Assembly: GCA_950097145.1 (NCBI GenBank)
Contig: CATNCF010000005.1
Span: 62,001 to 126,000 of the forward strand
DNA from: an uncultured Lachnospiraceae bacterium
GTDB lineage: Bacteria; Bacillota; Clostridia; Lachnospirales; Lachnospiraceae
Reading direction: 5' to 3'
DNA: 64,000 bases
Under the pieces are notes generated by a model. It ran no database searches, was not told where the DNA came from, and saw only the letters and a list, made by a program, of their open reading frames with translations. This document shows, one piece after another, positions 1 through 64,000 of the stretch (positions are counted from its first letter, which is position 1; each line of letters starts with the position of its first letter). The translations under genes were made by a program, and so were the position numbers.

Positions 1-1010
1 CGGGAGAGCCTTTGGCTGTTGATCATAAGAATGTTGCCGATGGAGCCGTCATTCAGCAGTACAGAATTTCCCATATAAGTGTCAATAATGTGGGTCAGGA
101 ACGTCAGAATGTATTCTGCCTCGTATTTTTCAAGACCTTCCCGCTCAAATGTTGCGATAACTTCAAATGGACATAGACCTTTGCGGTAACAGCGGTTGGA
201 GGTCATGGCATCATAAACGTCGGCAATGGCAATGACTTTGGCAAAATCAGAAATCTGATGGCCACGGAGCCCGGAAGGATAGCCGCTGCCGTCACAGCGC
301 TCGTGGTGCATCAGGGCGGCTTGTTTGATACGGCGGTCTAAATTTTGGGGAATGAGAAGTTTGGCCCCTTCCTCAGGATGGCGTTTGATTTCAGCAAATT
401 CTTCTTCAGTCAGAGAACTGGGTTTCGTTAAAATCTCAGGACTTATAATGCATTTTCCAAGATCATGGAAAAGTCCGGACAGAGTAAGCACATCCAGATC
501 TTCTTCTGAAAAATGAAGCCATTCACCCAGCATCCGTGCAATCAATGCCACATTGATACTGTGTGCAAAGGTGGAATCGTCAATCTGGCGCATGTTATGC
601 AGCATATCAAACACGGAAAGTGAAGTCAGATGATTACTGTAAAGGCTGCTCACCTGCTGAATCAAACTCTTGGAATCAACAGCAGTATTATGGGTGATAA
701 GGTCATTAATGGAAGATGTAAGAACCTGTGTTTTTTTATTATAATCTACCTTAAATGTGTGAAATTCCTTGCTCTTGCGGACTTTCTGGGAGTAGGTGAC
801 AAATTCTTCTTGTACAGGCGCGTCAGCGCTGGAAGCTTCCTTTGTATCTTCTTGAATATGTACCCAGTCAATGCCATAAAATTCCAGACGTGAGATCTGC
901 TGCGTGGTCAGAAGGGTATGGACGGGAAGGATCATCTGTCCGCTTTTACTATATACAGGCATGGCAGTGACCATACCTGGCAGTAAATCTTTTGTAGCTG
1001 TTTTGTTCAT
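1..1010 (-). CDS. HD-GYP domain protein, probable cyclic-di-GMP phosphodiesterase (3' end outside window)
   Basis: Reading the minus strand from the ATG at 1010 gives an open frame that runs off the window edge after about 336 codons. The second half carries HD-GYP hallmarks: an HDLGK metal-binding motif followed by HHERCDGSGYPSGLRG. Proteins with this domain hydrolyse c-di-GMP in the cytoplasm. The N-terminal ~100 residues (DLLPGMVTAMPVYS onward) match the short region often found before the domain in Firmicutes. A purine-rich ribosome site (AAAGGGGAAG) lies just upstream. The gene diverges from the fatty acid operon. No membrane segment is seen in the visible part. The fold assignment is strong; activity is inferred from the family. 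Confidence 0.9.
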   Translation of the reverse strand, partial: MNKTATKDLLPGMVTAMPVYSKSGQMILPVHTLLTTQQISRLEFYGIDWVHIQEDTKEASSADAPVQEEFVTYSQKVRKSKEFHTFKVDYNKKTQVLTSSINDLITHNTAVDSKSLIQQVSSLYSNHLTSLSVFDMLHNMRQIDDSTFAHSINVALIARMLGEWLHFSEEDLDVLTLSGLFHDLGKCIISPEILTKPSSLTEEEFAEIKRHPEEGAKLLIPQNLDRRIKQAALMHHERCDGSGYPSGLRGHQISDFAKVIAIADVYDAMTSNRCYRKGLCPFEVIATFEREGLEKYEAEYILTFLTHIIDTYMGNSVLLNDGSIGNILMINSQRLS

Positions 1011-1087
1011 AGTAGCTTCCCCTTTCTTTCTATAAATTGTACTAACTATAGAATATCATACATGGGGAAAAATTTCTACTGTTTTTA

Positions 1088-1116
1088 TTGACAAGGATGG
1101 TTCCTTGTGATATATT
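1088..1116 (+). promoter_or_regulatory. Sigma-A type promoter of the fatty acid operon
   Basis: TTGACA (1088-1093), a 17-nt spacer and TATATT (1111-1116), with TG at 1108-1109 giving an extended -10. It sits about 45 nt before acpP. The spacer contains a perfect 7-bp inverted repeat, ACAAGGA (1091-1097) and TCCTTGT (1102-1108). Confidence 0.8.
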
Positions 1117-1130
1117 TTGAATATCAAAAT
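1114..1130 (+). promoter_or_regulatory. FabT/FabR-like operator palindrome
   Basis: ATTTTGA-ATA-TCAAAAT is a perfect palindrome with 7-bp arms. It overlaps the -10 box and the expected transcription start of the acpP promoter. The TTTGA-N3-TCAAA core resembles sites of MarR-family fatty acid synthesis repressors (FabT in lactic acid bacteria, FabR in Clostridia). No such regulator is encoded in the window, so the binding protein is inferred. Confidence 0.6.
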
Positions 1131-1158
1131 ATTTGAGATTAAAAAGGAGATCAGAGAT

Positions 1159-1389
1159 ATGTTAGAAAGAATGAGTGAAATTATTGCAGAACAGTTAAGT
1201 ACAGAGGCAGAAGGCATTACATTGGAGACTTCTTTTAAAGAAGATTTGGGAGCAGATTCTCTGGATTTATTTGAGCTGGTTATGGCTTTGGAAGATGAAT
1301 ATTCGGTGGAAATTCCTTCAGAAGACTTGGAAAAACTGGCTACGGTCGGTGATGTGGTAAATTATTTAAAAGAAAAAGGTGTGGAATAA
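1159..1389 (+). CDS. acpP: Acyl carrier protein
   Basis: A 76-residue acidic protein carrying growing acyl chains on a phosphopantetheine arm for type II fatty acid synthesis. The attachment motif [15 protein letters not shown] is present, with Ser34 the predicted modified residue. The ATG at 1159 is chosen because AAAAAGGAGA lies 8 nt upstream and because an upstream in-frame start at 1117 would lie inside the promoter/operator. It is the first gene of the fab operon, where fabH or a MarR-type regulator often stands in related genomes; neither is present here. Ends 3 nt before fabK. Confidence 0.95.
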
Positions 1390-1392
1390 TAG

Positions 1393-2319
1393 ATGAAGAC
1401 AAAGATTACGGAACTGTTACAGATAGACGCGCCCATCATTCAGGGAGGCATGGCGTGGGTGGCGGAACATCATCTTGCCGCGGCAGTGTCAGCAGCAGGC
1501 GGGCTGGGAATTATCGGCGCTGCCAATGCTCCGGCAGACTGGGTACGGGGGGAAATCCGTATGGCGCGGGAGATTACCAGTAATCCTATCGGAGTGAATG
1601 TGATGCTGTTAAGCCCTTATGCAGATGAAGTGGCTCAGGTATTGGTGGATGAAAAGGTGCCAGTGATTACCACTGGCGCGGGAAATCCTGGAAAATATAT
1701 GGAAATGTGGAAATCAGCAGGCAGTAAAGTGATTCCAGTTGTGGCCAGCGTTGCTTTGGCAAGGATGATGGAACGCGGAGGAGCGGACGCCGTCATTGCA
1801 GAGGGAACAGAGTCGGGCGGACACATTGGATCGGCAACGACTATGACACTGGTACCACAGGTCAGAGATGCTGTGCAGGTGCCGGTGATTGCAGCCGGAG
1901 GAATCGGCGACGGCAGAGGAATGGCAGCGGCTTTTATGCTTGGAGCAGACGCGGTACAGTTGGGTACCAGATTTGTGGTGGCGAAAGAATCTATCTGCCA
2001 TGGAAATTATAAGGAACGTATTTTGAAAGCAAAGGATATCGATTCGGCAGTTACAGGAAGAAGCCATGGCCATCCTATTCGCCAATTACGCAATCAGATG
2101 ACAAAAGAATATTTAAAGAAGGAGCAGGAAGGCGTTCCCTTTGAAGAATTAGAGCTTCTGACGGTAGGAGCGCTTCGAAACGCTGTGATCGACGGCGATG
2201 TTAAGAATGGCACCGTTATGGCGGGACAGATCGCTGGTTTGATCAAAAAAGAACAGACCTGTCAGGAGATTATAGAAGAGATCATGCGGGAAGCCACAGC
2301 TTTATTACAAGGAGTGTAA
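1393..2319 (+). CDS. fabK: Enoyl-ACP reductase II (FMN-dependent FabK)
   Basis: 308-residue TIM-barrel flavoprotein of the nitronate monooxygenase/FabK family that reduces enoyl-ACP in the last step of each elongation cycle. Visible motifs are IIQGGMAW near residues 15-22, EGTESGGHIG around His144, and the flavin phosphate-binding IAAGGIGDGRG near 167-177. Placement between acpP and fabD is the standard FabK arrangement, which favours enoyl reductase over nitronate oxidation. FabK-type enzymes resist triclosan. No FabI or FabL is seen in the operon, so this is probably the main enoyl reductase. Confidence 0.93.
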   Translation: MKTKITELLQIDAPIIQGGMAWVAEHHLAAAVSAAGGLGIIGAANAPADWVRGEIRMAREITSNPIGVNVMLLSPYADEVAQVLVDEKVPVITTGAGNPGKYMEMWKSAGSKVIPVVASVALARMMERGGADAVIAEGTESGGHIGSATTMTLVPQVRDAVQVPVIAAGGIGDGRGMAAAFMLGADAVQLGTRFVVAKESICHGNYKERILKAKDIDSAVTGRSHGHPIRQLRNQMTKEYLKKEQEGVPFEELELLTVGALRNAVIDGDVKNGTVMAGQIAGLIKKEQTCQEIIEEIMREATALLQGV

Positions 2320-2320
2320 A

Positions 2321-3238
2321 ATGAGTAAGATAGCATTTATGTTCCCAGGCCAGGGAGCCCAGTATACAGGAATGGGAAGAGATTTTTATGAAAAGTTTGA
2401 TCGTGCCAAAGAAGTATTTGCCATTGCAGACAAGGTATCTGGCATGTCTATGGAAGAATTGATTTTTCGGGAAAATGAAAAACTGCATATTACCAAGTAT
2501 ACCCAGGTGGCAATGCTCACAGTGGAGCTCGCTATTTGGAAAGTGTTGAAAGAACATGGAGTCGTTTCTTCTGTTCATGCAGGGCTGAGCCTTGGGGAGT
2601 ATGCGGCGCTGGCTGCTTCCGGTGGCCTTTCTGTGCATGACGCGTTGAAATTGGTGACAAAACGCGGACTGTATATGCAGGAAGCAGTGCCAGAGGGTGG
2701 TGCAATGACTGCAGTGATGGGATTGGATAATGCAAAGATAGAAGAAATCTGTGAGAAAACAGAAGGGATTGTATCAATTGCCAATTATAACTGTCCCGGA
2801 CAGACTGTTATCAGCGGGGAAGCGTCAGCAGTAACTGCGGCGACAGAGGCAATGAAAGAAGCAGGAGCCAAACGGTGTGTTCCGCTTAAGGTCAGCGGTC
2901 CTTTTCATTCTAAGATGCTGGAAGGCGCTGGCAAAAAGCTTGCAGAGGCTCTTACAAATATGGAAATTGGAGAGATTGCCGTACCTTACATATCCAATGT
3001 GACAGCGGAATATGTAACAGACAGAGAAAATGTTAAGGAGCTGCTGGAACGCCAGGTATCATCTTCTGTGCGCTGGCAGCAGAGCGTGGAACGGATGCTG
3101 GAAGACGGTGTGGATACTTTTATTGAGATCGGTCCCAAAAAGACTTTATGTGGATTTATGAAAAAGATTGCTCCTACGGCACAGTGCCGCCATGTGGAGA
3201 CTGTAGAGGATATGGAAGAATTGTTAAAGGGATTATGA
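2321..3238 (+). CDS. fabD: Malonyl-CoA:ACP transacylase
   Basis: 305 residues, normal for FabD. It moves malonyl groups from CoA to ACP. The N-terminal GQGAQ motif (residues 10-14), the nucleophile elbow GLSLGEY with Ser90, and the catalytic His196 in SGPFHSKML are all present. It begins one base after the fabK stop with the ribosome site AAGGAG inside the fabK end, so the two genes are probably translationally coupled. Confidence 0.95.
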   Translation: MSKIAFMFPGQGAQYTGMGRDFYEKFDRAKEVFAIADKVSGMSMEELIFRENEKLHITKYTQVAMLTVELAIWKVLKEHGVVSSVHAGLSLGEYAALAASGGLSVHDALKLVTKRGLYMQEAVPEGGAMTAVMGLDNAKIEEICEKTEGIVSIANYNCPGQTVISGEASAVTAATEAMKEAGAKRCVPLKVSGPFHSKMLEGAGKKLAEALTNMEIGEIAVPYISNVTAEYVTDRENVKELLERQVSSSVRWQQSVERMLEDGVDTFIEIGPKKTLCGFMKKIAPTAQCRHVETVEDMEELLKGL

Positions 3239-3253
3239 TAATCGGAGGAATAT

Positions 3254-3997
3254 ATGGGATTAGATGGAAAGACAGCATTAGTCACCGGGGCATCCAGAGG
3301 AATCGGCAGAGCCATTGCTAAGGCTCTGGCTGCCCGGGGAGCCGCGGTGATTGTTAATTATAATGGTTCAAAAGAAGCAGCGAGCGAGGTGGTTTCTGAA
3401 ATTGAGGCAGCAGGAGGGAATGCCATAAGTCTTGGCTGCAGTGTGGCAGACCAAGAAGCAGTGGAGTCCATGATGAAGGAAATTATTTCTAAATATAAGC
3501 GTTTGGATATTTTGGTAAATAATGCCGGAATTACCCGGGATAATTTGATTTTGAAAATGAAGGAAGAAGATTTTGACGCAGTGCTGAATACAAATCTGAA
3601 AGGAGTGTTCCATACCTGTAGATATGCGGCGCGCCAGATGTTAAAACAGAAAGCAGGATGCATTGTTAATATTTCTTCTATTTCTGGCGTTATGGGAAAT
3701 GCAGGGCAGACCAATTATGCCGCTTCTAAAGCAGGTGTGATAGGATTTACAAAGTCCCTGGCAAGAGAGCTTGCATCCAGGGAAATCCGTGTCAATGCTG
3801 TTGCGCCGGGGTTTGTTGAGACAGAAATGACAGAAAAGCTGCCGGAATCTGCGGTAGAGGCAGGAAAAAGGCAGATTCCATTCGGCAGGTTTGGGAAAGC
3901 AGAAGAAGTGGCAAAAGCAGTCTGCTTTTTGGCTTCTGAGGATGCATCTTATATTACCGGACAGGTGCTTCATGTAGACGGCGGTATGGGAATGTAA
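3254..3997 (+). CDS. fabG: 3-oxoacyl-ACP reductase
   Basis: 247-residue short-chain dehydrogenase that reduces 3-ketoacyl-ACP with NADPH. The cofactor motif TGASRGIG (11-18), NNAG (89-92), and the catalytic Ser142, Tyr155 and Lys159 (YAASK) are visible. The C-terminus ends with the family-typical GQVLHVDGG. GGAGGA precedes the ATG. Confidence 0.96.
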   Translation: MGLDGKTALVTGASRGIGRAIAKALAARGAAVIVNYNGSKEAASEVVSEIEAAGGNAISLGCSVADQEAVESMMKEIISKYKRLDILVNNAGITRDNLILKMKEEDFDAVLNTNLKGVFHTCRYAARQMLKQKAGCIVNISSISGVMGNAGQTNYAASKAGVIGFTKSLARELASREIRVNAVAPGFVETEMTEKLPESAVEAGKRQIPFGRFGKAEEVAKAVCFLASEDASYITGQVLHVDGGMGM

Positions 3998-4010
3998 AAA
4001 GGAGGATTGT

Positions 4011-5246
4011 ATGAAGAGAGTTGTTGTGACTGGTATGGGCGCCATTACTCCCATTGGATTAAATACAGAAGAATTCTGGAATAGCCTGAAGGCTGGGAAA
4101 ACAGGATTTGGAGAGATTACCCAGTTTGATACCACAGATTTTAAAGTGAAAGTGGCGGCAAGTGTCAAAGGATTTGATGGGAAAAATTATATGGACCCAA
4201 AATCAGCAAAGCGCATGGAATTGTTCTGCCAGTATGCAGTAGCAGCGTCGAAGGAGGCATTGGAACAGTCTGGAATTGATATGGAAAAAGAAGATCCGTA
4301 CCGAGTAGGCTGTGCGATAGGCTCTGGCGTGGGAAGCCTGCAGGCTATGGAACGGGAACATAAGAAACTTTTGGACAGAGGTCCAGGCAGAATCAATCCG
4401 CTTCTGGTGCCGTTAATGATTACCAATATGGCAGCCGGAAATGTTTCTATCCAGTTTGGGCTAAAAGGAAAGAGCATCAATGTGGTGACGGCATGCGCAA
4501 CAGGGACACATTCCATTGGAGAAGCGTTCCGAACTATTCAAATAGGGGATGCTGATGTGATGGTGGCAGGCGGAACGGAGAGTTCCATCACCCCCATTGG
4601 AATTGGGGGATTTACAGCTTTGACAGCTTTATCATCTAACAATGATCCAGAACGCTGTTCCATTCCATTTGACAAGGACCGCAGTGGCTTTGTTATGGGA
4701 GAAGGTGCGGGAGCAGTGGTTTTAGAGGAACTGGAGCATGCCAGGAAACGCGGAGCGAAGATTTTAGCAGAAGTGGCAGGATATGGAGCCACCAGTGATG
4801 CGTTCCATATTACTTCTCCGGCAGAGGATGGCATGGGTGCGGCTATGGCAATGAAAAATGCTGTAAGAGATGCAGGCGCAGCTTTGGAAGATGTGGAATA
4901 TATTAATGCCCATGGAACCAGTACCCATCATAACGATCTCTTTGAGACCAGAGCAATCAAACTTGCCTTTGGCAGACATGCTTATGATATGAAAATTAAT
5001 TCTACAAAGTCTATGATCGGGCATCTTTTGGGAGCAGCAGGGGCAGTAGAGGCGATTGCATGCATCTTACAGTTAAATCATCATTATATTCATGCCACAG
5101 TTGGGCTGCAGGAATCAGAAGAAGAACTTGACCTGGATTACATGAAGGGACAGGGAATGCATAAAGAATTTAATTATGCTTTAACAAATTCTCTCGGTTT
5201 TGGCGGACACAATGCAAGTCTGCTATTGAAGAAGTTTAAGGAGTAG
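4011..5246 (+). CDS. fabF: 3-oxoacyl-ACP synthase II
   Basis: 411-residue condensing enzyme that extends acyl-ACP with malonyl-ACP. The Cys-His-His triad is visible: Cys162 in TACATGTHS, His301 in NAHGTSTHHND and His338 in SMIGHLLGAAG, with the conserved Lys333 and a C-terminal NSLGFGGHNASL. It is the only elongating ketosynthase here; the initiating FabH is not in this operon. The start is preceded by AAAAAGGAGG. Confidence 0.96.
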   Translation: MKRVVVTGMGAITPIGLNTEEFWNSLKAGKTGFGEITQFDTTDFKVKVAASVKGFDGKNYMDPKSAKRMELFCQYAVAASKEALEQSGIDMEKEDPYRVGCAIGSGVGSLQAMEREHKKLLDRGPGRINPLLVPLMITNMAAGNVSIQFGLKGKSINVVTACATGTHSIGEAFRTIQIGDADVMVAGGTESSITPIGIGGFTALTALSSNNDPERCSIPFDKDRSGFVMGEGAGAVVLEELEHARKRGAKILAEVAGYGATSDAFHITSPAEDGMGAAMAMKNAVRDAGAALEDVEYINAHGTSTHHNDLFETRAIKLAFGRHAYDMKINSTKSMIGHLLGAAGAVEAIACILQLNHHYIHATVGLQESEEELDLDYMKGQGMHKEFNYALTNSLGFGGHNASLLLKKFKE

Positions 5247-5250
5247 CGTT

Positions 5251-5703
5251 ATGGAATTTGAAAATCTTGTAAAATTGATACAGACTGTTTCAGATTCAGA
5301 ACTGACACAATTTTCTTATGAAGAAAATGGGGTGTCTCTGTGTATGAAAAAGGAAAAAAAGCAAAAATTGATTACAGTTGAAAACACGGCAGTGTCACAA
5401 GTTGCTGGAGTGGAGATCAATGGAAGCTGCCTGGAGACGGAAGAAGCAGGAAAAGAGGCTGCTCTGAGTGGAAATGTAGTAAAATCTCCCCTGGTGGGAA
5501 CTTTTTATGCTTCGCCTTCACCCGAAGAGGAACCTTTTGTGAAAGTGGGGGATCCAGTCCGCAAAGGCCAGGTTCTTGCAATAGTGGAGGCTATGAAACT
5601 GATGAATGAAATTGAGAGCGAATATGACGGTGTTGTAGAACAGATTCTGGTATCAAATGAAGATGTGATTGAATTTGGCCAGCCCTTGTTCGTCATCAGT
5701 TAA
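5251..5703 (+). CDS. accB: Biotin carboxyl carrier protein of acetyl-CoA carboxylase
   Basis: 150 residues with a C-terminal biotinyl domain (about 76-150). The biotin acceptor is Lys116 in EAMKLMNE, preceded by the proline-containing thumb-like stretch [10 protein letters not shown]. It ferries carboxyl groups between the biotin carboxylase and the fused carboxyltransferase encoded downstream. The 4-nt gap after fabF implies co-translation. Confidence 0.95.
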
Positions 5704-5719
5704 GACAGGAGGGAATGTA

Positions 5720-6148
5720 ATGTCATTATTAGGAACCAAAGAGATTATGGAGATTATTCCCCACAGACAGCCTTTTCTGCTGTTAGATACCATTGAGGAA
5801 TTAGAACCTGGGAAACGTGCAGTGGGCAAGAAATGCGTAACGTTTAACGAGCCTTTTTTTGCAGGACATTTTCCGGGGGAACCAGTGATGCCGGGAGTCT
5901 TAATTGTGGAAGCGCTTGCCCAGGCAGGTGCGGTTGCGATCTTGAGCAGCCCGGAATTTAAAGGAAAGACCGCTTATTTTGGAGCTATTAACAATGCAAG
6001 GTTTAAGCAGAAGGTAGTTCCGGGGGATGTGCTCTTGTTAGAACTTGAAATTATAAAACAAAAAGGGCCCGTGGGAGTTGGAAAAGCGGTGGCAACCGTA
6101 AATGGGAAAACAGTGGTTACAGCAGAGCTGACGTTTGCCATTGGATGA
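5720..6148 (+). CDS. fabZ: 3-hydroxyacyl-ACP dehydratase
   Basis: 142-residue hot-dog fold dehydratase. HRQPFLLLD at 15-23, the catalytic His50 in [12 protein letters not shown] and Glu64 in VEALAQAG are all present. The start at 5720 is chosen for its ribosome site (ACAGGAGGGA) and family length; an upstream in-frame start overlapping accB is unlikely. It sits between accB and accC, a usual Firmicutes order. Confidence 0.95.
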
Positions 6149-6184
6149 ACCGTTGCATAAATAAAAGTTAAAGGAGCATTTAAG

Positions 6185-7528
6185 ATGTTTCAAAAAATAT
6201 TGATTGCCAACCGTGGGGAAATCGCAGTGCGTATTATACGCGCCTGCCGGGAAATGGGTATTTTATCTGTGGCTGTTTATTCAGAGGCAGATAAAGAGGC
6301 GCTTCACACGCAGCTTGCAGATGAGGCGGTGTGTATCGGTCCTGCGCAGAGTGCAGAAAGTTATCTGAATATGGAACGGATTATGAGTGCCGCTATCGCC
6401 ACAAAAGCACAGGCAATTCATCCAGGGTTTGGTTTTTTGTCAGAAAATGAACATTTTGCAGATATGTGTGTGAAAAGCGGAATTGCATTTATCGGCCCAT
6501 CTGGTGAATTGATTCGGAAAATGGGAAATAAGTCGCAGGCAAGGGCTACCATGATGCAAGCAGATATTCCGGTGGTTCCTGGAACCAAAGAGCCTGTGTA
6601 TGATGCAGAACGGGGGTTGGAAATTGCAGATGAGATGGGGTATCCAGTCATGATCAAGGCATCTTCTGGAGGCGGCGGAAAAGGCATGCGGATTGCGGCA
6701 AACCATGAAGAATTTGAGAATCATTTTCATTTGGCACAGCAAGAGTCTGTCAATTCTTTTGGCGATAATACTATGTATATAGAGAAATATATTGAGAAGC
6801 CGAGGCATATTGAAATACAGATCCTTGCAGATAAATATGGAAATACCTTATGGCTGGGGGAACGCGACTGCTCTGTTCAGAGACGCCATCAGAAAATGCT
6901 GGAGGAATCTCCTTGTGTGATCATTGATGACGAACTGCGCCAGCGCATGGGGGAGACTGCAGTCCAGGCAGCGAATGCCGTCCATTATGAAAATGCCGGA
7001 ACCATAGAATTTCTTTTAGATAAGAATAAGAATTTTTATTTTATGGAGATGAATACAAGGATTCAAGTGGAACATCCGGTGACAGAGATGGTGACAGGTA
7101 TTGATCTGGTAAAGCAACAAATCCGGATTGCGGCAGGCGAAAAGCTGAAATTTCGCCAGGAGGATATTCAGATGAAAGGGCATGCCATTGAATGCCGTAT
7201 CAACGCTGAAAATCCAGAGAAAAATTTTATGCCCTGCCCGGGAACCATTGAAGATCTCCATTTTCCGGGAGGTAATGGCGTGCGCATTGAGTCTGCTTTG
7301 TACAATGGGTATACCATTCCGGCTTACTATGACTCCATGGTAGCAAAGGTGATTGTCCACGGAGAGGACAGAATAGATGCCATAAGAAAAATGCGCAGCG
7401 CCCTGGGAGAAGTGGTAGTGGATGGCATAACTACAAATCTGGATTTCCAGTATGATATTTTAAACCATCCAGTGTTCTTGTCAGGGGAAATCAATACGCA
7501 CTTTATACCGGATTATTTTGAAAAATAG
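6185..7528 (+). CDS. accC: Acetyl-CoA carboxylase, biotin carboxylase subunit
   Basis: 447-residue ATP-grasp enzyme that carboxylates AccB-bound biotin. The N-terminal domain starts with ILIANRGEIAVRIIRAC, the glycine-rich ATP loop KASSGGGGKGMRIA begins at Lys158, and EMNTRIQVEHPVTE marks the active-site strand. Length and motifs are normal. AAAGGAG precedes the ATG. Confidence 0.96.
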   Translation: MFQKILIANRGEIAVRIIRACREMGILSVAVYSEADKEALHTQLADEAVCIGPAQSAESYLNMERIMSAAIATKAQAIHPGFGFLSENEHFADMCVKSGIAFIGPSGELIRKMGNKSQARATMMQADIPVVPGTKEPVYDAERGLEIADEMGYPVMIKASSGGGGKGMRIAANHEEFENHFHLAQQESVNSFGDNTMYIEKYIEKPRHIEIQILADKYGNTLWLGERDCSVQRRHQKMLEESPCVIIDDELRQRMGETAVQAANAVHYENAGTIEFLLDKNKNFYFMEMNTRIQVEHPVTEMVTGIDLVKQQIRIAAGEKLKFRQEDIQMKGHAIECRINAENPEKNFMPCPGTIEDLHFPGGNGVRIESALYNGYTIPAYYDSMVAKVIVHGEDRIDAIRKMRSALGEVVVDGITTNLDFQYDILNHPVFLSGEINTHFIPDYFEK

Positions 7529-7558
7529 TATGTTTTGTGACAGAAAGTAGGAATGTAA

Positions 7559-9241
7559 ATGCTGAAATTTAAAAAAACCAGTTATATTCCGGTACAGGGC
7601 AAAGAACCTCAGGTGCCGGAAGGCTTATGGATAAAGTGTGATGGCTGTGGAGAGCTGTTGTACAAAGAAGATGTAAGGCAGAATCACTATAGCTGCTATA
7701 AATGTGGAAAATATTTTCGCATAACCACGAAAAAACGCCTGAGAATGATTATAGATAAGGGAAGCTATGAGAAATGGGAGGAAGGGCTGGACAATGAGAA
7801 TCCATTGGACTATCCTGATTACCCGGAGAAAATTACAGCATTAAAGGAACGGCTGGGGATTGACGAGGCTGTTACCTGCGGTATGTGTACGATACATGGA
7901 GAAGAAGCGGTGGTCTGTGTCTGTGACGGCAGATTTCTCATGGGAAGCATGGGATATGTGGTAGGTGAGAAAATTACAAGAGCAGTAGAACGTGCGACAG
8001 AATTAAAGCTTCCATTCATTATCTTTACCTGTTCTGGAGGGGCAAGAATGCAGGAGGGAATGGTTTCTTTGATGCAGATGGCCAAAACTTCGGCTGCGTT
8101 AAAACGTCATTCTAATGCAGGATTGCTGTATGTGTCTGTTTTGACAGATCCTACCACCGGAGGAGTAACAGCAAGTTTTGCTATGCTTGGAGATATCATT
8201 CTTGCAGAACCTGGAGCGCTGGTTGGATTTGCAGGCCCACGAGTGATTGAGCAGACCATACGGCAGAAACTTCCGGAAGGGTTCCAACGTGCGGAATTTC
8301 TTCTGGAACATGGCTTGATTGATGGAATCGTGGAACGGGAGGACTTAAAGGAAACCCTTGCCAAGCTTATTGTTATGCACAGACAGGTGAATCCAAAAGA
8401 AGCATTAATTCCGAACCGGAGAAAAGAGGGCGTTCAAGAGGGTATAAAACGGAGAGAGCAAGTAACGGCATGGGAACGCGTGCGGCGGGCCAGGGCTCAG
8501 GAACGTCCCGGCGCCTTGGAATATATTCAGGAAATATTTACGGATTTTATGGAATTGCATGGAGACCGTCATTTTTCAGATGATGGGGCCGTAGTTGGTG
8601 GAATTGCTTATTTTGACGGTTGTCCAGTCACTGTAATTGGACAGCAGAAAGGGAAAACTACCAAAGAAAACATTACACGGAATTTTGGTATGCCCTCTCC
8701 GGAAGGATACCGGAAGGCATTGCGTCTCATGAAACAGGCAGAAAAATTTCATCGTCCCATCATCTGCTTTGTGGATACTCCAGGTGCATTCTGTGGCATG
8801 GAAGCCGAAGAACGCGGGCAGGGAGAGGCCATTGCAAGAAATTTATTTGAAATGTCAGATTTCACGGTTCCAGTTTTAAGCATTGTGATTGGAGAAGGAG
8901 GCAGTGGAGGAGCCCTTGCCCTTGCGGTTGGAAATGAAGTCTGGATGATGGAAAACGCTACCTATACGATTTTATCGCCAGAAGGTTTTGCTTCCATTTT
9001 GTGGAAGGATTCTTCCAAAGCGCCTTTGGCGGCAGAGCAGATGCGTGTGACTGCAAAAGATTTAAAAGAACTTGGCATTATTGAACGTATCATTTATGAG
9101 CAAGAACCGGCTTCCAGCAAAAATATTGATAGAATAGCGGTGCAGATGGCAGAAGAGATCCGCAGGTTCCTTCACCGGTATCTGCCTATGGAGCCAGAAG
9201 CGCTTGCAGAGCAGCGTTATGAAAGATTTCGAGAGATGTAG
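7559..9241 (+). CDS. accDA: Acetyl-CoA carboxylase carboxyltransferase, fused beta and alpha subunits (AccD-AccA)
   Basis: 560 residues in one frame. Residues ~1-290 are AccD-like with the four-Cys zinc finger (Cys27, Cys30, Cys46, Cys49) and the crotonase-fold segment [15 protein letters not shown]. Residues ~300-560 are AccA-like, with [35 protein letters not shown] and [19 protein letters not shown]. In most bacteria these are two genes; here there is no stop or restart between them. The enzyme transfers carboxyl from biotin to acetyl-CoA, making malonyl-CoA. The fusion is continuous and looks functional. Confidence 0.94.
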
Positions 9242-9252
9242 GAGAAACAGCT

Positions 9253-10326
9253 ATGAGCAGAGCATTAATGATTGGCAACTTGACAGTGCCGGTTCCAGTG
9301 ATACAAGGAGGCATGGGGGTTGGCGTCAGCCTCTCCGGGCTTGCTGGAAATGTGGCAAAATGCGGAGGCGTTGGGATTATCTCCACCGCTCAGATTGGAT
9401 ATCAGGAACCAGAATTTGACGAACATCCTATTGAGACAAATTTGAAAGCCGTCGCCAGGCACATTCGCAGGGCAAAAGAGATTGCCGGAGGCAGGGGAGC
9501 AGTAGGAGTTAATATTATGGTGGCTACCAAACGATATGAAGAATATGTAAAAGCTGCCGTAAAAGCGGGAGCCGACCTGATTATCTCAGGCGCAGGGCTT
9601 CCAACTATGCTGCCGGCATTTGTGGAAAAATCCAAAACAAAAATAGCCCCAATTGTATCTTCTATAAAGTCTGCAGCCGTAATCTGTAAGCTTTGGGACA
9701 GGAAATATAGGAGATGCCCTGATTTTATGGTAATTGAAGGTCCTAAAGCAGGGGGACATCTGGGATTTGCAAGGGAAGAGCTGGAAAAGATTAGCGAAGA
9801 AGAGTATGAAAAGGAAATACAGGGGATTATAGAGGTATCAAAGGACTATGGCAGTAAATACGGATACCATATTCCAGTGGTAGTTGCCGGAGGGATCTAT
9901 ACTGGAAAAGATATGGAACATGCCTTAAAGCTCGGCGCCGATGGCGTCCAGGCAGCTACCAGGTTTGTGACTACCTATGAGTGTGATGCCAGTGAGGCCT
10001 ATAAACGCGCATATATTGATGCCAGAGAGGAAGATATTATTCTGGTCCAGAGCCCAGTGGGAATGCCGGGGAGGGCAGTGAATAATACATTTACCCGTCA
10101 GAAAGTGAAAGAAAAGGATGAGAACTGGAAATGCCACCAATGCCTGGAAAAATGTAATCCAGGAAAGATTCCTTATTGTATTACAGACGCACTTGTCAAT
10201 GCGGTAAAGGGAAATCTCGATAAAGGATTGATTTTCTGCGGTGCAAACGCATACAGGGCTACGAAGATGGAGCATGTCTCAGAGATTATGGAAGAGTTCA
10301 AAAAAAGTGCGGAGCTGTGTGAATAG
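9253..10326 (+). CDS. Nitronate monooxygenase / FabK-like flavoprotein with C-terminal cysteine motif
   Basis: 357-residue FMN TIM-barrel of the same superfamily as fabK (VIQGGMGVGVS near the N-terminus, VIEGPKAGGHLG, VVVAGGIYTGKDM). It differs from FabK by about 50 extra residues and a Cys-rich C-terminal stretch, CHQCLEKCNPGKIPYC. It starts 11 nt after accDA and is the last gene before the terminator, so it is co-transcribed with fatty acid synthesis. Its reaction cannot be fixed from sequence: a second enoyl-ACP reductase, a nitroalkane oxidase, or another enoyl reductase are all possible. I keep the name at family level. Confidence 0.82.
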   Translation: MSRALMIGNLTVPVPVIQGGMGVGVSLSGLAGNVAKCGGVGIISTAQIGYQEPEFDEHPIETNLKAVARHIRRAKEIAGGRGAVGVNIMVATKRYEEYVKAAVKAGADLIISGAGLPTMLPAFVEKSKTKIAPIVSSIKSAAVICKLWDRKYRRCPDFMVIEGPKAGGHLGFAREELEKISEEEYEKEIQGIIEVSKDYGSKYGYHIPVVVAGGIYTGKDMEHALKLGADGVQAATRFVTTYECDASEAYKRAYIDAREEDIILVQSPVGMPGRAVNNTFTRQKVKEKDENWKCHQCLEKCNPGKIPYCITDALVNAVKGNLDKGLIFCGANAYRATKMEHVSEIMEEFKKSAELCE

Positions 10327-10368
10327 CACAACTCCGTTTTACTTCTGTTGTTTCGTTTGACAGAAAAG

Positions 10369-10402
10369 GAGTGCTGCAAAATTCCTGAATTTTGCAGCAC
10401 TC
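10369..10402. terminator. Bidirectional hairpin terminator between convergent genes
   Basis: GAGTGCTGCAAAATTC (10369-10384) pairs perfectly over 16 bp with 10387-10402. It is followed by CTTTTC on the minus strand and a short T run on the plus strand. It ends the fab operon and the convergent chemoreceptor gene. Confidence 0.85.
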
Positions 10403-10430
10403 TTTGATTATATGTATGGAAAAATTGGAT

Positions 10431-12122
10431 TTATTTTGTTAATTCAAATTGTCCAATCAGCTCATCCAGCATGGCCGCCTGTGCAGATAGTTCTTCGCTG
10501 GTTGCAGATGCTTCTTCAGCAGTGGCGGCATTGCTCTGTACAACGCCTGATATCTGATTGACCCCGCTTTCTGCCTGACGCATGGATTCTGCCTGATCTT
10601 CCATCATAACCTTCAGGTTTTTGGAAAAATCGGCAATCTGTTTAATTCCTTCCATAACTGCCTCTATGGTAGTAGCAGCGTGGTCTGCTGCAGAATTTCC
10701 ATCGGAAACTTCCCGGATAGAAGCTTCAATTAATTCTCTGGTATTTACCGCTGCTTTTGCACTCTGGTCGGCAAGATCCCGGATTTGATCGGCAACCACT
10801 GCAAAGCCGCGCCCTGATTCTCCAGCACGTGCCGCTTCTATAGAAGCATTGAGAGACAGAAGATTGGTCTGGGCTGCAATAGATTCAATTTCAGAAATAA
10901 TATCTCCAATCCTGGTAGAAGTATCATTAATTCGTTCCATAGCTGCCATCATGGAATTCATTTCTTCGCGGCTGTGATCTGCTTCATTCGCATATTGCTG
11001 TGCTTTAGAATAGGATTCTTCTGCGCTCAATGCACCTTTTTCCATAGAGACTGTAATGTCAGAAATGGTTGCATGCAGTTCCTGTACCGCATTTGCCTGT
11101 TCTGTAGCGCCCTGTGCAAGGCACTGAGAAGCATTTGCCAATTCGTTAGATCCTGCAGATACCTGATTAGAGGCTTCTCCAATGGCCAACAGCGTTTCTG
11201 TCATTTGATCCCGTAATCCACGCATGGACTCGTATAATTTTTGGAAGTCTCCTGTATATTTTTCTGAAATTTTGGATCTGACGGTATAATTTCCACTAGC
11301 CATCTCTCCTAATACTTCTTCAATATCAAAGATAAGTTCGTCCAGGTTGTTAGCCATTTCCTGCGCATCTTTTTCCATATCTTCTACTTCATCCCCGGTT
11401 TCCACTACAGGAAAAGGAGTGGTGAGGTCTCCAGCGGAAAATGTTTTCAGACGATCTCCCAATTTGTTTAAGGGATCAGCAATTTTCTTTGCAATTTTTT
11501 TGCCCATTTTGGTGGATAATGTCATGGCTGCTGCAATTACCACTAAAATAGCAGCGGCGAACACCCAGCCCAGAATCATAAGTAATCTGGAAAGACGGTT
11601 TCCTTCGTTTACTTTTACATTCAGCAGCTCTTCCAGTTGCGTATAAATGTTGTCATAAATATCTGCCAGTTCTGAAAGGGCGATTTCTTGTGCCTGCACA
11701 CAGAGTTTCCGGTCTGTGGTTGCTCCAAGCTCCATGATTTCCGTGTCCAGTATCCAATACTTTTCCAGTTCTGCTTTGATGTTGTTATAAGTTGCCCTGC
11801 CGTCTTTTGATACAATTGTTTTTTCTATGTCTGCAAAATATATTTCAAATCTTTCTTTACCTTCCTTATGCTGCTGTATTACAGTTTCAATCGCATCTTT
11901 GTTGTCATAGCCGATAGCTGCCCGGAGCGAAGATCTGAGATCAGCAAATTCAAACATTGCTTTTCCAATATCTCCCTGTGCAAAACCATAGTTATTTAAT
12001 GCATAGGCATATCTGTTAGATATGACAAGCAGTGCAATCAGACCCAGAAATGCTGCAATTGCCGTAATCGATGATACCTTAAAAATAGAAACTGTCAGCT
12101 TTCTCTCAATGTTGTTGTTCAT
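10431..12122 (-). CDS. Methyl-accepting chemotaxis protein
   Basis: 563-residue transmembrane chemoreceptor. A membrane segment near 17-36, an extracytoplasmic helical sensor to ~180, a second membrane segment near 180-203, a HAMP region, then a long coiled signalling domain with the family-defining tip [20 protein letters not shown]. It passes ligand signals to CheA/CheW, both encoded at 49-52 kb. The ATG at 12122 is preferred over a GTG 21 nt upstream because the ribosome site AAAGGAG overlaps that GTG. The sensor is a four-helix type, and the ligand is unknown. Confidence 0.93.
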
Positions 12123-12427
12123 TACCCAATTTACTCCTTTCACTGTTATAATGTGTTATAAAGTTTTATCTTCTTTTGCTAAATGGTACAATATAAAATC
12201 CTTCCCCATGGAAAGAATTTAAAATCACTATTTTGTACATTAATATGAAGAAATAAGGAATTAGCTTCCAGACATAATTATACTATATTTGCAAAATTAT
12301 TCAATAAAAAAATAGGAATTTTGTCACAATTTTCATGATAATAAAAATTTTCCTTTCCAAATCTTGTGTGAATTGTTATAATATAACGACAGGGAGCAGA
12401 AATTTACAGACATCACAGGAGGAACAT
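12123..12427. other. A+T-rich divergent intergenic region
   Basis: About 305 nt between the divergent chemoreceptor and GH13 genes. It has many A and T runs. A good extended -10 promoter for the GH13 gene is visible (separate entry). On the minus strand several weak -10-like boxes exist but none is convincing, and no sigma-D type GCCGATAT box was seen. No ORF with a ribosome site lies here. Confidence 0.6.
12354..12382 (+). promoter_or_regulatory. Promoter of the GH13-like operon
   Basis: TTTCCA (12354-12359), 17-nt spacer, and TATAAT (12377-12382) preceded by TGT, an extended -10. The start codon of the GH13 gene lies about 45 nt further on. Confidence 0.6.
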
Positions 12428-14377
12428 ATGAATTTTCAAATCTGTACCGGAATACAAGATAAGCCAGGCGTAACTAAACAGGAAGATACAATTCTTTTTT
12501 CTAGTCAGGCACCAGAACGTGCCGACTGTAATTTATTATTGTATCCAAAAAATAATGGAACGGTTCTGAAAATTCCTATGAAAGCACAAGAAAGTCGGAA
12601 AACTTTATATACTGTGGGAATACAGGGGCTGGATTGGGAGAACTATGATTATAATTTTGAGATAAATGGACTGGAAACAGTGGATTCGTGTGCAAAGAGA
12701 ATTACTGGACGTGAAATCTGGGGGGATCAGAAACGCAAGCCGTCAGTGGAGAAGGCAGAAGCTTTTGTACCGCATTGGGAACAAAAGCAGCAGGAGACAG
12801 GGGCAAAGGGGACTGAAATTCAGAAACGGCATCATAAGGCAAAAAATGAGGAACAAGTTAAAATAAAAGGTTCCTTTTATTTTTCTGATTTTAATTGGAG
12901 AAAGGATAAAAATCCAGGAATATCAAAAGAAGATATGGTAATGTACAAACTGCATGTCCGGGGCTTTTCCATGGGTATGCGGAAAAATAATAAGAAACGC
13001 GGGACTGTGGGCGCCCTCAATAGAAAACTGGATGCGTTAAAAGATATGGGTATTACCACGATACTGTTTATGCCAGTATATGAGTTCGAGGAGTTTCTAT
13101 TATTGGATGAGAGTAAGCAGGAGCAGAATCCTCAGAATATCATTAATTACTGGGGCTATACAGTGGGAAGTTATTTTGCCCCTAAGGCGTCTTTTCTGTC
13201 AGAAAATGATCCAGATGAATTAAAATACTTGATTTACAAAATGCATGAGAAGCAGATGGAGTGTATCCTGGAATTTTATTTTCCGCAAAATTTAAATCTT
13301 CTTTCTATGGTTGATATTCTTCATTACTGGCGCAGGGAATATCATGTGGATGGGTTTCGCATTATTGGAAACTCTGCAGGGGCGTCATTGGTGGCGGGAG
13401 ATGGGATTTTGTCGGGCTGTAAATTATTTTTTGATGGGTTTTCAGAGGAACTGGCACAGGATCCACAGAGGTTTGGTCCGGAATTATACGCATATAATGA
13501 AGAATTTCTTTATGGGGTGCGCAAGATACTCAATCATCACAGCGGCAGTATTTACGAATTTGCGTGCCAGATGCGCAGACAGCAGTCTCATCAGGGATTT
13601 GTGAATTATATAGCGGAAAATAATGGTTTTACCCTCTGGGATGTTTTTTCTTATGATCAGAAGCATAACGAATTAAACGGAGAAGGAAACAGGGATGGGA
13701 ATTACTGGAATTTCAGCAGTAATTGCGGCCAGGAAGGGTTCAGCAGGAAGCGTTCAGTGTTGGAACTGCGTAAACGCCAGTTAAGAAATGCCCTTGCAGT
13801 ATTGTTCTTTGCCCAGGGGGTTCCCATGCTCTGGATGGGGGATGAGTCTGGAAACTCCCAAAACGGAAATAACAATGCCTATTGCCAAGATAACGAGATT
13901 GGCTGGAAGGACTGGAAAAACAGCGGATTCTGCCGCAGTATGATAAATTATATCCGTGCCCTTGCAGAACTTAGGACAAGGTATAAGATGCTGCGGAGCC
14001 CGGATCCCTATCGGCTGATGGATTACAAAAATTCAGGAAGTCCAGATCTTTCTTATCATAGCGACAATGGATGGAAAATAGATTTTAATATGAACAGGGG
14101 ATTTATTGGGATGTTCTATTCTGGCGCATATGCAGGAACAATCGAAAATATTTATATTGCCTATAATTTTCAATATCATTCCCAGAAATTTGCGCTGCCA
14201 GGGGGTATGGAATGGAAACTTCTGCTAAATACCGCCAGAGAAGATGCTGTCTTGGAAGAACCTGAACGTCTGGGGGCGATCCGGGAGATTCAGGTGGAAG
14301 ACCATGCAGTCTGCCTATTAGAAGGAAAACCTGCCCGGGTTCGGAAAAAACGTGAAAGAAGCAGGAGGAAAGAATGA
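12428..14377 (+). CDS. Glycoside hydrolase family 13 protein (pullulanase/GlgX-like), probably catalytically inactive
   Basis: 649 residues from the ATG at 12428, which has the ribosome site AGGAGGA six bases upstream. An N-terminal beta-rich segment (~1-170) precedes a GH13 barrel recognisable from YKLHVRGFS, YWGYTVGSYFAP, VDGFR, NGFTLWDVFSYDQKHNE and GVPMLWMGDE, resembling debranching enzymes. The three catalytic acids look substituted. The nucleophile position after DGFR-I is Ile313 rather than Asp. The acid/base position in KLFFDGF is Asp336 rather than Glu. The usual HDGF transition-state pair reads NNGF (Asn398-Asn399). The frame is intact, so this is not a decayed gene; a binding or regulatory role is inferred. 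Overlaps the next gene by 4 nt. Confidence 0.85.
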   Translation: MNFQICTGIQDKPGVTKQEDTILFSSQAPERADCNLLLYPKNNGTVLKIPMKAQESRKTLYTVGIQGLDWENYDYNFEINGLETVDSCAKRITGREIWGDQKRKPSVEKAEAFVPHWEQKQQETGAKGTEIQKRHHKAKNEEQVKIKGSFYFSDFNWRKDKNPGISKEDMVMYKLHVRGFSMGMRKNNKKRGTVGALNRKLDALKDMGITTILFMPVYEFEEFLLLDESKQEQNPQNIINYWGYTVGSYFAPKASFLSENDPDELKYLIYKMHEKQMECILEFYFPQNLNLLSMVDILHYWRREYHVDGFRIIGNSAGASLVAGDGILSGCKLFFDGFSEELAQDPQRFGPELYAYNEEFLYGVRKILNHHSGSIYEFACQMRRQQSHQGFVNYIAENNGFTLWDVFSYDQKHNELNGEGNRDGNYWNFSSNCGQEGFSRKRSVLELRKRQLRNALAVLFFAQGVPMLWMGDESGNSQNGNNNAYCQDNEIGWKDWKNSGFCRSMINYIRALAELRTRYKMLRSPDPYRLMDYKNSGSPDLSYHSDNGWKIDFNMNRGFIGMFYSGAYAGTIENIYIAYNFQYHSQKFALPGGMEWKLLLNTAREDAVLEEPERLGAIREIQVEDHAVCLLEGKPARVRKKRERSRRKE

Positions 14378-15036
14378 CAGACAAAAAATTAGGGTTAAAT
14401 GGCTGTGCTTTAAAATGTATTGCTATGAGTTCTATGCTGATTGATCATATTGGAGCGGTCCTTTATCCGCAATATATTGTATTGCGGATGATTGGACGCC
14501 TTGCGTTTCCGATATATTGTTTTCTGCTGGTGGAAGGCGCTATGCATACAAGAGATATTCATAAATATGAGATTCGGCTGCTGATATTTGCAGTGATTTC
14601 AGAAGTTCCTTTTGATCTTGCTTTTTATGGCAGAATTTGGTGGGAGAACCAGAATGTATTCTTTACCTTGTTTCTTGGCATCCTTGCAATAGATTTGCTG
14701 AGGAATAGTGCACATAAGTTAAATGTGATTTTAATTCTTGTATTAATGATTATTGCGGCCGAAATTATGCATACAGATTATGGAGGAGCGGGAATTATAT
14801 TTATTGTGTGCTATTATCTCTTGTACCAGAAAAAAATAATGAAACAGATTATGTTTTTGGCGGAGAATCTTGTTCTTTATGGAGTTGGAGTGCAGACATA
14901 TGCTTCTTTTGCAGCGCTGCCCATGCTGTTGTATAATGGCAGGAAGGGGCCGTCCCTGAAATATTTTTTCTATATTTTTTATCCAGTTCATTTATTAATC
15001 TTATATTTAATTATCCGGATAAAGTATGGGAGATAA
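14374..15036 (+). CDS. TraX family membrane protein
   Basis: 220-residue polytopic membrane protein with about seven hydrophobic segments. The N-terminus (LNGCALKCIAMSSMLIDHIG) and the RLAFPIYCFLLVEGAMHTRD segment match the TraX family, named after the F-pilin acetylase. In Firmicutes these chromosomal proteins are presumed acyltransferases of unknown substrate. Starts inside the stop of the GH13 gene (ATGA), so the two are translationally coupled. The link with a carbohydrate-like protein suggests envelope glycan acylation, but that is inference. Confidence 0.85.
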   Translation: MTDKKLGLNGCALKCIAMSSMLIDHIGAVLYPQYIVLRMIGRLAFPIYCFLLVEGAMHTRDIHKYEIRLLIFAVISEVPFDLAFYGRIWWENQNVFFTLFLGILAIDLLRNSAHKLNVILILVLMIIAAEIMHTDYGGAGIIFIVCYYLLYQKKIMKQIMFLAENLVLYGVGVQTYASFAALPMLLYNGRKGPSLKYFFYIFYPVHLLILYLIIRIKYGR

Positions 15037-15057
15037 AGACTGATAGAGAGGTGAGAT

Positions 15058-15618
15058 ATGAAAGCTTGGCAACATTTTAAAACAATTAATCATCATAAAA
15101 TGCTGGTGATGAAAGGGTGTTTTCGTGTGGGGCTTTATAAACAGGGGCTTCTGCATGACCTGTCAAAATATACACCGACAGAGTTTCTGGTGGGCTGCAG
15201 ATATTTTCAGGGAAATTTAAGTCCAAATAATGTGGAGAGAAAGGAAAAAGGTTATTCTTCAGCATGGCTGCATCATAAGGGCAGGAATAAGCATCATTTA
15301 GAATATTGGATTGATTATGGTGTGGAGAAAAAAGGAATTACTGGTATGAAAATGCCTCTGAACTACGTGGTAGAAATGTTTATTGACCGTATGTCAGCGT
15401 CTAAGAATTATCAAAAAGAAAAATATACGGACCACAGTGCCCTGGATTACTACGAAAATGGCAAGGAATATCATATCCTGCATGAGGAAACCAGAGCGCT
15501 GTTGGAAAAATTGCTTCACATGCTGGCAGAACAGGGAGAAGACGCAACGTTTCAGTATATCAGACATGTTCTGCTGAAGCAGAAAGATTATGGGACGCCT
15601 TACCGCCCTCAGTCTTGA
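15058..15618 (+). CDS. DUF5662 family protein
   Basis: 186-residue soluble, His-rich protein beginning MKAWQHFKTINHHKMLVMKG. Motifs LLHDLSKYTPTEF and AWLHHKGRNKHHLEYW suggest a metal-binding HD-like helical fold. It matches the family described as DUF5662, common in gut Clostridia; the function is unknown. It follows the TraX-like gene by 21 nt with GAGAGGTGAG as ribosome site. Its 3' end overlaps the convergent DUF4250 gene by 10 nt. Confidence 0.8.
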   Translation: MKAWQHFKTINHHKMLVMKGCFRVGLYKQGLLHDLSKYTPTEFLVGCRYFQGNLSPNNVERKEKGYSSAWLHHKGRNKHHLEYWIDYGVEKKGITGMKMPLNYVVEMFIDRMSASKNYQKEKYTDHSALDYYENGKEYHILHEETRALLEKLLHMLAEQGEDATFQYIRHVLLKQKDYGTPYRPQS

Positions 15619-15791
15619 ACAAACTGATTTTGTCCATTGTCATAATGGTAAGAAATGGCGGAAAGCCGTTTTAGCAGTTCTTCCCTGGCAATGTTATTGC
15701 TTTTACAGAGATCTTCTAAAGATGTGTGATGGTCTCTCAGATAGGTGTTTACCACACTGAGCAGCATAACCGGATCTTTGGGAAAAGTCAT
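15609..15791 (-). CDS. Small DUF4250 family protein
   Basis: 60 residues, MTFPKDPVMLLSVVNTYLRD at the start and a short helical body ending in DNGQNQFVQD. The pattern (DP-MLLS-VNT-LRD) matches DUF4250, a small protein frequent in Lachnospiraceae. A perfect ribosome site (AGGAGG, 6 nt spacing) and a near-consensus promoter precede it on the minus strand, so it is a real gene despite overlapping the convergent DUF5662 gene. Function unknown. Confidence 0.85.
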   Translation of the reverse strand: MTFPKDPVMLLSVVNTYLRDHHTSLEDLCKSNNIAREELLKRLSAISYHYDNGQNQFVQD

Positions 15792-15824
15792 AGATTACCT
15801 CCTAAATTCTAACATTTTGATATT

Positions 15825-15853
15825 AGTATAGCCTGTTTTTAAAGGGTTATCAA
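15825..15853 (-). promoter_or_regulatory. Promoter of the DUF4250 gene
   Basis: On the minus strand TTGATA (15853-15848), 17-nt spacer, TATACT (15830-15825). The start codon is 34 nt downstream. Confidence 0.75.
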
Positions 15854-15941
15854 GGTGATTTAAAAATTTTATTCGATATGGAAAGGCACTTCGAAGCTTG
15901 ATTTTTCATAGAATGTAATAAATCAGCTTAGAGGTGCTTTT

Positions 15942-16568
15942 TTGAAAACTTTTTTAATGCCGCTGAAGGAAGAGGAAGAAAAATATTATCTGGAAAAAAT
16001 GAGAGAGGGCAGCCTTGAAGCTAAACATACATTAATTGAGCGTAATTTGAGACTGGTAGCGCATATCTCCAGGAAGTACCAGAATGGTGAGGAAGATATG
16101 GAAGATTTGATTTCTATTGGAACCATAGGGCTTATCAAAGCAATTTCCACCTTTAATTATGAGAGGGGAAACCGTCTTGCTACCTATGCGGCCCGGTGTA
16201 TTGACAATGAACTTCTCATGTATTTCAGAGGCAAGAAAAAAACTTCCCGGGAAGTATCCCTGTATGAGCCTATTGGAACAGACAAAGAAGGCAACCAGAT
16301 CAGCCTTATGGATGTAGTAGAAAGCACAGAACGTGATATTTTTGATATTATAGAGCTTAAGGGCAACAGCCGGAAGGTTTATGAGATGATTCCCAAAGTA
16401 TTGAACAAAAGAGAACGGGAAATTATCCAGTGGAGATATGGATTATATAATCAAATTCCAGTAACTCAGAGGGAGATAGCGGATAAGCTGGGAATTTCCC
16501 GTTCCTATGTAAGCAGGATTGAAAAAAGGGCGCTGGAGAAATTAAAAAGCTGTTTTGAGACAGCCTGA
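15942..16568 (+). CDS. sigK: RNA polymerase sporulation sigma factor, SigK-like
   Basis: 208-residue sigma-70 family protein. Region 2 reads LIERNLRLVAHISRKYQNGEED and DLISIGTIGLIKAI; region 4 ends with LGISRSYVSRIEKRALEKL. The segment EPIGTDKEGNQISLMDVV is characteristic of SigK, the late mother-cell factor, rather than SigE or SigG. Start is a TTG with GAGGTG 5 nt upstream; a later ATG at 15957 has no good site. The frame upstream meets a stop at 15909 with no start, so there is no membrane-inserting pro-sequence of ~20 residues like that of Bacillus. The gene is uninterrupted, with no skin-type element. Confidence 0.87.
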   Translation: MKTFLMPLKEEEEKYYLEKMREGSLEAKHTLIERNLRLVAHISRKYQNGEEDMEDLISIGTIGLIKAISTFNYERGNRLATYAARCIDNELLMYFRGKKKTSREVSLYEPIGTDKEGNQISLMDVVESTERDIFDIIELKGNSRKVYEMIPKVLNKREREIIQWRYGLYNQIPVTQREIADKLGISRSYVSRIEKRALEKLKSCFETA

Positions 16569-16717
16569 AAGGCATAGCCAAAGCCTGCCGGCGGTTTGAA
16601 AATTCAGGCCGCTGACAAAAACGGCTTTTCAAATGAAGAAAAATGTGTTACCATAAATTTATCTTTTTTCAGGGCGTATCTGCCCATAAATTCCCAACAG
16701 CACAGAGGGAGGTATCA

Positions 16718-18265
16718 TTGTATAGTATTGTGTCAACGGCAATTGTCTGCGGCATTCAGAGCATTCTTGTTCAGGTGGAAGCAGATGTCTGTGATGGAAT
16801 GCCTGCGCTGGAAATGGTAGGCGTATTGTCCTCGGAGGTAAAAGAAGCCAGGGAGCGGATCCGTGCTGCAATCCGCAACAGCGGTATCCGTTTATCACCG
16901 AAAAAAATCACGGTAAATCTTTATCCAGCAGATGTTCGGAAAACGGGAACAGTTTTTGATCTGCCCATTGCACTTGCGGTTCTGGCAGCATATGGGAGAA
17001 TTCCCCAGGAATATTTGGAAGGTGTTCTTTTTGCTGGAGAAATTAGTTTGAATGGAGAGATCCGTCCCACGTCAGGGGTGCTGCCTATGGTTCTCGCAGC
17101 CAGAGAGGCTGGAAAACAGGTGGTCTGCGTACCCAGAGAAAATATCCGGGAAGCTCAGATTGTCCAGGGAATCACCATTTTGCCAGGAGAAAATTTAAAC
17201 CAGGTAATTGAACTTATAGAACTTTTTTTCAAAGGAAAGTGGGAAAATAAAGGCGATAACAATAATATAGAAGGAACGGGCATGTACTATGAACATATGG
17301 AGTATGATTTTGCCGGAATCCATGGACAGAAAATTTTAAAACGCGCATGTGAGATTGCTGCAAGCGGCAGGCACCATATGCTGATGCTTGGTTCTCCAGG
17401 TTGTGGAAAGACTTTGGCGGCACGTGCCGTTGCCACGATTCTGCCGCCTCTTACACAGGAAGAAGCTCTGGAACTTGCCAAGGTTTACAGTGTCACAGGA
17501 ATGTTTGAACAGCGGGAAAAGTACTTCAGGGAACGGCCTTACCGCAGTCCCCATCATACCATCAGCCTGGCAGGTCTGGCAGGAGGAGGGGCATTTCCCA
17601 AACCTGGGGAAATAAGCCTTGCCCATAAGGGCGTATTATTTTTGGACGAGCTGACAGAATTTCAGAAGCCAGTGCTGGAAGCGCTCCGGCAGCCTTTGGA
17701 AGAACGGGGCATCCGTCTGGTGCGCAAAAGCGGTACTTTTTTCTATCCGGCAGATATTATGCTGATTGCAGCCATGAATCCGTGTAACTGCGGATATTTT
17801 CCGGACAGGAACCGCTGCACCTGCTCAAAGGCAGTGATTGAGCGTCATCTTAATAAAATCAGCCGTCCGCTGCTGGATCGGATAGATCTGTGTGTGGAGG
17901 TGCAGCGGCCAGTTTTGTCAGAGCTGACTGCAAAGAAACCAGAGGAAACATCAGCCCAGATCCGTGACCGAGTGGAACGGACACAGCGTATCCAGCAGAA
18001 ACGGTTTGAAGGAACTGAAATCTTATATAACAGCCAGATTCCGGCGTCTTCCATGGAACAGTGGTGCAGTCTGGAGCCAGAAGGAGAAAAGCTCCTAAAA
18101 GATTCTTTTGGACAGTTGGAATTAACGGCGCGGGGATATTACCGGATTATCCGTGTGGCGCGTACAATCGCAGATATGGAAGAATCGGAACAGATTAAAC
18201 GTTCTCATATTCAGGAGAGCCTTCTATTCCGAAGTATTGACAGAAAGGTATGGAATTGGGAATGA
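16718..18265 (+). CDS. comM: ComM/YifB family Mg-chelatase-like AAA+ ATPase
   Basis: 515 residues from a TTG with GGGAGG upstream; the resulting N-terminus (MYSIVSTAIVCGIQS) matches the family, whereas upstream codons do not. An N-terminal Lon-like domain (~1-170) is followed by the AAA+ core with Walker A GSPGCGKTLAAR and Walker B GVLFLDELTEF, then a Cys-rich NPCNCGYFPDRNRCTCS. ComM is a hexameric helicase that promotes branch migration during natural transformation in Gram-negatives. It precedes dprA, another recombination gene, and overlaps it. Confidence 0.9.
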   Translation: MYSIVSTAIVCGIQSILVQVEADVCDGMPALEMVGVLSSEVKEARERIRAAIRNSGIRLSPKKITVNLYPADVRKTGTVFDLPIALAVLAAYGRIPQEYLEGVLFAGEISLNGEIRPTSGVLPMVLAAREAGKQVVCVPRENIREAQIVQGITILPGENLNQVIELIELFFKGKWENKGDNNNIEGTGMYYEHMEYDFAGIHGQKILKRACEIAASGRHHMLMLGSPGCGKTLAARAVATILPPLTQEEALELAKVYSVTGMFEQREKYFRERPYRSPHHTISLAGLAGGGAFPKPGEISLAHKGVLFLDELTEFQKPVLEALRQPLEERGIRLVRKSGTFFYPADIMLIAAMNPCNCGYFPDRNRCTCSKAVIERHLNKISRPLLDRIDLCVEVQRPVLSELTAKKPEETSAQIRDRVERTQRIQQKRFEGTEILYNSQIPASSMEQWCSLEPEGEKLLKDSFGQLELTARGYYRIIRVARTIADMEESEQIKRSHIQESLLFRSIDRKVWNWE

Positions 18266-19374
18266 GAACGGAATCTCCGAATTTTGACAAGTATGAATAC
18301 TGGCTTGCCAGCTTGTCTTTTCTTTCAGGAAGAAAAAAAATCTGCCTGAAATCAGTATTTCAAAAGGCTGAATTATTGTACCAGACAGATAAAACATGCT
18401 TTGACCGCATTTCTTTTTTGACAGAAAAGGAGAGAGAACGACTTGGGGACGCTCAGAAACAGCCGGAAGAGAAACTGCAGGAGCAGATAGAATATTGCAT
18501 GGAGCAAAAAATTGGACTGGTAATTTGGGAGGAAGAAGAATATCCGGCAAATCTGAAACAGATTTATAACCCTCCTTATGGCCTGTTCTACCGGGGAAAA
18601 TTGCCGGACAGCGGGCAAAAAGCAGTAGGTGTTGTGGGAGCCAGAAATTGTTCCTATTATGGCAGGATGGCGGCAGAACAGATTGCAAAAGGGATTGCCC
18701 GGGCAAAGATGGCTGTGATTAGCGGAATGGCAGCAGGAATTGACAGCGCCGCTCAGAAAGGCGCGCTGTGCGCAGGGGGATATACTTGTGGAGTACTGGG
18801 CTGCGGCATCGATGTGTGTTATCCCTCCGGGAATAAGGAACTGTATGAGCGGCTTTTGGCAGAGGGTGGCATTTTGTCGGAATATCCTCCTAAGACGAAA
18901 CCCCTTGCCATGTATTTTCCCCAGAGAAACCGGATTATCAGTGGCTTGTCCGAATGTGTGCTGGTAGTGGAGGCAAGGGAGAAAAGCGGCTCCCTGATTA
19001 CGGCGGACTTTGCATTGGAACAGGGGAAGGATGTGTACGCTGTGCCAGGACGTATTTCTGATTCCCTCAGTCAGGGGACAAACCAGTTGATACGCCAGGG
19101 CGCAGGAATTTTTTTGAATTTGGAAGATTTTCTGAATGAACTGCATATTTTTACAAAAACGGGAGAGAATTCTTCCCTAAAACAAAAAAATTCTCTTGAA
19201 AATTTAGAAAGGTTGGTGTATAGTTGTCTCGGTTTGACACCCAGAAGCCTGGAGCATCTTTTGGCAGAAACAGGCTGTTCTCTGGGTGCATTAATGGAAA
19301 GTTTAGAAACACTGCAGGCAAAAGGATGTGTTTCTGAAGTATATAAAAATTATTACATTCGTTGTGAATTTTAA
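18250..19374 (+). CDS. dprA: DNA-processing protein DprA
   Basis: 374 residues. A helical N-terminal part is followed by the Rossmann-like core: GVVGARNCSYYG, ISGMAAGIDSAAQKGAL, GCGIDVCYPSGN and FPQRNRIISGLS. A C-terminal winged-helix-like domain follows (~310-374). DprA loads RecA on incoming single-stranded DNA. The start at 18250 overlaps comM by 16 nt; an ATG at 18262 giving an ATGA overlap is equally possible. It lies in the usual comM-dprA-topA order. Confidence 0.92.
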   Translation: MELGMRTESPNFDKYEYWLASLSFLSGRKKICLKSVFQKAELLYQTDKTCFDRISFLTEKERERLGDAQKQPEEKLQEQIEYCMEQKIGLVIWEEEEYPANLKQIYNPPYGLFYRGKLPDSGQKAVGVVGARNCSYYGRMAAEQIAKGIARAKMAVISGMAAGIDSAAQKGALCAGGYTCGVLGCGIDVCYPSGNKELYERLLAEGGILSEYPPKTKPLAMYFPQRNRIISGLSECVLVVEAREKSGSLITADFALEQGKDVYAVPGRISDSLSQGTNQLIRQGAGIFLNLEDFLNELHIFTKTGENSSLKQKNSLENLERLVYSCLGLTPRSLEHLLAETGCSLGALMESLETLQAKGCVSEVYKNYYIRCEF

Positions 19375-19399
19375 CGGGGAAATAAGAAGGAGCAGACAC

Positions 19400-21469
19400 A
19401 TGGCAAAGTATCTTGTAATCGTGGAATCACCAGCTAAGGTGAAGACAATTAAAAAATTTTTGGGGAAAAATTATGAAGTAGAAGCGTCCAACGGGCATGT
19501 GCGTGATTTTCCAAAAAGCCAGTTTGGCATAGATGTGGAACACGACTACGAACCAAAATATATAACGATTCGGGGGAAGGGGGATATTCTTGCAAATCTT
19601 CGCAAAGCAGTGAAGAAGGCAGATAAAATCTATCTGGCAACGGACCCTGACCGGGAAGGAGAGGCGATTTCCTGGCATTTATCCAAGGCATTAAAATTGG
19701 AAGGCAAAAATGTCTATCGGATCAGTTTCAATGAAATTACGAAAAATGCTGTAAAGGCTTCGCTGAAGCAGGCAAGGGAGATTGACATGGATCTGGTGGA
19801 CGCCCAGCAGACCAGGCGTATGCTGGACCGGATGGTTGGATACCGCATCAGTCCGCTTCTGTGGGCCAAGGTAAAGCGGGGGTTAAGCGCCGGGCGGGTG
19901 CAGTCAGTGGCTCTGCGCATCATCTGTGACCGGGAGGAAGAAATTAATGCATTTATTCCAGAAGAATACTGGACTTTAGATGCACAGCTTGCGATTCCTG
20001 GAGAAAAGAAGCATCTTACAGCAAAATTTTATGGAGATGAAAATGGCAAGATTGATATTGGTTCCAGGGAGGAATTAGATGAGATTCTGAGAAATCTGGA
20101 ACAGGAGGATTACCAAGTGCAGGAGGTGAAAAGAGGGAGCCGTACAAAAAAGGCACCTCTTCCCTTTACCACCAGTACATTACAGCAGGAGGCGGCAAAG
20201 CGGCTGAATTTTTCCACACAGAAGACGATGCGTCTGGCCCAGCAGCTTTATGAAGGAGTAGATATCAAAGGCCAGGGAACCGTAGGTATTATTACGTATC
20301 TTAGAACGGATTCTGTCAGGATTTCTGATGAGGCAGATGCAGCGGCCAGGGAATATATCAAGGATTCCTATGGAGAAAAGTATGCTGCCCAGACAGGGCA
20401 GAGCAAAAAGGCGGGCACAAATGTCCAGGATGCACATGAAGCCATCCGCCCGTCAGATATTGCACGGACTCCGGTTATGATGAAGGAATCATTAAGCAGA
20501 GACCAGTTCCGTTTGTACCAGCTTATCTGGAACCGTTTTACTGCAAGCCGCATGAGCAGTGCAGAGTACGAGACTACTTCTGTAAAAATTAAAGCAGGAC
20601 AATACCGTTTTCATGTGTCTGCTTCAAAAATTGCTTTTGAAGGTTTTCTTTCTGTATATAGCAGTGAGGATGATGAGAAAACAGAGAATAATGTATTGTT
20701 AAAAGCAATTGATACAGATACAGAGCTGAACTTAAAAGGTCTGGAGGAAAAGCAGCACTTTACCCAGCCGCCGGCACATTTTACGGAGGCGTCGTTGGTA
20801 AAATCATTAGAAGAACTTGGAATCGGGCGTCCTAGTACTTATGCGCCAACTATTACAACACTATTGGGAAGACGCTATATTACAAAGGAAAATAAGAATT
20901 TGTATATAACAGAGCTGGGAGAAGTGGTGAATTCCATTATGAAAGAAGCATTTCCCACTATCGTGGATCAGAAGTTTACAGCAAATATGGAATCTCTGCT
21001 GGATAAGGTGGCGGAAGGATCCATTGGCTGGAAAGCTGTGGTGAGTAATTTTTATCCAGATTTGGCAGAAGCGGTACAAATTGCGGAACAGGAATTAGAG
21101 AAGGTACAGATTGAGGATGAGGTTACGGACGTCATCTGTGATTTGTGTGGCAGAAATATGGTAATTAAATATGGTCCCCATGGCAGATTTCTGGCATGTC
21201 CAGGTTTTCCGGAGTGCCGGAATACAAAGCCATATTTGGAAAAAATTGGTGTTTCTTGTCCGAACTGCGGAAAAGAAATTGTCATGAAAAAGACAAAAAA
21301 AGGCAGAAAATATTATGGATGCGAGGCAAATCCTGATTGTGATTTTATGTCATGGCAGAAACCGTCGAAAGAAAAATGTCCGGAATGCGGCGGATATATG
21401 GTAGAAAAAGGAAATAAACTGGTATGCGCAGATAACCAGTGCGGATTTGTAAAAGAACAGAAAAAATAG
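19400..21469 (+). CDS. topA: DNA topoisomerase I
   Basis: 689-residue type IA topoisomerase. The TOPRIM domain starts MAKYLVIVESPAKVKTIKKF and has DPDREGEAI. The active-site Tyr lies in GIITYLRTDS. The C-terminus has three Cys4 zinc-ribbon repeats (CDLCGRN...CPGFPEC, CPNCGKE, CPECGGY). It relaxes negative supercoils. The start at 19400 has AAGGAG upstream; an earlier in-frame start overlaps dprA and is not supported by the family. Confidence 0.96.
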   Translation: MAKYLVIVESPAKVKTIKKFLGKNYEVEASNGHVRDFPKSQFGIDVEHDYEPKYITIRGKGDILANLRKAVKKADKIYLATDPDREGEAISWHLSKALKLEGKNVYRISFNEITKNAVKASLKQAREIDMDLVDAQQTRRMLDRMVGYRISPLLWAKVKRGLSAGRVQSVALRIICDREEEINAFIPEEYWTLDAQLAIPGEKKHLTAKFYGDENGKIDIGSREELDEILRNLEQEDYQVQEVKRGSRTKKAPLPFTTSTLQQEAAKRLNFSTQKTMRLAQQLYEGVDIKGQGTVGIITYLRTDSVRISDEADAAAREYIKDSYGEKYAAQTGQSKKAGTNVQDAHEAIRPSDIARTPVMMKESLSRDQFRLYQLIWNRFTASRMSSAEYETTSVKIKAGQYRFHVSASKIAFEGFLSVYSSEDDEKTENNVLLKAIDTDTELNLKGLEEKQHFTQPPAHFTEASLVKSLEELGIGRPSTYAPTITTLLGRRYITKENKNLYITELGEVVNSIMKEAFPTIVDQKFTANMESLLDKVAEGSIGWKAVVSNFYPDLAEAVQIAEQELEKVQIEDEVTDVICDLCGRNMVIKYGPHGRFLACPGFPECRNTKPYLEKIGVSCPNCGKEIVMKKTKKGRKYYGCEANPDCDFMSWQKPSKEKCPECGGYMVEKGNKLVCADNQCGFVKEQKK

Positions 21470-21519
21470 CAAGAAAGTACAAAAAATAGTATAAAAAATG
21501 CGAAAAATATAGAAAGTTG

Positions 21520-21548
21520 TTGAAATTTCACATAGAATATGATAAAGT
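21520..21548 (+). promoter_or_regulatory. Promoter of codY
   Basis: TTGAAA (21520-21525), 17-nt spacer, TAAAGT (21543-21548) with TGA before it (extended -10). A 10-bp palindrome TGAAATTTCA (21521-21530) overlaps the -35 box; it does not match the CodY consensus. Confidence 0.55.
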
Positions 21549-21594
21549 TAAAGGAACTATACAAGAGGTATAAATTTTAATCAGGAGGTATGTT

Positions 21595-22383
21595 ATGAGT
21601 GTTCAGTTGTTAGACAAAACAAGAAAAATCAACAAATTGTTGCATAATAATAATTCCTCAAAAGTAGTTTTCAGCGACATATGTGAAGTCTTGACTGAAA
21701 TCTTAGACTCCAATATCCTGGTTATCAGTAAAAAAGGAAAGGTATTGGGAACCAGCAGGTGCGGAAAAACAGAGGAGATCAGAGAACTTATTGCAGATGA
21801 AGTGGGCGGGTTCATTGATCCTATGCTGAATGAGCGGCTGCTGGGGATTCTGTCAACCAAAGAGAATGTGAATTTGGAAACATTGGGGTTTGTTTCTCAA
21901 GAGGTGCAGAAATATCAGGCAATTATTACCCCCATTGATATTGCGGGTGAGCGGCTGGGTACCTTGTTTGTATACCGCTTGGAAGGGCCATATGATATCG
22001 ATGATATTATTTTAAGTGAATATGGAACTACAGTGGTGGGGCTTGAAATGATGCGTTCTGTAAATGAAGAGAGCGCTGAAGAGAGCAGGAAGGTGCAGAT
22101 TGTAAAATCTGCTATCAGCACTTTATCGTTTTCAGAACTGGAAGCCATTACCCATATTTTTGATGAAATGGAAGGCAGGGAAGGTATTCTGGTGGCGAGT
22201 AAAATAGCAGACCGGGTGGGAATTACCAGGAGTGTTATTGTGAACGCCCTTCGGAAGTTTGAAAGCGCAGGTGTCATTGAATCCAGGTCTTCTGGAATGA
22301 AGGGAACTTATATTAAAGTTTTGAATGATGTAGTATTTGAAGAACTGGAAAAGATTAAAAAGCAGAATATGAAAGACAGCTAA
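21595..22383 (+). CDS. codY: GTP-sensing global transcriptional repressor CodY
   Basis: 262 residues, full length. The GAF sensor domain (~1-155) starts MSVQLLDKTRKINKLLHN and the C-terminal winged helix reads VASKIADRVGITRSVIVNALRK with FESAGVIESRSSGMKGTYI. CodY senses GTP and branched-chain amino acids and represses nutrient, motility and other genes when nutrients are ample. The ribosome site is CAGGAGGT. It stands just upstream of the fla/che operon, as in Bacillus subtilis where the flagellar operon also follows codY. Confidence 0.96.
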   Translation: MSVQLLDKTRKINKLLHNNNSSKVVFSDICEVLTEILDSNILVISKKGKVLGTSRCGKTEEIRELIADEVGGFIDPMLNERLLGILSTKENVNLETLGFVSQEVQKYQAIITPIDIAGERLGTLFVYRLEGPYDIDDIILSEYGTTVVGLEMMRSVNEESAEESRKVQIVKSAISTLSFSELEAITHIFDEMEGREGILVASKIADRVGITRSVIVNALRKFESAGVIESRSSGMKGTYIKVLNDVVFEELEKIKKQNMKDS

Positions 22384-22402
22384 ACGGATTTAGCAGTGGA
22401 AG

Positions 22403-22442
22403 AAAAAGGAATTTGCAGGGAGAACTTACAGATTCCTTTTTT
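22403..22442 (+). terminator. Terminator of codY
   Basis: AAAAAGGAAT (22403-22412) pairs with ATTCCTTTTT (22432-22441), with an extra TTG/CA extension near the loop; the descending arm runs into six T residues. Confidence 0.65.
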
Positions 22443-22636
22443 GCGTTTTCAAGGGGATTTTTGAATCATAATCCAGACGGAATGTCCATATAATGTGAAA
22501 AAGCAAATCGGATGATTATGGAAAACACATATCATACATTTCATGGAAATAAAAGGAAATTTCCCGCTATTAGTACTTACACCGACAAAAAAGCACAAGA
22601 TACAGTAAATTTTGATGAAAAATTACAAAAAAATGC

Positions 22637-22665
22637 TTGCAATATAAAGGTTATTGCGCTAATCT
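22637..22665 (+). promoter_or_regulatory. Candidate promoter of the fla/che operon
   Basis: TTGCAA (22637-22642), 17-nt spacer, TAATCT (22660-22665). A TATAAT overlaps just downstream (22665-22670) but lacks a -35 at proper distance. The flgB start is ~60 nt further on. Which box is used cannot be told from sequence. Confidence 0.45.
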
Positions 22666-22726
22666 ATAATAAGATAAGTTTGTATAAGTATTTAAAGAAA
22701 ATACAGAAGACGGAAGGAGTAATGTC

Positions 22727-23116
22727 ATGTTAAGCAGCGGAGTATTTGATCATATTGATGTATGGAATAAAGCAGCGAATGCTGCGTGGCTGCGGGATAC
22801 TGCGATTGTCAATAATATTTCTAATGGTGATACGCCAGGATATAAGCGGCAGGATGTGGACTTTGAGGGCGTTCTTAAGAGAGAGCTTGGAAGGTCAAAA
22901 TATGTGTCGCTGGATGAAAAAGTCAGCAATCTGCATCAGAATCATTTGAATGCGTCTATTTATACAGATTCTGCAAGTTATTCTTACCGGCTGGATGGGA
23001 ATAATGTTGATCCGGAACAGGAACAGGCTGAACTGGTATCTAACAGGATTAAATATAATGGCCTGATTGACAGCATGTCCAAGGAATTTGCCAGAATTAA
23101 AAGTGTGCTTAAGTAA
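22727..23116 (+). CDS. flgB: Flagellar basal-body rod protein FlgB
   Basis: 129-residue proximal rod subunit, exported by the flagellar secretion system. The N-terminal NNISNGDTPGYKRQDVDFEGVL motif region is the rod/hook family signature, and the C-terminal helix is amphipathic. First gene of the ~35-kb fla/che operon. Ribosome site GGAAGGAG precedes the ATG. Confidence 0.95.
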   Translation: MLSSGVFDHIDVWNKAANAAWLRDTAIVNNISNGDTPGYKRQDVDFEGVLKRELGRSKYVSLDEKVSNLHQNHLNASIYTDSASYSYRLDGNNVDPEQEQAELVSNRIKYNGLIDSMSKEFARIKSVLK

Positions 23117-23177
23117 GTAACCCGTTTTTCGGGATGAATAAATATGCCTTTCAAGGCAGGAAGTTGGAGGAAATGGT

Positions 23178-23621
23178 ATGTCATTATTTCAGTCATTTAA
23201 TATCAGTACATCCGGTATGACTGCACAGCGGTTCCGAATGGATGTGATTTCAGAAAATGTTGCCAATGTAACTACTACCAGAACAGAAGACGGGACGCCT
23301 TACACTAGGAAGATTGTAACATTCCAGGAGAAACAGGTAACGCCGTTCAGTCATGTTCTGAGCAATACCAGGGAAGCATATCTTGGAAATGGTGTGAAAG
23401 TCAGCAAGGTATCAGAAGATACAAACAGTGATTATATTATGAAATATGATCCGTCTCATCCAGACGCAGACGAAAATGGTTATGTTTCTTATCCGAATGT
23501 GAATATTATTACAGAGATGACAAATATGATTGATGCCAGCCGTTCTTACGAAGCAAATATTACAGCTTTTGAGACTAGTAAGGCCATTGCTTTGAAAGGT
23601 TTAGAACTTGGCAGATCATAA
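23178..23621 (+). CDS. flgC: Flagellar basal-body rod protein FlgC
   Basis: 147-residue proximal rod protein. The N-terminus SLFQSFNISTSGMTAQRFRM with SENVANVTTTRT is the rod motif, and the C-terminal coil DASRSYEANITAFETSK matches the family. Separated from flgB by 61 nt with no promoter-like sequence seen. Confidence 0.95.
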   Translation: MSLFQSFNISTSGMTAQRFRMDVISENVANVTTTRTEDGTPYTRKIVTFQEKQVTPFSHVLSNTREAYLGNGVKVSKVSEDTNSDYIMKYDPSHPDADENGYVSYPNVNIITEMTNMIDASRSYEANITAFETSKAIALKGLELGRS

Positions 23622-23639
23622 GATTAGGAGGCAGTTTAA

Positions 23640-23951
23640 ATGGATATTTCAGCATTACACAGCGTTGCTGCAGATTATGTTAAGAATGCAGCCGAGGCGG
23701 CGAAACAGGCAGCGGGACAGGAGAAGGAATTTGATTCCATTCTGCAGTCTGCAATGGATATGATAAATGAAACAAATGATCTTCAGAATCAGTCGGAAGA
23801 GGCTGTTATGAAATTTGCACTTGGTTATGCCACCAATACCCATGAGCTGAACGCGATACAGGAGAAAGCGGATATTGCCTTAAATTACACCATTGCAGTC
23901 AGGGACAAGATGTTGGAAGCATATAAAGAAATTATGAATATGCAGATTTAA
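23640..23951 (+). CDS. fliE: Flagellar hook-basal body complex protein FliE
   Basis: 103 residues, the normal length. FliE joins the MS ring to the rod. The C-terminal half (ATNTHELNAIQEKADIAL and VRDKMLEAYKEIMNMQ) is the conserved part. Position between flgC and fliF is canonical. Confidence 0.93.
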   Translation: MDISALHSVAADYVKNAAEAAKQAAGQEKEFDSILQSAMDMINETNDLQNQSEEAVMKFALGYATNTHELNAIQEKADIALNYTIAVRDKMLEAYKEIMNMQI

Positions 23952-23979
23952 CAGAAACAGAAAATAGTAGGAGAGTCAC

Positions 23980-25584
23980 ATGCAGGAGAGAATAAGAAGC
24001 ATTCCAGGACAGGTTCTGGGATGGTGGAATAAATTTTCGGTAAAACAAAAGACAATAATAGCCAGTATTACGGTGGTAGTCATAATTGCACTGGCTGTTG
24101 TTGCTGGAATATTGACGACACCTACCATGGTGCCGATCAGGAGCTGTAAAGATACGAAAGAGGCAGCAAAAGTAAAAGAATTATTAGATGGAAATGGTAT
24201 TAAATTTGAAGTCTCAAACGATGGACTGAATTTTTCGGTGAAGTCGGAAGATGAAGCTAATGCGGCTATTCTTTTAGGAGAGAATGGAATTCCGGCGGCC
24301 AGATATGAACTGAGCAACGTATTTGAAGGCGGATTCAGTAATACCGAGGCAGACAAAACCAAAAAATATCAGCTTTATCTGCAGGAAGAATTAGCAGAGC
24401 ATTTGGAGAAGCTTGATACGATAGAGAGCGCTACTGTGAAACTCAGTATGCCAGTTGATGATGGTACTGTGCTTGCTCTGGAAGAAGATACATATGCAGC
24501 CGTAACACTGTCTCTTACAGAAGATATGGATGAAGAGAAAGCGAGCGGTCTGGCAAGGTGGATTGCCACAGCGGTTGGCAATGACAAAATGGATGATATT
24601 TCTATCATGGATTCTGCTGGAAATGTTTTGTTTGCGGGAGGAGATTCGGCAACGGCCACAGGAGCAGCCAGCAGCCAGCTTTCCTATAAGACCAAAGCGG
24701 AAAACATGGTAAAAAGCCAGGTAAAAGATGTAATATTGGGCACCGGAGTATATGACAGTGCATCGGTTGGCCTGAATCTTGATATGAGTTTTGACGAGAA
24801 AGAAGAGGTCGATAACAACTATTATACTGAGGAAGGCCAAGAACATGGTCCGGTTGCCAGTGAACGAATTTTTGAACAGGAGAGTACTGGCGGAGAGGCT
24901 GGAGTTCCTGGGACGGATACCAACGGCGACGATACAGGCTATATGCTGCAGGATGGCGCGACCAGCAGCTCGACAACTTCTGATACAGACAGACAGTATA
25001 ATACAAGTAGTAAAGTAACTACTACCAAGGGTGGTGTAGGAGATGTTAATTATGATAATTCTTCTATTACAGTAGTTGCGAATCAATATCGGAATTACAG
25101 TGAAAGCGCTCTCCGCGCCAGCGGGGAATTGGATGACATGACCTTTGATCAATTTGTAGCAGCAAATCGGGAAAAGGTGAAGCTGGATGTGGATCCGGAT
25201 TTTGTCCAGATGGTGTCAAAAGCAACTGGATTTTCAGAAGATAATATTGTAATTGTAGCATATGAAGTGCCATTTTTCGAATATGCTGACAACGGCCAAA
25301 GAGATTTCTTTGATTATCTTCCTATTATAATTGCAGTATTGATTATGCTGATGCTGGGATATGTAGTATTCCGCAGTACCAGAAGAGAACAGGTAGCAGA
25401 GCCGGAACCAGAGCTTTCAGTGGAATCTCTGCTGGCATCTACCAAGGAAGCACAGGACAGTCTGGAAGACATTGGATTTTCCGAAAAGTCCGAGACGCGT
25501 GTTTTAATAGAAAAATTTGTTGACGAGAATCCCGAGGCAGTAGCGTCACTGCTTAGAAACTGGTTGAATGAGGAGTGGGAGTGA
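23980..25584 (+). CDS. fliF: Flagellar MS-ring protein FliF
   Basis: 534 residues. First membrane helix near 27-48 (ASITVVVIIALAVVAGIL), a large extracytoplasmic ring-building part with ENGIPAARYE and YQLYLQEELAEHLEKLD, a low-complexity Thr/Ser/Gly-rich insert near 310-350, and a second membrane helix near 448-466. The cytoplasmic C-terminus binds FliG. Ends one base before fliG. Confidence 0.95.
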   Translation: MQERIRSIPGQVLGWWNKFSVKQKTIIASITVVVIIALAVVAGILTTPTMVPIRSCKDTKEAAKVKELLDGNGIKFEVSNDGLNFSVKSEDEANAAILLGENGIPAARYELSNVFEGGFSNTEADKTKKYQLYLQEELAEHLEKLDTIESATVKLSMPVDDGTVLALEEDTYAAVTLSLTEDMDEEKASGLARWIATAVGNDKMDDISIMDSAGNVLFAGGDSATATGAASSQLSYKTKAENMVKSQVKDVILGTGVYDSASVGLNLDMSFDEKEEVDNNYYTEEGQEHGPVASERIFEQESTGGEAGVPGTDTNGDDTGYMLQDGATSSSTTSDTDRQYNTSSKVTTTKGGVGDVNYDNSSITVVANQYRNYSESALRASGELDDMTFDQFVAANREKVKLDVDPDFVQMVSKATGFSEDNIVIVAYEVPFFEYADNGQRDFFDYLPIIIAVLIMLMLGYVVFRSTRREQVAEPEPELSVESLLASTKEAQDSLEDIGFSEKSETRVLIEKFVDENPEAVASLLRNWLNEEWE

Positions 25585-25585
25585 T

Positions 25586-26596
25586 ATGGCAAGTTCAGAA
25601 GAATATTCAGGTCTTCAAAAGGCGGCAATTTTGTTGATTGCATTAGGACCGGAAAAATCAGCCTCTATTTTTAAACATTTAAAAGAAGAAGAAATTGAAG
25701 AACTAACTCTGGAAATTGCCAATACCAGAAGTATCTCTCCTCAGGTCAAAGAAGACGTCCTGAACGAGTTTTATCAGGTCTGCCTGGCTCAGCAATATAT
25801 TGCTGAGGGTGGTATTGGTTATGCTAAGGAACTGTTGGAAAAGGCTCTGGGCGAAGAGAAAGCCCAAGGTGTTATTTCCAAGCTGACCGCATCTCTTCAG
25901 GTACGTCCGTTCGAGTTTGTGCGTAAGACAGATCCGTCACAGTTGTTAAATTTTATCCAGGATGAGCATCCTCAGACCATAGCTATGATCCTGTCTTATT
26001 TGTCGGCAGGGCAGGCGTCTGTCATTATTAGTTCTCTTATACCGGAGAAGCAGGCAGATGTGGCAAAGCGTATTGCTATGATGGACAGAACCTCACCGGA
26101 TGTGATAAAGGAAGTGGAACGAGTATTGGAACGCAAGCTTTCTTCTTTGGTAAATCAGGACTACACGATTGTAGGTGGAGTAGATGCGGTTGTAAATATA
26201 TTGAATACTGTTGACCGTGCAACAGAGAAACATATTATGGAATCTCTTGAAATTGAAGAGCCTGAATTGGCAGATGAAATCCGTAAGAAGATGTTCGTAT
26301 TTGAGGATATCCTTCTTCTGGATGACCGTGCAATTCAGCGTGTACTCAGAGACGTAGACAATAACGATCTGGGCGTGGCATTGAAAGCAGCAAATGAGGA
26401 TGTCCAGAATGTCATCTTTAAGAATATGTCCAAACGTCTTGCTTCTATGATTAAGGAAGATATGGAATATATGGGTCCGGTTCGTATGAAGGATGTGGAA
26501 GAAGCACAGCAGAAGATTGTTGGTATTATACGTAAACTGGAAGATTCTGCAGAAATTGTAATCTCCAGAGGCGGAGGTGACGAGATCGTTGTCTAA
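25586..26596 (+). CDS. fliG: Flagellar motor switch protein FliG
   Basis: 336 residues. Three ARM-like domains; the C-terminal torque helix region carries VFEDILLLDDRAIQRVLRDV with the charged residues that contact MotA. The ATG at 25586 is chosen because GGGAG lies 4-5 nt upstream; an in-frame ATG 18 nt earlier lies inside fliF and has no separate site. Confidence 0.95.
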   Translation: MASSEEYSGLQKAAILLIALGPEKSASIFKHLKEEEIEELTLEIANTRSISPQVKEDVLNEFYQVCLAQQYIAEGGIGYAKELLEKALGEEKAQGVISKLTASLQVRPFEFVRKTDPSQLLNFIQDEHPQTIAMILSYLSAGQASVIISSLIPEKQADVAKRIAMMDRTSPDVIKEVERVLERKLSSLVNQDYTIVGGVDAVVNILNTVDRATEKHIMESLEIEEPELADEIRKKMFVFEDILLLDDRAIQRVLRDVDNNDLGVALKAANEDVQNVIFKNMSKRLASMIKEDMEYMGPVRMKDVEEAQQKIVGIIRKLEDSAEIVISRGGGDEIVV

Positions 26597-27404
26597 TTTG
26601 TATAAGCAGAGATATGTGGTTTCCAATGGCCAGGGCGCCAGGATAATTAATTCCAATACCAAGGTGGCAGAACGTATGCAGGAATTGGAGAAAATCGTGC
26701 GTATGCAGAATCCTGACCAGCAAATGTCTGAAGATGGTTTTGTGGCAGGTCTCCAGATGGAGGTGGTAGATGCCGTTCCAAAGGAGCCGGAGATCAAACC
26801 GGAGGAAATCCGTCAGATGGCACAAGAAGAAGCAGATGCTATGCTGGCAGATGCCCGCAGCCAAGTAGACGCTATGTTGGCAGATGCCAAAAATCAGGCG
26901 GAGGCCATGCAGGAACAGGCCAGGAAGGAAGGTTTTGCGGCAGGGCAGCAGGAAGGAAACGCCAGGGCTCGGGAAAAATTAGATGAATTAGCAGGGGAAC
27001 TGGAACGGGAACATCAGAGGATGGAAGAAGACTATCAGCAGAAGATTCGGGAGTTGGAACCGTATCTGATAGATGTGGTGGCTGATGTGTTTGAGAAGGT
27101 GTTTCATGTACAGTTTGATGATAAGAAGGAAATACTGCTTTATCTGATTCAGAAGGTGATCTTAAATACTGAGGGGACAAAAGAGTTCCAGATCAGAGTA
27201 AGCCTGAAAGATTATGGCTATGCAGAAGAACATAAGTCTGAAATACAAGAAAAGGTTGGAGCGTCTGTACATATTGAAATTATGGCGGATGCAGCTTTAC
27301 AGGAGCGGCAGTGCATGATAGAAACAGATTCCGGAATCTTTGACTGTGGAATGGATATCCAGCTGGATAATTTGATAAAAGCATTAAAGTCGTTAAGTTT
27401 GTGA
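26589..27404 (+). CDS. fliH: Flagellar assembly protein FliH
   Basis: About 271 residues. A variable N-terminus, then a long Ala/Glu/Gln-rich coiled coil (~75-165, with repeats such as MLADARSQVDAMLADAKNQ), and a C-terminal FliH/HrpE domain. FliH regulates the FliI ATPase during export. The start is a TTG inside the end of fliG with GGAGGT 10 nt upstream; an upstream GTG lies on that ribosome site and is unlikely. Confidence 0.87.
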   Translation: MSNLYKQRYVVSNGQGARIINSNTKVAERMQELEKIVRMQNPDQQMSEDGFVAGLQMEVVDAVPKEPEIKPEEIRQMAQEEADAMLADARSQVDAMLADAKNQAEAMQEQARKEGFAAGQQEGNARAREKLDELAGELEREHQRMEEDYQQKIRELEPYLIDVVADVFEKVFHVQFDDKKEILLYLIQKVILNTEGTKEFQIRVSLKDYGYAEEHKSEIQEKVGASVHIEIMADAALQERQCMIETDSGIFDCGMDIQLDNLIKALKSLSL

Positions 27405-27414
27405 GGAAAATGAT

Positions 27415-28719
27415 GTGACCTATGATTTAGATAAGTATAGAGAATTAGCAGATAAGAATTATTACAGACATATGGGAAAAGTAGTGAAAATTGTAGGACT
27501 TACGATTGAATCTGTAGGACCCAACGCCAAACTCAGTGACTTGTGCCGTATTATCATTGATAAGAACAAGGGGATTTCCATTATGGCAGAAGTAGTTGGT
27601 TTCCGTGATAAGAGACTGCTTCTCATGCCTTATGAGAGTGTAGAAGGGCTTGGCGTAGGATGTATCGTAGAGAATACGGGACATCCTTTGTCTGTCTGTG
27701 TAGGAAATGAAATGCTGGGTCATACCTTGGACGGTATGGGACGGCCTACAGATGTGGAGGAGCTGGATCTGAGAGAGGAATATCCGGTAGATGCCGCTCC
27801 GCCTGATCCTATGGCAAGAGAAATTATTGATCAGGTGCTTCCACTGGGAGTAAAAGCGGTGGATGGACTCATTACAGTGGGAAAAGGACAGAGAATTGGA
27901 ATTTTTGCAGGTTCTGGTGTGGGAAAGAGTACATTATTGGGGATGTTTGCCAGGAATACCAGAGCTGATATTAATGTGATTGCTCTTATCGGCGAACGCG
28001 GCAGAGAAGTAAGAGAGTTTATTGAGCGGGATATGGGAGAAGAAGGTATGCGGCGTTCCGTAGTGGTAGTTGCAACTTCCGATCGTCCGGCGCTGCTTCG
28101 TCGGAATGCTGCCAAGACAGCAACGGCAATTGCAGAATATTTTCGCGATCAGGGAAAAGATGTTCTTTTGATGATGGACTCCCTGACACGTTTTTCCATG
28201 GCACAGCGGGAAATTGGACTTGCTTCGGGAGAACCTCCAGTAACCAGGGGGTATCCGCCCAGTGTGTATTCAGAAATGCCTAAGCTTTTGGAACGTGCAG
28301 GTAATTCCGATAAAGGCTCTATTACAGGGCTTTATACCGTCCTGGTGGATGGAGATGATTTTAATGAGCCAATTACAGATACAGCCAGAAGTATTCTCGA
28401 TGGGCATATTATGTTGGACCGCAAGCTGGCGCATAGAAACCATTATCCGGCTATTGATGTGTTGCAAAGCATTTCCCGTGTTATGAGTTCCATTGCAGAT
28501 AAGGAGCATAAGGAAGCGGCAGGGAAGCTGAAAAATGTGCTTGCCACTTATCAGGAGGCGGAGGATTTGATTAATATTGGCGCTTATAAAAGCGGTTCCA
28601 ATCAGAATATAGACTATGCCATTGAGAAAATTGATGAAGTGAATGGGTTTTTATTACAGGAAACATATGATAAATTTTCATTTGAAGAAATATTAGACAT
28701 GATGGAACAGATTTTTTAA
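27415..28719 (+). CDS. fliI: Flagellum-specific ATP synthase FliI
   Basis: 434-residue F1-beta-like ATPase that energises export of flagellar substrates. Walker A GIFAGSGVGKST, Walker B VLLMMDSLTRFSMAQREIGL and the family segment GYPPSVYSEMPKLLERAG are present. The start is GTG with GAGG upstream. Six-helix N-terminal hexamer domain and C-terminal domain are both complete. Confidence 0.96.
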   Translation: MTYDLDKYRELADKNYYRHMGKVVKIVGLTIESVGPNAKLSDLCRIIIDKNKGISIMAEVVGFRDKRLLLMPYESVEGLGVGCIVENTGHPLSVCVGNEMLGHTLDGMGRPTDVEELDLREEYPVDAAPPDPMAREIIDQVLPLGVKAVDGLITVGKGQRIGIFAGSGVGKSTLLGMFARNTRADINVIALIGERGREVREFIERDMGEEGMRRSVVVVATSDRPALLRRNAAKTATAIAEYFRDQGKDVLLMMDSLTRFSMAQREIGLASGEPPVTRGYPPSVYSEMPKLLERAGNSDKGSITGLYTVLVDGDDFNEPITDTARSILDGHIMLDRKLAHRNHYPAIDVLQSISRVMSSIADKEHKEAAGKLKNVLATYQEAEDLINIGAYKSGSNQNIDYAIEKIDEVNGFLLQETYDKFSFEEILDMMEQIF

Positions 28720-28772
28720 CAGTCATCCTGTAAAATAAATTTAAAATCTGCATATATAGAATAGAGGTATTT

Positions 28773-29222
28773 ATGGCAAAATTTACATATAAGATGCAGA
28801 ATATCCTGGATATAAAATATAAACTGGAAACTCAGGCAAAGACAGCTTTTTCCATTGCAGCGGCAAATTTGAATAAAGAAGAAGAAAAGTTAGATAATTT
28901 ACAGCAGAGAAAGAAAGGTTATGAGTTCCGGGCAAGAGAGCTGATGGAGGATCGGCTGGATTTTCAGGAAATCAAAGTAAACAGGACGGCCATAGAGACG
29001 ATGAAGGGGCAGATCCGTAACCAGACGCTTGTTGTCCATGTGGCAGAGCGGAATCTGGAAAATGCCAGAAAGCATTTGCAGGAAATTATGACGGAGCGCA
29101 AGACCCATGAAATTCTAAAAGATAAGGCTTTTGAAGAGTTTAAGAAGGAACTGGAAAAAGAAGAAAGCAAGGCGGTGGATGAACTGGTAAGTTTTACCCA
29201 CAATCATGCAATAGAAGGATAG
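28773..29222 (+). CDS. fliJ: Flagellar export chaperone FliJ
   Basis: 149 residues forming a long antiparallel coiled coil, as in FliJ. Sequence similarity is weak in this family, so the call rests on length, charge-rich helices (NLNKEEEKLDNLQQRKKG) and the position right after fliI. It links the ATPase ring to FlhA. Confidence 0.88.
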   Translation: MAKFTYKMQNILDIKYKLETQAKTAFSIAAANLNKEEEKLDNLQQRKKGYEFRARELMEDRLDFQEIKVNRTAIETMKGQIRNQTLVVHVAERNLENARKHLQEIMTERKTHEILKDKAFEEFKKELEKEESKAVDELVSFTHNHAIEG

Positions 29223-29234
29223 GCGGTGAAAGAT

Positions 29235-30071
29235 ATGGCAGACCCCATGTTAGAGGAAGAATCAGGAGCATTAGACAAAAAGGCGCAGAAGAAAGCTGAG
29301 AAGGCCAGGAAAAAAGAAGAAAAAAGAATGAAAAAGCAGGAACAGGAAGAGGCGCCAGAGGAGGAGGAAGGCGGAAGTAAGCTTGCAGTTCTTTTTGCAA
29401 CCATAATTTTTATTATTATTTGGATTGCGATTCTTGCGCTGGTAATAAAGATGGACATTGGCGGATTCGGCTCTACAGTCTTGCAGCCCATATTGAAAGA
29501 TGTTCCTTACATAAATAAGATTTTGCCGGAAAGTGCCAAAGAAGAGCCAGCAGTGGACGCCCAGTATCCATATACTACGCTGGACGAAGCCATAGAACGT
29601 ATTAAGGAACTGGAAGTGGAATTGTCAAATGCTCAGTCTAAATCAAAGGGAAGTTCAGACAATGCGGCACAGCTTCAGGCAGAGATTGACCGGCTGAAAG
29701 AATTTGAGAACCAGCAGGCAGCGTTTGAACAGCAGAGAAATGAATTTTATAAAGAGGTTGTATTCAGTGAGAATGCACCCGATATATCAGAATATAAGGC
29801 ATATTATGAGAGTATTGATCCTGTAAATGCAGAGGTATTGTATAAGCAGGTAGTTCAGCAGCAGCAGGCAGATGAAAAAATTCAGGAATATGTTAATACT
29901 TATGCATCTATGAAGCCTAAACAGGCAGCCGCTCTTATGGAACAGATGACAGATGATTTGAAATTAGTGGCAAAAATACTCCAGAATATGGAAACAGATG
30001 CGAGGGCTAAGATTTTAGATGCTATGGATTCTCAGATTGCTGCGAGAATCACTAAGATTATGGAGCCTTAA
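29235..30071 (+). CDS. MotE-like protein (membrane anchor plus MgtE N-terminal domain)
   Basis: 278 residues. A Lys/Glu-rich cytoplasmic N-terminus (~1-50), one membrane helix (~54-75, VLFATIIFIIIWIAILALVI), an extracytoplasmic coiled coil, and a C-terminal MgtE-N-like repeat (ASMKPKQAAALMEQM, KILQNMETDARAKILDAMD). This layout between fliJ and fliK matches MotE, the MotB chaperone of epsilonproteobacteria, and the equivalents in Firmicutes operons. A stator or hook role is inferred. ATG chosen over an upstream GTG for its GGCGGTG site. Confidence 0.75.
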   Translation: MADPMLEEESGALDKKAQKKAEKARKKEEKRMKKQEQEEAPEEEEGGSKLAVLFATIIFIIIWIAILALVIKMDIGGFGSTVLQPILKDVPYINKILPESAKEEPAVDAQYPYTTLDEAIERIKELEVELSNAQSKSKGSSDNAAQLQAEIDRLKEFENQQAAFEQQRNEFYKEVVFSENAPDISEYKAYYESIDPVNAEVLYKQVVQQQQADEKIQEYVNTYASMKPKQAAALMEQMTDDLKLVAKILQNMETDARAKILDAMDSQIAARITKIMEP

Positions 30072-30186
30072 TGTATCATTTGATTATAAGGTCCTTTCGG
30101 GGATTTTATAATAAGATTGGAGTTTATGATGTAATTTTCTGGAACTCTGATCTAATATAAATAGTAAGAAGAAAGGAGGAGAGAGG

Positions 30187-31677
30187 ATGACAGCCAGTAA
30201 AGTAGCACAGATTTCATCTATGCTGAACAGTCCTGAGTTTTTGAAGGTACAGAAACAGTCGCAAGAGGAAACAGATGCCTTTGGCGCGTTATTAAATTAT
30301 ACGGCGTCAGCGGGCGGAGGAAAGGCAGATTTATTTTCTGGCAGAGCAGAAGAGAAGGCTGCAGGAACAGATATTGTAAATAAGACTGTTTATGAAAAGG
30401 AATCTGCAAAGTCTGGTTACAGGGAGAATTCTATTTCCCAGAATGAAAATTCTCAAATTGAGAACAAAATTCCGGAAGACGTCCAAGATAAATTGAAAGA
30501 TTTTGAAGGCCGGGTGAAGGAAACAGTTGCTGAGAAATTGGGAATTTCTCAGGAAGAACTTACACAGCAGATGGAAATAATGGGGCTTACGGTTTTGGAT
30601 TTGATGGATCCGTCTAAGCTTGCAGATCTTGTGATGGAACTGACAGGGACAGAAGATATTGGAAGTTTACTGTTCAGTGAAGATTTTCAGCAGTTATTAG
30701 GACAGATTAGTGAGTTATCCCAGGAATTTGCGGTGCAGCTTAATGTGACGCCAGAAGAAATGAAGCAGCTTTTGCCACAACTGGAGAACATGTTGTCAGA
30801 AGGAAAAGAGGAAGCTGTTTTAAATGAAGACAGTGAGGCAGGGCAGCTAAAAACAATGGTGGAAGAGGAGAACCCAGAGGCAGAGAAAAAGACAGAAGTT
30901 CTACAGACATCTGTCCAGGAAGCGGCAGGAGTACAGAAAGAAGCTCCTCAGGAAGTTTCCGATACCCAAAAGGGAGAGCGCACAGAAGAAATTAATGTTC
31001 ATAATCCAGAAAGCCGTCAGGAATCGGAGGAAGCTGGTTCGGATACAGATTCGAACAGTATGGAAGAAGAATCTTATACAAAACTGAATCAAGACACAAA
31101 GGGAACTGACAAGACAGAAAACCGCCAGACACATGTCACTTATCAGACTACGGCTCAGACCGTGAATCAGGGGCAGACCGTAGAAGTTACGCAGACTGTT
31201 GTACAGACAAAGGTGAATGTAGAGGATGTTTTGAGGCAGGTCAGCCAGATGACGAGAGTCCTTGTGAGTCAGGCAGAATCTTCTATTGAAATGCAGCTTA
31301 ACCCGGAAAATCTTGGGAAAGTTTATCTGCAGGTAGTATCCAGGGAAGGTGTAATAACCGCTCAGATTGCTGCTCAGAATGAAGCAGTGAAAGAGGCGCT
31401 AGAGAGCCAGATTGTGACGCTTAGAGAAAATATGAACCAGCAGGGCATAAAGGTGGAAGCCATTGAGGTAACCATTGCCAGTCATGAGTTTGAGCGTAAT
31501 TTAGAAGAAAACCAGCAAAACAGTACCCAGCAACAGGAATCTGAAGCACAGAAATCTGGGAGAAGGAATTTAAATCTTAACAGCCTGGATGAATTAGAAG
31601 GAATCATGACAGAAGAAGAAAACCTTGCCGCGAAGATTATGACAGAGCAGGGAAACAGTATGGATATTACAATTTAG
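30187..31677 (+). CDS. fliK: Flagellar hook-length control protein FliK
   Basis: 496 residues. The N-terminal ~340 are low-complexity, rich in Glu/Gln/Ser, as expected of the molecular ruler. The C-terminal switch domain is recognisable by MQLNPENLGKVYLQVVSREG and LESQIVTLRENMNQQGIKVE. It stops hook growth and triggers the export specificity switch in FlhB. Ribosome site GAAAGGAGGAG. The 115 nt before it hold no gene. Confidence 0.9.
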   Translation: MTASKVAQISSMLNSPEFLKVQKQSQEETDAFGALLNYTASAGGGKADLFSGRAEEKAAGTDIVNKTVYEKESAKSGYRENSISQNENSQIENKIPEDVQDKLKDFEGRVKETVAEKLGISQEELTQQMEIMGLTVLDLMDPSKLADLVMELTGTEDIGSLLFSEDFQQLLGQISELSQEFAVQLNVTPEEMKQLLPQLENMLSEGKEEAVLNEDSEAGQLKTMVEEENPEAEKKTEVLQTSVQEAAGVQKEAPQEVSDTQKGERTEEINVHNPESRQESEEAGSDTDSNSMEEESYTKLNQDTKGTDKTENRQTHVTYQTTAQTVNQGQTVEVTQTVVQTKVNVEDVLRQVSQMTRVLVSQAESSIEMQLNPENLGKVYLQVVSREGVITAQIAAQNEAVKEALESQIVTLRENMNQQGIKVEAIEVTIASHEFERNLEENQQNSTQQQESEAQKSGRRNLNLNSLDELEGIMTEEENLAAKIMTEQGNSMDITI

Positions 31678-31710
31678 AATTTGACAAATAATTCGGAAAG
31701 GAGAAATAGT

Positions 31711-32463
31711 ATGAGTATTATTGTACCAGTAAAAGATGGCAAGGTTGTAGACGAAACTGCTTCTGCCAATGCTGCGTCACAAGCAGTAGAATCAAAAAAC
31801 AATGGATTAGATAAAGATGCATTTCTGCAGCTTCTGGTAGCGCAGATGAAGTACCAGGATCCCTTAGAGCCTACTTCCAACACAGAATATATTTCACAGC
31901 TTGCAACTTTCTCATCTCTGGAAGAAATGCAGAATTTGAATACTTCTATGGAATCACAGCAGGCTACAAATCTGGTAGGCAAGACTGTAATAATGAAGGT
32001 AACCAGTACCACAGGTGCATCCAATGTTGTTCAAGGCAGAGTAGATTATATTGTAAAAGAGAGGGGAAAACTTTATCTTTCCATTGACGAAAAGCTGTAT
32101 TCCCTGGATGATCTGGACAGAGTGGTTGATGATGAATACCTGGATGCATTGGCTATGGCGGATGGATTTAAGAAAGCAATGGATGATCTGCCAGATCCTA
32201 AGAAACTCACCTTAAAGGATAAGGATGCTCTGGAAGTGGTAAGAAAGGCATACAACAGTCTTACTACATACCAGCAGGAGATGATTGAAAAATATTATCC
32301 GGATTCCTTAAAGAAACTGCAGGAGCTGCTTGCCGAAATGAAGAATATGACTCAAACAGACGACAGTGACGAGTCTGAGGATGATGAAAATAATAAAGGT
32401 GAAACAGAGGGCTCAGGCGGCACAGAAGGTTCAGGCGGCACAGAGGAAACACCAAAAGCATAG
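31711..32463 (+). CDS. flgD: Flagellar hook assembly protein FlgD with helical and acidic C-terminal extension
   Basis: 250 residues from the ATG at 31711 (AAAGGAG upstream). The N-terminal export/scaffold region shows LDKDAFLQLLVAQMKYQDP and NTEYISQLATFSSLEEM, the FlgD signature. A small beta domain (~100-145) follows. Residues ~155-215 form a helical segment, LTLKDKDALEVVRKAYNSLT with YQQEMIEKYY, that resembles repeats known from Gram-positive surface proteins. The last ~35 residues are acidic with two GSGGTE repeats. The scaffold role in hook assembly is clear; the extension is unusual (see findings). Confidence 0.9.
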   Translation: MSIIVPVKDGKVVDETASANAASQAVESKNNGLDKDAFLQLLVAQMKYQDPLEPTSNTEYISQLATFSSLEEMQNLNTSMESQQATNLVGKTVIMKVTSTTGASNVVQGRVDYIVKERGKLYLSIDEKLYSLDDLDRVVDDEYLDALAMADGFKKAMDDLPDPKKLTLKDKDALEVVRKAYNSLTTYQQEMIEKYYPDSLKKLQELLAEMKNMTQTDDSDESEDDENNKGETEGSGGTEGSGGTEETPKA

Positions 32464-32501
32464 GAACGAATAAGCAGGGATGCTTAGAATGGAGAGAGCA
32501 T

Positions 32502-32900
32502 ATGAATAAAATTTCAAATCAATTCTCTTCTATTGAACAGATTACAGACCAGTATCTGAAACATGGAAGTACAGATCTTGCGTCAACCGTGTCAGAATTG
32601 TCTTTCGAGGACATATTAAGGCGCAGACAGTCTGTAGATGGAAATTCTGCATTAAAGTTTTCCAAACATGCCTCTATGCGGCTGCAGAGCAGAAATATAG
32701 AACTTTCTAATGAGCAGAAGGAGCGTCTGGAGACAGCAACAGAAAAAGCAGAAGCAAAAGGGATGAAGGAATCCCTTGTGATTGTAGACTCTTATTCATT
32801 CATTGTAAATGTAAAAAATAAGACAGTGGTAACGGCAATGGATCAGACAGAGTCAGAAGAAAATGTATATACAAATATAGATGGAGCCGTAATAATATAG
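32502..32900 (+). CDS. Flagellar operon protein, TIGR02530 family
   Basis: 132 residues between flgD and flgE. The core LKFSKHASMRLQSRNIELSN and SLVIVDSYSFIVNVKNKTVV match the TIGR02530 family found only in Gram-positive and spirochaete flagellar operons. Biochemical role not established; possibly a regulator or chaperone of hook assembly. Ribosome site GGAGAG. Confidence 0.85.
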   Translation: MNKISNQFSSIEQITDQYLKHGSTDLASTVSELSFEDILRRRQSVDGNSALKFSKHASMRLQSRNIELSNEQKERLETATEKAEAKGMKESLVIVDSYSFIVNVKNKTVVTAMDQTESEENVYTNIDGAVII

Positions 32901-32982
32901 CTGGACCTAAATTTAGGAGGCAGATGATCTTTGAATGACAGATAAGATCGTACGGCAGAAAGAATCAGGAGGTCATTTCATT

Positions 32983-34593
32983 ATGATGAGAGCATTATAT
33001 TCTGGTGTATCGGGATTAAAGACACACCAGACAAAGATGGATGTAATTGGTAATAATATTGCAAATGTAAATACAATCGCATTTAAATCATCCAGCACAA
33101 CCTTTAGTGATCTTATGTATCAGAATGTTTCAAATGCTTCAGGAGCAACAGAAACTAAGGGTGGAGTGAACGCTAAGCAGATTGGTCTTGGTGTTACAAC
33201 CGGTTCCACATCCGTAAATATTACTTCCCCGGGTTCTACCCAGACTACTGGAGATGGATGGGATTTGAGAATTACGGGAGACAGTTTCTTTATTGTTAAC
33301 AATGGTTCTGAGAACCTTTTCACTAAGGCAGGAGCTTTTTACATTGATGGTTCCGGTACTCTGACAACCAAAGCGACTGGATATAACGTTATGGGATGGC
33401 AGGTAGATCCTACTACAAATACAATCCGAAAAGATACGGTATCCCCGCTGCGTGTGATGCAGGGAGCGAACTTGACATCGGCGCCGGAAGCTACCACAGA
33501 AGCAACTTGTTCTGGTATTCTGGATAAAAATAATGTGCAGTTAAACAGCGATGATGGCTATATAATGAGCCTGAATTTCTATGATGCACTGGGTTACAGC
33601 TATTCTGCCAAGTTTGCAGTAAAAACGGCGAATGTGGATACTCTGACCTATACGGTGGAATTATCAGATGTGCTAGATTCTAATAATCATTCCGTTTTGC
33701 AGGATTATCTTGCACAAGAAGGCAATACCATGACAAATCTGTTTGGTGAGCCTACAAATGTGCAGCGTTCCTATAATCTGGCGGCTGATTTTCAGTATAA
33801 TAACGGAACATTCCGGGATAAAGACGGTAATGAACTTCGCTATGATGATGCTAATAAAAAATTTGTAGCAGTTAATAATGAAAAAATTGAATATTCTGTT
33901 ACTTCTATGTTTGGAATTTCAGATAATCAGGCGCAAAACTTCAACCTTGCTGATGTAACCCAGAATGGAAGCTCTGCGGTTTATAGTTATACAGAGACCA
34001 TATATGGCTATCAGTTAGATTTTAAAGAGGATGAGCCGGATGCCGGAATATTCCAATGGGTAGGACAGGAAGGAGCGGAATCTGTTTTACTGAAAATGTC
34101 AGCGCTGGGCGGAGAATTTCGAAATATCAATGTTGATTTTTCAACGGCGGGATGTTATGATAATGGCAAAAAGTGTACCCTTGGCGTAGACAAGGGAGAC
34201 GTTTCGGGGCTTCGGGGTCTTGGACGGCGTCTTGGAAGAATGACAGGATTAGAGGTTCAGGAAAATGGAGAGATTTACGGCAGTTACGATAACGGTACGA
34301 AAAAACTGTTAGGACAGATTGCCGTGACCACATTTGCGAATCCGGCTGGTCTTGAGAAGCTGGGAGAGAATTGCTATCAGCAGACACTGAACTCTGGTGA
34401 ATTTGACGGTATTGGTCAGGACATTACAGCAGATGGCGGCAAGATGTCCAGCGGAGTTCTGGAAATGTCAAATGTAGACCTTGCAAATGAGTTTACAGAG
34501 ATGATCACAACTCAGAGAGGTTTCCAGGCAAATTCCAGAATTATCACAACTTCTGACAGTCTGCTGGAAGAACTGGTTAATCTGAAGCGTTAA
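32983..34593 (+). CDS. flgE: Flagellar hook protein FlgE
   Basis: 536 residues. The N-terminal rod/hook motif MMRALYSGVSGLKTHQTKMD, GNNIANVNT and the C-terminal coil SNVDLANEFTEMITTQRGFQ with RIITTSDSLLEELVNLKR are diagnostic. The centre is a variable surface domain, explaining the length. The start at 32983 has AGGAGGT 9 nt upstream; an earlier in-frame ATG at 32935 has none. Confidence 0.95.
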   Translation: MMRALYSGVSGLKTHQTKMDVIGNNIANVNTIAFKSSSTTFSDLMYQNVSNASGATETKGGVNAKQIGLGVTTGSTSVNITSPGSTQTTGDGWDLRITGDSFFIVNNGSENLFTKAGAFYIDGSGTLTTKATGYNVMGWQVDPTTNTIRKDTVSPLRVMQGANLTSAPEATTEATCSGILDKNNVQLNSDDGYIMSLNFYDALGYSYSAKFAVKTANVDTLTYTVELSDVLDSNNHSVLQDYLAQEGNTMTNLFGEPTNVQRSYNLAADFQYNNGTFRDKDGNELRYDDANKKFVAVNNEKIEYSVTSMFGISDNQAQNFNLADVTQNGSSAVYSYTETIYGYQLDFKEDEPDAGIFQWVGQEGAESVLLKMSALGGEFRNINVDFSTAGCYDNGKKCTLGVDKGDVSGLRGLGRRLGRMTGLEVQENGEIYGSYDNGTKKLLGQIAVTTFANPAGLEKLGENCYQQTLNSGEFDGIGQDITADGGKMSSGVLEMSNVDLANEFTEMITTQRGFQANSRIITTSDSLLEELVNLKR

Positions 34594-34645
34594 TCTGTGA
34601 TTAAAAATTAAGGAAACTGGAGAAATTTTGCAATAAAATTAATTT

Positions 34646-34680
34646 ATCTTGAGGAACTGTGTTTCATAGTTCCTCAAGAT
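34646..34680 (+). other. Perfect 13-bp hairpin downstream of flgE
   Basis: ATCTTGAGGAACT (34646-34658) and its exact reverse complement (34668-34680) flank a 9-nt loop. No T run follows, so it is not a standard terminator. It could stabilise the 3' end of the flgE message or be a processing site. It abuts the promoter at 34685. Confidence 0.7.
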
Positions 34681-34681
34681 A

Positions 34682-34690
34682 TGGTATAAT
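34682..34690 (+). promoter_or_regulatory. Internal extended -10 promoter before flbD-motAB
   Basis: TGGTATAAT is a perfect TGn extended -10 (TATAAT at 34685-34690). No good -35 lies upstream (TTTCAT at 17 nt), which is tolerated in extended -10 promoters. It could give flbD, motA, motB and downstream genes extra transcription. Confidence 0.5.
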
Positions 34691-34767
34691 AAATTGGCGT
34701 TAGGAGACTGTTGTACAGCATGAATCCTGCTGCCTTGTAAAAATTGGCGCCGAAGAGGTTTGATTTT

Positions 34768-34977
34768 ATGATAGAAGTAACAAAGTTAAATGATACAAAG
34801 CTATTGATTAATGCAGAATTAATTGAAACAGTGGAGGAGACACCGGACACTGTCATTTCTTTTGTAACGGGGAAGAAAATAATTGTAAAAGAAAGTAGAC
34901 AAGAGGTCAAAAATTTAGTAATATTGTATAAGAGAGATTTCATGACAACTGGTCTTCCCTGGTTGGAAAAGGAATAA
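34768..34977 (+). CDS. flbD: Flagellar protein FlbD
   Basis: 69 residues. MIEVTKLNDTKLLINAELIE is the start of the SwrD/FlbD family; the Bacillus subtilis member SwrD raises motor power. It stands between flgE and motA, the usual place. ATG at 34768 with GAGGTT 7 nt upstream; an upstream TTG is not supported. Confidence 0.9.
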   Translation: MIEVTKLNDTKLLINAELIETVEETPDTVISFVTGKKIIVKESRQEVKNLVILYKRDFMTTGLPWLEKE

Positions 34978-35023
34978 TTATGGATAGAATACACTTCATG
35001 GATGAAAAGGGCAGGTGGAAAAA

Positions 35024-35818
35024 TTGGATTTAGCGTCTTTACTTGGAATTATACTTGGTTTTGGATTGATGATATTAGGTATTGTCAGCGGTGACCAGGG
35101 AGTTGCAGCTCTAGGGAACTTTTTGGATCGGAACTCTGTATTTATTACGATCGGAGGTTCTTTGGCAGGTGTTCTTGCTTCCCATACCATGTCAGATTTC
35201 CTGAACGGGTTAAAGAGCTTTACACTGGTGTTTAAAACTCCAAAGGCAGATGTGGGAGAAGTAATCAAGCACATTATTGATTTATCTAACATAGCAAGAA
35301 AAGAAGGTCTTCTTGCGTTGGAGGAAGCAGCAAACGGAATTGAAGATGAGTTTTTAAAAAAAGGAATTATGCTGGTGGTTGATGGTACAGATCCAGAGCT
35401 TGTAAGAGGCATTATGGAAGCTGATTTGATGTGTGTGGAATCCCGTCACAAAACAACCATTGGATTTTGGGAAAAATGGGCGGCGTTAGGTCCTGCCTGG
35501 GGTATGATTGGTACTCTGATTGGATTGATTAACATGCTGAAGCTGATGGATGATCCGTCTACAGTTGGTCCCAGTATGGCGATAGCGCTGATTACAACAT
35601 TGTATGGTTCCGTTATTGCTAACTGGCTTTGCACTCCTACTGCAGCAAAGCTGAAAGTAAATAATGATACCGAGGTTATGATTAAGGAAGTAACAGTGGA
35701 AGGGCTTTTGTCCATTCAGGCAGGAGAAAATCCACGTGTTATAGAAGAGAAACTGAAATCCTTCCTGTCACCGAAGATGCGTGAAAATATGCTGGAACAA
35801 GGCGGAGGTGAAGAATAG
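35024..35818 (+). CDS. motA: Flagellar motor stator protein MotA
   Basis: 264 residues, four membrane helices, with a cytoplasmic loop carrying the FliG-contacting charges. GPAWGMIGTLIGLINMLKLM and the last helices (ALITTLYGSVIANWL) are typical. The TTG at 35024 with AGGTGG 5 nt upstream gives the family start MDLASLLGI; a GTG at 35015 is the alternative. It pairs with MotB to conduct the ions that power rotation. Confidence 0.93.
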   Translation: MDLASLLGIILGFGLMILGIVSGDQGVAALGNFLDRNSVFITIGGSLAGVLASHTMSDFLNGLKSFTLVFKTPKADVGEVIKHIIDLSNIARKEGLLALEEAANGIEDEFLKKGIMLVVDGTDPELVRGIMEADLMCVESRHKTTIGFWEKWAALGPAWGMIGTLIGLINMLKLMDDPSTVGPSMAIALITTLYGSVIANWLCTPTAAKLKVNNDTEVMIKEVTVEGLLSIQAGENPRVIEEKLKSFLSPKMRENMLEQGGGEE

Positions 35819-36660
35819 TGGCAAAGAGAAAAGTAGAAGAATCAGGCGGAGGCGAAGCGTCATGGCTGAATACCTTTGCAGATTTAATGAATCTTCTGTT
35901 ATGCTTTTTTGTATTGCTGTTTGCCATGTCTACGGTGGATGCGGATAAGTGGGATCAGCTTATCAATTCCATGCAGAACAGTTTCAGTATTTTGTCTTCG
36001 GGTGGTAGTACAGTAGGCGAAGGTATGATGATTGCCTCTGGAATCAGCCAGTTGGAAATGCTGGATCAATATTTCAGGGAGAATACAAATTCTTCTGATG
36101 CGGAGGAACAGGAGCCGATGGATGATATGGAATCCAATCAGCCGGAACCAGAGCCTTCCGAAGCCTTAAAGCAGGAGCTGGAGGAAGCAGGCTTAAAAGA
36201 ATCAGAAGAAATGGCGCAGAAGATTGAACAAGAAATGGCAAAGCAGCAGATTGCTGACAAAGCAGAGATTGATGTGGATGCGCAGTTTGTAAAGATTACA
36301 TTAAACGGTGCTCTATTGTTTGATTCAGGACAATCCCAGATTCGGGAGGACGCCCTCCCATTGGTTGACAAGTTGTCCAAAATATTAGAACAGTATAACA
36401 GTAACTTGATCAACATAGAGGGACATACGGATAATGTTCCAATCAGCAATACGAAATACGAGAGTAATGATTTGTTGTCTGCTTACCGTGCTTTTGCAGT
36501 CAAGGATTATATTTTGGGGATTACAGCATTAGAGCCAAGCAGGATAAATGCCACGGGATGTGGTGAGTATAATCCGGTAGCAGATAATTCTACACCAGAA
36601 GGGCGTGCGAGAAACCGGCGGGTGGAAATTAAAATATATAACTCGTATAATTCTAATTAG
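35818..36660 (+). CDS. motB: Flagellar motor stator protein MotB
   Basis: 280 residues. One membrane helix with the ion-carrying Asp in TFADLMNLLLCFFVLLFAM, an acidic linker (~90-135), and a C-terminal OmpA-like peptidoglycan-binding domain (IEGHTDNVPIS, GRARNRRVEIKI). The GTG start shares one base with the motA stop. Anchors the stator to the wall. Confidence 0.95.
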   Translation: MAKRKVEESGGGEASWLNTFADLMNLLLCFFVLLFAMSTVDADKWDQLINSMQNSFSILSSGGSTVGEGMMIASGISQLEMLDQYFRENTNSSDAEEQEPMDDMESNQPEPEPSEALKQELEEAGLKESEEMAQKIEQEMAKQQIADKAEIDVDAQFVKITLNGALLFDSGQSQIREDALPLVDKLSKILEQYNSNLINIEGHTDNVPISNTKYESNDLLSAYRAFAVKDYILGITALEPSRINATGCGEYNPVADNSTPEGRARNRRVEIKIYNSYNSN

Positions 36661-36674
36661 AAAGGAAAAACATC

Positions 36675-37199
36675 ATGAAAAAGAATTTGATGAGTGTCTT
36701 GATTCTGGCACTGGTAGTTGCAAATCTGATTTTAACAGCTATCCTGATGATTTCTATCGTTCCGCAAACCAAGAAAGCAAATGAACTTATAAATAAAGTA
36801 TGTTCTGCGATAGATTTAGAACTGGAGGGCGGTAAGGAGAATTCTTCTATTGATATTCCTATTGAAAATGTGGAAACAGTAGCAATTGCAGGTGGAGAAA
36901 GCCTTACTATTAATTTGAAAAGTAAGAACGGTAAGAAGAGTTATGCGGTAATTTCTGTATCTCTGGCATTGGACACAAAGAACAAGGGGTATAAGAAAGG
37001 TTCTGAGTCAATTACAAAAACAGAAGCAATTATTAAGGATGAGATTATTAAGATTGTATCGAACCATACCATTGATGATATGAGAAATAATCAGGCGGAT
37101 GTTCAGGATGAGATTTTGGGGCGTCTTCGTAAATTGTTTGATTCTGACTTCATTGTAAGTGTAGCATTCCCGACTTATACTTATGAGGAGAGTGAATAA
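36675..37199 (+). CDS. fliL: Flagellar basal body-associated protein FliL
   Basis: 174 residues. An N-terminal membrane helix (~5-28) and an extracytoplasmic domain with INLKSKNGKKSYAVISVSLALD, then DEILGRLRKLFDSDFIVSVAF, the FliL C-terminal pattern. It surrounds the stator and improves torque. Position between motB and fliM is canonical. Confidence 0.9.
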   Translation: MKKNLMSVLILALVVANLILTAILMISIVPQTKKANELINKVCSAIDLELEGGKENSSIDIPIENVETVAIAGGESLTINLKSKNGKKSYAVISVSLALDTKNKGYKKGSESITKTEAIIKDEIIKIVSNHTIDDMRNNQADVQDEILGRLRKLFDSDFIVSVAFPTYTYEESE

Positions 37200-37231
37200 T
37201 TTGCATTTAAAATGTCAGGTGGTGAGAGAAA

Positions 37232-38215
37232 ATGGGCGAGGTCTTATCGCAGAATGAGATAGACAGTCTGTTAAATGCGTTAAACAGTGGTGAATTTGAT
37301 GCGGAAGAGATGAAAGAAAGCGCAGCGGAAAAGCAAGTAAAGAATTATGATTTTGCAAGGCCTGCAAAGTTTTCCAAAGAGCATCTTAGAACCATGGAGT
37401 TTATATTTGAACATTATGGACGGTTGTTGTCAACAAATCTTCCAGCATATTTAAGGAAGACTGTTCAGGTAGAAGTAGAGAATTCAGAGGCAGTTACATA
37501 TTCAGAGTTTTCAAATTCTTTGTCAAATCCGGTACTTCTGGGAGTGGTAAATTTTGAACCAATGCCAGGCAGTATTATATTAGAATTGGCAACTAATTTG
37601 GGGTATGCCATGGTCGACCGTATGTTGGGAGGCTTAGGGGAACCCATGGAAAAAAGCCGGGAATTCTCAGAAATTGAGATTTTGATTATAGAACGTATTA
37701 TGAATGCATGTATCAATTTAATGAGCGAGCCATGGAAGAATGTTGCGGAGATTCATCCGAGATTGGAAAGAATTGAAACGAATTCCCAGTTTGCACAGTT
37801 TATTTCTCCCAGTGAGATGATTGCAATCATTACAATCAGTATAAAGGTTGGAGATGTAGAAGGACGTATGAATATTTGTCTGCCCTATATGACATTGGAA
37901 GATGTTATGGACAGATTAAATACGAAGTATTGGTTTACCAGTATGCAGGCACGGGGAGAGCAGGAATATACGGAGATTTTGGAATCTTTGCTTTCTAAGG
38001 CGCCGATGCCCGTGAAGGCGGTTCTGGGTAAGAGCACCATTTCTGTCAATGATTTTATAAATCTCCAGGTTGGAGATATTATCCGTGTGGATACAAAGGT
38101 AGATCAGGAATTGGATGTATATGTTGGAAATATTAAGAAGTTTACTGCTTTGCCTGGGGCATCTGGGGAACAGTATGCAGTAAGAGTTACATCAGTAATC
38201 AGAGAGGAGCAGTGA
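37232..38215 (+). CDS. fliM: Flagellar motor switch protein FliM
   Basis: 327 residues. N-terminal CheY-binding peptide EVLSQNEIDSLLNAL, a CheC-like middle domain (ELATNLGYAMVDRMLGGLGE) and a C-terminal SPOA domain (ISVNDFINLQVGDIIRVDTK). It forms the middle of the C ring and receives CheY-P. Confidence 0.95.
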   Translation: MGEVLSQNEIDSLLNALNSGEFDAEEMKESAAEKQVKNYDFARPAKFSKEHLRTMEFIFEHYGRLLSTNLPAYLRKTVQVEVENSEAVTYSEFSNSLSNPVLLGVVNFEPMPGSIILELATNLGYAMVDRMLGGLGEPMEKSREFSEIEILIIERIMNACINLMSEPWKNVAEIHPRLERIETNSQFAQFISPSEMIAIITISIKVGDVEGRMNICLPYMTLEDVMDRLNTKYWFTSMQARGEQEYTEILESLLSKAPMPVKAVLGKSTISVNDFINLQVGDIIRVDTKVDQELDVYVGNIKKFTALPGASGEQYAVRVTSVIREEQ

Positions 38216-38219
38216 AGTT

Positions 38220-39365
38220 ATGGATGGAGTTCTGTCACAGGAAGAAATTAGCGCTTTGCTGAGCGGTGATACCGGAGCAGAGACAGCCGATGGAAGTGTA
38301 GAAGGAACATTGACATCAGATGAGATTGATGCTATAGGAGAAATTTCCAATATTAGCATGGGAACAGCAGCTACGACTTTATTCTCATTAGTAAACAGGA
38401 AGGTGGAAATTTCTACACCAGTAGTAACCTTTGCTACATGGGATGATATCGTTGAAGAATACGAAAGGCCATGTGTATTTATTCGAATTGCCTATACCGT
38501 AGGATTGGATGGAAGTAATCTTTTGGTGCTGCGGGAGCAGGATGTAAAAATCATCACAGATTTAATGATGGGTGGAGACGGTACAAATACGGATGTTGAG
38601 CTGGGTGAACTGCATTTAAGCGCTATCTGTGAGGCAATGAATCAGATGATGGGCAGTGCGGCTACGTCTTTATCCTCTATGTTGAATAAAATGATTGATA
38701 TCAGTCCGCCAACAGCAGATTTGATTGATTTGAAAGATACGATTGATGGAACAGAAATTGACGAGTTTCTGGGAGGGCAGTTTGTAAAGATTTCTTTCTT
38801 AATGGAAATTGGGGATTTAGTAAAAAGCAATATTATGCAATTATATCCCATTTCTTTTGCAAAAGAAATGTGCAGCGGAGTTTCTCAGAATATGGAAGCA
38901 GATAGTTCTTCTGTGGCAAATTCTTCACAGCCGGAACCCCAGGCTGCAGCGCCTGTACCGCAGCCTGTGCCACAGCAGGCACAGCCTATGCCGCAGCAAA
39001 TGCCTCAGATGCAGCCGATGATGGGAATGCCCATGAATGATATGTCACAAATGTATGCACAGCAGCCGGTAAATGTACAGCCGGCACAATTCCAGGCATT
39101 TGCCGGAGATTTTAATCCTATTACACAACAGGAAAATATTGGGTTGATTATGGATGTCCCGCTGGATGTTACAGTAGAATTGGGAAGAACCAGTAAGTCA
39201 ATTCAGGATATTTTAGAATTTGCTCCGGGTACAATCATAGAGTTAAATAAGATTGCAGGAGAGCCTATTGATGTGTTAGTAAACGGTAAATACGTGGCAA
39301 AAGGCGAAGTCGTTGTACTTGAAGAAAGCTTTGGCGTGCGTATTACTGAAATTATAAATAACTAA
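38220..39365 (+). CDS. fliY: FliY: switch protein with CheC-type phosphatase domain and FliN domain
   Basis: 381 residues. N-terminal CheY-binding-like peptide GVLSQEEISALLSG; a CheC domain with two phosphatase motifs (DAIGEISNISMG and LSAICEAMNQMMG, each with E-x2-N); a Pro/Gln/Met-rich linker (~235-290); and a C-terminal FliN/SPOA domain (LDVTVELGRTSKSIQDILEF). In Bacillus FliY dephosphorylates CheY-P at the switch. Replaces FliN here. Confidence 0.93.
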   Translation: MDGVLSQEEISALLSGDTGAETADGSVEGTLTSDEIDAIGEISNISMGTAATTLFSLVNRKVEISTPVVTFATWDDIVEEYERPCVFIRIAYTVGLDGSNLLVLREQDVKIITDLMMGGDGTNTDVELGELHLSAICEAMNQMMGSAATSLSSMLNKMIDISPPTADLIDLKDTIDGTEIDEFLGGQFVKISFLMEIGDLVKSNIMQLYPISFAKEMCSGVSQNMEADSSSVANSSQPEPQAAAPVPQPVPQQAQPMPQQMPQMQPMMGMPMNDMSQMYAQQPVNVQPAQFQAFAGDFNPITQQENIGLIMDVPLDVTVELGRTSKSIQDILEFAPGTIIELNKIAGEPIDVLVNGKYVAKGEVVVLEESFGVRITEIINN

Positions 39366-39393
39366 AATAAAAGTGATATCAAGGAGAGAAGAT

Positions 39394-39756
39394 ATGGCAA
39401 AGAATATTTTGATTTGTGATGACGCAGCATTTATGAGAATGATGATCAAGGACATTCTTACTAAGAATGGTTATAATGTTGCAGGAGAAGCTGAGAATGG
39501 ATTGAAAGCAGTGGAAAAGTATAATGAGACTAAGCCGGATTTGGTATTGATGGATATTACTATGCCGGAGATGGATGGAATTCAGGCATTAAAGCAGATT
39601 AAGGCAACAGATCCTTCTGCGAATATTATCATGTGTTCTGCAATGGGACAGCAGGCTATGGTTATTGAGGCCATTCAATCTGGCGCAAAAGATTTTATTG
39701 TGAAGCCATTCCAGGCAGAACGTGTATTGGAAGCTGTTAAAAAAGTAGTTGGTTAG
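39394..39756 (+). CDS. cheY: Chemotaxis response regulator CheY
   Basis: 120-residue single receiver domain. The phosphorylated Asp lies in LVLMDITMPEMDG, with the acidic pair in ICDD, the Thr/Ser switch position in IIMCSAM and Lys in DFIVKPF. Start at 39394 with AAGGAGAG upstream. CheY-P binds FliM/FliY and changes rotation. Confidence 0.95.
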   Translation: MAKNILICDDAAFMRMMIKDILTKNGYNVAGEAENGLKAVEKYNETKPDLVLMDITMPEMDGIQALKQIKATDPSANIIMCSAMGQQAMVIEAIQSGAKDFIVKPFQAERVLEAVKKVVG

Positions 39757-39757
39757 T

Positions 39758-40138
39758 ATGATCGTATTGGGTATTTTCTCGGGATGGAACAGCTTTTTCC
39801 AATTTATAGGAGTACTGCTGGTTTTCCTTTTTGTGCTGGTAATTACATATGTGACAACTAAATGGATTGCCGGATACCAGCAGGGAATGGTAAAAAACCG
39901 AAATGTTCAGATTGTTGAAACTTTTCGGGTTACAAATAATAAGTATATCCAAATTATTCAGATTGGAAAAAAGTATTTGGCAGTGTCTGTATGTAAGGAC
40001 ACCATGAATACTTTAGTAGAATTGACCGAGGAAGATTTGACTTGGAAGCCTTCAGCAGAAGAATTTCAGGGAACTAAAATAAATGAAAATTTTCAGGAAA
40101 TATTTAATAAACTGAAAGACAAAATTCCCAGGAAGTAG
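39758..40138 (+). CDS. fliO: Flagellar biosynthetic protein FliO
   Basis: 126 residues. An N-terminal membrane helix (~10-32, FIGVLLVFLFVLVITYVTT) and a small beta domain (VQIVETFRVTNNKYIQIIQI, GKKYLAVSVCKD). FliO helps assemble the FliP export pore. It starts 2 nt after cheY and precedes fliP, as expected. Confidence 0.85.
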   Translation: MIVLGIFSGWNSFFQFIGVLLVFLFVLVITYVTTKWIAGYQQGMVKNRNVQIVETFRVTNNKYIQIIQIGKKYLAVSVCKDTMNTLVELTEEDLTWKPSAEEFQGTKINENFQEIFNKLKDKIPRK

Positions 40139-40148
40139 GCAGGACATT

Positions 40149-41012
40149 ATGAAGAAACTTAAGAAAATATATTGCGGAACTTCCTTTGCTTTTGGCACAC
40201 TTACATTGTTACTTGCACTTTTTTTGATATTCAGTGAGAGTGCATACGCAACTGGTGTCAATAATCCGGCTGAAAATACTGGCACACAAAGTGCCCGGCC
40301 TTCCTCTGGAATAGACCGCTCAGACAACACAGGTCTTTCTATTATGTGGAATAATGAAGATGGAAGCTTGTCTGCCAATATCAGAATGCTGCTGGTGCTG
40401 ACAGTTATCTCACTGGCGCCGTCTATTCTGATTATGCTTACGTCCTTTACAAGAATTATTGTGGTGTTGCATTTTGTGAGAACTGCAGTTGGGACACAGA
40501 CAGCGCCTCCAAATCAGGTGCTGGTAGGGCTTGCATTATTTTTGACATTGTTTATTATGAATCCCGTTTTTTCAGAATTGAATGAGACGGTAGTAAAGCC
40601 ATTGGACGCAGGTGAAATTAATCAGGAAGAAGCGTTGGAACTTGCAGAAGAGCCTATTCGCAGGTTTATGTATAAAGAAATGCAGCGGAAGGATCTAAAG
40701 CTTTTTTGTGATATTGCAGATATAGATATGACCGGTATGGATTTGAAGGAGCCAGAGACTTTAGATTCAATTCCCATGAATGTAGTGATTCCCAGTTTTA
40801 TTATCAGTGAGTTGAGAACAGCATTTATTATAGGATTTTTAATTTATATTCCATTTATTGTAATTGATATGGTTGTGGCGTCGGTTCTTATGTCTATGGG
40901 TATGATGATGCTGCCGCCTACAACAATTTCCATGCCGTTTAAAGTTCTTTTATTTGTGCTTGCAGATGGCTGGGATTTGGTAATTGGGAATCTTGTTAAG
41001 ACATTTTATTGA
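40149..41012 (+). CDS. fliP: Flagellar export gate protein FliP
   Basis: 287 residues. An N-terminal signal peptide ending near SAYA, then the four membrane helices of FliP with MLTSFTRIIVVLHFVRTAVG and the family signature FIISELRTAFIIGFLIYIPF and VASVLMSMGMMMLPPTTISM. Forms the pentameric core of the export gate. Confidence 0.96.
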   Translation: MKKLKKIYCGTSFAFGTLTLLLALFLIFSESAYATGVNNPAENTGTQSARPSSGIDRSDNTGLSIMWNNEDGSLSANIRMLLVLTVISLAPSILIMLTSFTRIIVVLHFVRTAVGTQTAPPNQVLVGLALFLTLFIMNPVFSELNETVVKPLDAGEINQEEALELAEEPIRRFMYKEMQRKDLKLFCDIADIDMTGMDLKEPETLDSIPMNVVIPSFIISELRTAFIIGFLIYIPFIVIDMVVASVLMSMGMMMLPPTTISMPFKVLLFVLADGWDLVIGNLVKTFY

Positions 41013-41031
41013 CGCAGAATGAGGTGAACAT

Positions 41032-41304
41032 ATGATAACAGAAGGTCAGATAATGGATATTGCAAGAGATGCGTTGTTTCTGATTATAAAAGTAGCAGCG
41101 CCCTTATTGTTGATTTCTTTGATTATAGGTCTTATTGTCAGTATTTTTCAGACTGTTACCTCTATTCAGGAGCAGACATTGACATTTGTACCTAAAATTG
41201 TTGCTGTATTTTTGGGAATGATGCTGGTTGGCGGCTGGATGCTGGATGAATTGTCTAATTTTATGATAGAACTCTGGAGTAATTTTGGGCTGTATCTGCG
41301 TTAG
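41032..41304 (+). CDS. fliQ: Flagellar export gate protein FliQ
   Basis: 90 residues, two membrane helices. APLLLISLIIGLIVSIFQTV and TSIQEQTLTFVPKIVAVFL are the FliQ signature. Part of the FliPQR core. Confidence 0.95.
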   Translation: MITEGQIMDIARDALFLIIKVAAPLLLISLIIGLIVSIFQTVTSIQEQTLTFVPKIVAVFLGMMLVGGWMLDELSNFMIELWSNFGLYLR

Positions 41305-41315
41305 GTTGAGACAGT

Positions 41316-42098
41316 ATGATAAATTATGAGTTTTCATTATACACATTTGAATATTTTTTGATGATATTGGTAAGGGTTGCATCCTTTGTATATATTGCTC
41401 CTTTTTTTGGAATGAATAATACCCCAAATCGATTAAAAATAGGGTTTTCGGCGTGTGTGGCCATTGTTTTATACCAGGTGATAATGCCAGAAGAACCCTT
41501 GGTATATTCTGGAGTGATTGAGTTTGCCATCATCGTCCTGAAAGAAGGAATTACAGGATTGCTCATTGGTTTTGTGGCAAATATTTGTAATTCCATTATT
41601 GTGTTTTCTGGAAAAGTAATTGATATGGAAATTGGTCTTGCCATGGCAAATATGTTTGATCCTACTACGAAATCTCCATCTGGCCTGACAGGAACCATGT
41701 ATAATTATTTTATAATGATGCTTTTGATTGTAACAGATATGCATCATTTCATATTGCGCGCTTTGGTTGACACTTTTGAGATAATTCCAATCAATGGTAC
41801 AGTTTTTGACTGGGATCACCTTATGGGAACTATGGTTATGTTTCTGACAGATTTGATGGTAATTGGATTTCGGATTGTGCTTCCTATTTTTGCCTGTAAT
41901 ATGATTTTAAGCTGCATATTAGGAATTATGGCGAAAGTTGCCCCGCAAATGAACATGTTTGCTGTGGGAATGCAGATTAAAATTTTGATGGGATTGGGAA
42001 TTATGTTCCTTACTGTAGTCTTGCTTCCAGAGGTTGCTGGTTTTATATTTAACGAAATGAAAAAGATGATTGTTTTGGTAATTGAAGGGATGTATTAA
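41316..42098 (+). CDS. fliR: Flagellar export gate protein FliR
   Basis: 260 residues, about six membrane helices. Family segments include VRVASFVYIAPFFG, LKEGITGLLIGFVANICNSI and KVAPQMNMFAVGMQIKILMG. Caps the FliP ring in the export gate. Followed by flhB after one base. Confidence 0.94.
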   Translation: MINYEFSLYTFEYFLMILVRVASFVYIAPFFGMNNTPNRLKIGFSACVAIVLYQVIMPEEPLVYSGVIEFAIIVLKEGITGLLIGFVANICNSIIVFSGKVIDMEIGLAMANMFDPTTKSPSGLTGTMYNYFIMMLLIVTDMHHFILRALVDTFEIIPINGTVFDWDHLMGTMVMFLTDLMVIGFRIVLPIFACNMILSCILGIMAKVAPQMNMFAVGMQIKILMGLGIMFLTVVLLPEVAGFIFNEMKKMIVLVIEGMY

Positions 42099-42099
42099 T

Positions 42100-43227
42100 G
42101 TGAAAAAGGAACCCTGTTTTCTGTTGGAATATGAGTTACAGTGGTTTGCAAAGGATGGTGACGGGGGCGAAAAGACGGAACCTGCAACATCCAAAAAGCT
42201 GAATGATGCCAGAAATAATGGACAAGTGGCCAAAAGCCAGGAACTGAACCATGCGGTGGGATTGATAGCGTTGTTTGTTATGCTGAAAGTTTTTATTTCT
42301 TCCGTAGGGGAAAGGCTTTTGAATGGTTTTTTGCTTTATAATAAGATACCGGATGTTATCAATGAAAGTATTGGAGGTTTGTCCGTAATTACAATACACA
42401 CGATAATTAAGAATGTGATGGGTACGATATTGTTGATTCTGGCGCCGTTTTTTATTATTGGGTTTTCACTGTCAGTGGCAATTAATGTATGGCAGGTAAA
42501 ATGGAAGATAACTACGAAACCTATGATGCCCAAATTCAGTAAGATCAGCCCGCTCAGCGGTTTTAAACGGATCTTTTCCAAAGATTCCCTGTTTGAACTG
42601 TTGAAGTCAATTGTTAAAATTATATTAATTATTTATGTGGCTTATTCGTCTGTAAAAGATCACCAGAATGAGCTGCTGCTGCTTTATGATATTCCACTTT
42701 TTCAAGTAATACTTTTAGTTGGCAGTATTGTGATAGATACTGGATTGAAAATTGCTTTGCTTTATCTTGTAATAGGGATTGCAGATTATTTTTATCAGAA
42801 GCATAAATTCAATGAAGATATGAAAATGACGAAGCAGGAAGTTAAAGATGAATTTAAGAATACAGAAGGAAATCCTGAGATCAAGGGGCGGCAGCGTTCC
42901 AGGATGAGAGAGGCTTCCCAGCGGCGTATGATGCAGAGCCTGCCCAGTGCAGATGTGGTTATTACGAATCCTACCCATTATGCGGTGGCTATTAAGTATG
43001 ATGCAAATCAGAATGCTGCGCCTGTAGTGGTGGCAAAAGGAGAAGATTTTCTGGCACATAAAATTAGAGAGGCAGCAAAAGAACATCATATTGAGATTGT
43101 AGAAAATAAGCCTTTGGCGAGAATGCTGTATGCCAATGTTGATGTTGGCCAGGAAGTTCCGCCGGAGTTATATCAGGCAGTGGCAGAGGTGCTTGCCTTT
43201 GTTTACAGTTTGAGAGAAAATAGATAA
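42100..43227 (+). CDS. flhB: Flagellar export switch protein FlhB
   Basis: 375 residues. An N-terminal cytoplasmic segment GEKTEPATSKKLNDARNNGQ, four membrane helices, and a C-terminal domain with the autocleavage motif NPTH in VVITNPTHYAVAIKYD. FlhB changes export specificity with FliK. The start is GTG at 42100, one base after the fliR stop; a TTG at 42082 is inside fliR and less likely. Confidence 0.95.
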   Translation: MKKEPCFLLEYELQWFAKDGDGGEKTEPATSKKLNDARNNGQVAKSQELNHAVGLIALFVMLKVFISSVGERLLNGFLLYNKIPDVINESIGGLSVITIHTIIKNVMGTILLILAPFFIIGFSLSVAINVWQVKWKITTKPMMPKFSKISPLSGFKRIFSKDSLFELLKSIVKIILIIYVAYSSVKDHQNELLLLYDIPLFQVILLVGSIVIDTGLKIALLYLVIGIADYFYQKHKFNEDMKMTKQEVKDEFKNTEGNPEIKGRQRSRMREASQRRMMQSLPSADVVITNPTHYAVAIKYDANQNAAPVVVAKGEDFLAHKIREAAKEHHIEIVENKPLARMLYANVDVGQEVPPELYQAVAEVLAFVYSLRENR

Positions 43228-43252
43228 AGAAGGATAGGAAAGGAGGAGACAC

Positions 43253-45289
43253 ATGAAGAAGGCAGATTTGGGCATAGCGCTATATTTATTGGCAGCGATT
43301 ATATTCTTTATTATTCCGATTCCTTCCTTTTTATTGGACATTATGCTTGCTATAAATATGTCCATTGCCTTAGTTGTACTGATGAATGCATTGTTTGTAA
43401 GAGAAGTTTTGGACATGTCATTCTTTCCAACGCTGCTGTTGTTTACCACAATTTTCCGTATATCATTAAATGTTTCTTCCACTCGTTTGATTTTAAATAG
43501 TGGAGATCCTGGTAATGTAGTCCGTACCTTTGGGCAGTTTGTAGGTGGAAACGACTTGATTATCGGAGCGATTATTTTCGTTGTTATGATATTGATACAG
43601 CTTATTGTCATCAACAAAGGTTCTGAGCGTGTATCTGAGGTAACAGCAAGATTTACACTGGATGCTATGCCAGGTAAACAGATGGCGATAGATGCGGATT
43701 TAAATACAGGTGTCATTGATGAAAAACAGGCCAGGGAACGCCGTGACAAAATTCAGCAGGAGTCCAGTTTCTTCGGTGCAATGGATGGTGCTACAAAGTA
43801 CGTAAAGGGAGATGCAAATGTAGGTATTATAATAAGCCTGATTAATATGGTTGGCGGTATTGCTATGGGAATGCTCCGTCAGGATATGGAAATTATGGAT
43901 GCTTTGAATCAGTATGGCGTCCTTACCATCGGTGACGGACTGGTAAGCCAGATTCCCTCCCTTTTGATTTCACTTGCAACTGGTATTCTTGTAACCAAGG
44001 CGTCGAAAGAGGCAGATTTTGGGGATGTTCTGATTCATCAGTTATTTGGGATTCCCAAGGTATTATATATTGTGGGTGCAGTGATGATCTTTTTAGGCAT
44101 CGCAACACCTCTGGAGTGGAAATTGTTTATTCCTCTGGGAATTAGTTTTCTTGTCGTAGGCAGGAATGTTGAAAATAATCTTGGAGTGGAAGCTATTGAA
44201 GAGGAAGTGGATGCGGCGGAAGAACAGGCAGAAGAGATACGCCGGCCAGAAAATGTGGTATCATTATTACAAGTGGATCCCATTGAACTGGAATTTGGAT
44301 ATGGTATTATTCCACTTGCAGATGTAAACCAGGGGGGTGATCTGCTGGATCGCGTGGTTATGATACGAAGACAGATTGCGCTGGAACTTGGTACGGTGGT
44401 ACCCATCATACGTTTGCGGGACAATATTCAGTTAAATCCAAACCAATATATTATCAAGATTAAGGGAATCCAGATAACAGAGGGAGAAATTTTATTTGAT
44501 CACTATATGGCAATGAATCCTGGTTTTGTGGAGGAAGAGATTTCAGGTATTCCGACCTTTGAGCCGTCGTTCCATCTGCCTGCGCTGTGGATTACGGAGA
44601 ACCAGCGTGAACGTGCGGAAAGTTTGGGTTATACCGTGGTAGATCCTCCTTCTATTATTGCGACTCATTTGACAGAAGTGATCCGGACACATATTGATGA
44701 ACTTCTTTCAAGACAAGATGTACAGAGCCTGGTTGATAATATCAAGGAAAGTCATCCTACATTGGTGGATGAACTTATGCCAAAACTGCTTGGTGTGGGT
44801 GAAATCCAAAAGGTACTGCAAAATTTGCTGAGAGAAGGAATTTCTATCCGGGATTTGCTTACCATATTTGAAACGCTTGCAGACCATGCGGCTACGACCC
44901 GTGATACGGATGTCTTGACGGAATATGCGAGACAGAGTTTGAAGAGAGCAATTTCCAGCAAATATTTCCCGGCAAACGAAGTGACCAGTGTGATTACGCT
45001 GGATCCAAAAGTGGAACAGGAAATTATGGGTTCTGTGAAGCAGACAGAGCAGGGGGCATATTTGACTCTGGATCCAGAGAAGACAAAGAGCCTTATGTCC
45101 GCTTTGGAGCTTGAAATAAAGAAGTTGGAAGAATTGGGTAAGAATCCTATTATTATAACGTCCCCTATTGTGCGGATGTATTTTAAGAAATTAACAGAGG
45201 ATTATTTCAGAGATTTGATCGTAGTGTCATATAATGAAGTAGAATCCAATATTGAATTACAATCAGTTGGGATGGTGAGTCTTTCATGA
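43253..45289 (+). CDS. flhA: Flagellar export platform protein FlhA
   Basis: 678 residues. Eight membrane helices in the N-terminal ~330, the FHIPEP-region motif TRFTLDAMPGKQMAIDADLN, and the cytoplasmic nonameric ring domain (~340-678). Ribosome site AGGAGGAG. Core of the export machine. Overlaps flhF by 4 nt. Confidence 0.96.
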   Translation: MKKADLGIALYLLAAIIFFIIPIPSFLLDIMLAINMSIALVVLMNALFVREVLDMSFFPTLLLFTTIFRISLNVSSTRLILNSGDPGNVVRTFGQFVGGNDLIIGAIIFVVMILIQLIVINKGSERVSEVTARFTLDAMPGKQMAIDADLNTGVIDEKQARERRDKIQQESSFFGAMDGATKYVKGDANVGIIISLINMVGGIAMGMLRQDMEIMDALNQYGVLTIGDGLVSQIPSLLISLATGILVTKASKEADFGDVLIHQLFGIPKVLYIVGAVMIFLGIATPLEWKLFIPLGISFLVVGRNVENNLGVEAIEEEVDAAEEQAEEIRRPENVVSLLQVDPIELEFGYGIIPLADVNQGGDLLDRVVMIRRQIALELGTVVPIIRLRDNIQLNPNQYIIKIKGIQITEGEILFDHYMAMNPGFVEEEISGIPTFEPSFHLPALWITENQRERAESLGYTVVDPPSIIATHLTEVIRTHIDELLSRQDVQSLVDNIKESHPTLVDELMPKLLGVGEIQKVLQNLLREGISIRDLLTIFETLADHAATTRDTDVLTEYARQSLKRAISSKYFPANEVTSVITLDPKVEQEIMGSVKQTEQGAYLTLDPEKTKSLMSALELEIKKLEELGKNPIIITSPIVRMYFKKLTEDYFRDLIVVSYNEVESNIELQSVGMVSLS

Positions 45290-46608
45290 CAATTAAGAAA
45301 TTTCAGGGGAGAACAGAAGAAGAAGCAACAATGAGGGCAAGAGAAGAGTTTGGCGTAAATACTGTAATTATGAACGTAAAGGAGATAAGGCCAAAAGGGC
45401 TGTTCCGTTCTTTTAAGAATTCTATGGTGGAGGTGACGGCAGCTATTGAGGAATCGGCAGAATCCCCTCATATGTCAATGTCAGCGATGCCAATGTCTCC
45501 GGCGGGAAATATTAATATGGCGGCAGATGAAACGATTTCTATTCCAAGAGCTGAACCTGTTCCAAAGACCGAGCCGGTTTCCAGAACTGAGCCAGTTGGA
45601 AATTCTGAGTCTATTAAAGATGTTTTTGCGACAGTGGAAAATACGTGGACATCATCTATGGAGAAGGAGCAGCCTATGGAATTGAAGAAAGAGCCTGCGT
45701 CTGAAAATAATCTGGAAGAGAAACTTGAGAGCCTTCAATCGCTTCTGGAAAAAAAGCTGGTTCCTCCTGGTGGCCAGCAGGAGGAGAATCTTCCAAAAGA
45801 GTCAATGGCAGATGAAAATTTTAAATTTGTAAAAATGATTTATAGTATTCTTCTGGAAAATGAAGTAGATGAGAAATATGTGAATCAGATTATGGATGAA
45901 GTGGAGAAGGTAATGAAAAGCGGTATCAGCGTAGATCATATTCTCTCCAGCATTTATCAGAAAATGATATTGAAGTTCGGGCAGCCCCAGCCTATTGAAC
46001 TTGCAGGGCGAAAACCGAAGGTGGTATTTTTTATCGGTCCGACAGGGGTCGGGAAAACTACTACAATTGCAAAGATTGCCTCAAGGTTTAAGGTGGAAAA
46101 GGGGCAGAAGGTGGCATTGTATACAGCGGATACCTATCGTATTGCGGCTGCGGATCAGCTTCGTACATACGCGAATATTTTAGATACACCTTTGAATATT
46201 GTTTACTCTTCTGAGGAATTAAATGGAGAATTGGCAAAGGCAGGAGAATATGATCTGGTATTGATAGATACGGCAGGGTTCTCCCATAAAAATCAGGAAC
46301 AACTCCATGAAACAAGAGAATTGATTGACAAAGTGCCTAAGGAATTTGAAAAAGAAGTGTATTTGGTCTTAAGCGCAACCACAAAATATCGAGATCTATT
46401 GGATATTGCAGATATCTATAAAGAAAATTTTCAGTTTAAAATGATTTTTACGAAGTTGGATGAAACAAGTTGTTTTGGTAATATACTGAACATGAAGCTG
46501 TACACTGGTGCGAGTTTGTCATATACTACTTATGGGCAGAATGTGCCAGAAGATATTGAAATTTTCAATACTCAGAATATTGTAAAGCTTCTGCTCGGAG
46601 GAAAATAG
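45286..46608 (+). CDS. flhF: Flagellar SRP-like GTPase FlhF
   Basis: 440 residues. B-domain-like N-terminus (TIKKFQGRTEEEATMRAREE), a proline/glutamate linker with PRAEPVPKTEPVSRTEPVG repeats, and an SRP54-type NG domain with FIGPTGVGKTTTIAKIASRF, DTYRIAAADQLRTYA and LIDTAGFSHKNQ. FlhF places the flagellum at the cell pole. Starts inside the flhA stop (ATGA). Confidence 0.95.
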   Translation: MTIKKFQGRTEEEATMRAREEFGVNTVIMNVKEIRPKGLFRSFKNSMVEVTAAIEESAESPHMSMSAMPMSPAGNINMAADETISIPRAEPVPKTEPVSRTEPVGNSESIKDVFATVENTWTSSMEKEQPMELKKEPASENNLEEKLESLQSLLEKKLVPPGGQQEENLPKESMADENFKFVKMIYSILLENEVDEKYVNQIMDEVEKVMKSGISVDHILSSIYQKMILKFGQPQPIELAGRKPKVVFFIGPTGVGKTTTIAKIASRFKVEKGQKVALYTADTYRIAAADQLRTYANILDTPLNIVYSSEELNGELAKAGEYDLVLIDTAGFSHKNQEQLHETRELIDKVPKEFEKEVYLVLSATTKYRDLLDIADIYKENFQFKMIFTKLDETSCFGNILNMKLYTGASLSYTTYGQNVPEDIEIFNTQNIVKLLLGGK

Positions 46609-46611
46609 TTT

Positions 46612-47487
46612 ATGGACCAGGCAGAAAAATTAAGAACTATTGTAAAAAAGAACCAAAGAAATGCGCCCAAAGCACAGATTTTTACTGTCACTAGTGGAAA
46701 AGGCGGCGTGGGAAAGTCCAATGTTGTAGTGAACCTGGCAGTACAGATGCAGAAGCGGGGCAAAAAAGTTATTATTTTTGATGCAGATTTTGGCCTTGCG
46801 AATGTAGAAATTATGTTTGGAGCTATTCCGAAACTTAATCTCAGCGATTTAATTTACAGGGGAAAAACGATACAGGAAATTATAACTCCAGGTCCTCTGG
46901 ATATTGGATTTATTTCAGGCGGCTCAGGTGTTATGGGGGTAAATAATCTTTCAAAAGAACAGTTGAAGTTCCTGGTGGGCAATCTCTCCAAACTGGATGA
47001 ACTGGCAGATGTAATTATAATAGACACTGGTGCGGGAATTTCTGATAATGTACTGGAGTTCGTAATGGCAAGTCCAGAAATATTATTGTTAGCTACTTCA
47101 GAACCAAGTTCCCTGACAGATGCGTATTCTCTTTTAAAAGCATTGCACCGCAATGAAGAATTTCGACAGACAGAGACAAAGATTAAGGTGATTTCTAATC
47201 GGGTAACATCGGAGGAAGAGGGAACTGGAATATATGAGAAATTAAACGCTGTTGTAGGACAGTTTTTAAATGGAAACCTGGAATATCTGGGAATGATTCC
47301 TCAGGACGCGGCGGTGGAAAAAGCGATACGCCAGCAGCAGCCAGTAACGTTATTATATCCAGAATCAAAATCATCGAAGGCATTTGATGTGTTGACCGAT
47401 TGTCTTATACAAGGTGCGTCGGCGCCAATCTATGAGAAAAAGGGGATCGTACAATTACTATCTCGTTTTATTTTTAAAAAAGATTAA
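46612..47487 (+). CDS. flhG: MinD-like ATPase FlhG (YlxH/FleN)
   Basis: 291 residues. An N-terminal DQAEKLR motif that activates FlhF, the deviant Walker [33 protein letters not shown], and [16 protein letters not shown]. It limits flagellar number and pairs with FlhF. Starts 3 nt after flhF. Confidence 0.95.
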
Positions 47488-47502
47488 GAACAGAGGTGCA
47501 GT

Positions 47503-48270
47503 ATGGGTTCTGAAGTTGTGAAAATCGGAGATAAAGTGGATGTTCGGATTGTGCAGAATTTGGAAAAGAAAAAAGCACAGCAGGAAATGAAGACAAGTGA
47601 GCGTCCGAAAATCTACCGAAGTAAGGTGCAGAATATTATGGAGAATGGGAATATTGAAATAGAAGTGCCCACAGAAGGGGGCAAGGCAATATTTTTACCA
47701 TCGGGAGTCCGTCTGGAATTTCTGTTTTATACAAAAAGCGGTATGTACCGTTGTTTAGGACATATTAAAGAACGGTACAAAAAAGAACGAATGAACCTGC
47801 TCTTGATTGAGCGGAAAACAGCATGGGAAAAGTTTCAGCGGAGGGAATATTATCGCCATGAATGTCTTATGGAGATACTCTATTATCCAATTTTAAAAGA
47901 GGAGATAGAACAAGTACCGCTAAAAGAAGTGAAAACATATCACAGAACACTTTATCCGCAGGAGATTCCCAAAACTGCAATTGCAGTTGATATTAGTGGA
48001 GGGGGAATCAGAATTGTGTCTGACAGGCCGGGAGAGAGAGGAGATTATATCGTTATTTCCATGAGTTTGGGCAGTCAGAATATAGAAGATTATATGGAAG
48101 TACTGGGCGAAGTTTTATTTTGCCAGGGACTTGAAAATAAGCTTGGCAGCAGGAAAGATAATCAGAAGAAGTATGAATATCGGATACAGTTTGCTATAAA
48201 TTCAAAGGAACGAGAACGAATTATTAAATATATTTTTGAGCAGGAACGTAAATGCCGGCAAAAAGGGTGA
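47503..48270 (+). CDS. YcgR-like PilZ domain protein
   Basis: 255 residues. An N-terminal YcgR-type beta domain (~10-110) and a C-terminal PilZ domain with the c-di-GMP contacts RREYYRHE and AVDISGGGIRIVS. In Bacillus and E. coli such proteins bind c-di-GMP and brake the motor. Location between flhG and cheB fits a motility role. Start ATG 47503 with AGAGGTG upstream. Confidence 0.88.
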   Translation: MGSEVVKIGDKVDVRIVQNLEKKKAQQEMKTSERPKIYRSKVQNIMENGNIEIEVPTEGGKAIFLPSGVRLEFLFYTKSGMYRCLGHIKERYKKERMNLLLIERKTAWEKFQRREYYRHECLMEILYYPILKEEIEQVPLKEVKTYHRTLYPQEIPKTAIAVDISGGGIRIVSDRPGERGDYIVISMSLGSQNIEDYMEVLGEVLFCQGLENKLGSRKDNQKKYEYRIQFAINSKERERIIKYIFEQERKCRQKG

Positions 48271-48275
48271 TTAAT

Positions 48276-49361
48276 ATGAAAAAAAATATTTTAGTTGTTG
48301 ATGACTCTGCACTCATGAGAAGGGTGATCTGTGATATAATTAATTCAGATAGTACATTTCAGGCAACAGATGTTTGCAGGGACGGTCTTGAGGCGTATGA
48401 AAGGTTAAAAACCACAGTTTATGATGCAGTGGTTCTGGATGTGAATATGCCCCGTATGGATGGTTTGGAATTACTTGAAAAATTGCAACAGGATGGAATC
48501 AAAGCTACCATCATTATGGTCAGCACACTCACTGTCAGGGATGCAGATGTAACAATTCGTGCAATGGAACTGGGGGCTGTTGATTTTGTCACAAAGCCGG
48601 GAAATCTTATTGAAGCAAAGGGAAATGATTTTAAGAATGGTCTTCTTGAAATATTAAAGGCAGTGATTAAACCTGAGATCAGTAAGGCTGCAGCCAGTGC
48701 ATCAGGCAGGTCAGCAGGGGTAAAGGAACGTGCTTCTGTTAAGATGCCAAAGGTGCTGGAGAATACGGGAGGAAATGGCAAGAATAAGCTGGTAGCGCTT
48801 GCGTGTTCAACCGGAGGGCCTAAGGCACTGCAGAGTGTGATCCCATATCTTCCAGCAGATTTGAATGCTCCTATGGTTTTAGTTCAGCATATGCCGAAAG
48901 GATTTACAAAATCAATGGCAGAACGTCTCAATGAAACCAGTAAAATTCAAGTCCAGGAAGCACAAGAAGGTGATGTCCTGAAAAAGGGATGCGTATATAT
49001 TGCTCCGGGCGGAAATCACATGGAGATACAAAAGAAAGCAGATGGAACACATGTAGTCAGGCTGAATGACAGGCCGGCAATCGGCGGTCTGCGCCCATGT
49101 GCCAACATAACTTATCAGTCTTTGAGAACCAGTGGATATGATGAAATTGTCTGTGTAGTGCTTACTGGCATGGGGGCAGACGGTACAGAAGGAATTCTTT
49201 CACTGAAGGAGAAAAAGAAGTTATATGTGATTTCACAGGATGCTGCAAGCTGCGTGGTATATGGGATGCCCAAAGCAATTGCTGAAGCAGGTGTTGTAAA
49301 TGAAGTAGTTCCACTAACTGATGTTGCAAGCACAATAATAAAGAATGTGGGGGTACAGTGA
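48276..49361 (+). CDS. cheB: Chemotaxis response regulator and methylesterase CheB
   Basis: 361 residues. Receiver domain (VVDDSALMRRVI, AVVLDVNMPRMDGLE) then the esterase with the catalytic Ser in LACSTGGPKAL, His in VLVQHMPKGFTK and Asp in LTGMGADGTEGI. It demethylates or deamidates receptors for adaptation. No CheR gene is present in this operon. ATG at 48276 with AGGGTGA upstream. Confidence 0.95.
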   Translation: MKKNILVVDDSALMRRVICDIINSDSTFQATDVCRDGLEAYERLKTTVYDAVVLDVNMPRMDGLELLEKLQQDGIKATIIMVSTLTVRDADVTIRAMELGAVDFVTKPGNLIEAKGNDFKNGLLEILKAVIKPEISKAAASASGRSAGVKERASVKMPKVLENTGGNGKNKLVALACSTGGPKALQSVIPYLPADLNAPMVLVQHMPKGFTKSMAERLNETSKIQVQEAQEGDVLKKGCVYIAPGGNHMEIQKKADGTHVVRLNDRPAIGGLRPCANITYQSLRTSGYDEIVCVVLTGMGADGTEGILSLKEKKKLYVISQDAASCVVYGMPKAIAEAGVVNEVVPLTDVASTIIKNVGVQ

Positions 49362-49362
49362 T

Positions 49363-51453
49363 ATGGATGTAAGCCAATACCTTGAGATTTTTATTGATGA
49401 GACGAACGGGCATTTGCAGAATTTATCAGATTGTATTATGACTCTTGAGAAAGAGCCAGAAAATATGGACACAATCAATGAGATTTTCCGGGCAGCTCAT
49501 TCCCTGAAGGGAATGGCAGGCACCATGGGATTTAAACGTATGCAGCGTCTGACCCATGATATGGAAAATGTGTTCCAGGAAGTCCGCAGCGGCAATATGA
49601 ATGTTACCAGCGGGTTAGTGGATGTATTATTTCAGTGTTTGGACGCAATTGAAGCCTATCTGGATAATGTGAAAGAGAGTTCTGACGAGGGAACGGATGA
49701 CAATGAGGCAATTATTCAGGAATTAAATGAAATTCTGGCCGCTGGTACTGGAAATGCTGTACCGGAGAAGAAGGAAAAAGCACCTGTGAAGCAGCAGGGA
49801 GATGAAAAATATCCAAATAAATATCAGGATATTGAATTCTCGGAAAAAGAAAAAGAAGAACTGAAAGAAGCCGAAAATAAAGGCATGAATATCTATGGAA
49901 TTACCGTTTTTATTCAAGAGGAATGTCTGCTGAAGGCAGCACGTGCGTTTCTTGTATTTAAGGCTGTCGAAGATTTTGGGAATATTATTGTATATAATCC
50001 CAGTTCTCAGGATATTGAAGATGAGAAGTTTGGTGTAGATTTCAGTTTTTACCTAGTAAGTGAAGAGGGTTTAGATAAAATTCTGGAAGTATCAAAAGCA
50101 GTTTCTGAAATTGAAGAGGTAGTTGGCGAAAAAGTAAAATATAGTGAGCTGACTGCTGCAGCTGAGAAAAAAGAAGCTGCTCAGGCAGCAAAGGCAGCAG
50201 AAGAGAAAGCAGTTCCAGCAATAGCAGCTCAGGTAAAACAGGCTCCTGCCGCGGCAAAGAAAGCAAATGGTGGAAAACCAGTAACGAACCGTACGGTTCG
50301 TGTAGATATTGAGAAACTGGATGCATTAATGAACCAGGTCAGCGAGCTGATTATTGCCAAGAACTCTTTAGTTTCCATTGGTTCTAATTCGGATGGAGGA
50401 ACCAGCGGTGCAAGTTCTCAGGCATTTCATGAACAAATTGAATATCTGGAAAGAATTACTACTGGGCTTCATGAATCTGTAATGAAGGTTCGAATGGTTC
50501 CGATCGAGAGTGTAGTACAGAAGTTTCCTCGTATGATTCGTGATTTATCCAAGAAACTGGATAAGAAAATGGAATTATTTATGACAGGTGAAGATACGGA
50601 ATTGGACAGAACTGTGGTGGATCAGATTGGAGATCCTTTACAGCATTTACTCCGTAATTCAGCGGATCATGGGCTTGAGAGTACAGAAACCCGTAGAAAA
50701 AGAGGAAAGCCGGAGGTAGGAAGTATTCATCTGAACGCTTTCCAGGAAGGAAATAATGTTATTATCGAAGTCAGTGATGACGGTAATGGAATTGATACAG
50801 AGACAGTGAAAGAGAAGGCAATTGAAAGAGGCCTGATTACGCCGGAGCAGGCAGAGTCTCTGAGTCAGAAGGAAATTATTGATTTTCTGTTTATGCCCAG
50901 CTTTTCCATGGCAAAGAAAATTTCTGACATTTCCGGCCGGGGCGTTGGACTTGATGTAGTAAAGTCCAATATTGAAGCATTAGGTGGAGATGTGGAAGTA
51001 AAGAGCATACTGGGAGAAGGTTCAAAGTTTATTGTGCGGCTTCCTCTGACCCTTGCCATTATACAGGCTCTGATGGTAGAAGTAAGAGGAGAAAAGTACG
51101 CAATATCTCTCGGTTCTATTGAGACGATCGAAGAGATTTCTCCAGATGAAATTAAGTTTGTCCAGGCAAAAGAAGTGATCCATATCCGTGGTATTGTAAT
51201 TCCGTTGATTCGTCTGGATCAGCTTCTGGATTGCGAACCCGAGGATACAGAGCGGGAAAGCCTTACTGTAATTATAGTGCGTAAAGGTGATAAGGTTGCA
51301 GGCTTAATTGTAGATGAATTGAATGGACAACAGGAAATTGTTATCAAGTCCCTCGGTAAATATATAAATAACAGCAGTAAGATTATCAGTGGTGCAACTG
51401 TTCTGGGTGATGGTGAAGTTGCTCTGATTCTGGATGTAAATACATTATTTTAG
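49363..51453 (+). CDS. cheA: Chemotaxis histidine kinase CheA
   Basis: 696 residues. P1 with the phosphorylated His in RAAHSLKGMAGTMG, a CheY/CheB-binding P2 (~180-260), an Ala/Lys-rich linker, the P3 dimerisation domain, the P4 kinase (QHLLRNSADHGLE, VSDDGNGID, ISGRGVGLDVVKSNIEALGG) and a C-terminal CheW-like P5. Receives signals from receptors. Start at 49363, two bases after cheB. Confidence 0.96.
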   Translation: MDVSQYLEIFIDETNGHLQNLSDCIMTLEKEPENMDTINEIFRAAHSLKGMAGTMGFKRMQRLTHDMENVFQEVRSGNMNVTSGLVDVLFQCLDAIEAYLDNVKESSDEGTDDNEAIIQELNEILAAGTGNAVPEKKEKAPVKQQGDEKYPNKYQDIEFSEKEKEELKEAENKGMNIYGITVFIQEECLLKAARAFLVFKAVEDFGNIIVYNPSSQDIEDEKFGVDFSFYLVSEEGLDKILEVSKAVSEIEEVVGEKVKYSELTAAAEKKEAAQAAKAAEEKAVPAIAAQVKQAPAAAKKANGGKPVTNRTVRVDIEKLDALMNQVSELIIAKNSLVSIGSNSDGGTSGASSQAFHEQIEYLERITTGLHESVMKVRMVPIESVVQKFPRMIRDLSKKLDKKMELFMTGEDTELDRTVVDQIGDPLQHLLRNSADHGLESTETRRKRGKPEVGSIHLNAFQEGNNVIIEVSDDGNGIDTETVKEKAIERGLITPEQAESLSQKEIIDFLFMPSFSMAKKISDISGRGVGLDVVKSNIEALGGDVEVKSILGEGSKFIVRLPLTLAIIQALMVEVRGEKYAISLGSIETIEEISPDEIKFVQAKEVIHIRGIVIPLIRLDQLLDCEPEDTERESLTVIIVRKGDKVAGLIVDELNGQQEIVIKSLGKYINNSSKIISGATVLGDGEVALILDVNTLF

Positions 51454-51464
51454 GGGGTGATGAG

Positions 51465-51929
51465 ATGGCAAATAATGTTGTGGCAGCAGAGAATACAAAG
51501 AAACAATTTATTGTGGTAAAGATTGGCAGTGAGCAATATGGAATTGACATCAGTTATGTGGATAACATTGTCAGGATGCAGAAGATTACCAGGGTTCCTA
51601 AGGTGCAGCCTTATTTTAAGGGAATTATTAATCTTCGGGGTGAGATTGTTCCTGTAATGAGTATTCGGACAAAGATGGATTTGGAGCCGGATGAGTTTAC
51701 CGATGTAACCAGAATCATTATTTTGAAACTGGAAGAGCACGGTGTATTGGGAATTGTGGTAGATGAGGTAAAGGAAGTAGTAACACTTGCTCCGGATGAA
51801 ATTGATAAAGTTGCTTATGATGCTAAGAATAGCAAGAGTAATTTTATTAATGGAGTAGGAAAACATGGAGAGGAATTAATTTCTCTGTTTGATACCAACA
51901 GCATCATAGATGAGCCGGAACTGGTATAG
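51465..51929 (+). CDS. cheW: Chemotaxis adaptor CheW
   Basis: 154 residues, SH3-like fold. KQFIVVKIGSEQYGIDISYV, ITRVPKVQPYFKGIINLRGE and IVPVMSIRTKMDL are the CheW core. Couples receptors to CheA. GGGGGTGATGAG precedes the ATG. Confidence 0.95.
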   Translation: MANNVVAAENTKKQFIVVKIGSEQYGIDISYVDNIVRMQKITRVPKVQPYFKGIINLRGEIVPVMSIRTKMDLEPDEFTDVTRIIILKLEEHGVLGIVVDEVKEVVTLAPDEIDKVAYDAKNSKSNFINGVGKHGEELISLFDTNSIIDEPELV

Positions 51930-51942
51930 GCAGAATGAGAGA

Positions 51943-51981
51943 AGGCTGTTGTAGTAAGCTGAGCGCTTTTTGCAACAGCCT
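51943..51981 (+). other. Hairpin between cheW and cheC
   Basis: AGGCTGTTG (51943-51951) and CAACAGCCT (51973-51981) flank a 21-nt loop. A short T-rich stretch follows (TGTTTG). It may attenuate transcription or protect the upstream message. In the middle of an operon a full terminator is unlikely. Confidence 0.45.
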
Positions 51982-52024
51982 GTTTGTAATTATTGAAAAA
52001 GCTGGAATGGAGAGAAAAACACAG

Positions 52025-52645
52025 ATGGCTAAATTTAGTTTGGATCAGGTAAATGACATATATATGGATGTATTGAAAGAAATTGGAAATATTGGCGCAG
52101 GCAATGCAACTACGGCAATCTCCAATTTATTAAACCTTAAGGTAAACATGGATGTGCCTAAGGTAGAATTTTTAACCTTCCAGGAACTTCCCAGGGCGAT
52201 TTCTGCTGAAGAAGAGACAGTAGTGGGAATTTATTTGGAAGTAGAGAGTGATATTGGTGGAAGCATGATGTTTTTGCTGAAAATGGAATCAGCACATTAT
52301 CTGGTGAATCGTCTGATGGGCAGGCCGGATGAGTATGCCGAAGAGTTTAATGAAATGGATCTCTCAGCAATTAAAGAAATTGGAAATATTATTTCGGGTT
52401 CCTATTTATCAGCGTTGTCGAGCATGACAAATATGGTCATTACATCGTCTGTCCCATATCTGGCAATTGATATGGCAGCGGCAATTTTAAGTGTGCCGGC
52501 AATTCAATTTGGGCAATATGGAGATAATGCACTTTTAATTCAGACGGAATTTGGTGACGAAGTAAAAATACAGGGATTTTTTATTTTGATGCCAGATGTT
52601 GAGTCTTATGATAAGATTCTAACGTCGTTGGGGATTACACTATAA
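52025..52645 (+). CDS. cheC: CheY-P phosphatase CheC
   Basis: 206 residues. Two phosphatase motifs, DVLKEIGNIGAGNATTAISN and LSAIKEIGNIISGSYLSAL, each with the Glu and Asn that remove phosphate from CheY-P. CheC binds CheD, encoded next. The ATG at 52025 is preferred for length and its GGAGAG site; upstream in-frame starts run through the cheW-cheC hairpin. Confidence 0.94.
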   Translation: MAKFSLDQVNDIYMDVLKEIGNIGAGNATTAISNLLNLKVNMDVPKVEFLTFQELPRAISAEEETVVGIYLEVESDIGGSMMFLLKMESAHYLVNRLMGRPDEYAEEFNEMDLSAIKEIGNIISGSYLSALSSMTNMVITSSVPYLAIDMAAAILSVPAIQFGQYGDNALLIQTEFGDEVKIQGFFILMPDVESYDKILTSLGITL

Positions 52646-52658
52646 GAGGAGCATGGTT

Positions 52659-53141
52659 ATGGCTACAATTAAGGTTGGAATGGCAGATTTAAACATATGC
52701 AAGGCACCGAATATGATTACTACATTGGGGTTGGGTTCATGTATTGGAATTGCAATGTATGATCCAGTCACAAAGGTTGGCGGATTGGCGCATATTATGC
52801 TTCCAGACAGTACGCAGATGAGGAATAATGCGAATATTGCCAAATTTGCGGATACAGGAATTGAGGAGCTTTTGAAAAGAGTCATTGCTGCAGGCGCCAA
52901 TAGAAGACGTCTTGTTGCAAAGATTGCAGGAGGCGCCAAAATGTTTGAGGTCAAAGGTGTGTCAGGTATTGGAAATGTAGGAGAGCGGAATGCGGCTGCG
53001 TCAAGAGCAAAGTTAAAACAGCTTGGGATTCCTCTTATTGCAGAGGATACAGGGCTCAATTATGGGCGGACCGTTGAACTTTATCCGGAAACAGGAGAAT
53101 TTTATATTAAAGCAGTTGGTAAAACATTGAAAATTATTTAA
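52659..53141 (+). CDS. cheD: Chemoreceptor glutamine deamidase CheD
   Basis: 160 residues. The catalytic Cys in LGLGSCIGIAMYDP and His in GGLAHIMLPDS are present. CheD deamidates receptors and is regulated by CheC. ATG at 52659 has GAGGAG 7 nt upstream; an ATG 6 nt earlier is too close to that site. Confidence 0.94.
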   Translation: MATIKVGMADLNICKAPNMITTLGLGSCIGIAMYDPVTKVGGLAHIMLPDSTQMRNNANIAKFADTGIEELLKRVIAAGANRRRLVAKIAGGAKMFEVKGVSGIGNVGERNAAASRAKLKQLGIPLIAEDTGLNYGRTVELYPETGEFYIKAVGKTLKII

Positions 53142-53154
53142 AAGGTGATGAGAT

Positions 53155-53433
53155 ATGAAGACAAAACAGGTACCAGTTATCATTACGCTGACTGCAGGCT
53201 TGATCACCTGTTTGATTGGATTTGTGATGCAGATGAAGGCAGATGAATTTGTTAAGACGTTGGTAATTGTTTTACTGGCCTTTTATATTTTGGGAAGCAT
53301 TGCAAAATTAGTGTTAGATAAGAATTTCACGGAAGAGACAGAAGAAGCCACGGATAAGGCAGTGGATGAAGCAGAAGCCGAAAGTTCTGAGGAAGCCGCA
53401 GAAGAAGGCGCTGAAGAATCCACAGAAGAATAA
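53155..53433 (+). CDS. Small membrane protein with acidic tail, unknown function
   Basis: 92 residues. Two membrane segments (~8-26 and ~35-53, TLVIVLLAFYILGSIAKLVL) and a strongly acidic Glu/Ala tail (TEETEEATDKAVDEAEAESS). No family recognised. A good ribosome site (AAAGGTGATGAG) and the tight 13-nt gap after cheD show it is a real operon member. Predicted in the cytoplasmic membrane. Confidence 0.8.
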   Translation: MKTKQVPVIITLTAGLITCLIGFVMQMKADEFVKTLVIVLLAFYILGSIAKLVLDKNFTEETEEATDKAVDEAEAESSEEAAEEGAEESTEE

Positions 53434-53485
53434 TAAATAACACGGAACATCTTTTGGGATTTATTCCGTAGTCTGGGGGCTTTGG

Positions 53486-54250
53486 ATGAACGCAGCAGAG
53501 AGAGAACAACTGTGGGTTGAATTTCTAAAAAAACCTACATTGGAATTAAGAGAACAGATCATAGTAGAATATGCACCCCTTGTTAAGATTGTAGCAGGGC
53601 GTCTAAGTATGTATCTGGGATATAATGTGGAATATGATGATTTGGTTGGATATGGCATCTTTGGTTTGATTGATGCTATTGATAAATTCGATGTTAATAA
53701 AGATGTAAAGTTTGAAACTTATGCCAGTTTAAGAATCAGGGGTTCTATTTTGGATCAAATACGAAAAATGGACTGGATTCCACGAACGGTACGTCAGAAG
53801 CAGAAAAAAATTGAGACAGCAATTAAGAAGATTGAAGCAAAAACTGGAAGAACGGCATTGGATGAAGAAATTGCAGAAGAACTTAAAGTGAGCAGCGATG
53901 AACTGTTGAATTGGCAGTCTCAGCTTAAAGTTACTAATATGGTTTCTTTAAATGAATATGTAGAGCAGGGAATGGAACCTGTCATGGACGCAAAGGGAAA
54001 TTCTCATTTTATCCAGCCAGAAGATGCTATTGCAGAAGAAGAATTAAAAAAGGTACTGGGAGAGTCTCTGCAAATTTTGACAGAAAAGGAACGAAAAGTT
54101 ATAACATTGTATTATTATGAGGATCTGACGCTGAAAGAAATCAGCAATGTGCTGGAAGTATCAGAATCACGAGTTTCACAGCTGCATACGAAAGCATTAA
54201 CGAAGATGAAGAGGACAATGGGACCGTATATGAATATATTGGTGGATTGA
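53486..54250 (+). CDS. fliA: RNA polymerase sigma factor for flagellar genes (sigma-D/FliA)
   Basis: 254 residues of the FliA/WhiG type. Region 2 has EYDDLVGYGIFGLIDAIDKF and GSILDQIRKMDWIPRTVRQK; region 4 has ITLYYYEDLTLKEISNVLEV and SRVSQLHTKALTKMK. It drives late genes such as flagellin and chemoreceptors and is held by FlgM, which is not in the window. Its position near the operon end matches sigD of Bacillus. A weak ACGGAA/TTCCGT hairpin lies just upstream (53442-53469). Confidence 0.95.
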   Translation: MNAAEREQLWVEFLKKPTLELREQIIVEYAPLVKIVAGRLSMYLGYNVEYDDLVGYGIFGLIDAIDKFDVNKDVKFETYASLRIRGSILDQIRKMDWIPRTVRQKQKKIETAIKKIEAKTGRTALDEEIAEELKVSSDELLNWQSQLKVTNMVSLNEYVEQGMEPVMDAKGNSHFIQPEDAIAEEELKKVLGESLQILTEKERKVITLYYYEDLTLKEISNVLEVSESRVSQLHTKALTKMKRTMGPYMNILVD

Positions 54251-54271
54251 GAGGAGGGATTGGAACTTACG

Positions 54272-55876
54272 ATGGGAAATAAAAATGGGTATTTTAAACT
54301 GAATATCAGAGAAATGGGGTCATTTCTTCAAATTTTCCCCCCAGAGGACGGGGGTAAGCGGCCAGATATCAAAGAGATTCTTCAGTATCTGGAGAAAAAA
54401 GGTTATATGGGTTTTAATTTGAGGGATTTGAATGATGCACTTATATGTAATGGAAAAGAAGCAAAAGAAGTATATGTAGGAGAAGGGTGCAGTTTTCAGG
54501 AAGATGAGGAAATGGAACTTGTAGTTTCTGGAGATAAAATGCTGGTTTTCTGCCGTTTTTATCCTCCTTCAGATAAAGGCGCGCTTTTGACGGAAGATGA
54601 TATTATGAAAAAACTTGCTTCTGGTAATATAAAAGAGGGAATCCGTCAAGAAGAAATTAAAAAATTTATAAAGGATCGCCAATATTGTACAGATTTAATC
54701 CTTGCCAAAGGTATTCCGCCAGTAAATGGTACGGATGCCTGGATAGAATATTTCTTTAATACCAATCATAACCTGAGGCCAAAGAGAAATGAAGACGGTA
54801 CAGTTGACTATCACGAACTCAATACGATCAGCCATGTTGAAAAAGGACAGGTGCTTGCAAAACTGCATCCAGCAATTCCGGGAAAACCTGGAAAAGATGT
54901 GTATGGAGCGCCTATAAATGGTCGGCAGGAAAAGAGCTTGAAACTGGAATTTGGAAATAATATTACATTGTCAGAAGATAAAACAGAAATTTATTCTAAT
55001 GTGACAGGCCATGCCAGTCTTGTAAATCGTAAAGTTTTTGTTGCTGATGTATTTGAAGTGCCAGCGGATGTAGATAATACAACAGGAAATATTGTTTATG
55101 ACGGGAATGTGTCCATTAAAGGAAATGTTAAGAGTGGATTTTCAGTGAAGGCAAAAGGTGATATTATTATAGAAGGTGTGGTGGAAGCAGCTTTCTTATC
55201 TGCTGGCGGGCAGATTATCGTAAAGCGTGGTATTAATGGCATGGGAAAGGGAAGAGTTGAAGCAGAAGATAGCCTTATTGCCAAGTTCATTGAAAACGCT
55301 ACGGTTGTTTCTGGAGGTTTCATTGAAACAGGATGTATTCTGCACAGCCAGGTGTCTGCAGGGGCAGATATCCGTGTCAGGGGAAAGAAAGGCTTTGTCA
55401 GCGGCGGCGTTATCCGGGCTGGAAATGTGGTGGAAGCGCAGACGATTGGTTCGGAAATGGGCACGATAACAAATATTGAAGTAGGCGTTCATCCTTCTGT
55501 GAAAGAGCGTTATGGAGAGCTGCAGGAGAAAGTATCAGATACTGTGAAAGAAATAGAAAAAATGAGGCCAATTCTTGTTAATTTCAATGAGAAGCTGCAG
55601 AGGAAGGAAAAGGTTACACCAGAACGAGTACAGCAAGTTCAGCAGATTGCGCAGAATTTCCGTGAAAAGAAACAGCTTTTAGCAAAACAGAAGGAAGAAT
55701 TAAAAACGCTTCGTGAAAAGATACAAATTGCCACAAATGCCAAGATCAAAATAAAAGGAACGATTTATCCTGGAGTGTGCATTACGATTTCAGATGTCAG
55801 CTTACATATAAAACAAGAACGTTCTTATACCAGGTATTTGAAGGAAAAAGGTGAAATTGTGGCACGTCCTTTATAG
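54272..55876 (+). CDS. FapA / DUF342 family protein
   Basis: 534 residues. N-terminal domain, then the repetitive beta-helix of DUF342 (GNVSIKGNVKSGFSVKAKGD, IIEGVVEAAFLSAGGQIIVK) and a C-terminal coiled coil (~420-480, VSDTVKEIEKMRPI). The Vibrio homologue FapA affects flagellar assembly. Start uncertain: TTG at 54260 is only 1-2 nt after GGAGGG, while ATG at 54272 is ~13 nt away. It directly follows sigD. Confidence 0.85.
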   Translation: MGNKNGYFKLNIREMGSFLQIFPPEDGGKRPDIKEILQYLEKKGYMGFNLRDLNDALICNGKEAKEVYVGEGCSFQEDEEMELVVSGDKMLVFCRFYPPSDKGALLTEDDIMKKLASGNIKEGIRQEEIKKFIKDRQYCTDLILAKGIPPVNGTDAWIEYFFNTNHNLRPKRNEDGTVDYHELNTISHVEKGQVLAKLHPAIPGKPGKDVYGAPINGRQEKSLKLEFGNNITLSEDKTEIYSNVTGHASLVNRKVFVADVFEVPADVDNTTGNIVYDGNVSIKGNVKSGFSVKAKGDIIIEGVVEAAFLSAGGQIIVKRGINGMGKGRVEAEDSLIAKFIENATVVSGGFIETGCILHSQVSAGADIRVRGKKGFVSGGVIRAGNVVEAQTIGSEMGTITNIEVGVHPSVKERYGELQEKVSDTVKEIEKMRPILVNFNEKLQRKEKVTPERVQQVQQIAQNFREKKQLLAKQKEELKTLREKIQIATNAKIKIKGTIYPGVCITISDVSLHIKQERSYTRYLKEKGEIVARPL

Positions 55877-55959
55877 CATATGTTTGGAACCCTTTTGTAG
55901 TAATCAAACTGTTGTATAAGTTCTATCAGAAATAACAGAAGGAAAGAGGAGTGAGGAGA

Positions 55960-56283
55960 ATGGCGATCAGACCGGTGGAGTTTAGCGGAATCGTGCAGAG
56001 AAGTCAGGATATGAGTACTTTAAAGCAGAATGAGGATAATAAGCCTATGCTGCAGCAGCAGAATGTGCAGACACAGTTTGCGAAAGATACAGTGCATCAT
56101 ATGCATCAGGTAAATCATGCCAATGATTCTGATAACCCAGAAAAAAAGTTTGATGCCCGTGAAAAGGGAAGTAATGAATATGAAGCTCATCGGACAAAAA
56201 AGAGAAAAAAGAAGGAAGATAATGATAATAGCGGAAAGGTAAATGCCAAGGCTTCTGCAAGAGGTTTTGACATGAAGATATAG
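55960..56283 (+). CDS. Hypothetical hydrophilic flagellar-operon protein
   Basis: 107 residues, very polar, rich in Lys, Asn, His and Asp, with a basic patch (HRTKKRKKKEDNDN) and no membrane segment. Begins MAIRPVEFSGIVQRSQDMST. Looks largely disordered. No family recognised. The frame has a ribosome site (GAGGAG) and sits 9 nt before the next gene, so it is likely real. Function unknown. Confidence 0.7.
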   Translation: MAIRPVEFSGIVQRSQDMSTLKQNEDNKPMLQQQNVQTQFAKDTVHHMHQVNHANDSDNPEKKFDAREKGSNEYEAHRTKKRKKKEDNDNSGKVNAKASARGFDMKI

Positions 56284-56292
56284 GTTAATCAA

Positions 56293-56991
56293 ATGAGTGT
56301 GTTAGAAATGGTTTTATTGGTCATTGGAGTTGTTATAATGATTGCCAGTTTTTTTATTACAGAGAAGCTGTCTACGAAAGAGCTGGATAAGATTGCTGAA
56401 CTGAGTACCGATGAGATGAAGAAAATCCTGGAACGGAATTTAAATGATGCACAGGTAAAGGTAAACAACATGGTAGATCAGGTCATCGATCACTCCATTG
56501 AGAAATCTATGGAAATTGTGGATCGTGCCCTTGATAAGGAAACAAATGAAAAAATGAGGGTAATTACAGAATATTCGGATACCGTATTGGAATCTATTAA
56601 TAAGACACACAATGAAGTTATGTTTTTGTATAGTATGCTGAATGATAAACATTCAGAATTGACAAAATATGCTGCAAATCTTGCACAGCTCGCAATTCAT
56701 CTGGAGGAATTACAGGAAAATATCCAAAAGACTGTGAACGAATCTGATGAAATACTGCAGAAGGTTCAGGAAGCTCAAATTTCAGAACCTGTTCTTCCCC
56801 CTGAATATCAGGAAGAAGCTATACCAGAGGAAAGACGACAACTTTCTAAGGAAGAATTGGTAAATCATAATCAAATGATTTTGGAAAAATATCGTGAGGG
56901 AAAATCAGCCGTTGAGATTGCAAAGGAACTGGGACTTGGTGTCGGAGAAGTAAAGCTTGTGATAGGATTATTCAGAGAGGAAGAAGTATAA
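56293..56991 (+). CDS. DUF6115 family membrane-anchored coiled-coil protein
   Basis: 232 residues. An N-terminal membrane helix (~5-23), a long coiled coil (~30-155) and a C-terminal helix-turn-helix-like segment (MILEKYREGKSAVEIAKELG then GEVKLVIGLF). This matches DUF6115, found at the end of Clostridia flagellar operons. Function unknown. The C-terminal motif is like small DNA-binding domains but could be a protein-binding fold. Confidence 0.8.
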   Translation: MSVLEMVLLVIGVVIMIASFFITEKLSTKELDKIAELSTDEMKKILERNLNDAQVKVNNMVDQVIDHSIEKSMEIVDRALDKETNEKMRVITEYSDTVLESINKTHNEVMFLYSMLNDKHSELTKYAANLAQLAIHLEELQENIQKTVNESDEILQKVQEAQISEPVLPPEYQEEAIPEERRQLSKEELVNHNQMILEKYREGKSAVEIAKELGLGVGEVKLVIGLFREEEV

Positions 56992-56994
56992 TTT

Positions 56995-57567
56995 ATGAAA
57001 TTGAAATATTATTTGCGTGGGTTGGGAATAGGAATTATATGTACCGCAATTATTATGGGTATTGCCCTCTCAGGAAGCAAGAAAGAAACTCTGACCGATA
57101 CGGAGATCATAGAACGTGCCAGGCTTCTTGGAATGGTAATGGAAGAAGACACGGAAGAACCAGATGATACTAATTCTTCTGATGTGCGTAATCCCATTAA
57201 TGAAAAAAAGAAGGATGTAAAGGATAAGGAAAGTGACAATTCAGAGGAGACAGAAACGGAGGACAAGCAAGAAAAGGAAGAACAAAAATCTAAGGAGGAC
57301 AAACCTGAAAATAAACCTAAGTCCCAGACAGAGGGAACAGGCAGTAAATCTCAGGAAATGGTACAAATTGAAATTAAAACGGGAGAGTATTCCGATGTGA
57401 TCAGCCAAAAGCTTTTTCAGGCAGGATTGATTTCGGATGCGGAGGGATTTAACCGATATTTGACACAAAAGGGAGCAGATGATTCCCTGAGTGTGGGAGT
57501 TTACCAGATACCAAAGGGTGCTACACAGGATGAGATTATCCAAATTTTGCAAGAAAATTCACAATAG
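56995..57567 (+). CDS. Membrane-anchored protein with MltG/YceG N-terminal (LysM-like) domain
   Basis: 190 residues. A membrane helix (~10-28), an acidic Glu/Lys linker (~45-115), and a C-terminal domain EIKTGEYSDVISQKLFQAGL with SVGVYQIPKGATQDEIIQIL that resembles the LysM-like part of the transglycosylase MltG. The MltG catalytic domain is absent, so peptidoglycan binding rather than cleavage is inferred. It closes the fla/che operon; the rpsB promoter starts 4 nt after its stop. Confidence 0.75.
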   Translation: MKLKYYLRGLGIGIICTAIIMGIALSGSKKETLTDTEIIERARLLGMVMEEDTEEPDDTNSSDVRNPINEKKKDVKDKESDNSEETETEDKQEKEEQKSKEDKPENKPKSQTEGTGSKSQEMVQIEIKTGEYSDVISQKLFQAGLISDAEGFNRYLTQKGADDSLSVGVYQIPKGATQDEIIQILQENSQ

Positions 57568-57570
57568 GAC

Positions 57571-57599
57571 TTGCAACTGAAAAGTTTCTATGCTAAAAT
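57571..57599 (+). promoter_or_regulatory. Promoter of rpsB-tsf
   Basis: TTGCAA (57571-57576), 17-nt spacer and TAAAAT (57594-57599) with TGC before it, an extended -10. No terminator is evident between the flagellar operon and this promoter. Confidence 0.7.
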
Positions 57600-57795
57600 G
57601 AGTAGCAGATTGTAAAGATATACAGTTTTTTATTATTTTTCGTGAAGCAGCAAAGAATGCTGCGCAGGCAGATCATTGTATTTTCTATGAAAATTGATGA
57701 TAAATTACACATATGCAGACCGGAAGACAGGTGCCCTATTGGTAGTTTTACGGGAAGAAGCATATGGAAGATTATAACCAAACGGAGGTAGAAAC
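57600..57795 (+). promoter_or_regulatory. Structured leader of rpsB (candidate autoregulatory element)
   Basis: A ~190-nt untranslated leader. It holds a GCAGCA-AAGAA-TGCTGC hairpin (57647-57663), and a larger folded stretch bounded by CATATGC (57710-57716) and GCATATG (57760-57766), with an inner CCG/CGG pairing. It ends near the ribosome site GGAGGT. Ribosomal protein leaders often bind their own product; I cannot match this one to a named class. Confidence 0.4.
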
Positions 57796-58527
57796 ATGGG
57801 CGTTATTTCAATGAAGCAGTTATTAGAAGCAGGTGTTCATTTTGGACACCAGACAAGAAGATGGAACCCGAAAATGGCTCCTTACATTTACACAGAGAGA
57901 AATGGTATTTATATCATTGACCTTCAGAAATCTGTGGGGAAAGTAGATGAGGCTTATAAGGCAGTTGCTGACATTGTTACAGAGGGTGGCACTATTCTTT
58001 TTGTTGGAACTAAGAAGCAGGCCCAGGATGCCATTAAGGCAGAGGCAGAGCGCTGTGGAATGTTCTATGTAAATGAGAGATGGTTGGGCGGTATGCTCAC
58101 CAACTTTAAGACTATTCAGAGCCGTATTGGCAGATTGAAAGCAATTGAAGCAATGGCTGAGGATGGAACATTTGATGTTCTTCCTAAGAAAGAAGTTATT
58201 GCACTTAAGAAAGAATGGGAGAAGTTAGAAAAGAATCTTGGCGGAATTAAAGAAATGAAGAGAATTCCCGATGCAATATTTGTTGTTGATCCGAAGAAAG
58301 AAAGAATTTGTGTACAGGAGGCTCATACATTAGGTATTCCTTTGATTGGTATTTGTGATACGAATTGTGATCCTGAAGAATTGGATTATGTAATTCCTGG
58401 TAATGATGATGCCATCAGAGCCGTAAAACTGATTGTTTCTAAAATGGCAGATGCAGTTGTGGAAGCAAATCAGGGGACGATCGAGGAAGAGGCTGTAGAA
58501 GAGACTATGGAGGAAGCAGTAGAATAA
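57796..58527 (+). CDS. rpsB: 30S ribosomal protein S2
   Basis: 243 residues. The S2 signature [20 protein letters not shown] at the start and [20 protein letters not shown] are present; the last ~18 residues are acidic. ACGGAGGT precedes the ATG. Standard partner of tsf. Confidence 0.97.
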
Positions 58528-58574
58528 AGCTGACTATAGGCGGCACAGATTTTGTGGTTTGAACATATACAGAC

Positions 58575-58606
58575 TTGAGAGGACAGACAATTTTGCCTGT
58601 CCTCAA
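58575..58606 (+). other. Hairpin in the rpsB-tsf gap
   Basis: GAGGACAG (58579-58586) pairs with CTGTCCTC (58597-58604) around a 10-nt loop, with TTGA/TCAA flanks that can pair if two bases bulge. No T run follows. It may reduce read-through into tsf or stabilise the rpsB message. Confidence 0.5.
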
Positions 58607-58674
58607 TTAAAGTATAAACATGATAATACTTTGAAATGTGTAGAAATGGAATCTTATTTATGGAGGAGATTAAA

Positions 58675-59610
58675 ATGGCTATTACAGCAGCAATGGTAAA
58701 AGAATTGAGAGAAATGACTGGGGCAGGGATGATGGACTGCAAAAAGGCTTTAAATGAGACAAACGGCAATATGGAGGAAGCAGTAGAATTTTTAAGAAAG
58801 AATGGACAGGCAAAGGCAGAAAAGAAAGCAGGAAGAATTGCAGCAGAGGGTCTTTGTACAGTTGTGGTTAAAGATGAGAAAACAGCAGCAGTGGTAGAAG
58901 TAAATTCAGAAACTGATTTTGTTGCAAAGAATGATACATTTAAGGCTTTTGTGGAAGCAGTTGCAACCCAGGCAGTTAATTCCAATGCAGCAGATTTAGA
59001 TGTATTCATGACTGAGGCATGGAATGAAGATGCGAGCAAAACAGTAAAAGATGCATTGGTAGAGAAAGTGGCAGTTATTGGGGAAAACTTAAATATCAGG
59101 CGATTTGAAAAAGTTATTGCGGAGAACGGATGCGTTGTTTCTTATATTCATGGTGGCGGAAGAATTGGTGTAATCGTGGAAGCAGATACTACTGTTGTTA
59201 ATGATACGGTGAAAGAAGCCCTTACGAATATTGCAATGCAGATTGCAGCTCTTTCACCAAAATATGTTTCCAGAGATGAGATTAGTGAGGATTATATTGC
59301 ACATGAGAAGGAGATTCTCCTGGCACAGATTATGAATGATCCGAAGGAATCTCAGAAGCCGGAAAAAGTAATCAAAGGAATGATTGAGGGACGTGTTAGT
59401 AAAGAATTGAAGGAAATTTGTCTCGTAGATCAAGTATATGTTAAGGCCGAGGATGGTAAACAGACAGTTGGTAAATATCTGGAAGCAGTTTCCAAAGAGA
59501 TTGGTGGAACAGTTTCAGTTAAGAGATTTGTACGCTTTGAGACTGGAGAAGGTCTTGAGAAGAAGCAGGAAGATTTTGCGGCTGAGGTTGCTGCGCAGAT
59601 GGGCAAATAA
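58675..59610 (+). CDS. tsf: Translation elongation factor Ts
   Basis: 311 residues. MAITAAMVKELREMTGAGMM and DCKKAL in the N-terminal domain, VEVNSETDFVAKND in the core dimerisation domain. It exchanges GDP on EF-Tu. Start at 58675 with GGAGGAG upstream; earlier in-frame ATG at 58636 is not in the family alignment. Confidence 0.96.
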   Translation: MAITAAMVKELREMTGAGMMDCKKALNETNGNMEEAVEFLRKNGQAKAEKKAGRIAAEGLCTVVVKDEKTAAVVEVNSETDFVAKNDTFKAFVEAVATQAVNSNAADLDVFMTEAWNEDASKTVKDALVEKVAVIGENLNIRRFEKVIAENGCVVSYIHGGGRIGVIVEADTTVVNDTVKEALTNIAMQIAALSPKYVSRDEISEDYIAHEKEILLAQIMNDPKESQKPEKVIKGMIEGRVSKELKEICLVDQVYVKAEDGKQTVGKYLEAVSKEIGGTVSVKRFVRFETGEGLEKKQEDFAAEVAAQMGK

Positions 59611-59650
59611 GCGAAGTTTTCAGTCCAAATTTCATAATTAGTTTTATAGG

Positions 59651-59710
59651 CTCCAAAAGCCTTATAAACACAGTGTTTTCTAGTGGTTATAAGGTTTTTG
59701 GGGCTTTTTT
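59651..59710 (+). terminator. Terminator of rpsB-tsf
   Basis: A 15-bp stem, CCAAAAGCCTTATAA (59653-59667) with 59687-59701 and one G-U pair, a 19-nt loop, then CTTTTTT. Confidence 0.85.
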
Positions 59711-59737
59711 CATTTGGGAAAAGGCTGGCGCTCAAGT

Positions 59738-59757
59738 ACCGCCAAACACCGCCAAAT
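59738..59757 (+). repeat. Tandem 10-bp repeat
   Basis: ACCGCCAAAC (59738-59747) followed directly by ACCGCCAAAT (59748-59757). It lies between the tsf terminator and the heptamer cluster. Confidence 0.7.
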
Positions 59758-59778
59758 ACTGTCTAAAATCACTTCAAA

Positions 59779-59845
59779 TTGAGTAATACTCAAGTCACAA
59801 GTTGAGTAAAATGAGTATCCGCAATCTTTAGCGAAGTTTACTCAA
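59779..59845. repeat. Cluster of TTGAGTA/TACTCAA heptamers, candidate recombinase or regulator sites
   Basis: Four perfect copies of TTGAGTA in both orientations: 59779-59785 (+), 59787-59793 (-), 59802-59808 (+), 59839-59845 (-). The first pair forms a palindrome, TTGAGTA-A-TACTCAA. Two copies extend to the 11-mer TACTCAAGTCA. Such short repeats near one end of an element resemble arm-type sites of tyrosine integrases, or operator clusters. Which one cannot be told here. Confidence 0.6.
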
Positions 59846-60058
59846 GTCATCAGAGTTCTTGAAATCATCTTACTTCATAATTAAATTTCACAGGTTACTA
59901 TGGGAAGCATAGTCTTAGAGAAATAGGAAATGGGATTTTCTCTGGGAAAGACAACAAATTCGGGTTGTCAGTTAGCCGTTTTTTGGGTAACTGGCAGCAC
60001 GAATCCACAAGGGTTTGGGAGTGTAGCTCCCAAGTATTTCAAAAATGGAGGACAGGCT
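59846..60058 (+). promoter_or_regulatory. Structured leader upstream of the DUF6075 gene
   Basis: Several hairpins in a row: ACTATG/CATAGT (59897-59913), GACAAC/GTTGTC (59950-59969), GTCAGTTA/TAACTGGC (59967-59995, sharing bases with the previous one) and TTGGGAG/CTCCCAA (60015-60033). The start codon is 26 nt after the last. The frame is also open from 59930 into the gene, so a longer protein cannot be excluded. Confidence 0.45.
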
Positions 60059-60496
60059 ATGTCAGCGAATACAGCGGTAGGCGCAGAAAAGAAAGACACT
60101 CGCACAATTACTTTCAAAAACAAGGAACATAGAGATTTTTATAAAGTGAATCTGCAGAAATGCAGATACCAGGATGTGTACCATAAGGCATTGGTGTATT
60201 GCCTTGGGATTGACCGGGATACAAGGGTAAATGTAGACAGGATTTACGATTTTAGGACAGGATGTGTAAAACCTGAGTGCCTGCATGAAGGGTGGCAGAC
60301 CAGCGGAAGCACAAGGATTGTAAGGATGGCATTTAACCTTTACTGCAATGGGACGCCAAGCGTTGATGACACAGAAGATGCAGAGGAACAGTTGAAGGAG
60401 TGCCGTTGTTATACAGTGGAAGATTTATTCTGCTGCGGCTATGCAAGATACTTTTGGGAGGCAGTCAGGCTCCGCTATCCGGAATACTGTTTTTAA
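60059..60496 (+). CDS. DUF6075 family protein
   Basis: 145 residues from the ATG at 60059, which has GGAGGA 8 nt upstream. Core KNKEHRDFYKVNLQKCRYQD and VYHKALVYCLGIDRDTR match DUF6075, a family seen almost only on conjugative elements of Clostridia. It has several Cys near the C-terminus (ECRCYTVEDLFCCGY in relaxed form). Function unknown. A longer version from 59930 would read through the hairpin region and is less likely. Confidence 0.8.
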   Translation: MSANTAVGAEKKDTRTITFKNKEHRDFYKVNLQKCRYQDVYHKALVYCLGIDRDTRVNVDRIYDFRTGCVKPECLHEGWQTSGSTRIVRMAFNLYCNGTPSVDDTEDAEEQLKECRCYTVEDLFCCGYARYFWEAVRLRYPEYCF

Positions 60497-60511
60497 GTTG
60501 GGAGGGTTGAA

Positions 60512-60679
60512 ATGCTGAAAATCAGGATGCAGGGGACAAAGAAAGACCTGCACTGGTTCCGGCGGCTTCTGGAACGGCAGGGGGATGTGGATGTGAAGTC
60601 GGTATCGGAACCGTTTGCAAACAAAGGGACAAATAAATATTTCCGTGTGTATGCGGAATTGGAAAGAACAGAAAAATAG
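60512..60679 (+). CDS. DUF3970 family small protein
   Basis: 55 residues, MLKIRMQGTKKDLHWFRRLL at the start and NKYFRVYAEL near the end. This pattern matches DUF3970, small proteins linked to plasmids and ICEs. Ribosome site GGGAGG. It lies between the DUF6075 gene and parA with short gaps, so it is a likely operon member. Function unknown. Confidence 0.75.
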   Translation: MLKIRMQGTKKDLHWFRRLLERQGDVDVKSVSEPFANKGTNKYFRVYAELERTEK

Positions 60680-60705
60680 ATTGGAGAATCAGGAGGAAAG
60701 TATAT

Positions 60706-61488
60706 ATGTGCAGAGTGATCGCAGTGGCAAACCAGAAAGGCGGAGTCGGCAAGACAACGACGTGTGTAAATTTAGGAATCGGGCTTGCAAGGGCAGGCAA
60801 GAAAGTATTGCTGGTGGAGGCAGATGCGCAGGGCAGCATGGCGGTGAGCCTGGGGATTGCGGAGCCGGACGAGCTGGATGTGACATTGGTGAATATCATG
60901 GAGAAAGTCATCAATGATGAAGATGTTGAGCCTGGCGAGGGGATCATCCATCATACAGAGGGGATTGATTTTATTCCGGCAAATATTGAACTGGCAGGCT
61001 TGGAAACGGCTCTGGTAAATGTGATGAGCAGGGAAACGATACTTCGCCAGTATCTGAACAGCGTAAAAGAGGAATATGACTTTGCAATTATTGATTGTAT
61101 GCCCTCGCTTGGAATGATCACGATAAACGCCCTTGTAGCGGCGGACAGCGTACTGATCCCGGTGGAGGCGGCGTATCTCCCGGTCAAAGGGCTTCAGCAG
61201 CTTATAACGATTGGGCGGGTACACAGAAAGCTAAACCCGACACTTGGCATTATGGGAATCCTGCTGACAAAGGTAGACCGCAGAACAAACTTTGCAAAGG
61301 ACATTTCCGCACAGATCCAGGAGGTATACGGGAATCGGGTACATATTTTTGAAAATTGCATCCCATTGTCCGTAAAAGCTGCGGAAACCACGGCAGAGGG
61401 GAAAAGCATCTATCTCCATGACCCGAAGGGAATTGTGGCAGGCGGCTACCACTCACTGACACAGGAGGTGCTTGCGGATGAAGAGTAA
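60706..61488 (+). CDS. parA: ParA family partition ATPase
   Basis: 260 residues. Deviant Walker A NQKGGVGKTTTCVNL, VEADAQGSMAVSLG (Glu where the family often has Asp), and IIDCMPSLGMITINAL. ParA moves DNA by binding it in an ATP-dependent way; on ICEs it helps keep the excised circle. It overlaps parB. Ribosome site AGGAGGAA. Intact. Confidence 0.9.
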   Translation: MCRVIAVANQKGGVGKTTTCVNLGIGLARAGKKVLLVEADAQGSMAVSLGIAEPDELDVTLVNIMEKVINDEDVEPGEGIIHHTEGIDFIPANIELAGLETALVNVMSRETILRQYLNSVKEEYDFAIIDCMPSLGMITINALVAADSVLIPVEAAYLPVKGLQQLITIGRVHRKLNPTLGIMGILLTKVDRRTNFAKDISAQIQEVYGNRVHIFENCIPLSVKAAETTAEGKSIYLHDPKGIVAGGYHSLTQEVLADEE

Positions 61489-61921
61489 GAGTGCAGGGAA
61501 AGTAAAGCTGACATCCTTTGATGATCTGTTCGGCACAGGCGAAGCGGCGGCAGGGGAAACGGTGACATCTGTTCCCCTTAGCCAGTTACATACATTCAAA
61601 GACCATCCGTTCCGTGTGTTGGATGATGAAAAGATGCAGGAAACGGTGGAAAGCGTTAAGAGATACGGTGTGCTGATGCCGGGGATTGTGCGCTTGCATC
61701 CCGCAGGCGGTTACGAAGTGATTGCCGGGCATAGGCGGTGGCGGGCCTGTGAGCTTGCCGGGCTTACGGAAATGCCTGTGATTATCCGGGAAATGGATGA
61801 TGATACAGCGGTAGTCCTGATGGTCGATACGAATATCCAAAGAGAAGATATTCTGCCGAGCGAGAAGGCAAAGGCGTACCGGATGAAATACGAGGCAATG
61901 AAGCACCAGGGCATACCATGA
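61478..61921 (+). pseudogene. parB: ParB family protein, truncated after the N-terminal domain
   Basis: 147 residues from ATG 61478 (GGAGGTG upstream). The ParB N-terminal domain is intact, with VIAGHRRWRACELAGL and DTNIQREDILPSEKAKAYR. Full-length proteins are about twice as long, with a helix-turn-helix and a dimer domain; here the sequence ends with HQGIP and a stop that overlaps the next ATG. The break lies where homologues continue, so a deletion joined this gene to the TnpW region. ParB CTPase activity without a DNA-binding domain would not give normal partition. Confidence 0.75.
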
Positions 61922-62112
61922 GCAGTGAGAAGAATATCCAGAAAGCAGCAGAAATCGTGGCCACAGCCGGGGCAGAGAACCCGCCCGCACTGGTGAAAAA
62001 GATAGGCCGTACCACTTATATTGTGCGGATTCATTTCAGCGAGACCAGCACGGAGACCATGAGCGACAAAATCAAGCGTATGCTGAGAAATGAGATACGG
62101 CAGATGGAATAA
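61918..62112 (+). CDS. TnpW-like transposon-encoded small protein
   Basis: 64 residues. The C-terminal half KKIGRTTYIVRIHFSETSTE and TMSDKIKRMLRNEI match the TnpW family, small proteins of Tn-like elements in Clostridia. The start ATG overlaps the parB stop (ATGA). The N-terminal part (KNIQKAAEIVATAGAENPPA) is variable in the family. Function unknown. Confidence 0.7.
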   Translation: MSSEKNIQKAAEIVATAGAENPPALVKKIGRTTYIVRIHFSETSTETMSDKIKRMLRNEIRQME

Positions 62113-62206
62113 AGCTGTACGCAGTATACTTTGATGCCTTCACCGTATTTTGTTTCCTGTGATAAAATAGCCATGCACAAAAATTTAATTTCAGGAGGAT
62201 AACACA

Positions 62207-62575
62207 ATGAACAAGGTACAGAAAAATGCGGATGTCGAAAAGGTTTATGAAGTATTCAGGGAATATATCAGTAAGAGCCATTACCTTGACTGGCTGTGGT
62301 CTGATAAAGCCGGCTATATCCTGCTCCATATCTATCCGGGGACGAACAGCAGCCACATAGACCTTGAGAATGAACTGATTTCAGATGCGGGGAAATTGTG
62401 CAATTCCCTGTTTAATGAAATCTGCCTGGACGTGCTGGGAATGACAAAAAATGAGCATAGGATAGAAAATGCTGACCCATTGGAGCTGGCGGAGATCGAA
62501 AGGCGCTGCAGGACGTATTTAGACCAACTGCCGGAATACGGCTACGCTTATCAGGAGCTTTTTAAAAGGGCATGA
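62207..62575 (+). CDS. Hypothetical element-borne protein
   Basis: 122 residues, soluble, acidic, with YISKSHYLDWLWSDKAGYIL near the N-terminus. No family recognised. CAGGAGGA upstream of the ATG is an excellent ribosome site. It stands alone between TnpW and a convergent toxin-antitoxin pair. Confidence 0.7.
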   Translation: MNKVQKNADVEKVYEVFREYISKSHYLDWLWSDKAGYILLHIYPGTNSSHIDLENELISDAGKLCNSLFNEICLDVLGMTKNEHRIENADPLELAEIERRCRTYLDQLPEYGYAYQELFKRA

Positions 62576-62590
62576 AAGCAATGGATATAC

Positions 62591-62634
62591 AGCGGGGAAC
62601 CGGCGATTTGAGAACAAACCGCCGGTTCCCCGCT
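62591..62634. terminator. Strong hairpin between convergent genes
   Basis: AGCGGGGAACCGGCG (62591-62605) pairs perfectly with 62620-62634, and TTTG/CAAA extend the stem inside. There is no T run on either side, so it may act as a roadblock rather than a normal terminator. Confidence 0.5.
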
Positions 62635-62652
62635 GTTAAAAAGGCATGAGGC

Positions 62653-63051
62653 TCATTCCACCACACCTTCACTTTCTAAAAACTGTGCGACAGTCATACA
62701 TTTGGGATGTTCCATTTCAAGGCTTAGAAAGTCTTTATCTCCTGTAAGTATAATATCCACATCAGACACAATGGCAGCATTCAGGATTGGCTGGTCCTTA
62801 GCGTCACGTATCAGTTTTTCCGCATGGTTTACCGCCGGAACTAACTCATAAGACATTTCAGCCAGCAGGACTTCCGCATCCGGCAGGAACTTAGGCGCTT
62901 TCCGCCCCAGAATATCCCGCAGTTCCGTGATATTGCGGTCACACAGGACCATTTCATGGTTATCGGCTACATGGAGCAGAGCCTGTGCCGGTCTTGACCG
63001 TGGGAAAACCAATGCGGAAAAAAGAATGTTTGTATCGACCAATATCCGCAT
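62653..63051 (-). CDS. PIN domain toxin
   Basis: 132 residues of the PIN ribonuclease fold. The metal-binding acids include Asp6 in LVDTNILFSAL and the pair in ILTGDKDFLSLE. Proteins of this 'putative toxin, PIN family' group cleave RNA when freed from the antitoxin. It begins 2 nt after the antitoxin stop on the same strand, the expected order. Confidence 0.88.
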   Translation of the reverse strand: MRILVDTNILFSALVFPRSRPAQALLHVADNHEMVLCDRNITELRDILGRKAPKFLPDAEVLLAEMSYELVPAVNHAEKLIRDAKDQPILNAAIVSDVDIILTGDKDFLSLEMEHPKCMTVAQFLESEGVVE

Positions 63052-63053
63052 TT

Positions 63054-63311
63054 TTACCTTTCCTTTCCGTAACGTACTTCATCCACAAGAGCCTGCACGT
63101 CCTCTTCACTGCAAATCCCCATAGCTTCGGCTGCGCCCGAAAAAGCAGCCTGCGCTTTACGGATTGCCTGTGCAGAGGCATTACTTAAAACCACTTCTCC
63201 GTCCTGCTTTTGGTAAAACAGAATCTTGTCGCCGGATTTCAGGCCAAGCAGACGGCGGATTTCCACCGGCACGGTAATCTGCCCATTTGCAGAGATTTTC
63301 GCTAAATTCAT
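63054..63311 (-). CDS. AbrB/MazE-family antitoxin
   Basis: 85 residues. The swapped-hairpin DNA-binding domain is LAKISANGQITVPVEIRRLL and GLKSGDKILFYQ. The C-terminal part should neutralise the PIN toxin. ATG at 63311 has AGGGTGG 5 nt upstream; a GTG 9 nt before it overlaps that site. The pair likely represses its own promoter. Confidence 0.87.
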   Translation of the reverse strand: MNLAKISANGQITVPVEIRRLLGLKSGDKILFYQKQDGEVVLSNASAQAIRKAQAAFSGAAEAMGICSEEDVQALVDEVRYGKER

Positions 63312-63364
63312 AAAAGCCACCCTTTCTATTCTTGAAATCTAAAGAAAAATTGAGGTTCACTTTT

Positions 63365-63392
63365 ATTATACCCATTTAAAGCAAAAAGTAAA
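63365..63392 (-). promoter_or_regulatory. Promoter of the toxin-antitoxin pair
   Basis: On the minus strand TTTACT (63392-63387), 16-nt spacer and TATAAT (63370-63365). The antitoxin start is 54 nt downstream. Confidence 0.55.
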
Positions 63393-63447
63393 GCTAGCTA
63401 CATGGTAAACTGTGAATTTTTTGTGAAATTGATTAAAAAGTCCTTGA

Positions 63448-63978
63448 CGATTTGTCTCTGGCAAAACCTCAAAAAGCATACTTATTTCGTGCGGAGCCAG
63501 ATTAGCGCCATTTGACATTGCGGAACTGCGGGAGCTGACTTCTTATGATGAGATGGAGCTGGATATGATCGGGGATCAGCGCACGGCAATGTTTATCATT
63601 ATCTCTGACACGTTTAATTTCATTGTGGCCATAATGTATACCCAGCTATTCAATTTATTGTGTGACCGGGCGGACGATGTGCATGGAGGCAGGCTCCCTT
63701 ACCATGTAAGACTGCTTTTGGATGAGTTCAGCAATATCGGGCAGATCCCGAAGTTTGACAAACTGATCGCCACGATACGAAGCCGGGAAATATCAGCATC
63801 TATTATTTTACAGTCGCAGAGCCAGTTGAAAACCATCTATAAAGATGCAGCCGAGACGATTCTAGGCAACTGTGACACCATGTTATTTCTTGGCGGTAAG
63901 GAAGGGTCTACCTTAAAAGAGATTTCGGAAAATTTAGGAAAGGAGACGATAGTGCGCCCGTTAGGGTGTATGCCATAA
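63448..63978 (+). pseudogene. VirD4/TraG type IV coupling protein, fragment truncated at both ends
   Basis: The open frame starts after a stop at 63445 with VSGKTSKSILISCGARLAPF and goes on through RLPYHVRLLLDEFSNIGQIP (Walker B region) and SREISASIILQSQSQL to KETIVRPLGCMP and a stop. Intact VirD4 proteins of this kind are ~550-600 residues; only the middle ~175 remain. The N-terminal P-loop domain and the C-terminal third are missing, and two or three residues are absent after IISDT. No start codon with a ribosome site is at the left edge. A conjugation ATPase remnant. Confidence 0.85.
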
Positions 63979-64000
63979 ACCGCCTTTAGCAAGCGGTAGA

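Follow-up and report, generated by a model that had tools for sequence, protein, structure and literature searches.

The relevant literature on noncatalytic isoamylases concerns the plant ISA1/ISA2 system. In every plant ISA2 examined, at least four of the five conserved GH13 residues vary, the nucleophile among them, and the protein, inactive by itself, binds glucan and influences starch (PMC12510319, available portion); in rice, ISA2 raises the activity of ISA1 (PMC12892837, available portion). The "border lobe" of maize ISA1 carries R504, N561, W578, and N628, and mutants at these four positions are reported without detectable activity, with perhaps a trace for R504C (PMC12510319, same portion). 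Among bacterial enzymes, the GlgX of Streptomyces venezuelae, seen with acarbose, holds the sugars beyond −1 through Arg212, Glu470, Asn534, and Tyr536, with Trp222/Tyr224 as the −1 pair (PMC9530166, available portion). A review assigns two glgX homologues to Blautia obeum (PMC10395257, available portion). By title and the beginnings of abstracts, none of the papers listed in the literature searches, with subscription papers mostly outside their scope, describes a bacterial noncatalytic GlgX. Pseudo-isoamylases are thus familiar from plants, whereas a bacterial, family-wide one is, within the reach of these searches, undescribed.

Here we analyze a GlgX-like protein encoded in a 64,000-nucleotide stretch of DNA from an uncultured Lachnospiraceae bacterium (the whole stretch is called the window below). 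We ask how far its fold, catalytic site, and glucan contacts compare with those of the described systems, and how its distribution relates to that of true GlgX and of the glycogen genes.

An Intact Reading Frame for a GlgX-Type Protein

The reading frame is complete, comprising 649 codons plus a stop for a protein of 649 amino acids (Table 1), and the original prediction of an intact gene is borne out, with AGGAGG standing before the ATG. The further claim that the gene has its own promoter fared less well: One upstream match agrees with the sigma-70-like pattern at 10 of 12 positions and has TG ahead of the −10 element, but such matches are not overrepresented in the region (16 against 14.1 expected from shuffles), so the promoter is best called plausible. 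Among curated families, TIGR02100 (GlgX) matches the protein best, at 274 bits against a cutoff of 640.9; Pfam returns only a short Alpha-amylase match. The nearest named relatives are from Lachnospiraceae, for example Petralouisia muris at 66% identity. On these sequence comparisons, the protein is of the GlgX/isoamylase type (GH13_11).

The AF2 model, built from a 63-row alignment (pLDDT 88.8, pTM 0.88), predicts with high confidence an isoamylase fold composed of an N-terminal β domain, a barrel, and a C-terminal β domain. Foldseek TM scores for the model were 0.81 with S. venezuelae GlgX, 0.79 with rice ISA1, 0.76 with E. coli GlgX, and 0.72 with rice ISA2. The best solved chains for the 63-row profile were plant ISA1, archaeal TreX, Chlamydomonas ISA1, and bacterial GlgX, with plant ISA1 scoring 381–393 bits and plant ISA2 196–208 bits.

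Table 1. Features of the GlgX-like gene and of the two genes that follow it, in window coordinates
Feature	Position	Strand	Basis
Sigma-70-like promoter match, extended −10 (TTTCCA, 17 nt, TATAAT)	12354..12382	+	Suggestive only
Ribosome-binding site AGGAGG, 5′ of ATG at 12428	12417..12422	+	Read from sequence
GlgX/isoamylase-like protein, very likely noncatalytic	12428..14377	+	ORF, profile, tree, AF2, Foldseek
N-terminal β domain, residues 1–100	12428..12727	+	AF2 model, identity by stretch
Junction at the missing 44-residue GlgX active-site loop, residues 290–297	13295..13318	+	Alignment
Ile313 codon, position of the catalytic nucleophile Asp	13364..13366	+	Alignment
Asp336 codon, position of the acid/base Glu	13433..13435	+	Alignment
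Asn398–Asn399 codons, position of His-Asp	13619..13624	+	Alignment
Retained isoamylase lobe, residues 412–496	13661..13915	+	Alignment; meaning via PMC12510319 and PMC9530166 (available portions)
TraX-family membrane protein	14374..15036	+	PF05857, 5.8e-48
DUF5662 protein	15058..15618	+	Profile match, neighborhoods, AF2

Loss of the Catalytic Site across the Group

The alignment set 72 relatives, comprising 29 rows from the window's genus and 43 from other genera, against 33 true GlgX rows (32 from the family plus E. coli GlgX). One true row is repeated (32 of 33 distinct), and among the genus rows L160 repeats L010, leaving 71 of the 72 relatives distinct. The 43 nongenus rows lean toward P0001, because they were chosen mostly as its best matches, with about fifteen taken from lower in the list. 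The fragment L037 was left out, together with most of L039–L066, in whose place longer neighborhood loci carrying the same genes were used.

In this alignment, the nucleophile Asp336, the acid/base Glu371, and the His442–Asp443 pair of E. coli GlgX correspond to Ile313, Asp336, and Asn398–Asn399 of the window protein, so the three substitutions put forward in the original prediction are confirmed by comparison with E. coli GlgX and 32 Lachnospiraceae GlgX rows. Their conservation among orthologues, however, differs by position. The nucleophile Asp is present in 0 of 72 relatives vs. 33 of 33 true GlgX rows; its place is taken by Leu (24), Ile (19), Met (9), Val (7), Asn (7), Gln (2), and, once each, Lys, Ser, Gly, and Thr. 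Every genus row (29/29) has Asn-Asn in place of the His-Asp pair, which is mixed elsewhere, with Asp kept at 399 in 8 of 72 rows and His at 398 in 12; Trp at 338 is kept in 3. The acid/base position varies freely (Asp 22, Glu 20, Tyr 6, Gly 4, and eleven other residues among the 72): Asp336 is not a conserved substitution, the change from Glu looks like drift, and we dropped the reading of it as functional. A single row, L155, keeps Glu336 together with His-Asp at 398–399.

The damage is wider than these three substitutions. The loop at E. coli positions 270–313 has none of its 44 residues left in any of the 72 relatives and is full in all 33 true GlgX rows; the segment at E. coli 336–348 is reduced to one residue in 72 of 72; and neither residue of the region I Asn-His pair (E. 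coli 265–266) is found at its place in any of the 72 relatives. Counterparts of S. venezuelae His271, Asp342, Glu378, Trp380, His449, and Asp450 are lost in all or most rows. A shifted alignment that would restore intact acids was considered and rejected: The position five residues after the invariant Asp308 is never Asp in the relatives (0/72, against 33/33 in true GlgX), and an Asp one or two places further, present in 11 of 72 rows, is not conserved. The nucleophile is thus lost from every row, the other acids having decayed to differing degrees. With respect to GlgX membership, the isoamylase fold is found, the catalytic Asp-Glu-Asp is absent, and the TIGR02100 score lies under the cutoff. 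The window protein is very likely noncatalytic.

Conservation of the Isoamylase Lobe and of Outer Glucan Contacts

Within the group (44 rows), mean pairwise identity is 0.39 overall vs. 0.52–0.58 across residues 389–500 and 0.58 across residues 412–496, and among the stretches measured it is lowest in the N-terminal β domain. True GlgX (32 rows) shows 0.70–0.79 and 0.74 in the same two stretches, vs. 0.61 overall. The 63-row alignment shows no variation at N414, N417, D423, G424, G434, E436, G437, R448, D472, G480–N483, and D488; the lobe includes N414, N417, E419, D423, the GNNN at 480–483, Y485, and D488.

Three of the four outer-sugar contacts of S. venezuelae GlgX have conserved counterparts: E470, N534, and Y536 correspond to E419 (71/72), N483 (72/72), and Y485 (71/72), and no counterpart of the fourth, Arg212, was seen in the alignment. 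The −1 pair W222/Y224 corresponds to W242 (72/72) and Y244 (70/72). Position 419 is Trp in 27 of the 33 true GlgX rows, E. coli among the 33; Glu is therefore not needed there for glucan in the true enzymes of the family. For the plant lobe, rice ISA1 repeats the maize spacing (R493, N550, W567, N617), which fixes the counterparts as R365, N414, position 431, and N481. Maize R504, N561, and N628 accordingly map to residues kept in 70, 72, and 72 of 72 rows, respectively. At position 431, the counterpart of the glucan-touching Trp of maize ISA1 (W578), 24 of the 43 rows from other genera have Trp and none of the 29 genus rows does; since this surface-site Trp is not always kept, a simple account in terms of surface site 2 is weakened.

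Read from the alignment, the active site has decayed while the border lobe and three outer glucan contacts have stayed nearly invariant. The retained residues may have been kept for folding rather than for glucan. Separately, four residues conserved in the group (K253, 72/72; E282, 68/72; Q463, 71/72; D532, 71/72) are each shared by no more than 20% of the true GlgX rows and may mark a gained function.

Purifying Selection and Distribution in the Lachnospiraceae

The original prediction of a selected pseudoenzyme, perhaps a glycan-binding one, fits the presence of orthologues in every genus genome, the low dN/dS, the supported group that lacks the nucleophile, and the retained glucan-contact residues. 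The gene occurs in 29 of 29 genus genomes with no stop inside the match, at full or near full length in 28 and cut by a contig end in one. In the eight closest genus pairs, dN/dS is 0.066–0.144; dS was saturated in 14 of 21 comparisons with the window gene. A quick tree search on 68 of the 105 rows, with E. coli GlgX the sole row from outside the family, split 50 pseudo-form rows from 18 true rows by one branch (SH-aLRT 100). On this evidence, the gene is a paralogue of GlgX kept under purifying selection across much of the Lachnospiraceae.

A class-wide profile search of 291 genomes returned matches below 1e-190 only in the window's family, in eight of the ten family genomes listed. The seven other family members of this draw, chosen independently of P0001 similarity, have no nucleophile and retain 0, 0, 0, 0, 0, 4, and 0 of the 44 loop residues. 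The six best nonfamily matches (E 1e-83 to 1e-106), the ones read residue by residue, have the Asp, the Glu, the His-Asp pair, and the full loop; other nonfamily matches were 4e-27 or weaker.

By our own E-value cuts, with most genomes not read residue by residue, the pseudo-form is present in about 310 of 397 family genomes (1e-50 cut; 333 match P0001 at 1e-3) and true GlgX in 135 (TIGR02100, 1e-100 cut); both forms occur in 125 genomes, 185 have only the pseudo-form, 10 have only true GlgX, and 77 have neither. Best TIGR02100 E-values fall into two groups, at 1e-113 and below and at 1e-80 and above. All 63 members scanned match TIGR02100 at E < 1e-20 and none carries the nucleophile, so loose cutoffs would overstate debranching capacity.

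Gene Neighborhood

The coupling to a TraX-like acyltransferase in the original prediction holds within the genus, where the window's traX shares a 4-bp overlap with the stop of the GlgX-like gene and 21 of 21 loci show the order GlgX-like, TraX, DUF5662, but not across the family. Among 41 neighborhoods (two of them from the window's genus, counting the window itself; ORFs called mechanically), the gene that follows on the same strand is DUF5662 in 25 and TraX in 10, so TraX is not a general partner; one or the other follows in 35. DUF5662 lies at most three genes away in 30 of the 41 and is present in 329 of 397 family genomes, including some without the pseudo-form, such as G030, G049, and G053. 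Modeled with AF2 (pLDDT 80), DUF5662 is almost entirely helical, and a fold search with the model gave no significant match, the best being a small alarmone hydrolase at E 0.63. Its weak top fold matches include HD-type hydrolases, an idea that is a mere hint given the lack of a significant match; its HDxSK and HHxGRNxHH motifs are invariant in 30 of 30 aligned rows. No paper naming DUF5662 was found in the literature searched.

In 2 of 41 neighborhoods, a true GlgX gene sits no more than 2 kb from the pseudo-form. The remaining neighbors vary between loci and look like housekeeping genes, which from reading their sequences we take to be uvrD, gltX, trpS, yifB, dprA, and topA. Between DUF5662 and the presumed yifB of the window, positions 15942–16568 read like a small sigma-70-type sigma factor, with relatives of ~208 amino acids in 7 of 41 neighborhoods; the other three members of that sigma cluster, at ~373 amino acids, are probably RpoD. 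At L145:6407-8830 (+) (G047:C36), the GlgX-like sequence is fused in frame to an Ogt-like O6-methylguanine-DNA methyltransferase domain (808 amino acids), and G369, from the genus of G047, has an open frame of 835 amino acids at its match.

Glycogen Genes in Carrier Genomes

The window's genome, an assembly 83% complete, contains GlgA (two matches), GlgB, GlgC with an adjacent second GlgC-like gene, and two GlgP, and GDE_C had no match in it. None of the 29 genus genomes reaches the true-GlgX (TIGR02100) cutoff; the best match to that model is the gene for the pseudo-form in 28 and its contig-cut fragment in the other. Type I pullulanase was considered as the missing debrancher and set aside, being over the cutoff in only 4 of the 29, the window's genome not among them. 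Another GH13 protein of the window's genome best matches models for maltodextrin glucosidase, a GlgX/transferase fusion, and cyclomaltodextrinase, each under cutoff, and could act on small branched dextrins. Despite the GlgA, GlgB, GlgC, and GlgP genes, no dedicated debranching enzyme is recognizable in this genome.

Across the family, the pseudo-form is absent from 8 of 11 genomes lacking GlgA vs. 79 of 386 with GlgA (Fisher P = 4e-4), an association that is weak evidence because GlgA is nearly universal (386/397) and that is confounded by incompleteness, 7 of the 11 GlgA-less assemblies being <90% complete. The 79 GlgA-positive genomes without the pseudo-form indicate that glycogen does not require it.

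Discussion

The group resembles plant ISA2 in its isoamylase fold and as a long-conserved paralogue in which the nucleophile is lost. It differs in that ISA2 acts as part of a complex with the catalytic ISA1, whereas 185 of the 310 carriers here have no true GlgX by our cuts. The two also differ in the surfaces retained: Plant ISA2 keeps surface site 1 and is without the SBS2 sequence, whereas the bacterial group keeps lobe residues adjacent to SBS2, the Trp only in part. Given the much higher profile scores for plant ISA1 than for ISA2, a shared ISA2 lineage is unlikely, and the ISA2-like form probably arose separately. Bacterial and archaeal GlgX/TreX have the fold, the domain order, and the lobe in common with the group, along with several of the outer glucan contacts; the group departs from them in having no nucleophile, no conserved acid/base residue, no 44-residue loop, and a TIGR02100 score far below the family's cutoff. 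The resemblance to the c-di-GMP-activated GlgX of S. venezuelae (PMC9530166, available portion) likewise lies in the fold, but that enzyme is catalytic, and its c-di-GMP motif is found in 2 of 72 group rows.

We lean, with modest confidence, toward reading the window protein as a noncatalytic glucan-binding accessory of glycogen metabolism, kept by selection and working like plant ISA2. The retained lobe would bind the outer chains of the cell's glycogen without cutting them, and the protein would serve as a scaffold, chaperone, or local regulator for enzymes that build or trim glycogen: GlgA, GlgB, GlgP, and, where present, true GlgX. A strict ISA1/ISA2-type pairing with GlgX is not supported for the genus, in which no genome passes the GlgX cutoff, so the enzyme assisted there is probably not GlgX; such a pairing could hold in the 125 of 310 family carriers that do have true GlgX. 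As carriers are more often without a catalytic isoamylase than with one, the partner must often be another enzyme, for which GlgB and GlgP are the obvious candidates. A counterpoint to the accessory reading is that TraX and DUF5662, the next genes, have no known link to glycogen. A bolder form of the proposal, which we hold only tentatively and think somewhat doubtful, is that an ISA2 of their own evolved in these bacteria: a pseudo-isoamylase, found across the family in most of the Lachnospiraceae species sampled, that binds glycogen, governs glycogen architecture or access without a catalytic isoamylase partner, and is the sole GlgX-family protein in more than half of its carriers.

The emptied cleft might instead hold a metabolite or nucleotide, making the protein a regulator that signals to DUF5662 or TraX. 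This reading, which we consider unlikely, would account for the frequency with which one of those two genes comes next on the same strand (35/41 loci) and for group-specific conserved residues such as K253, E282, Q463, and D532, and it has a precedent in the Streptomyces true GlgX that is a c-di-GMP receptor (PMC9530166, available portion). It sits poorly with the retention of the outer glucan contacts and with the occurrence of DUF5662 in genomes without the pseudo-form, which indicates that DUF5662 is not a dedicated partner; a c-di-GMP receptor of the Streptomyces type is not supported, since the motif ExR(X)6R occurs within the first 110 residues in only 2 of 72 rows. Less probable again is that the protein assists the TraX-like membrane acyltransferase, either as its partner or as an adaptor for its substrate, in a task such as the modification of a surface alpha-glucan: The 4-bp overlap and the gene order kept in all 21 genus loci speak for it, whereas the 10 of 41 family loci with TraX next, and a window protein in which inspection by eye reveals neither a signal peptide nor a membrane segment, speak against it.

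That the protein remains an enzyme by virtue of an active site that is new or rearranged strikes us as highly improbable. The group-specific conserved polar residues would fit, as would row L155 with its Glu and His-Asp at 336, 398, and 399, but no conserved acid stands in for the nucleophile, variation is free at the Glu and Asp positions, and two active-site segments are deleted. A decaying pseudogene, which the lost catalytic residues alone might suggest, we reject as scarcely credible, given dN/dS of 0.066–0.144 and the absence of any stop inside the match in the 29 genus genomes, one of them contig-cut.

Lachnospiraceae are prominent in the gut, and inventories of glycogen genes are drawn from annotation, in which the pseudo-form would inflate GlgX counts at loose cutoffs. 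If the glucan-binding accessory reading is right and the protein binds glycogen, it would be a bacterial counterpart of plant ISA2, in organisms many of which are without a catalytic isoamylase, and the role of a dead isoamylase on its own would become directly testable.
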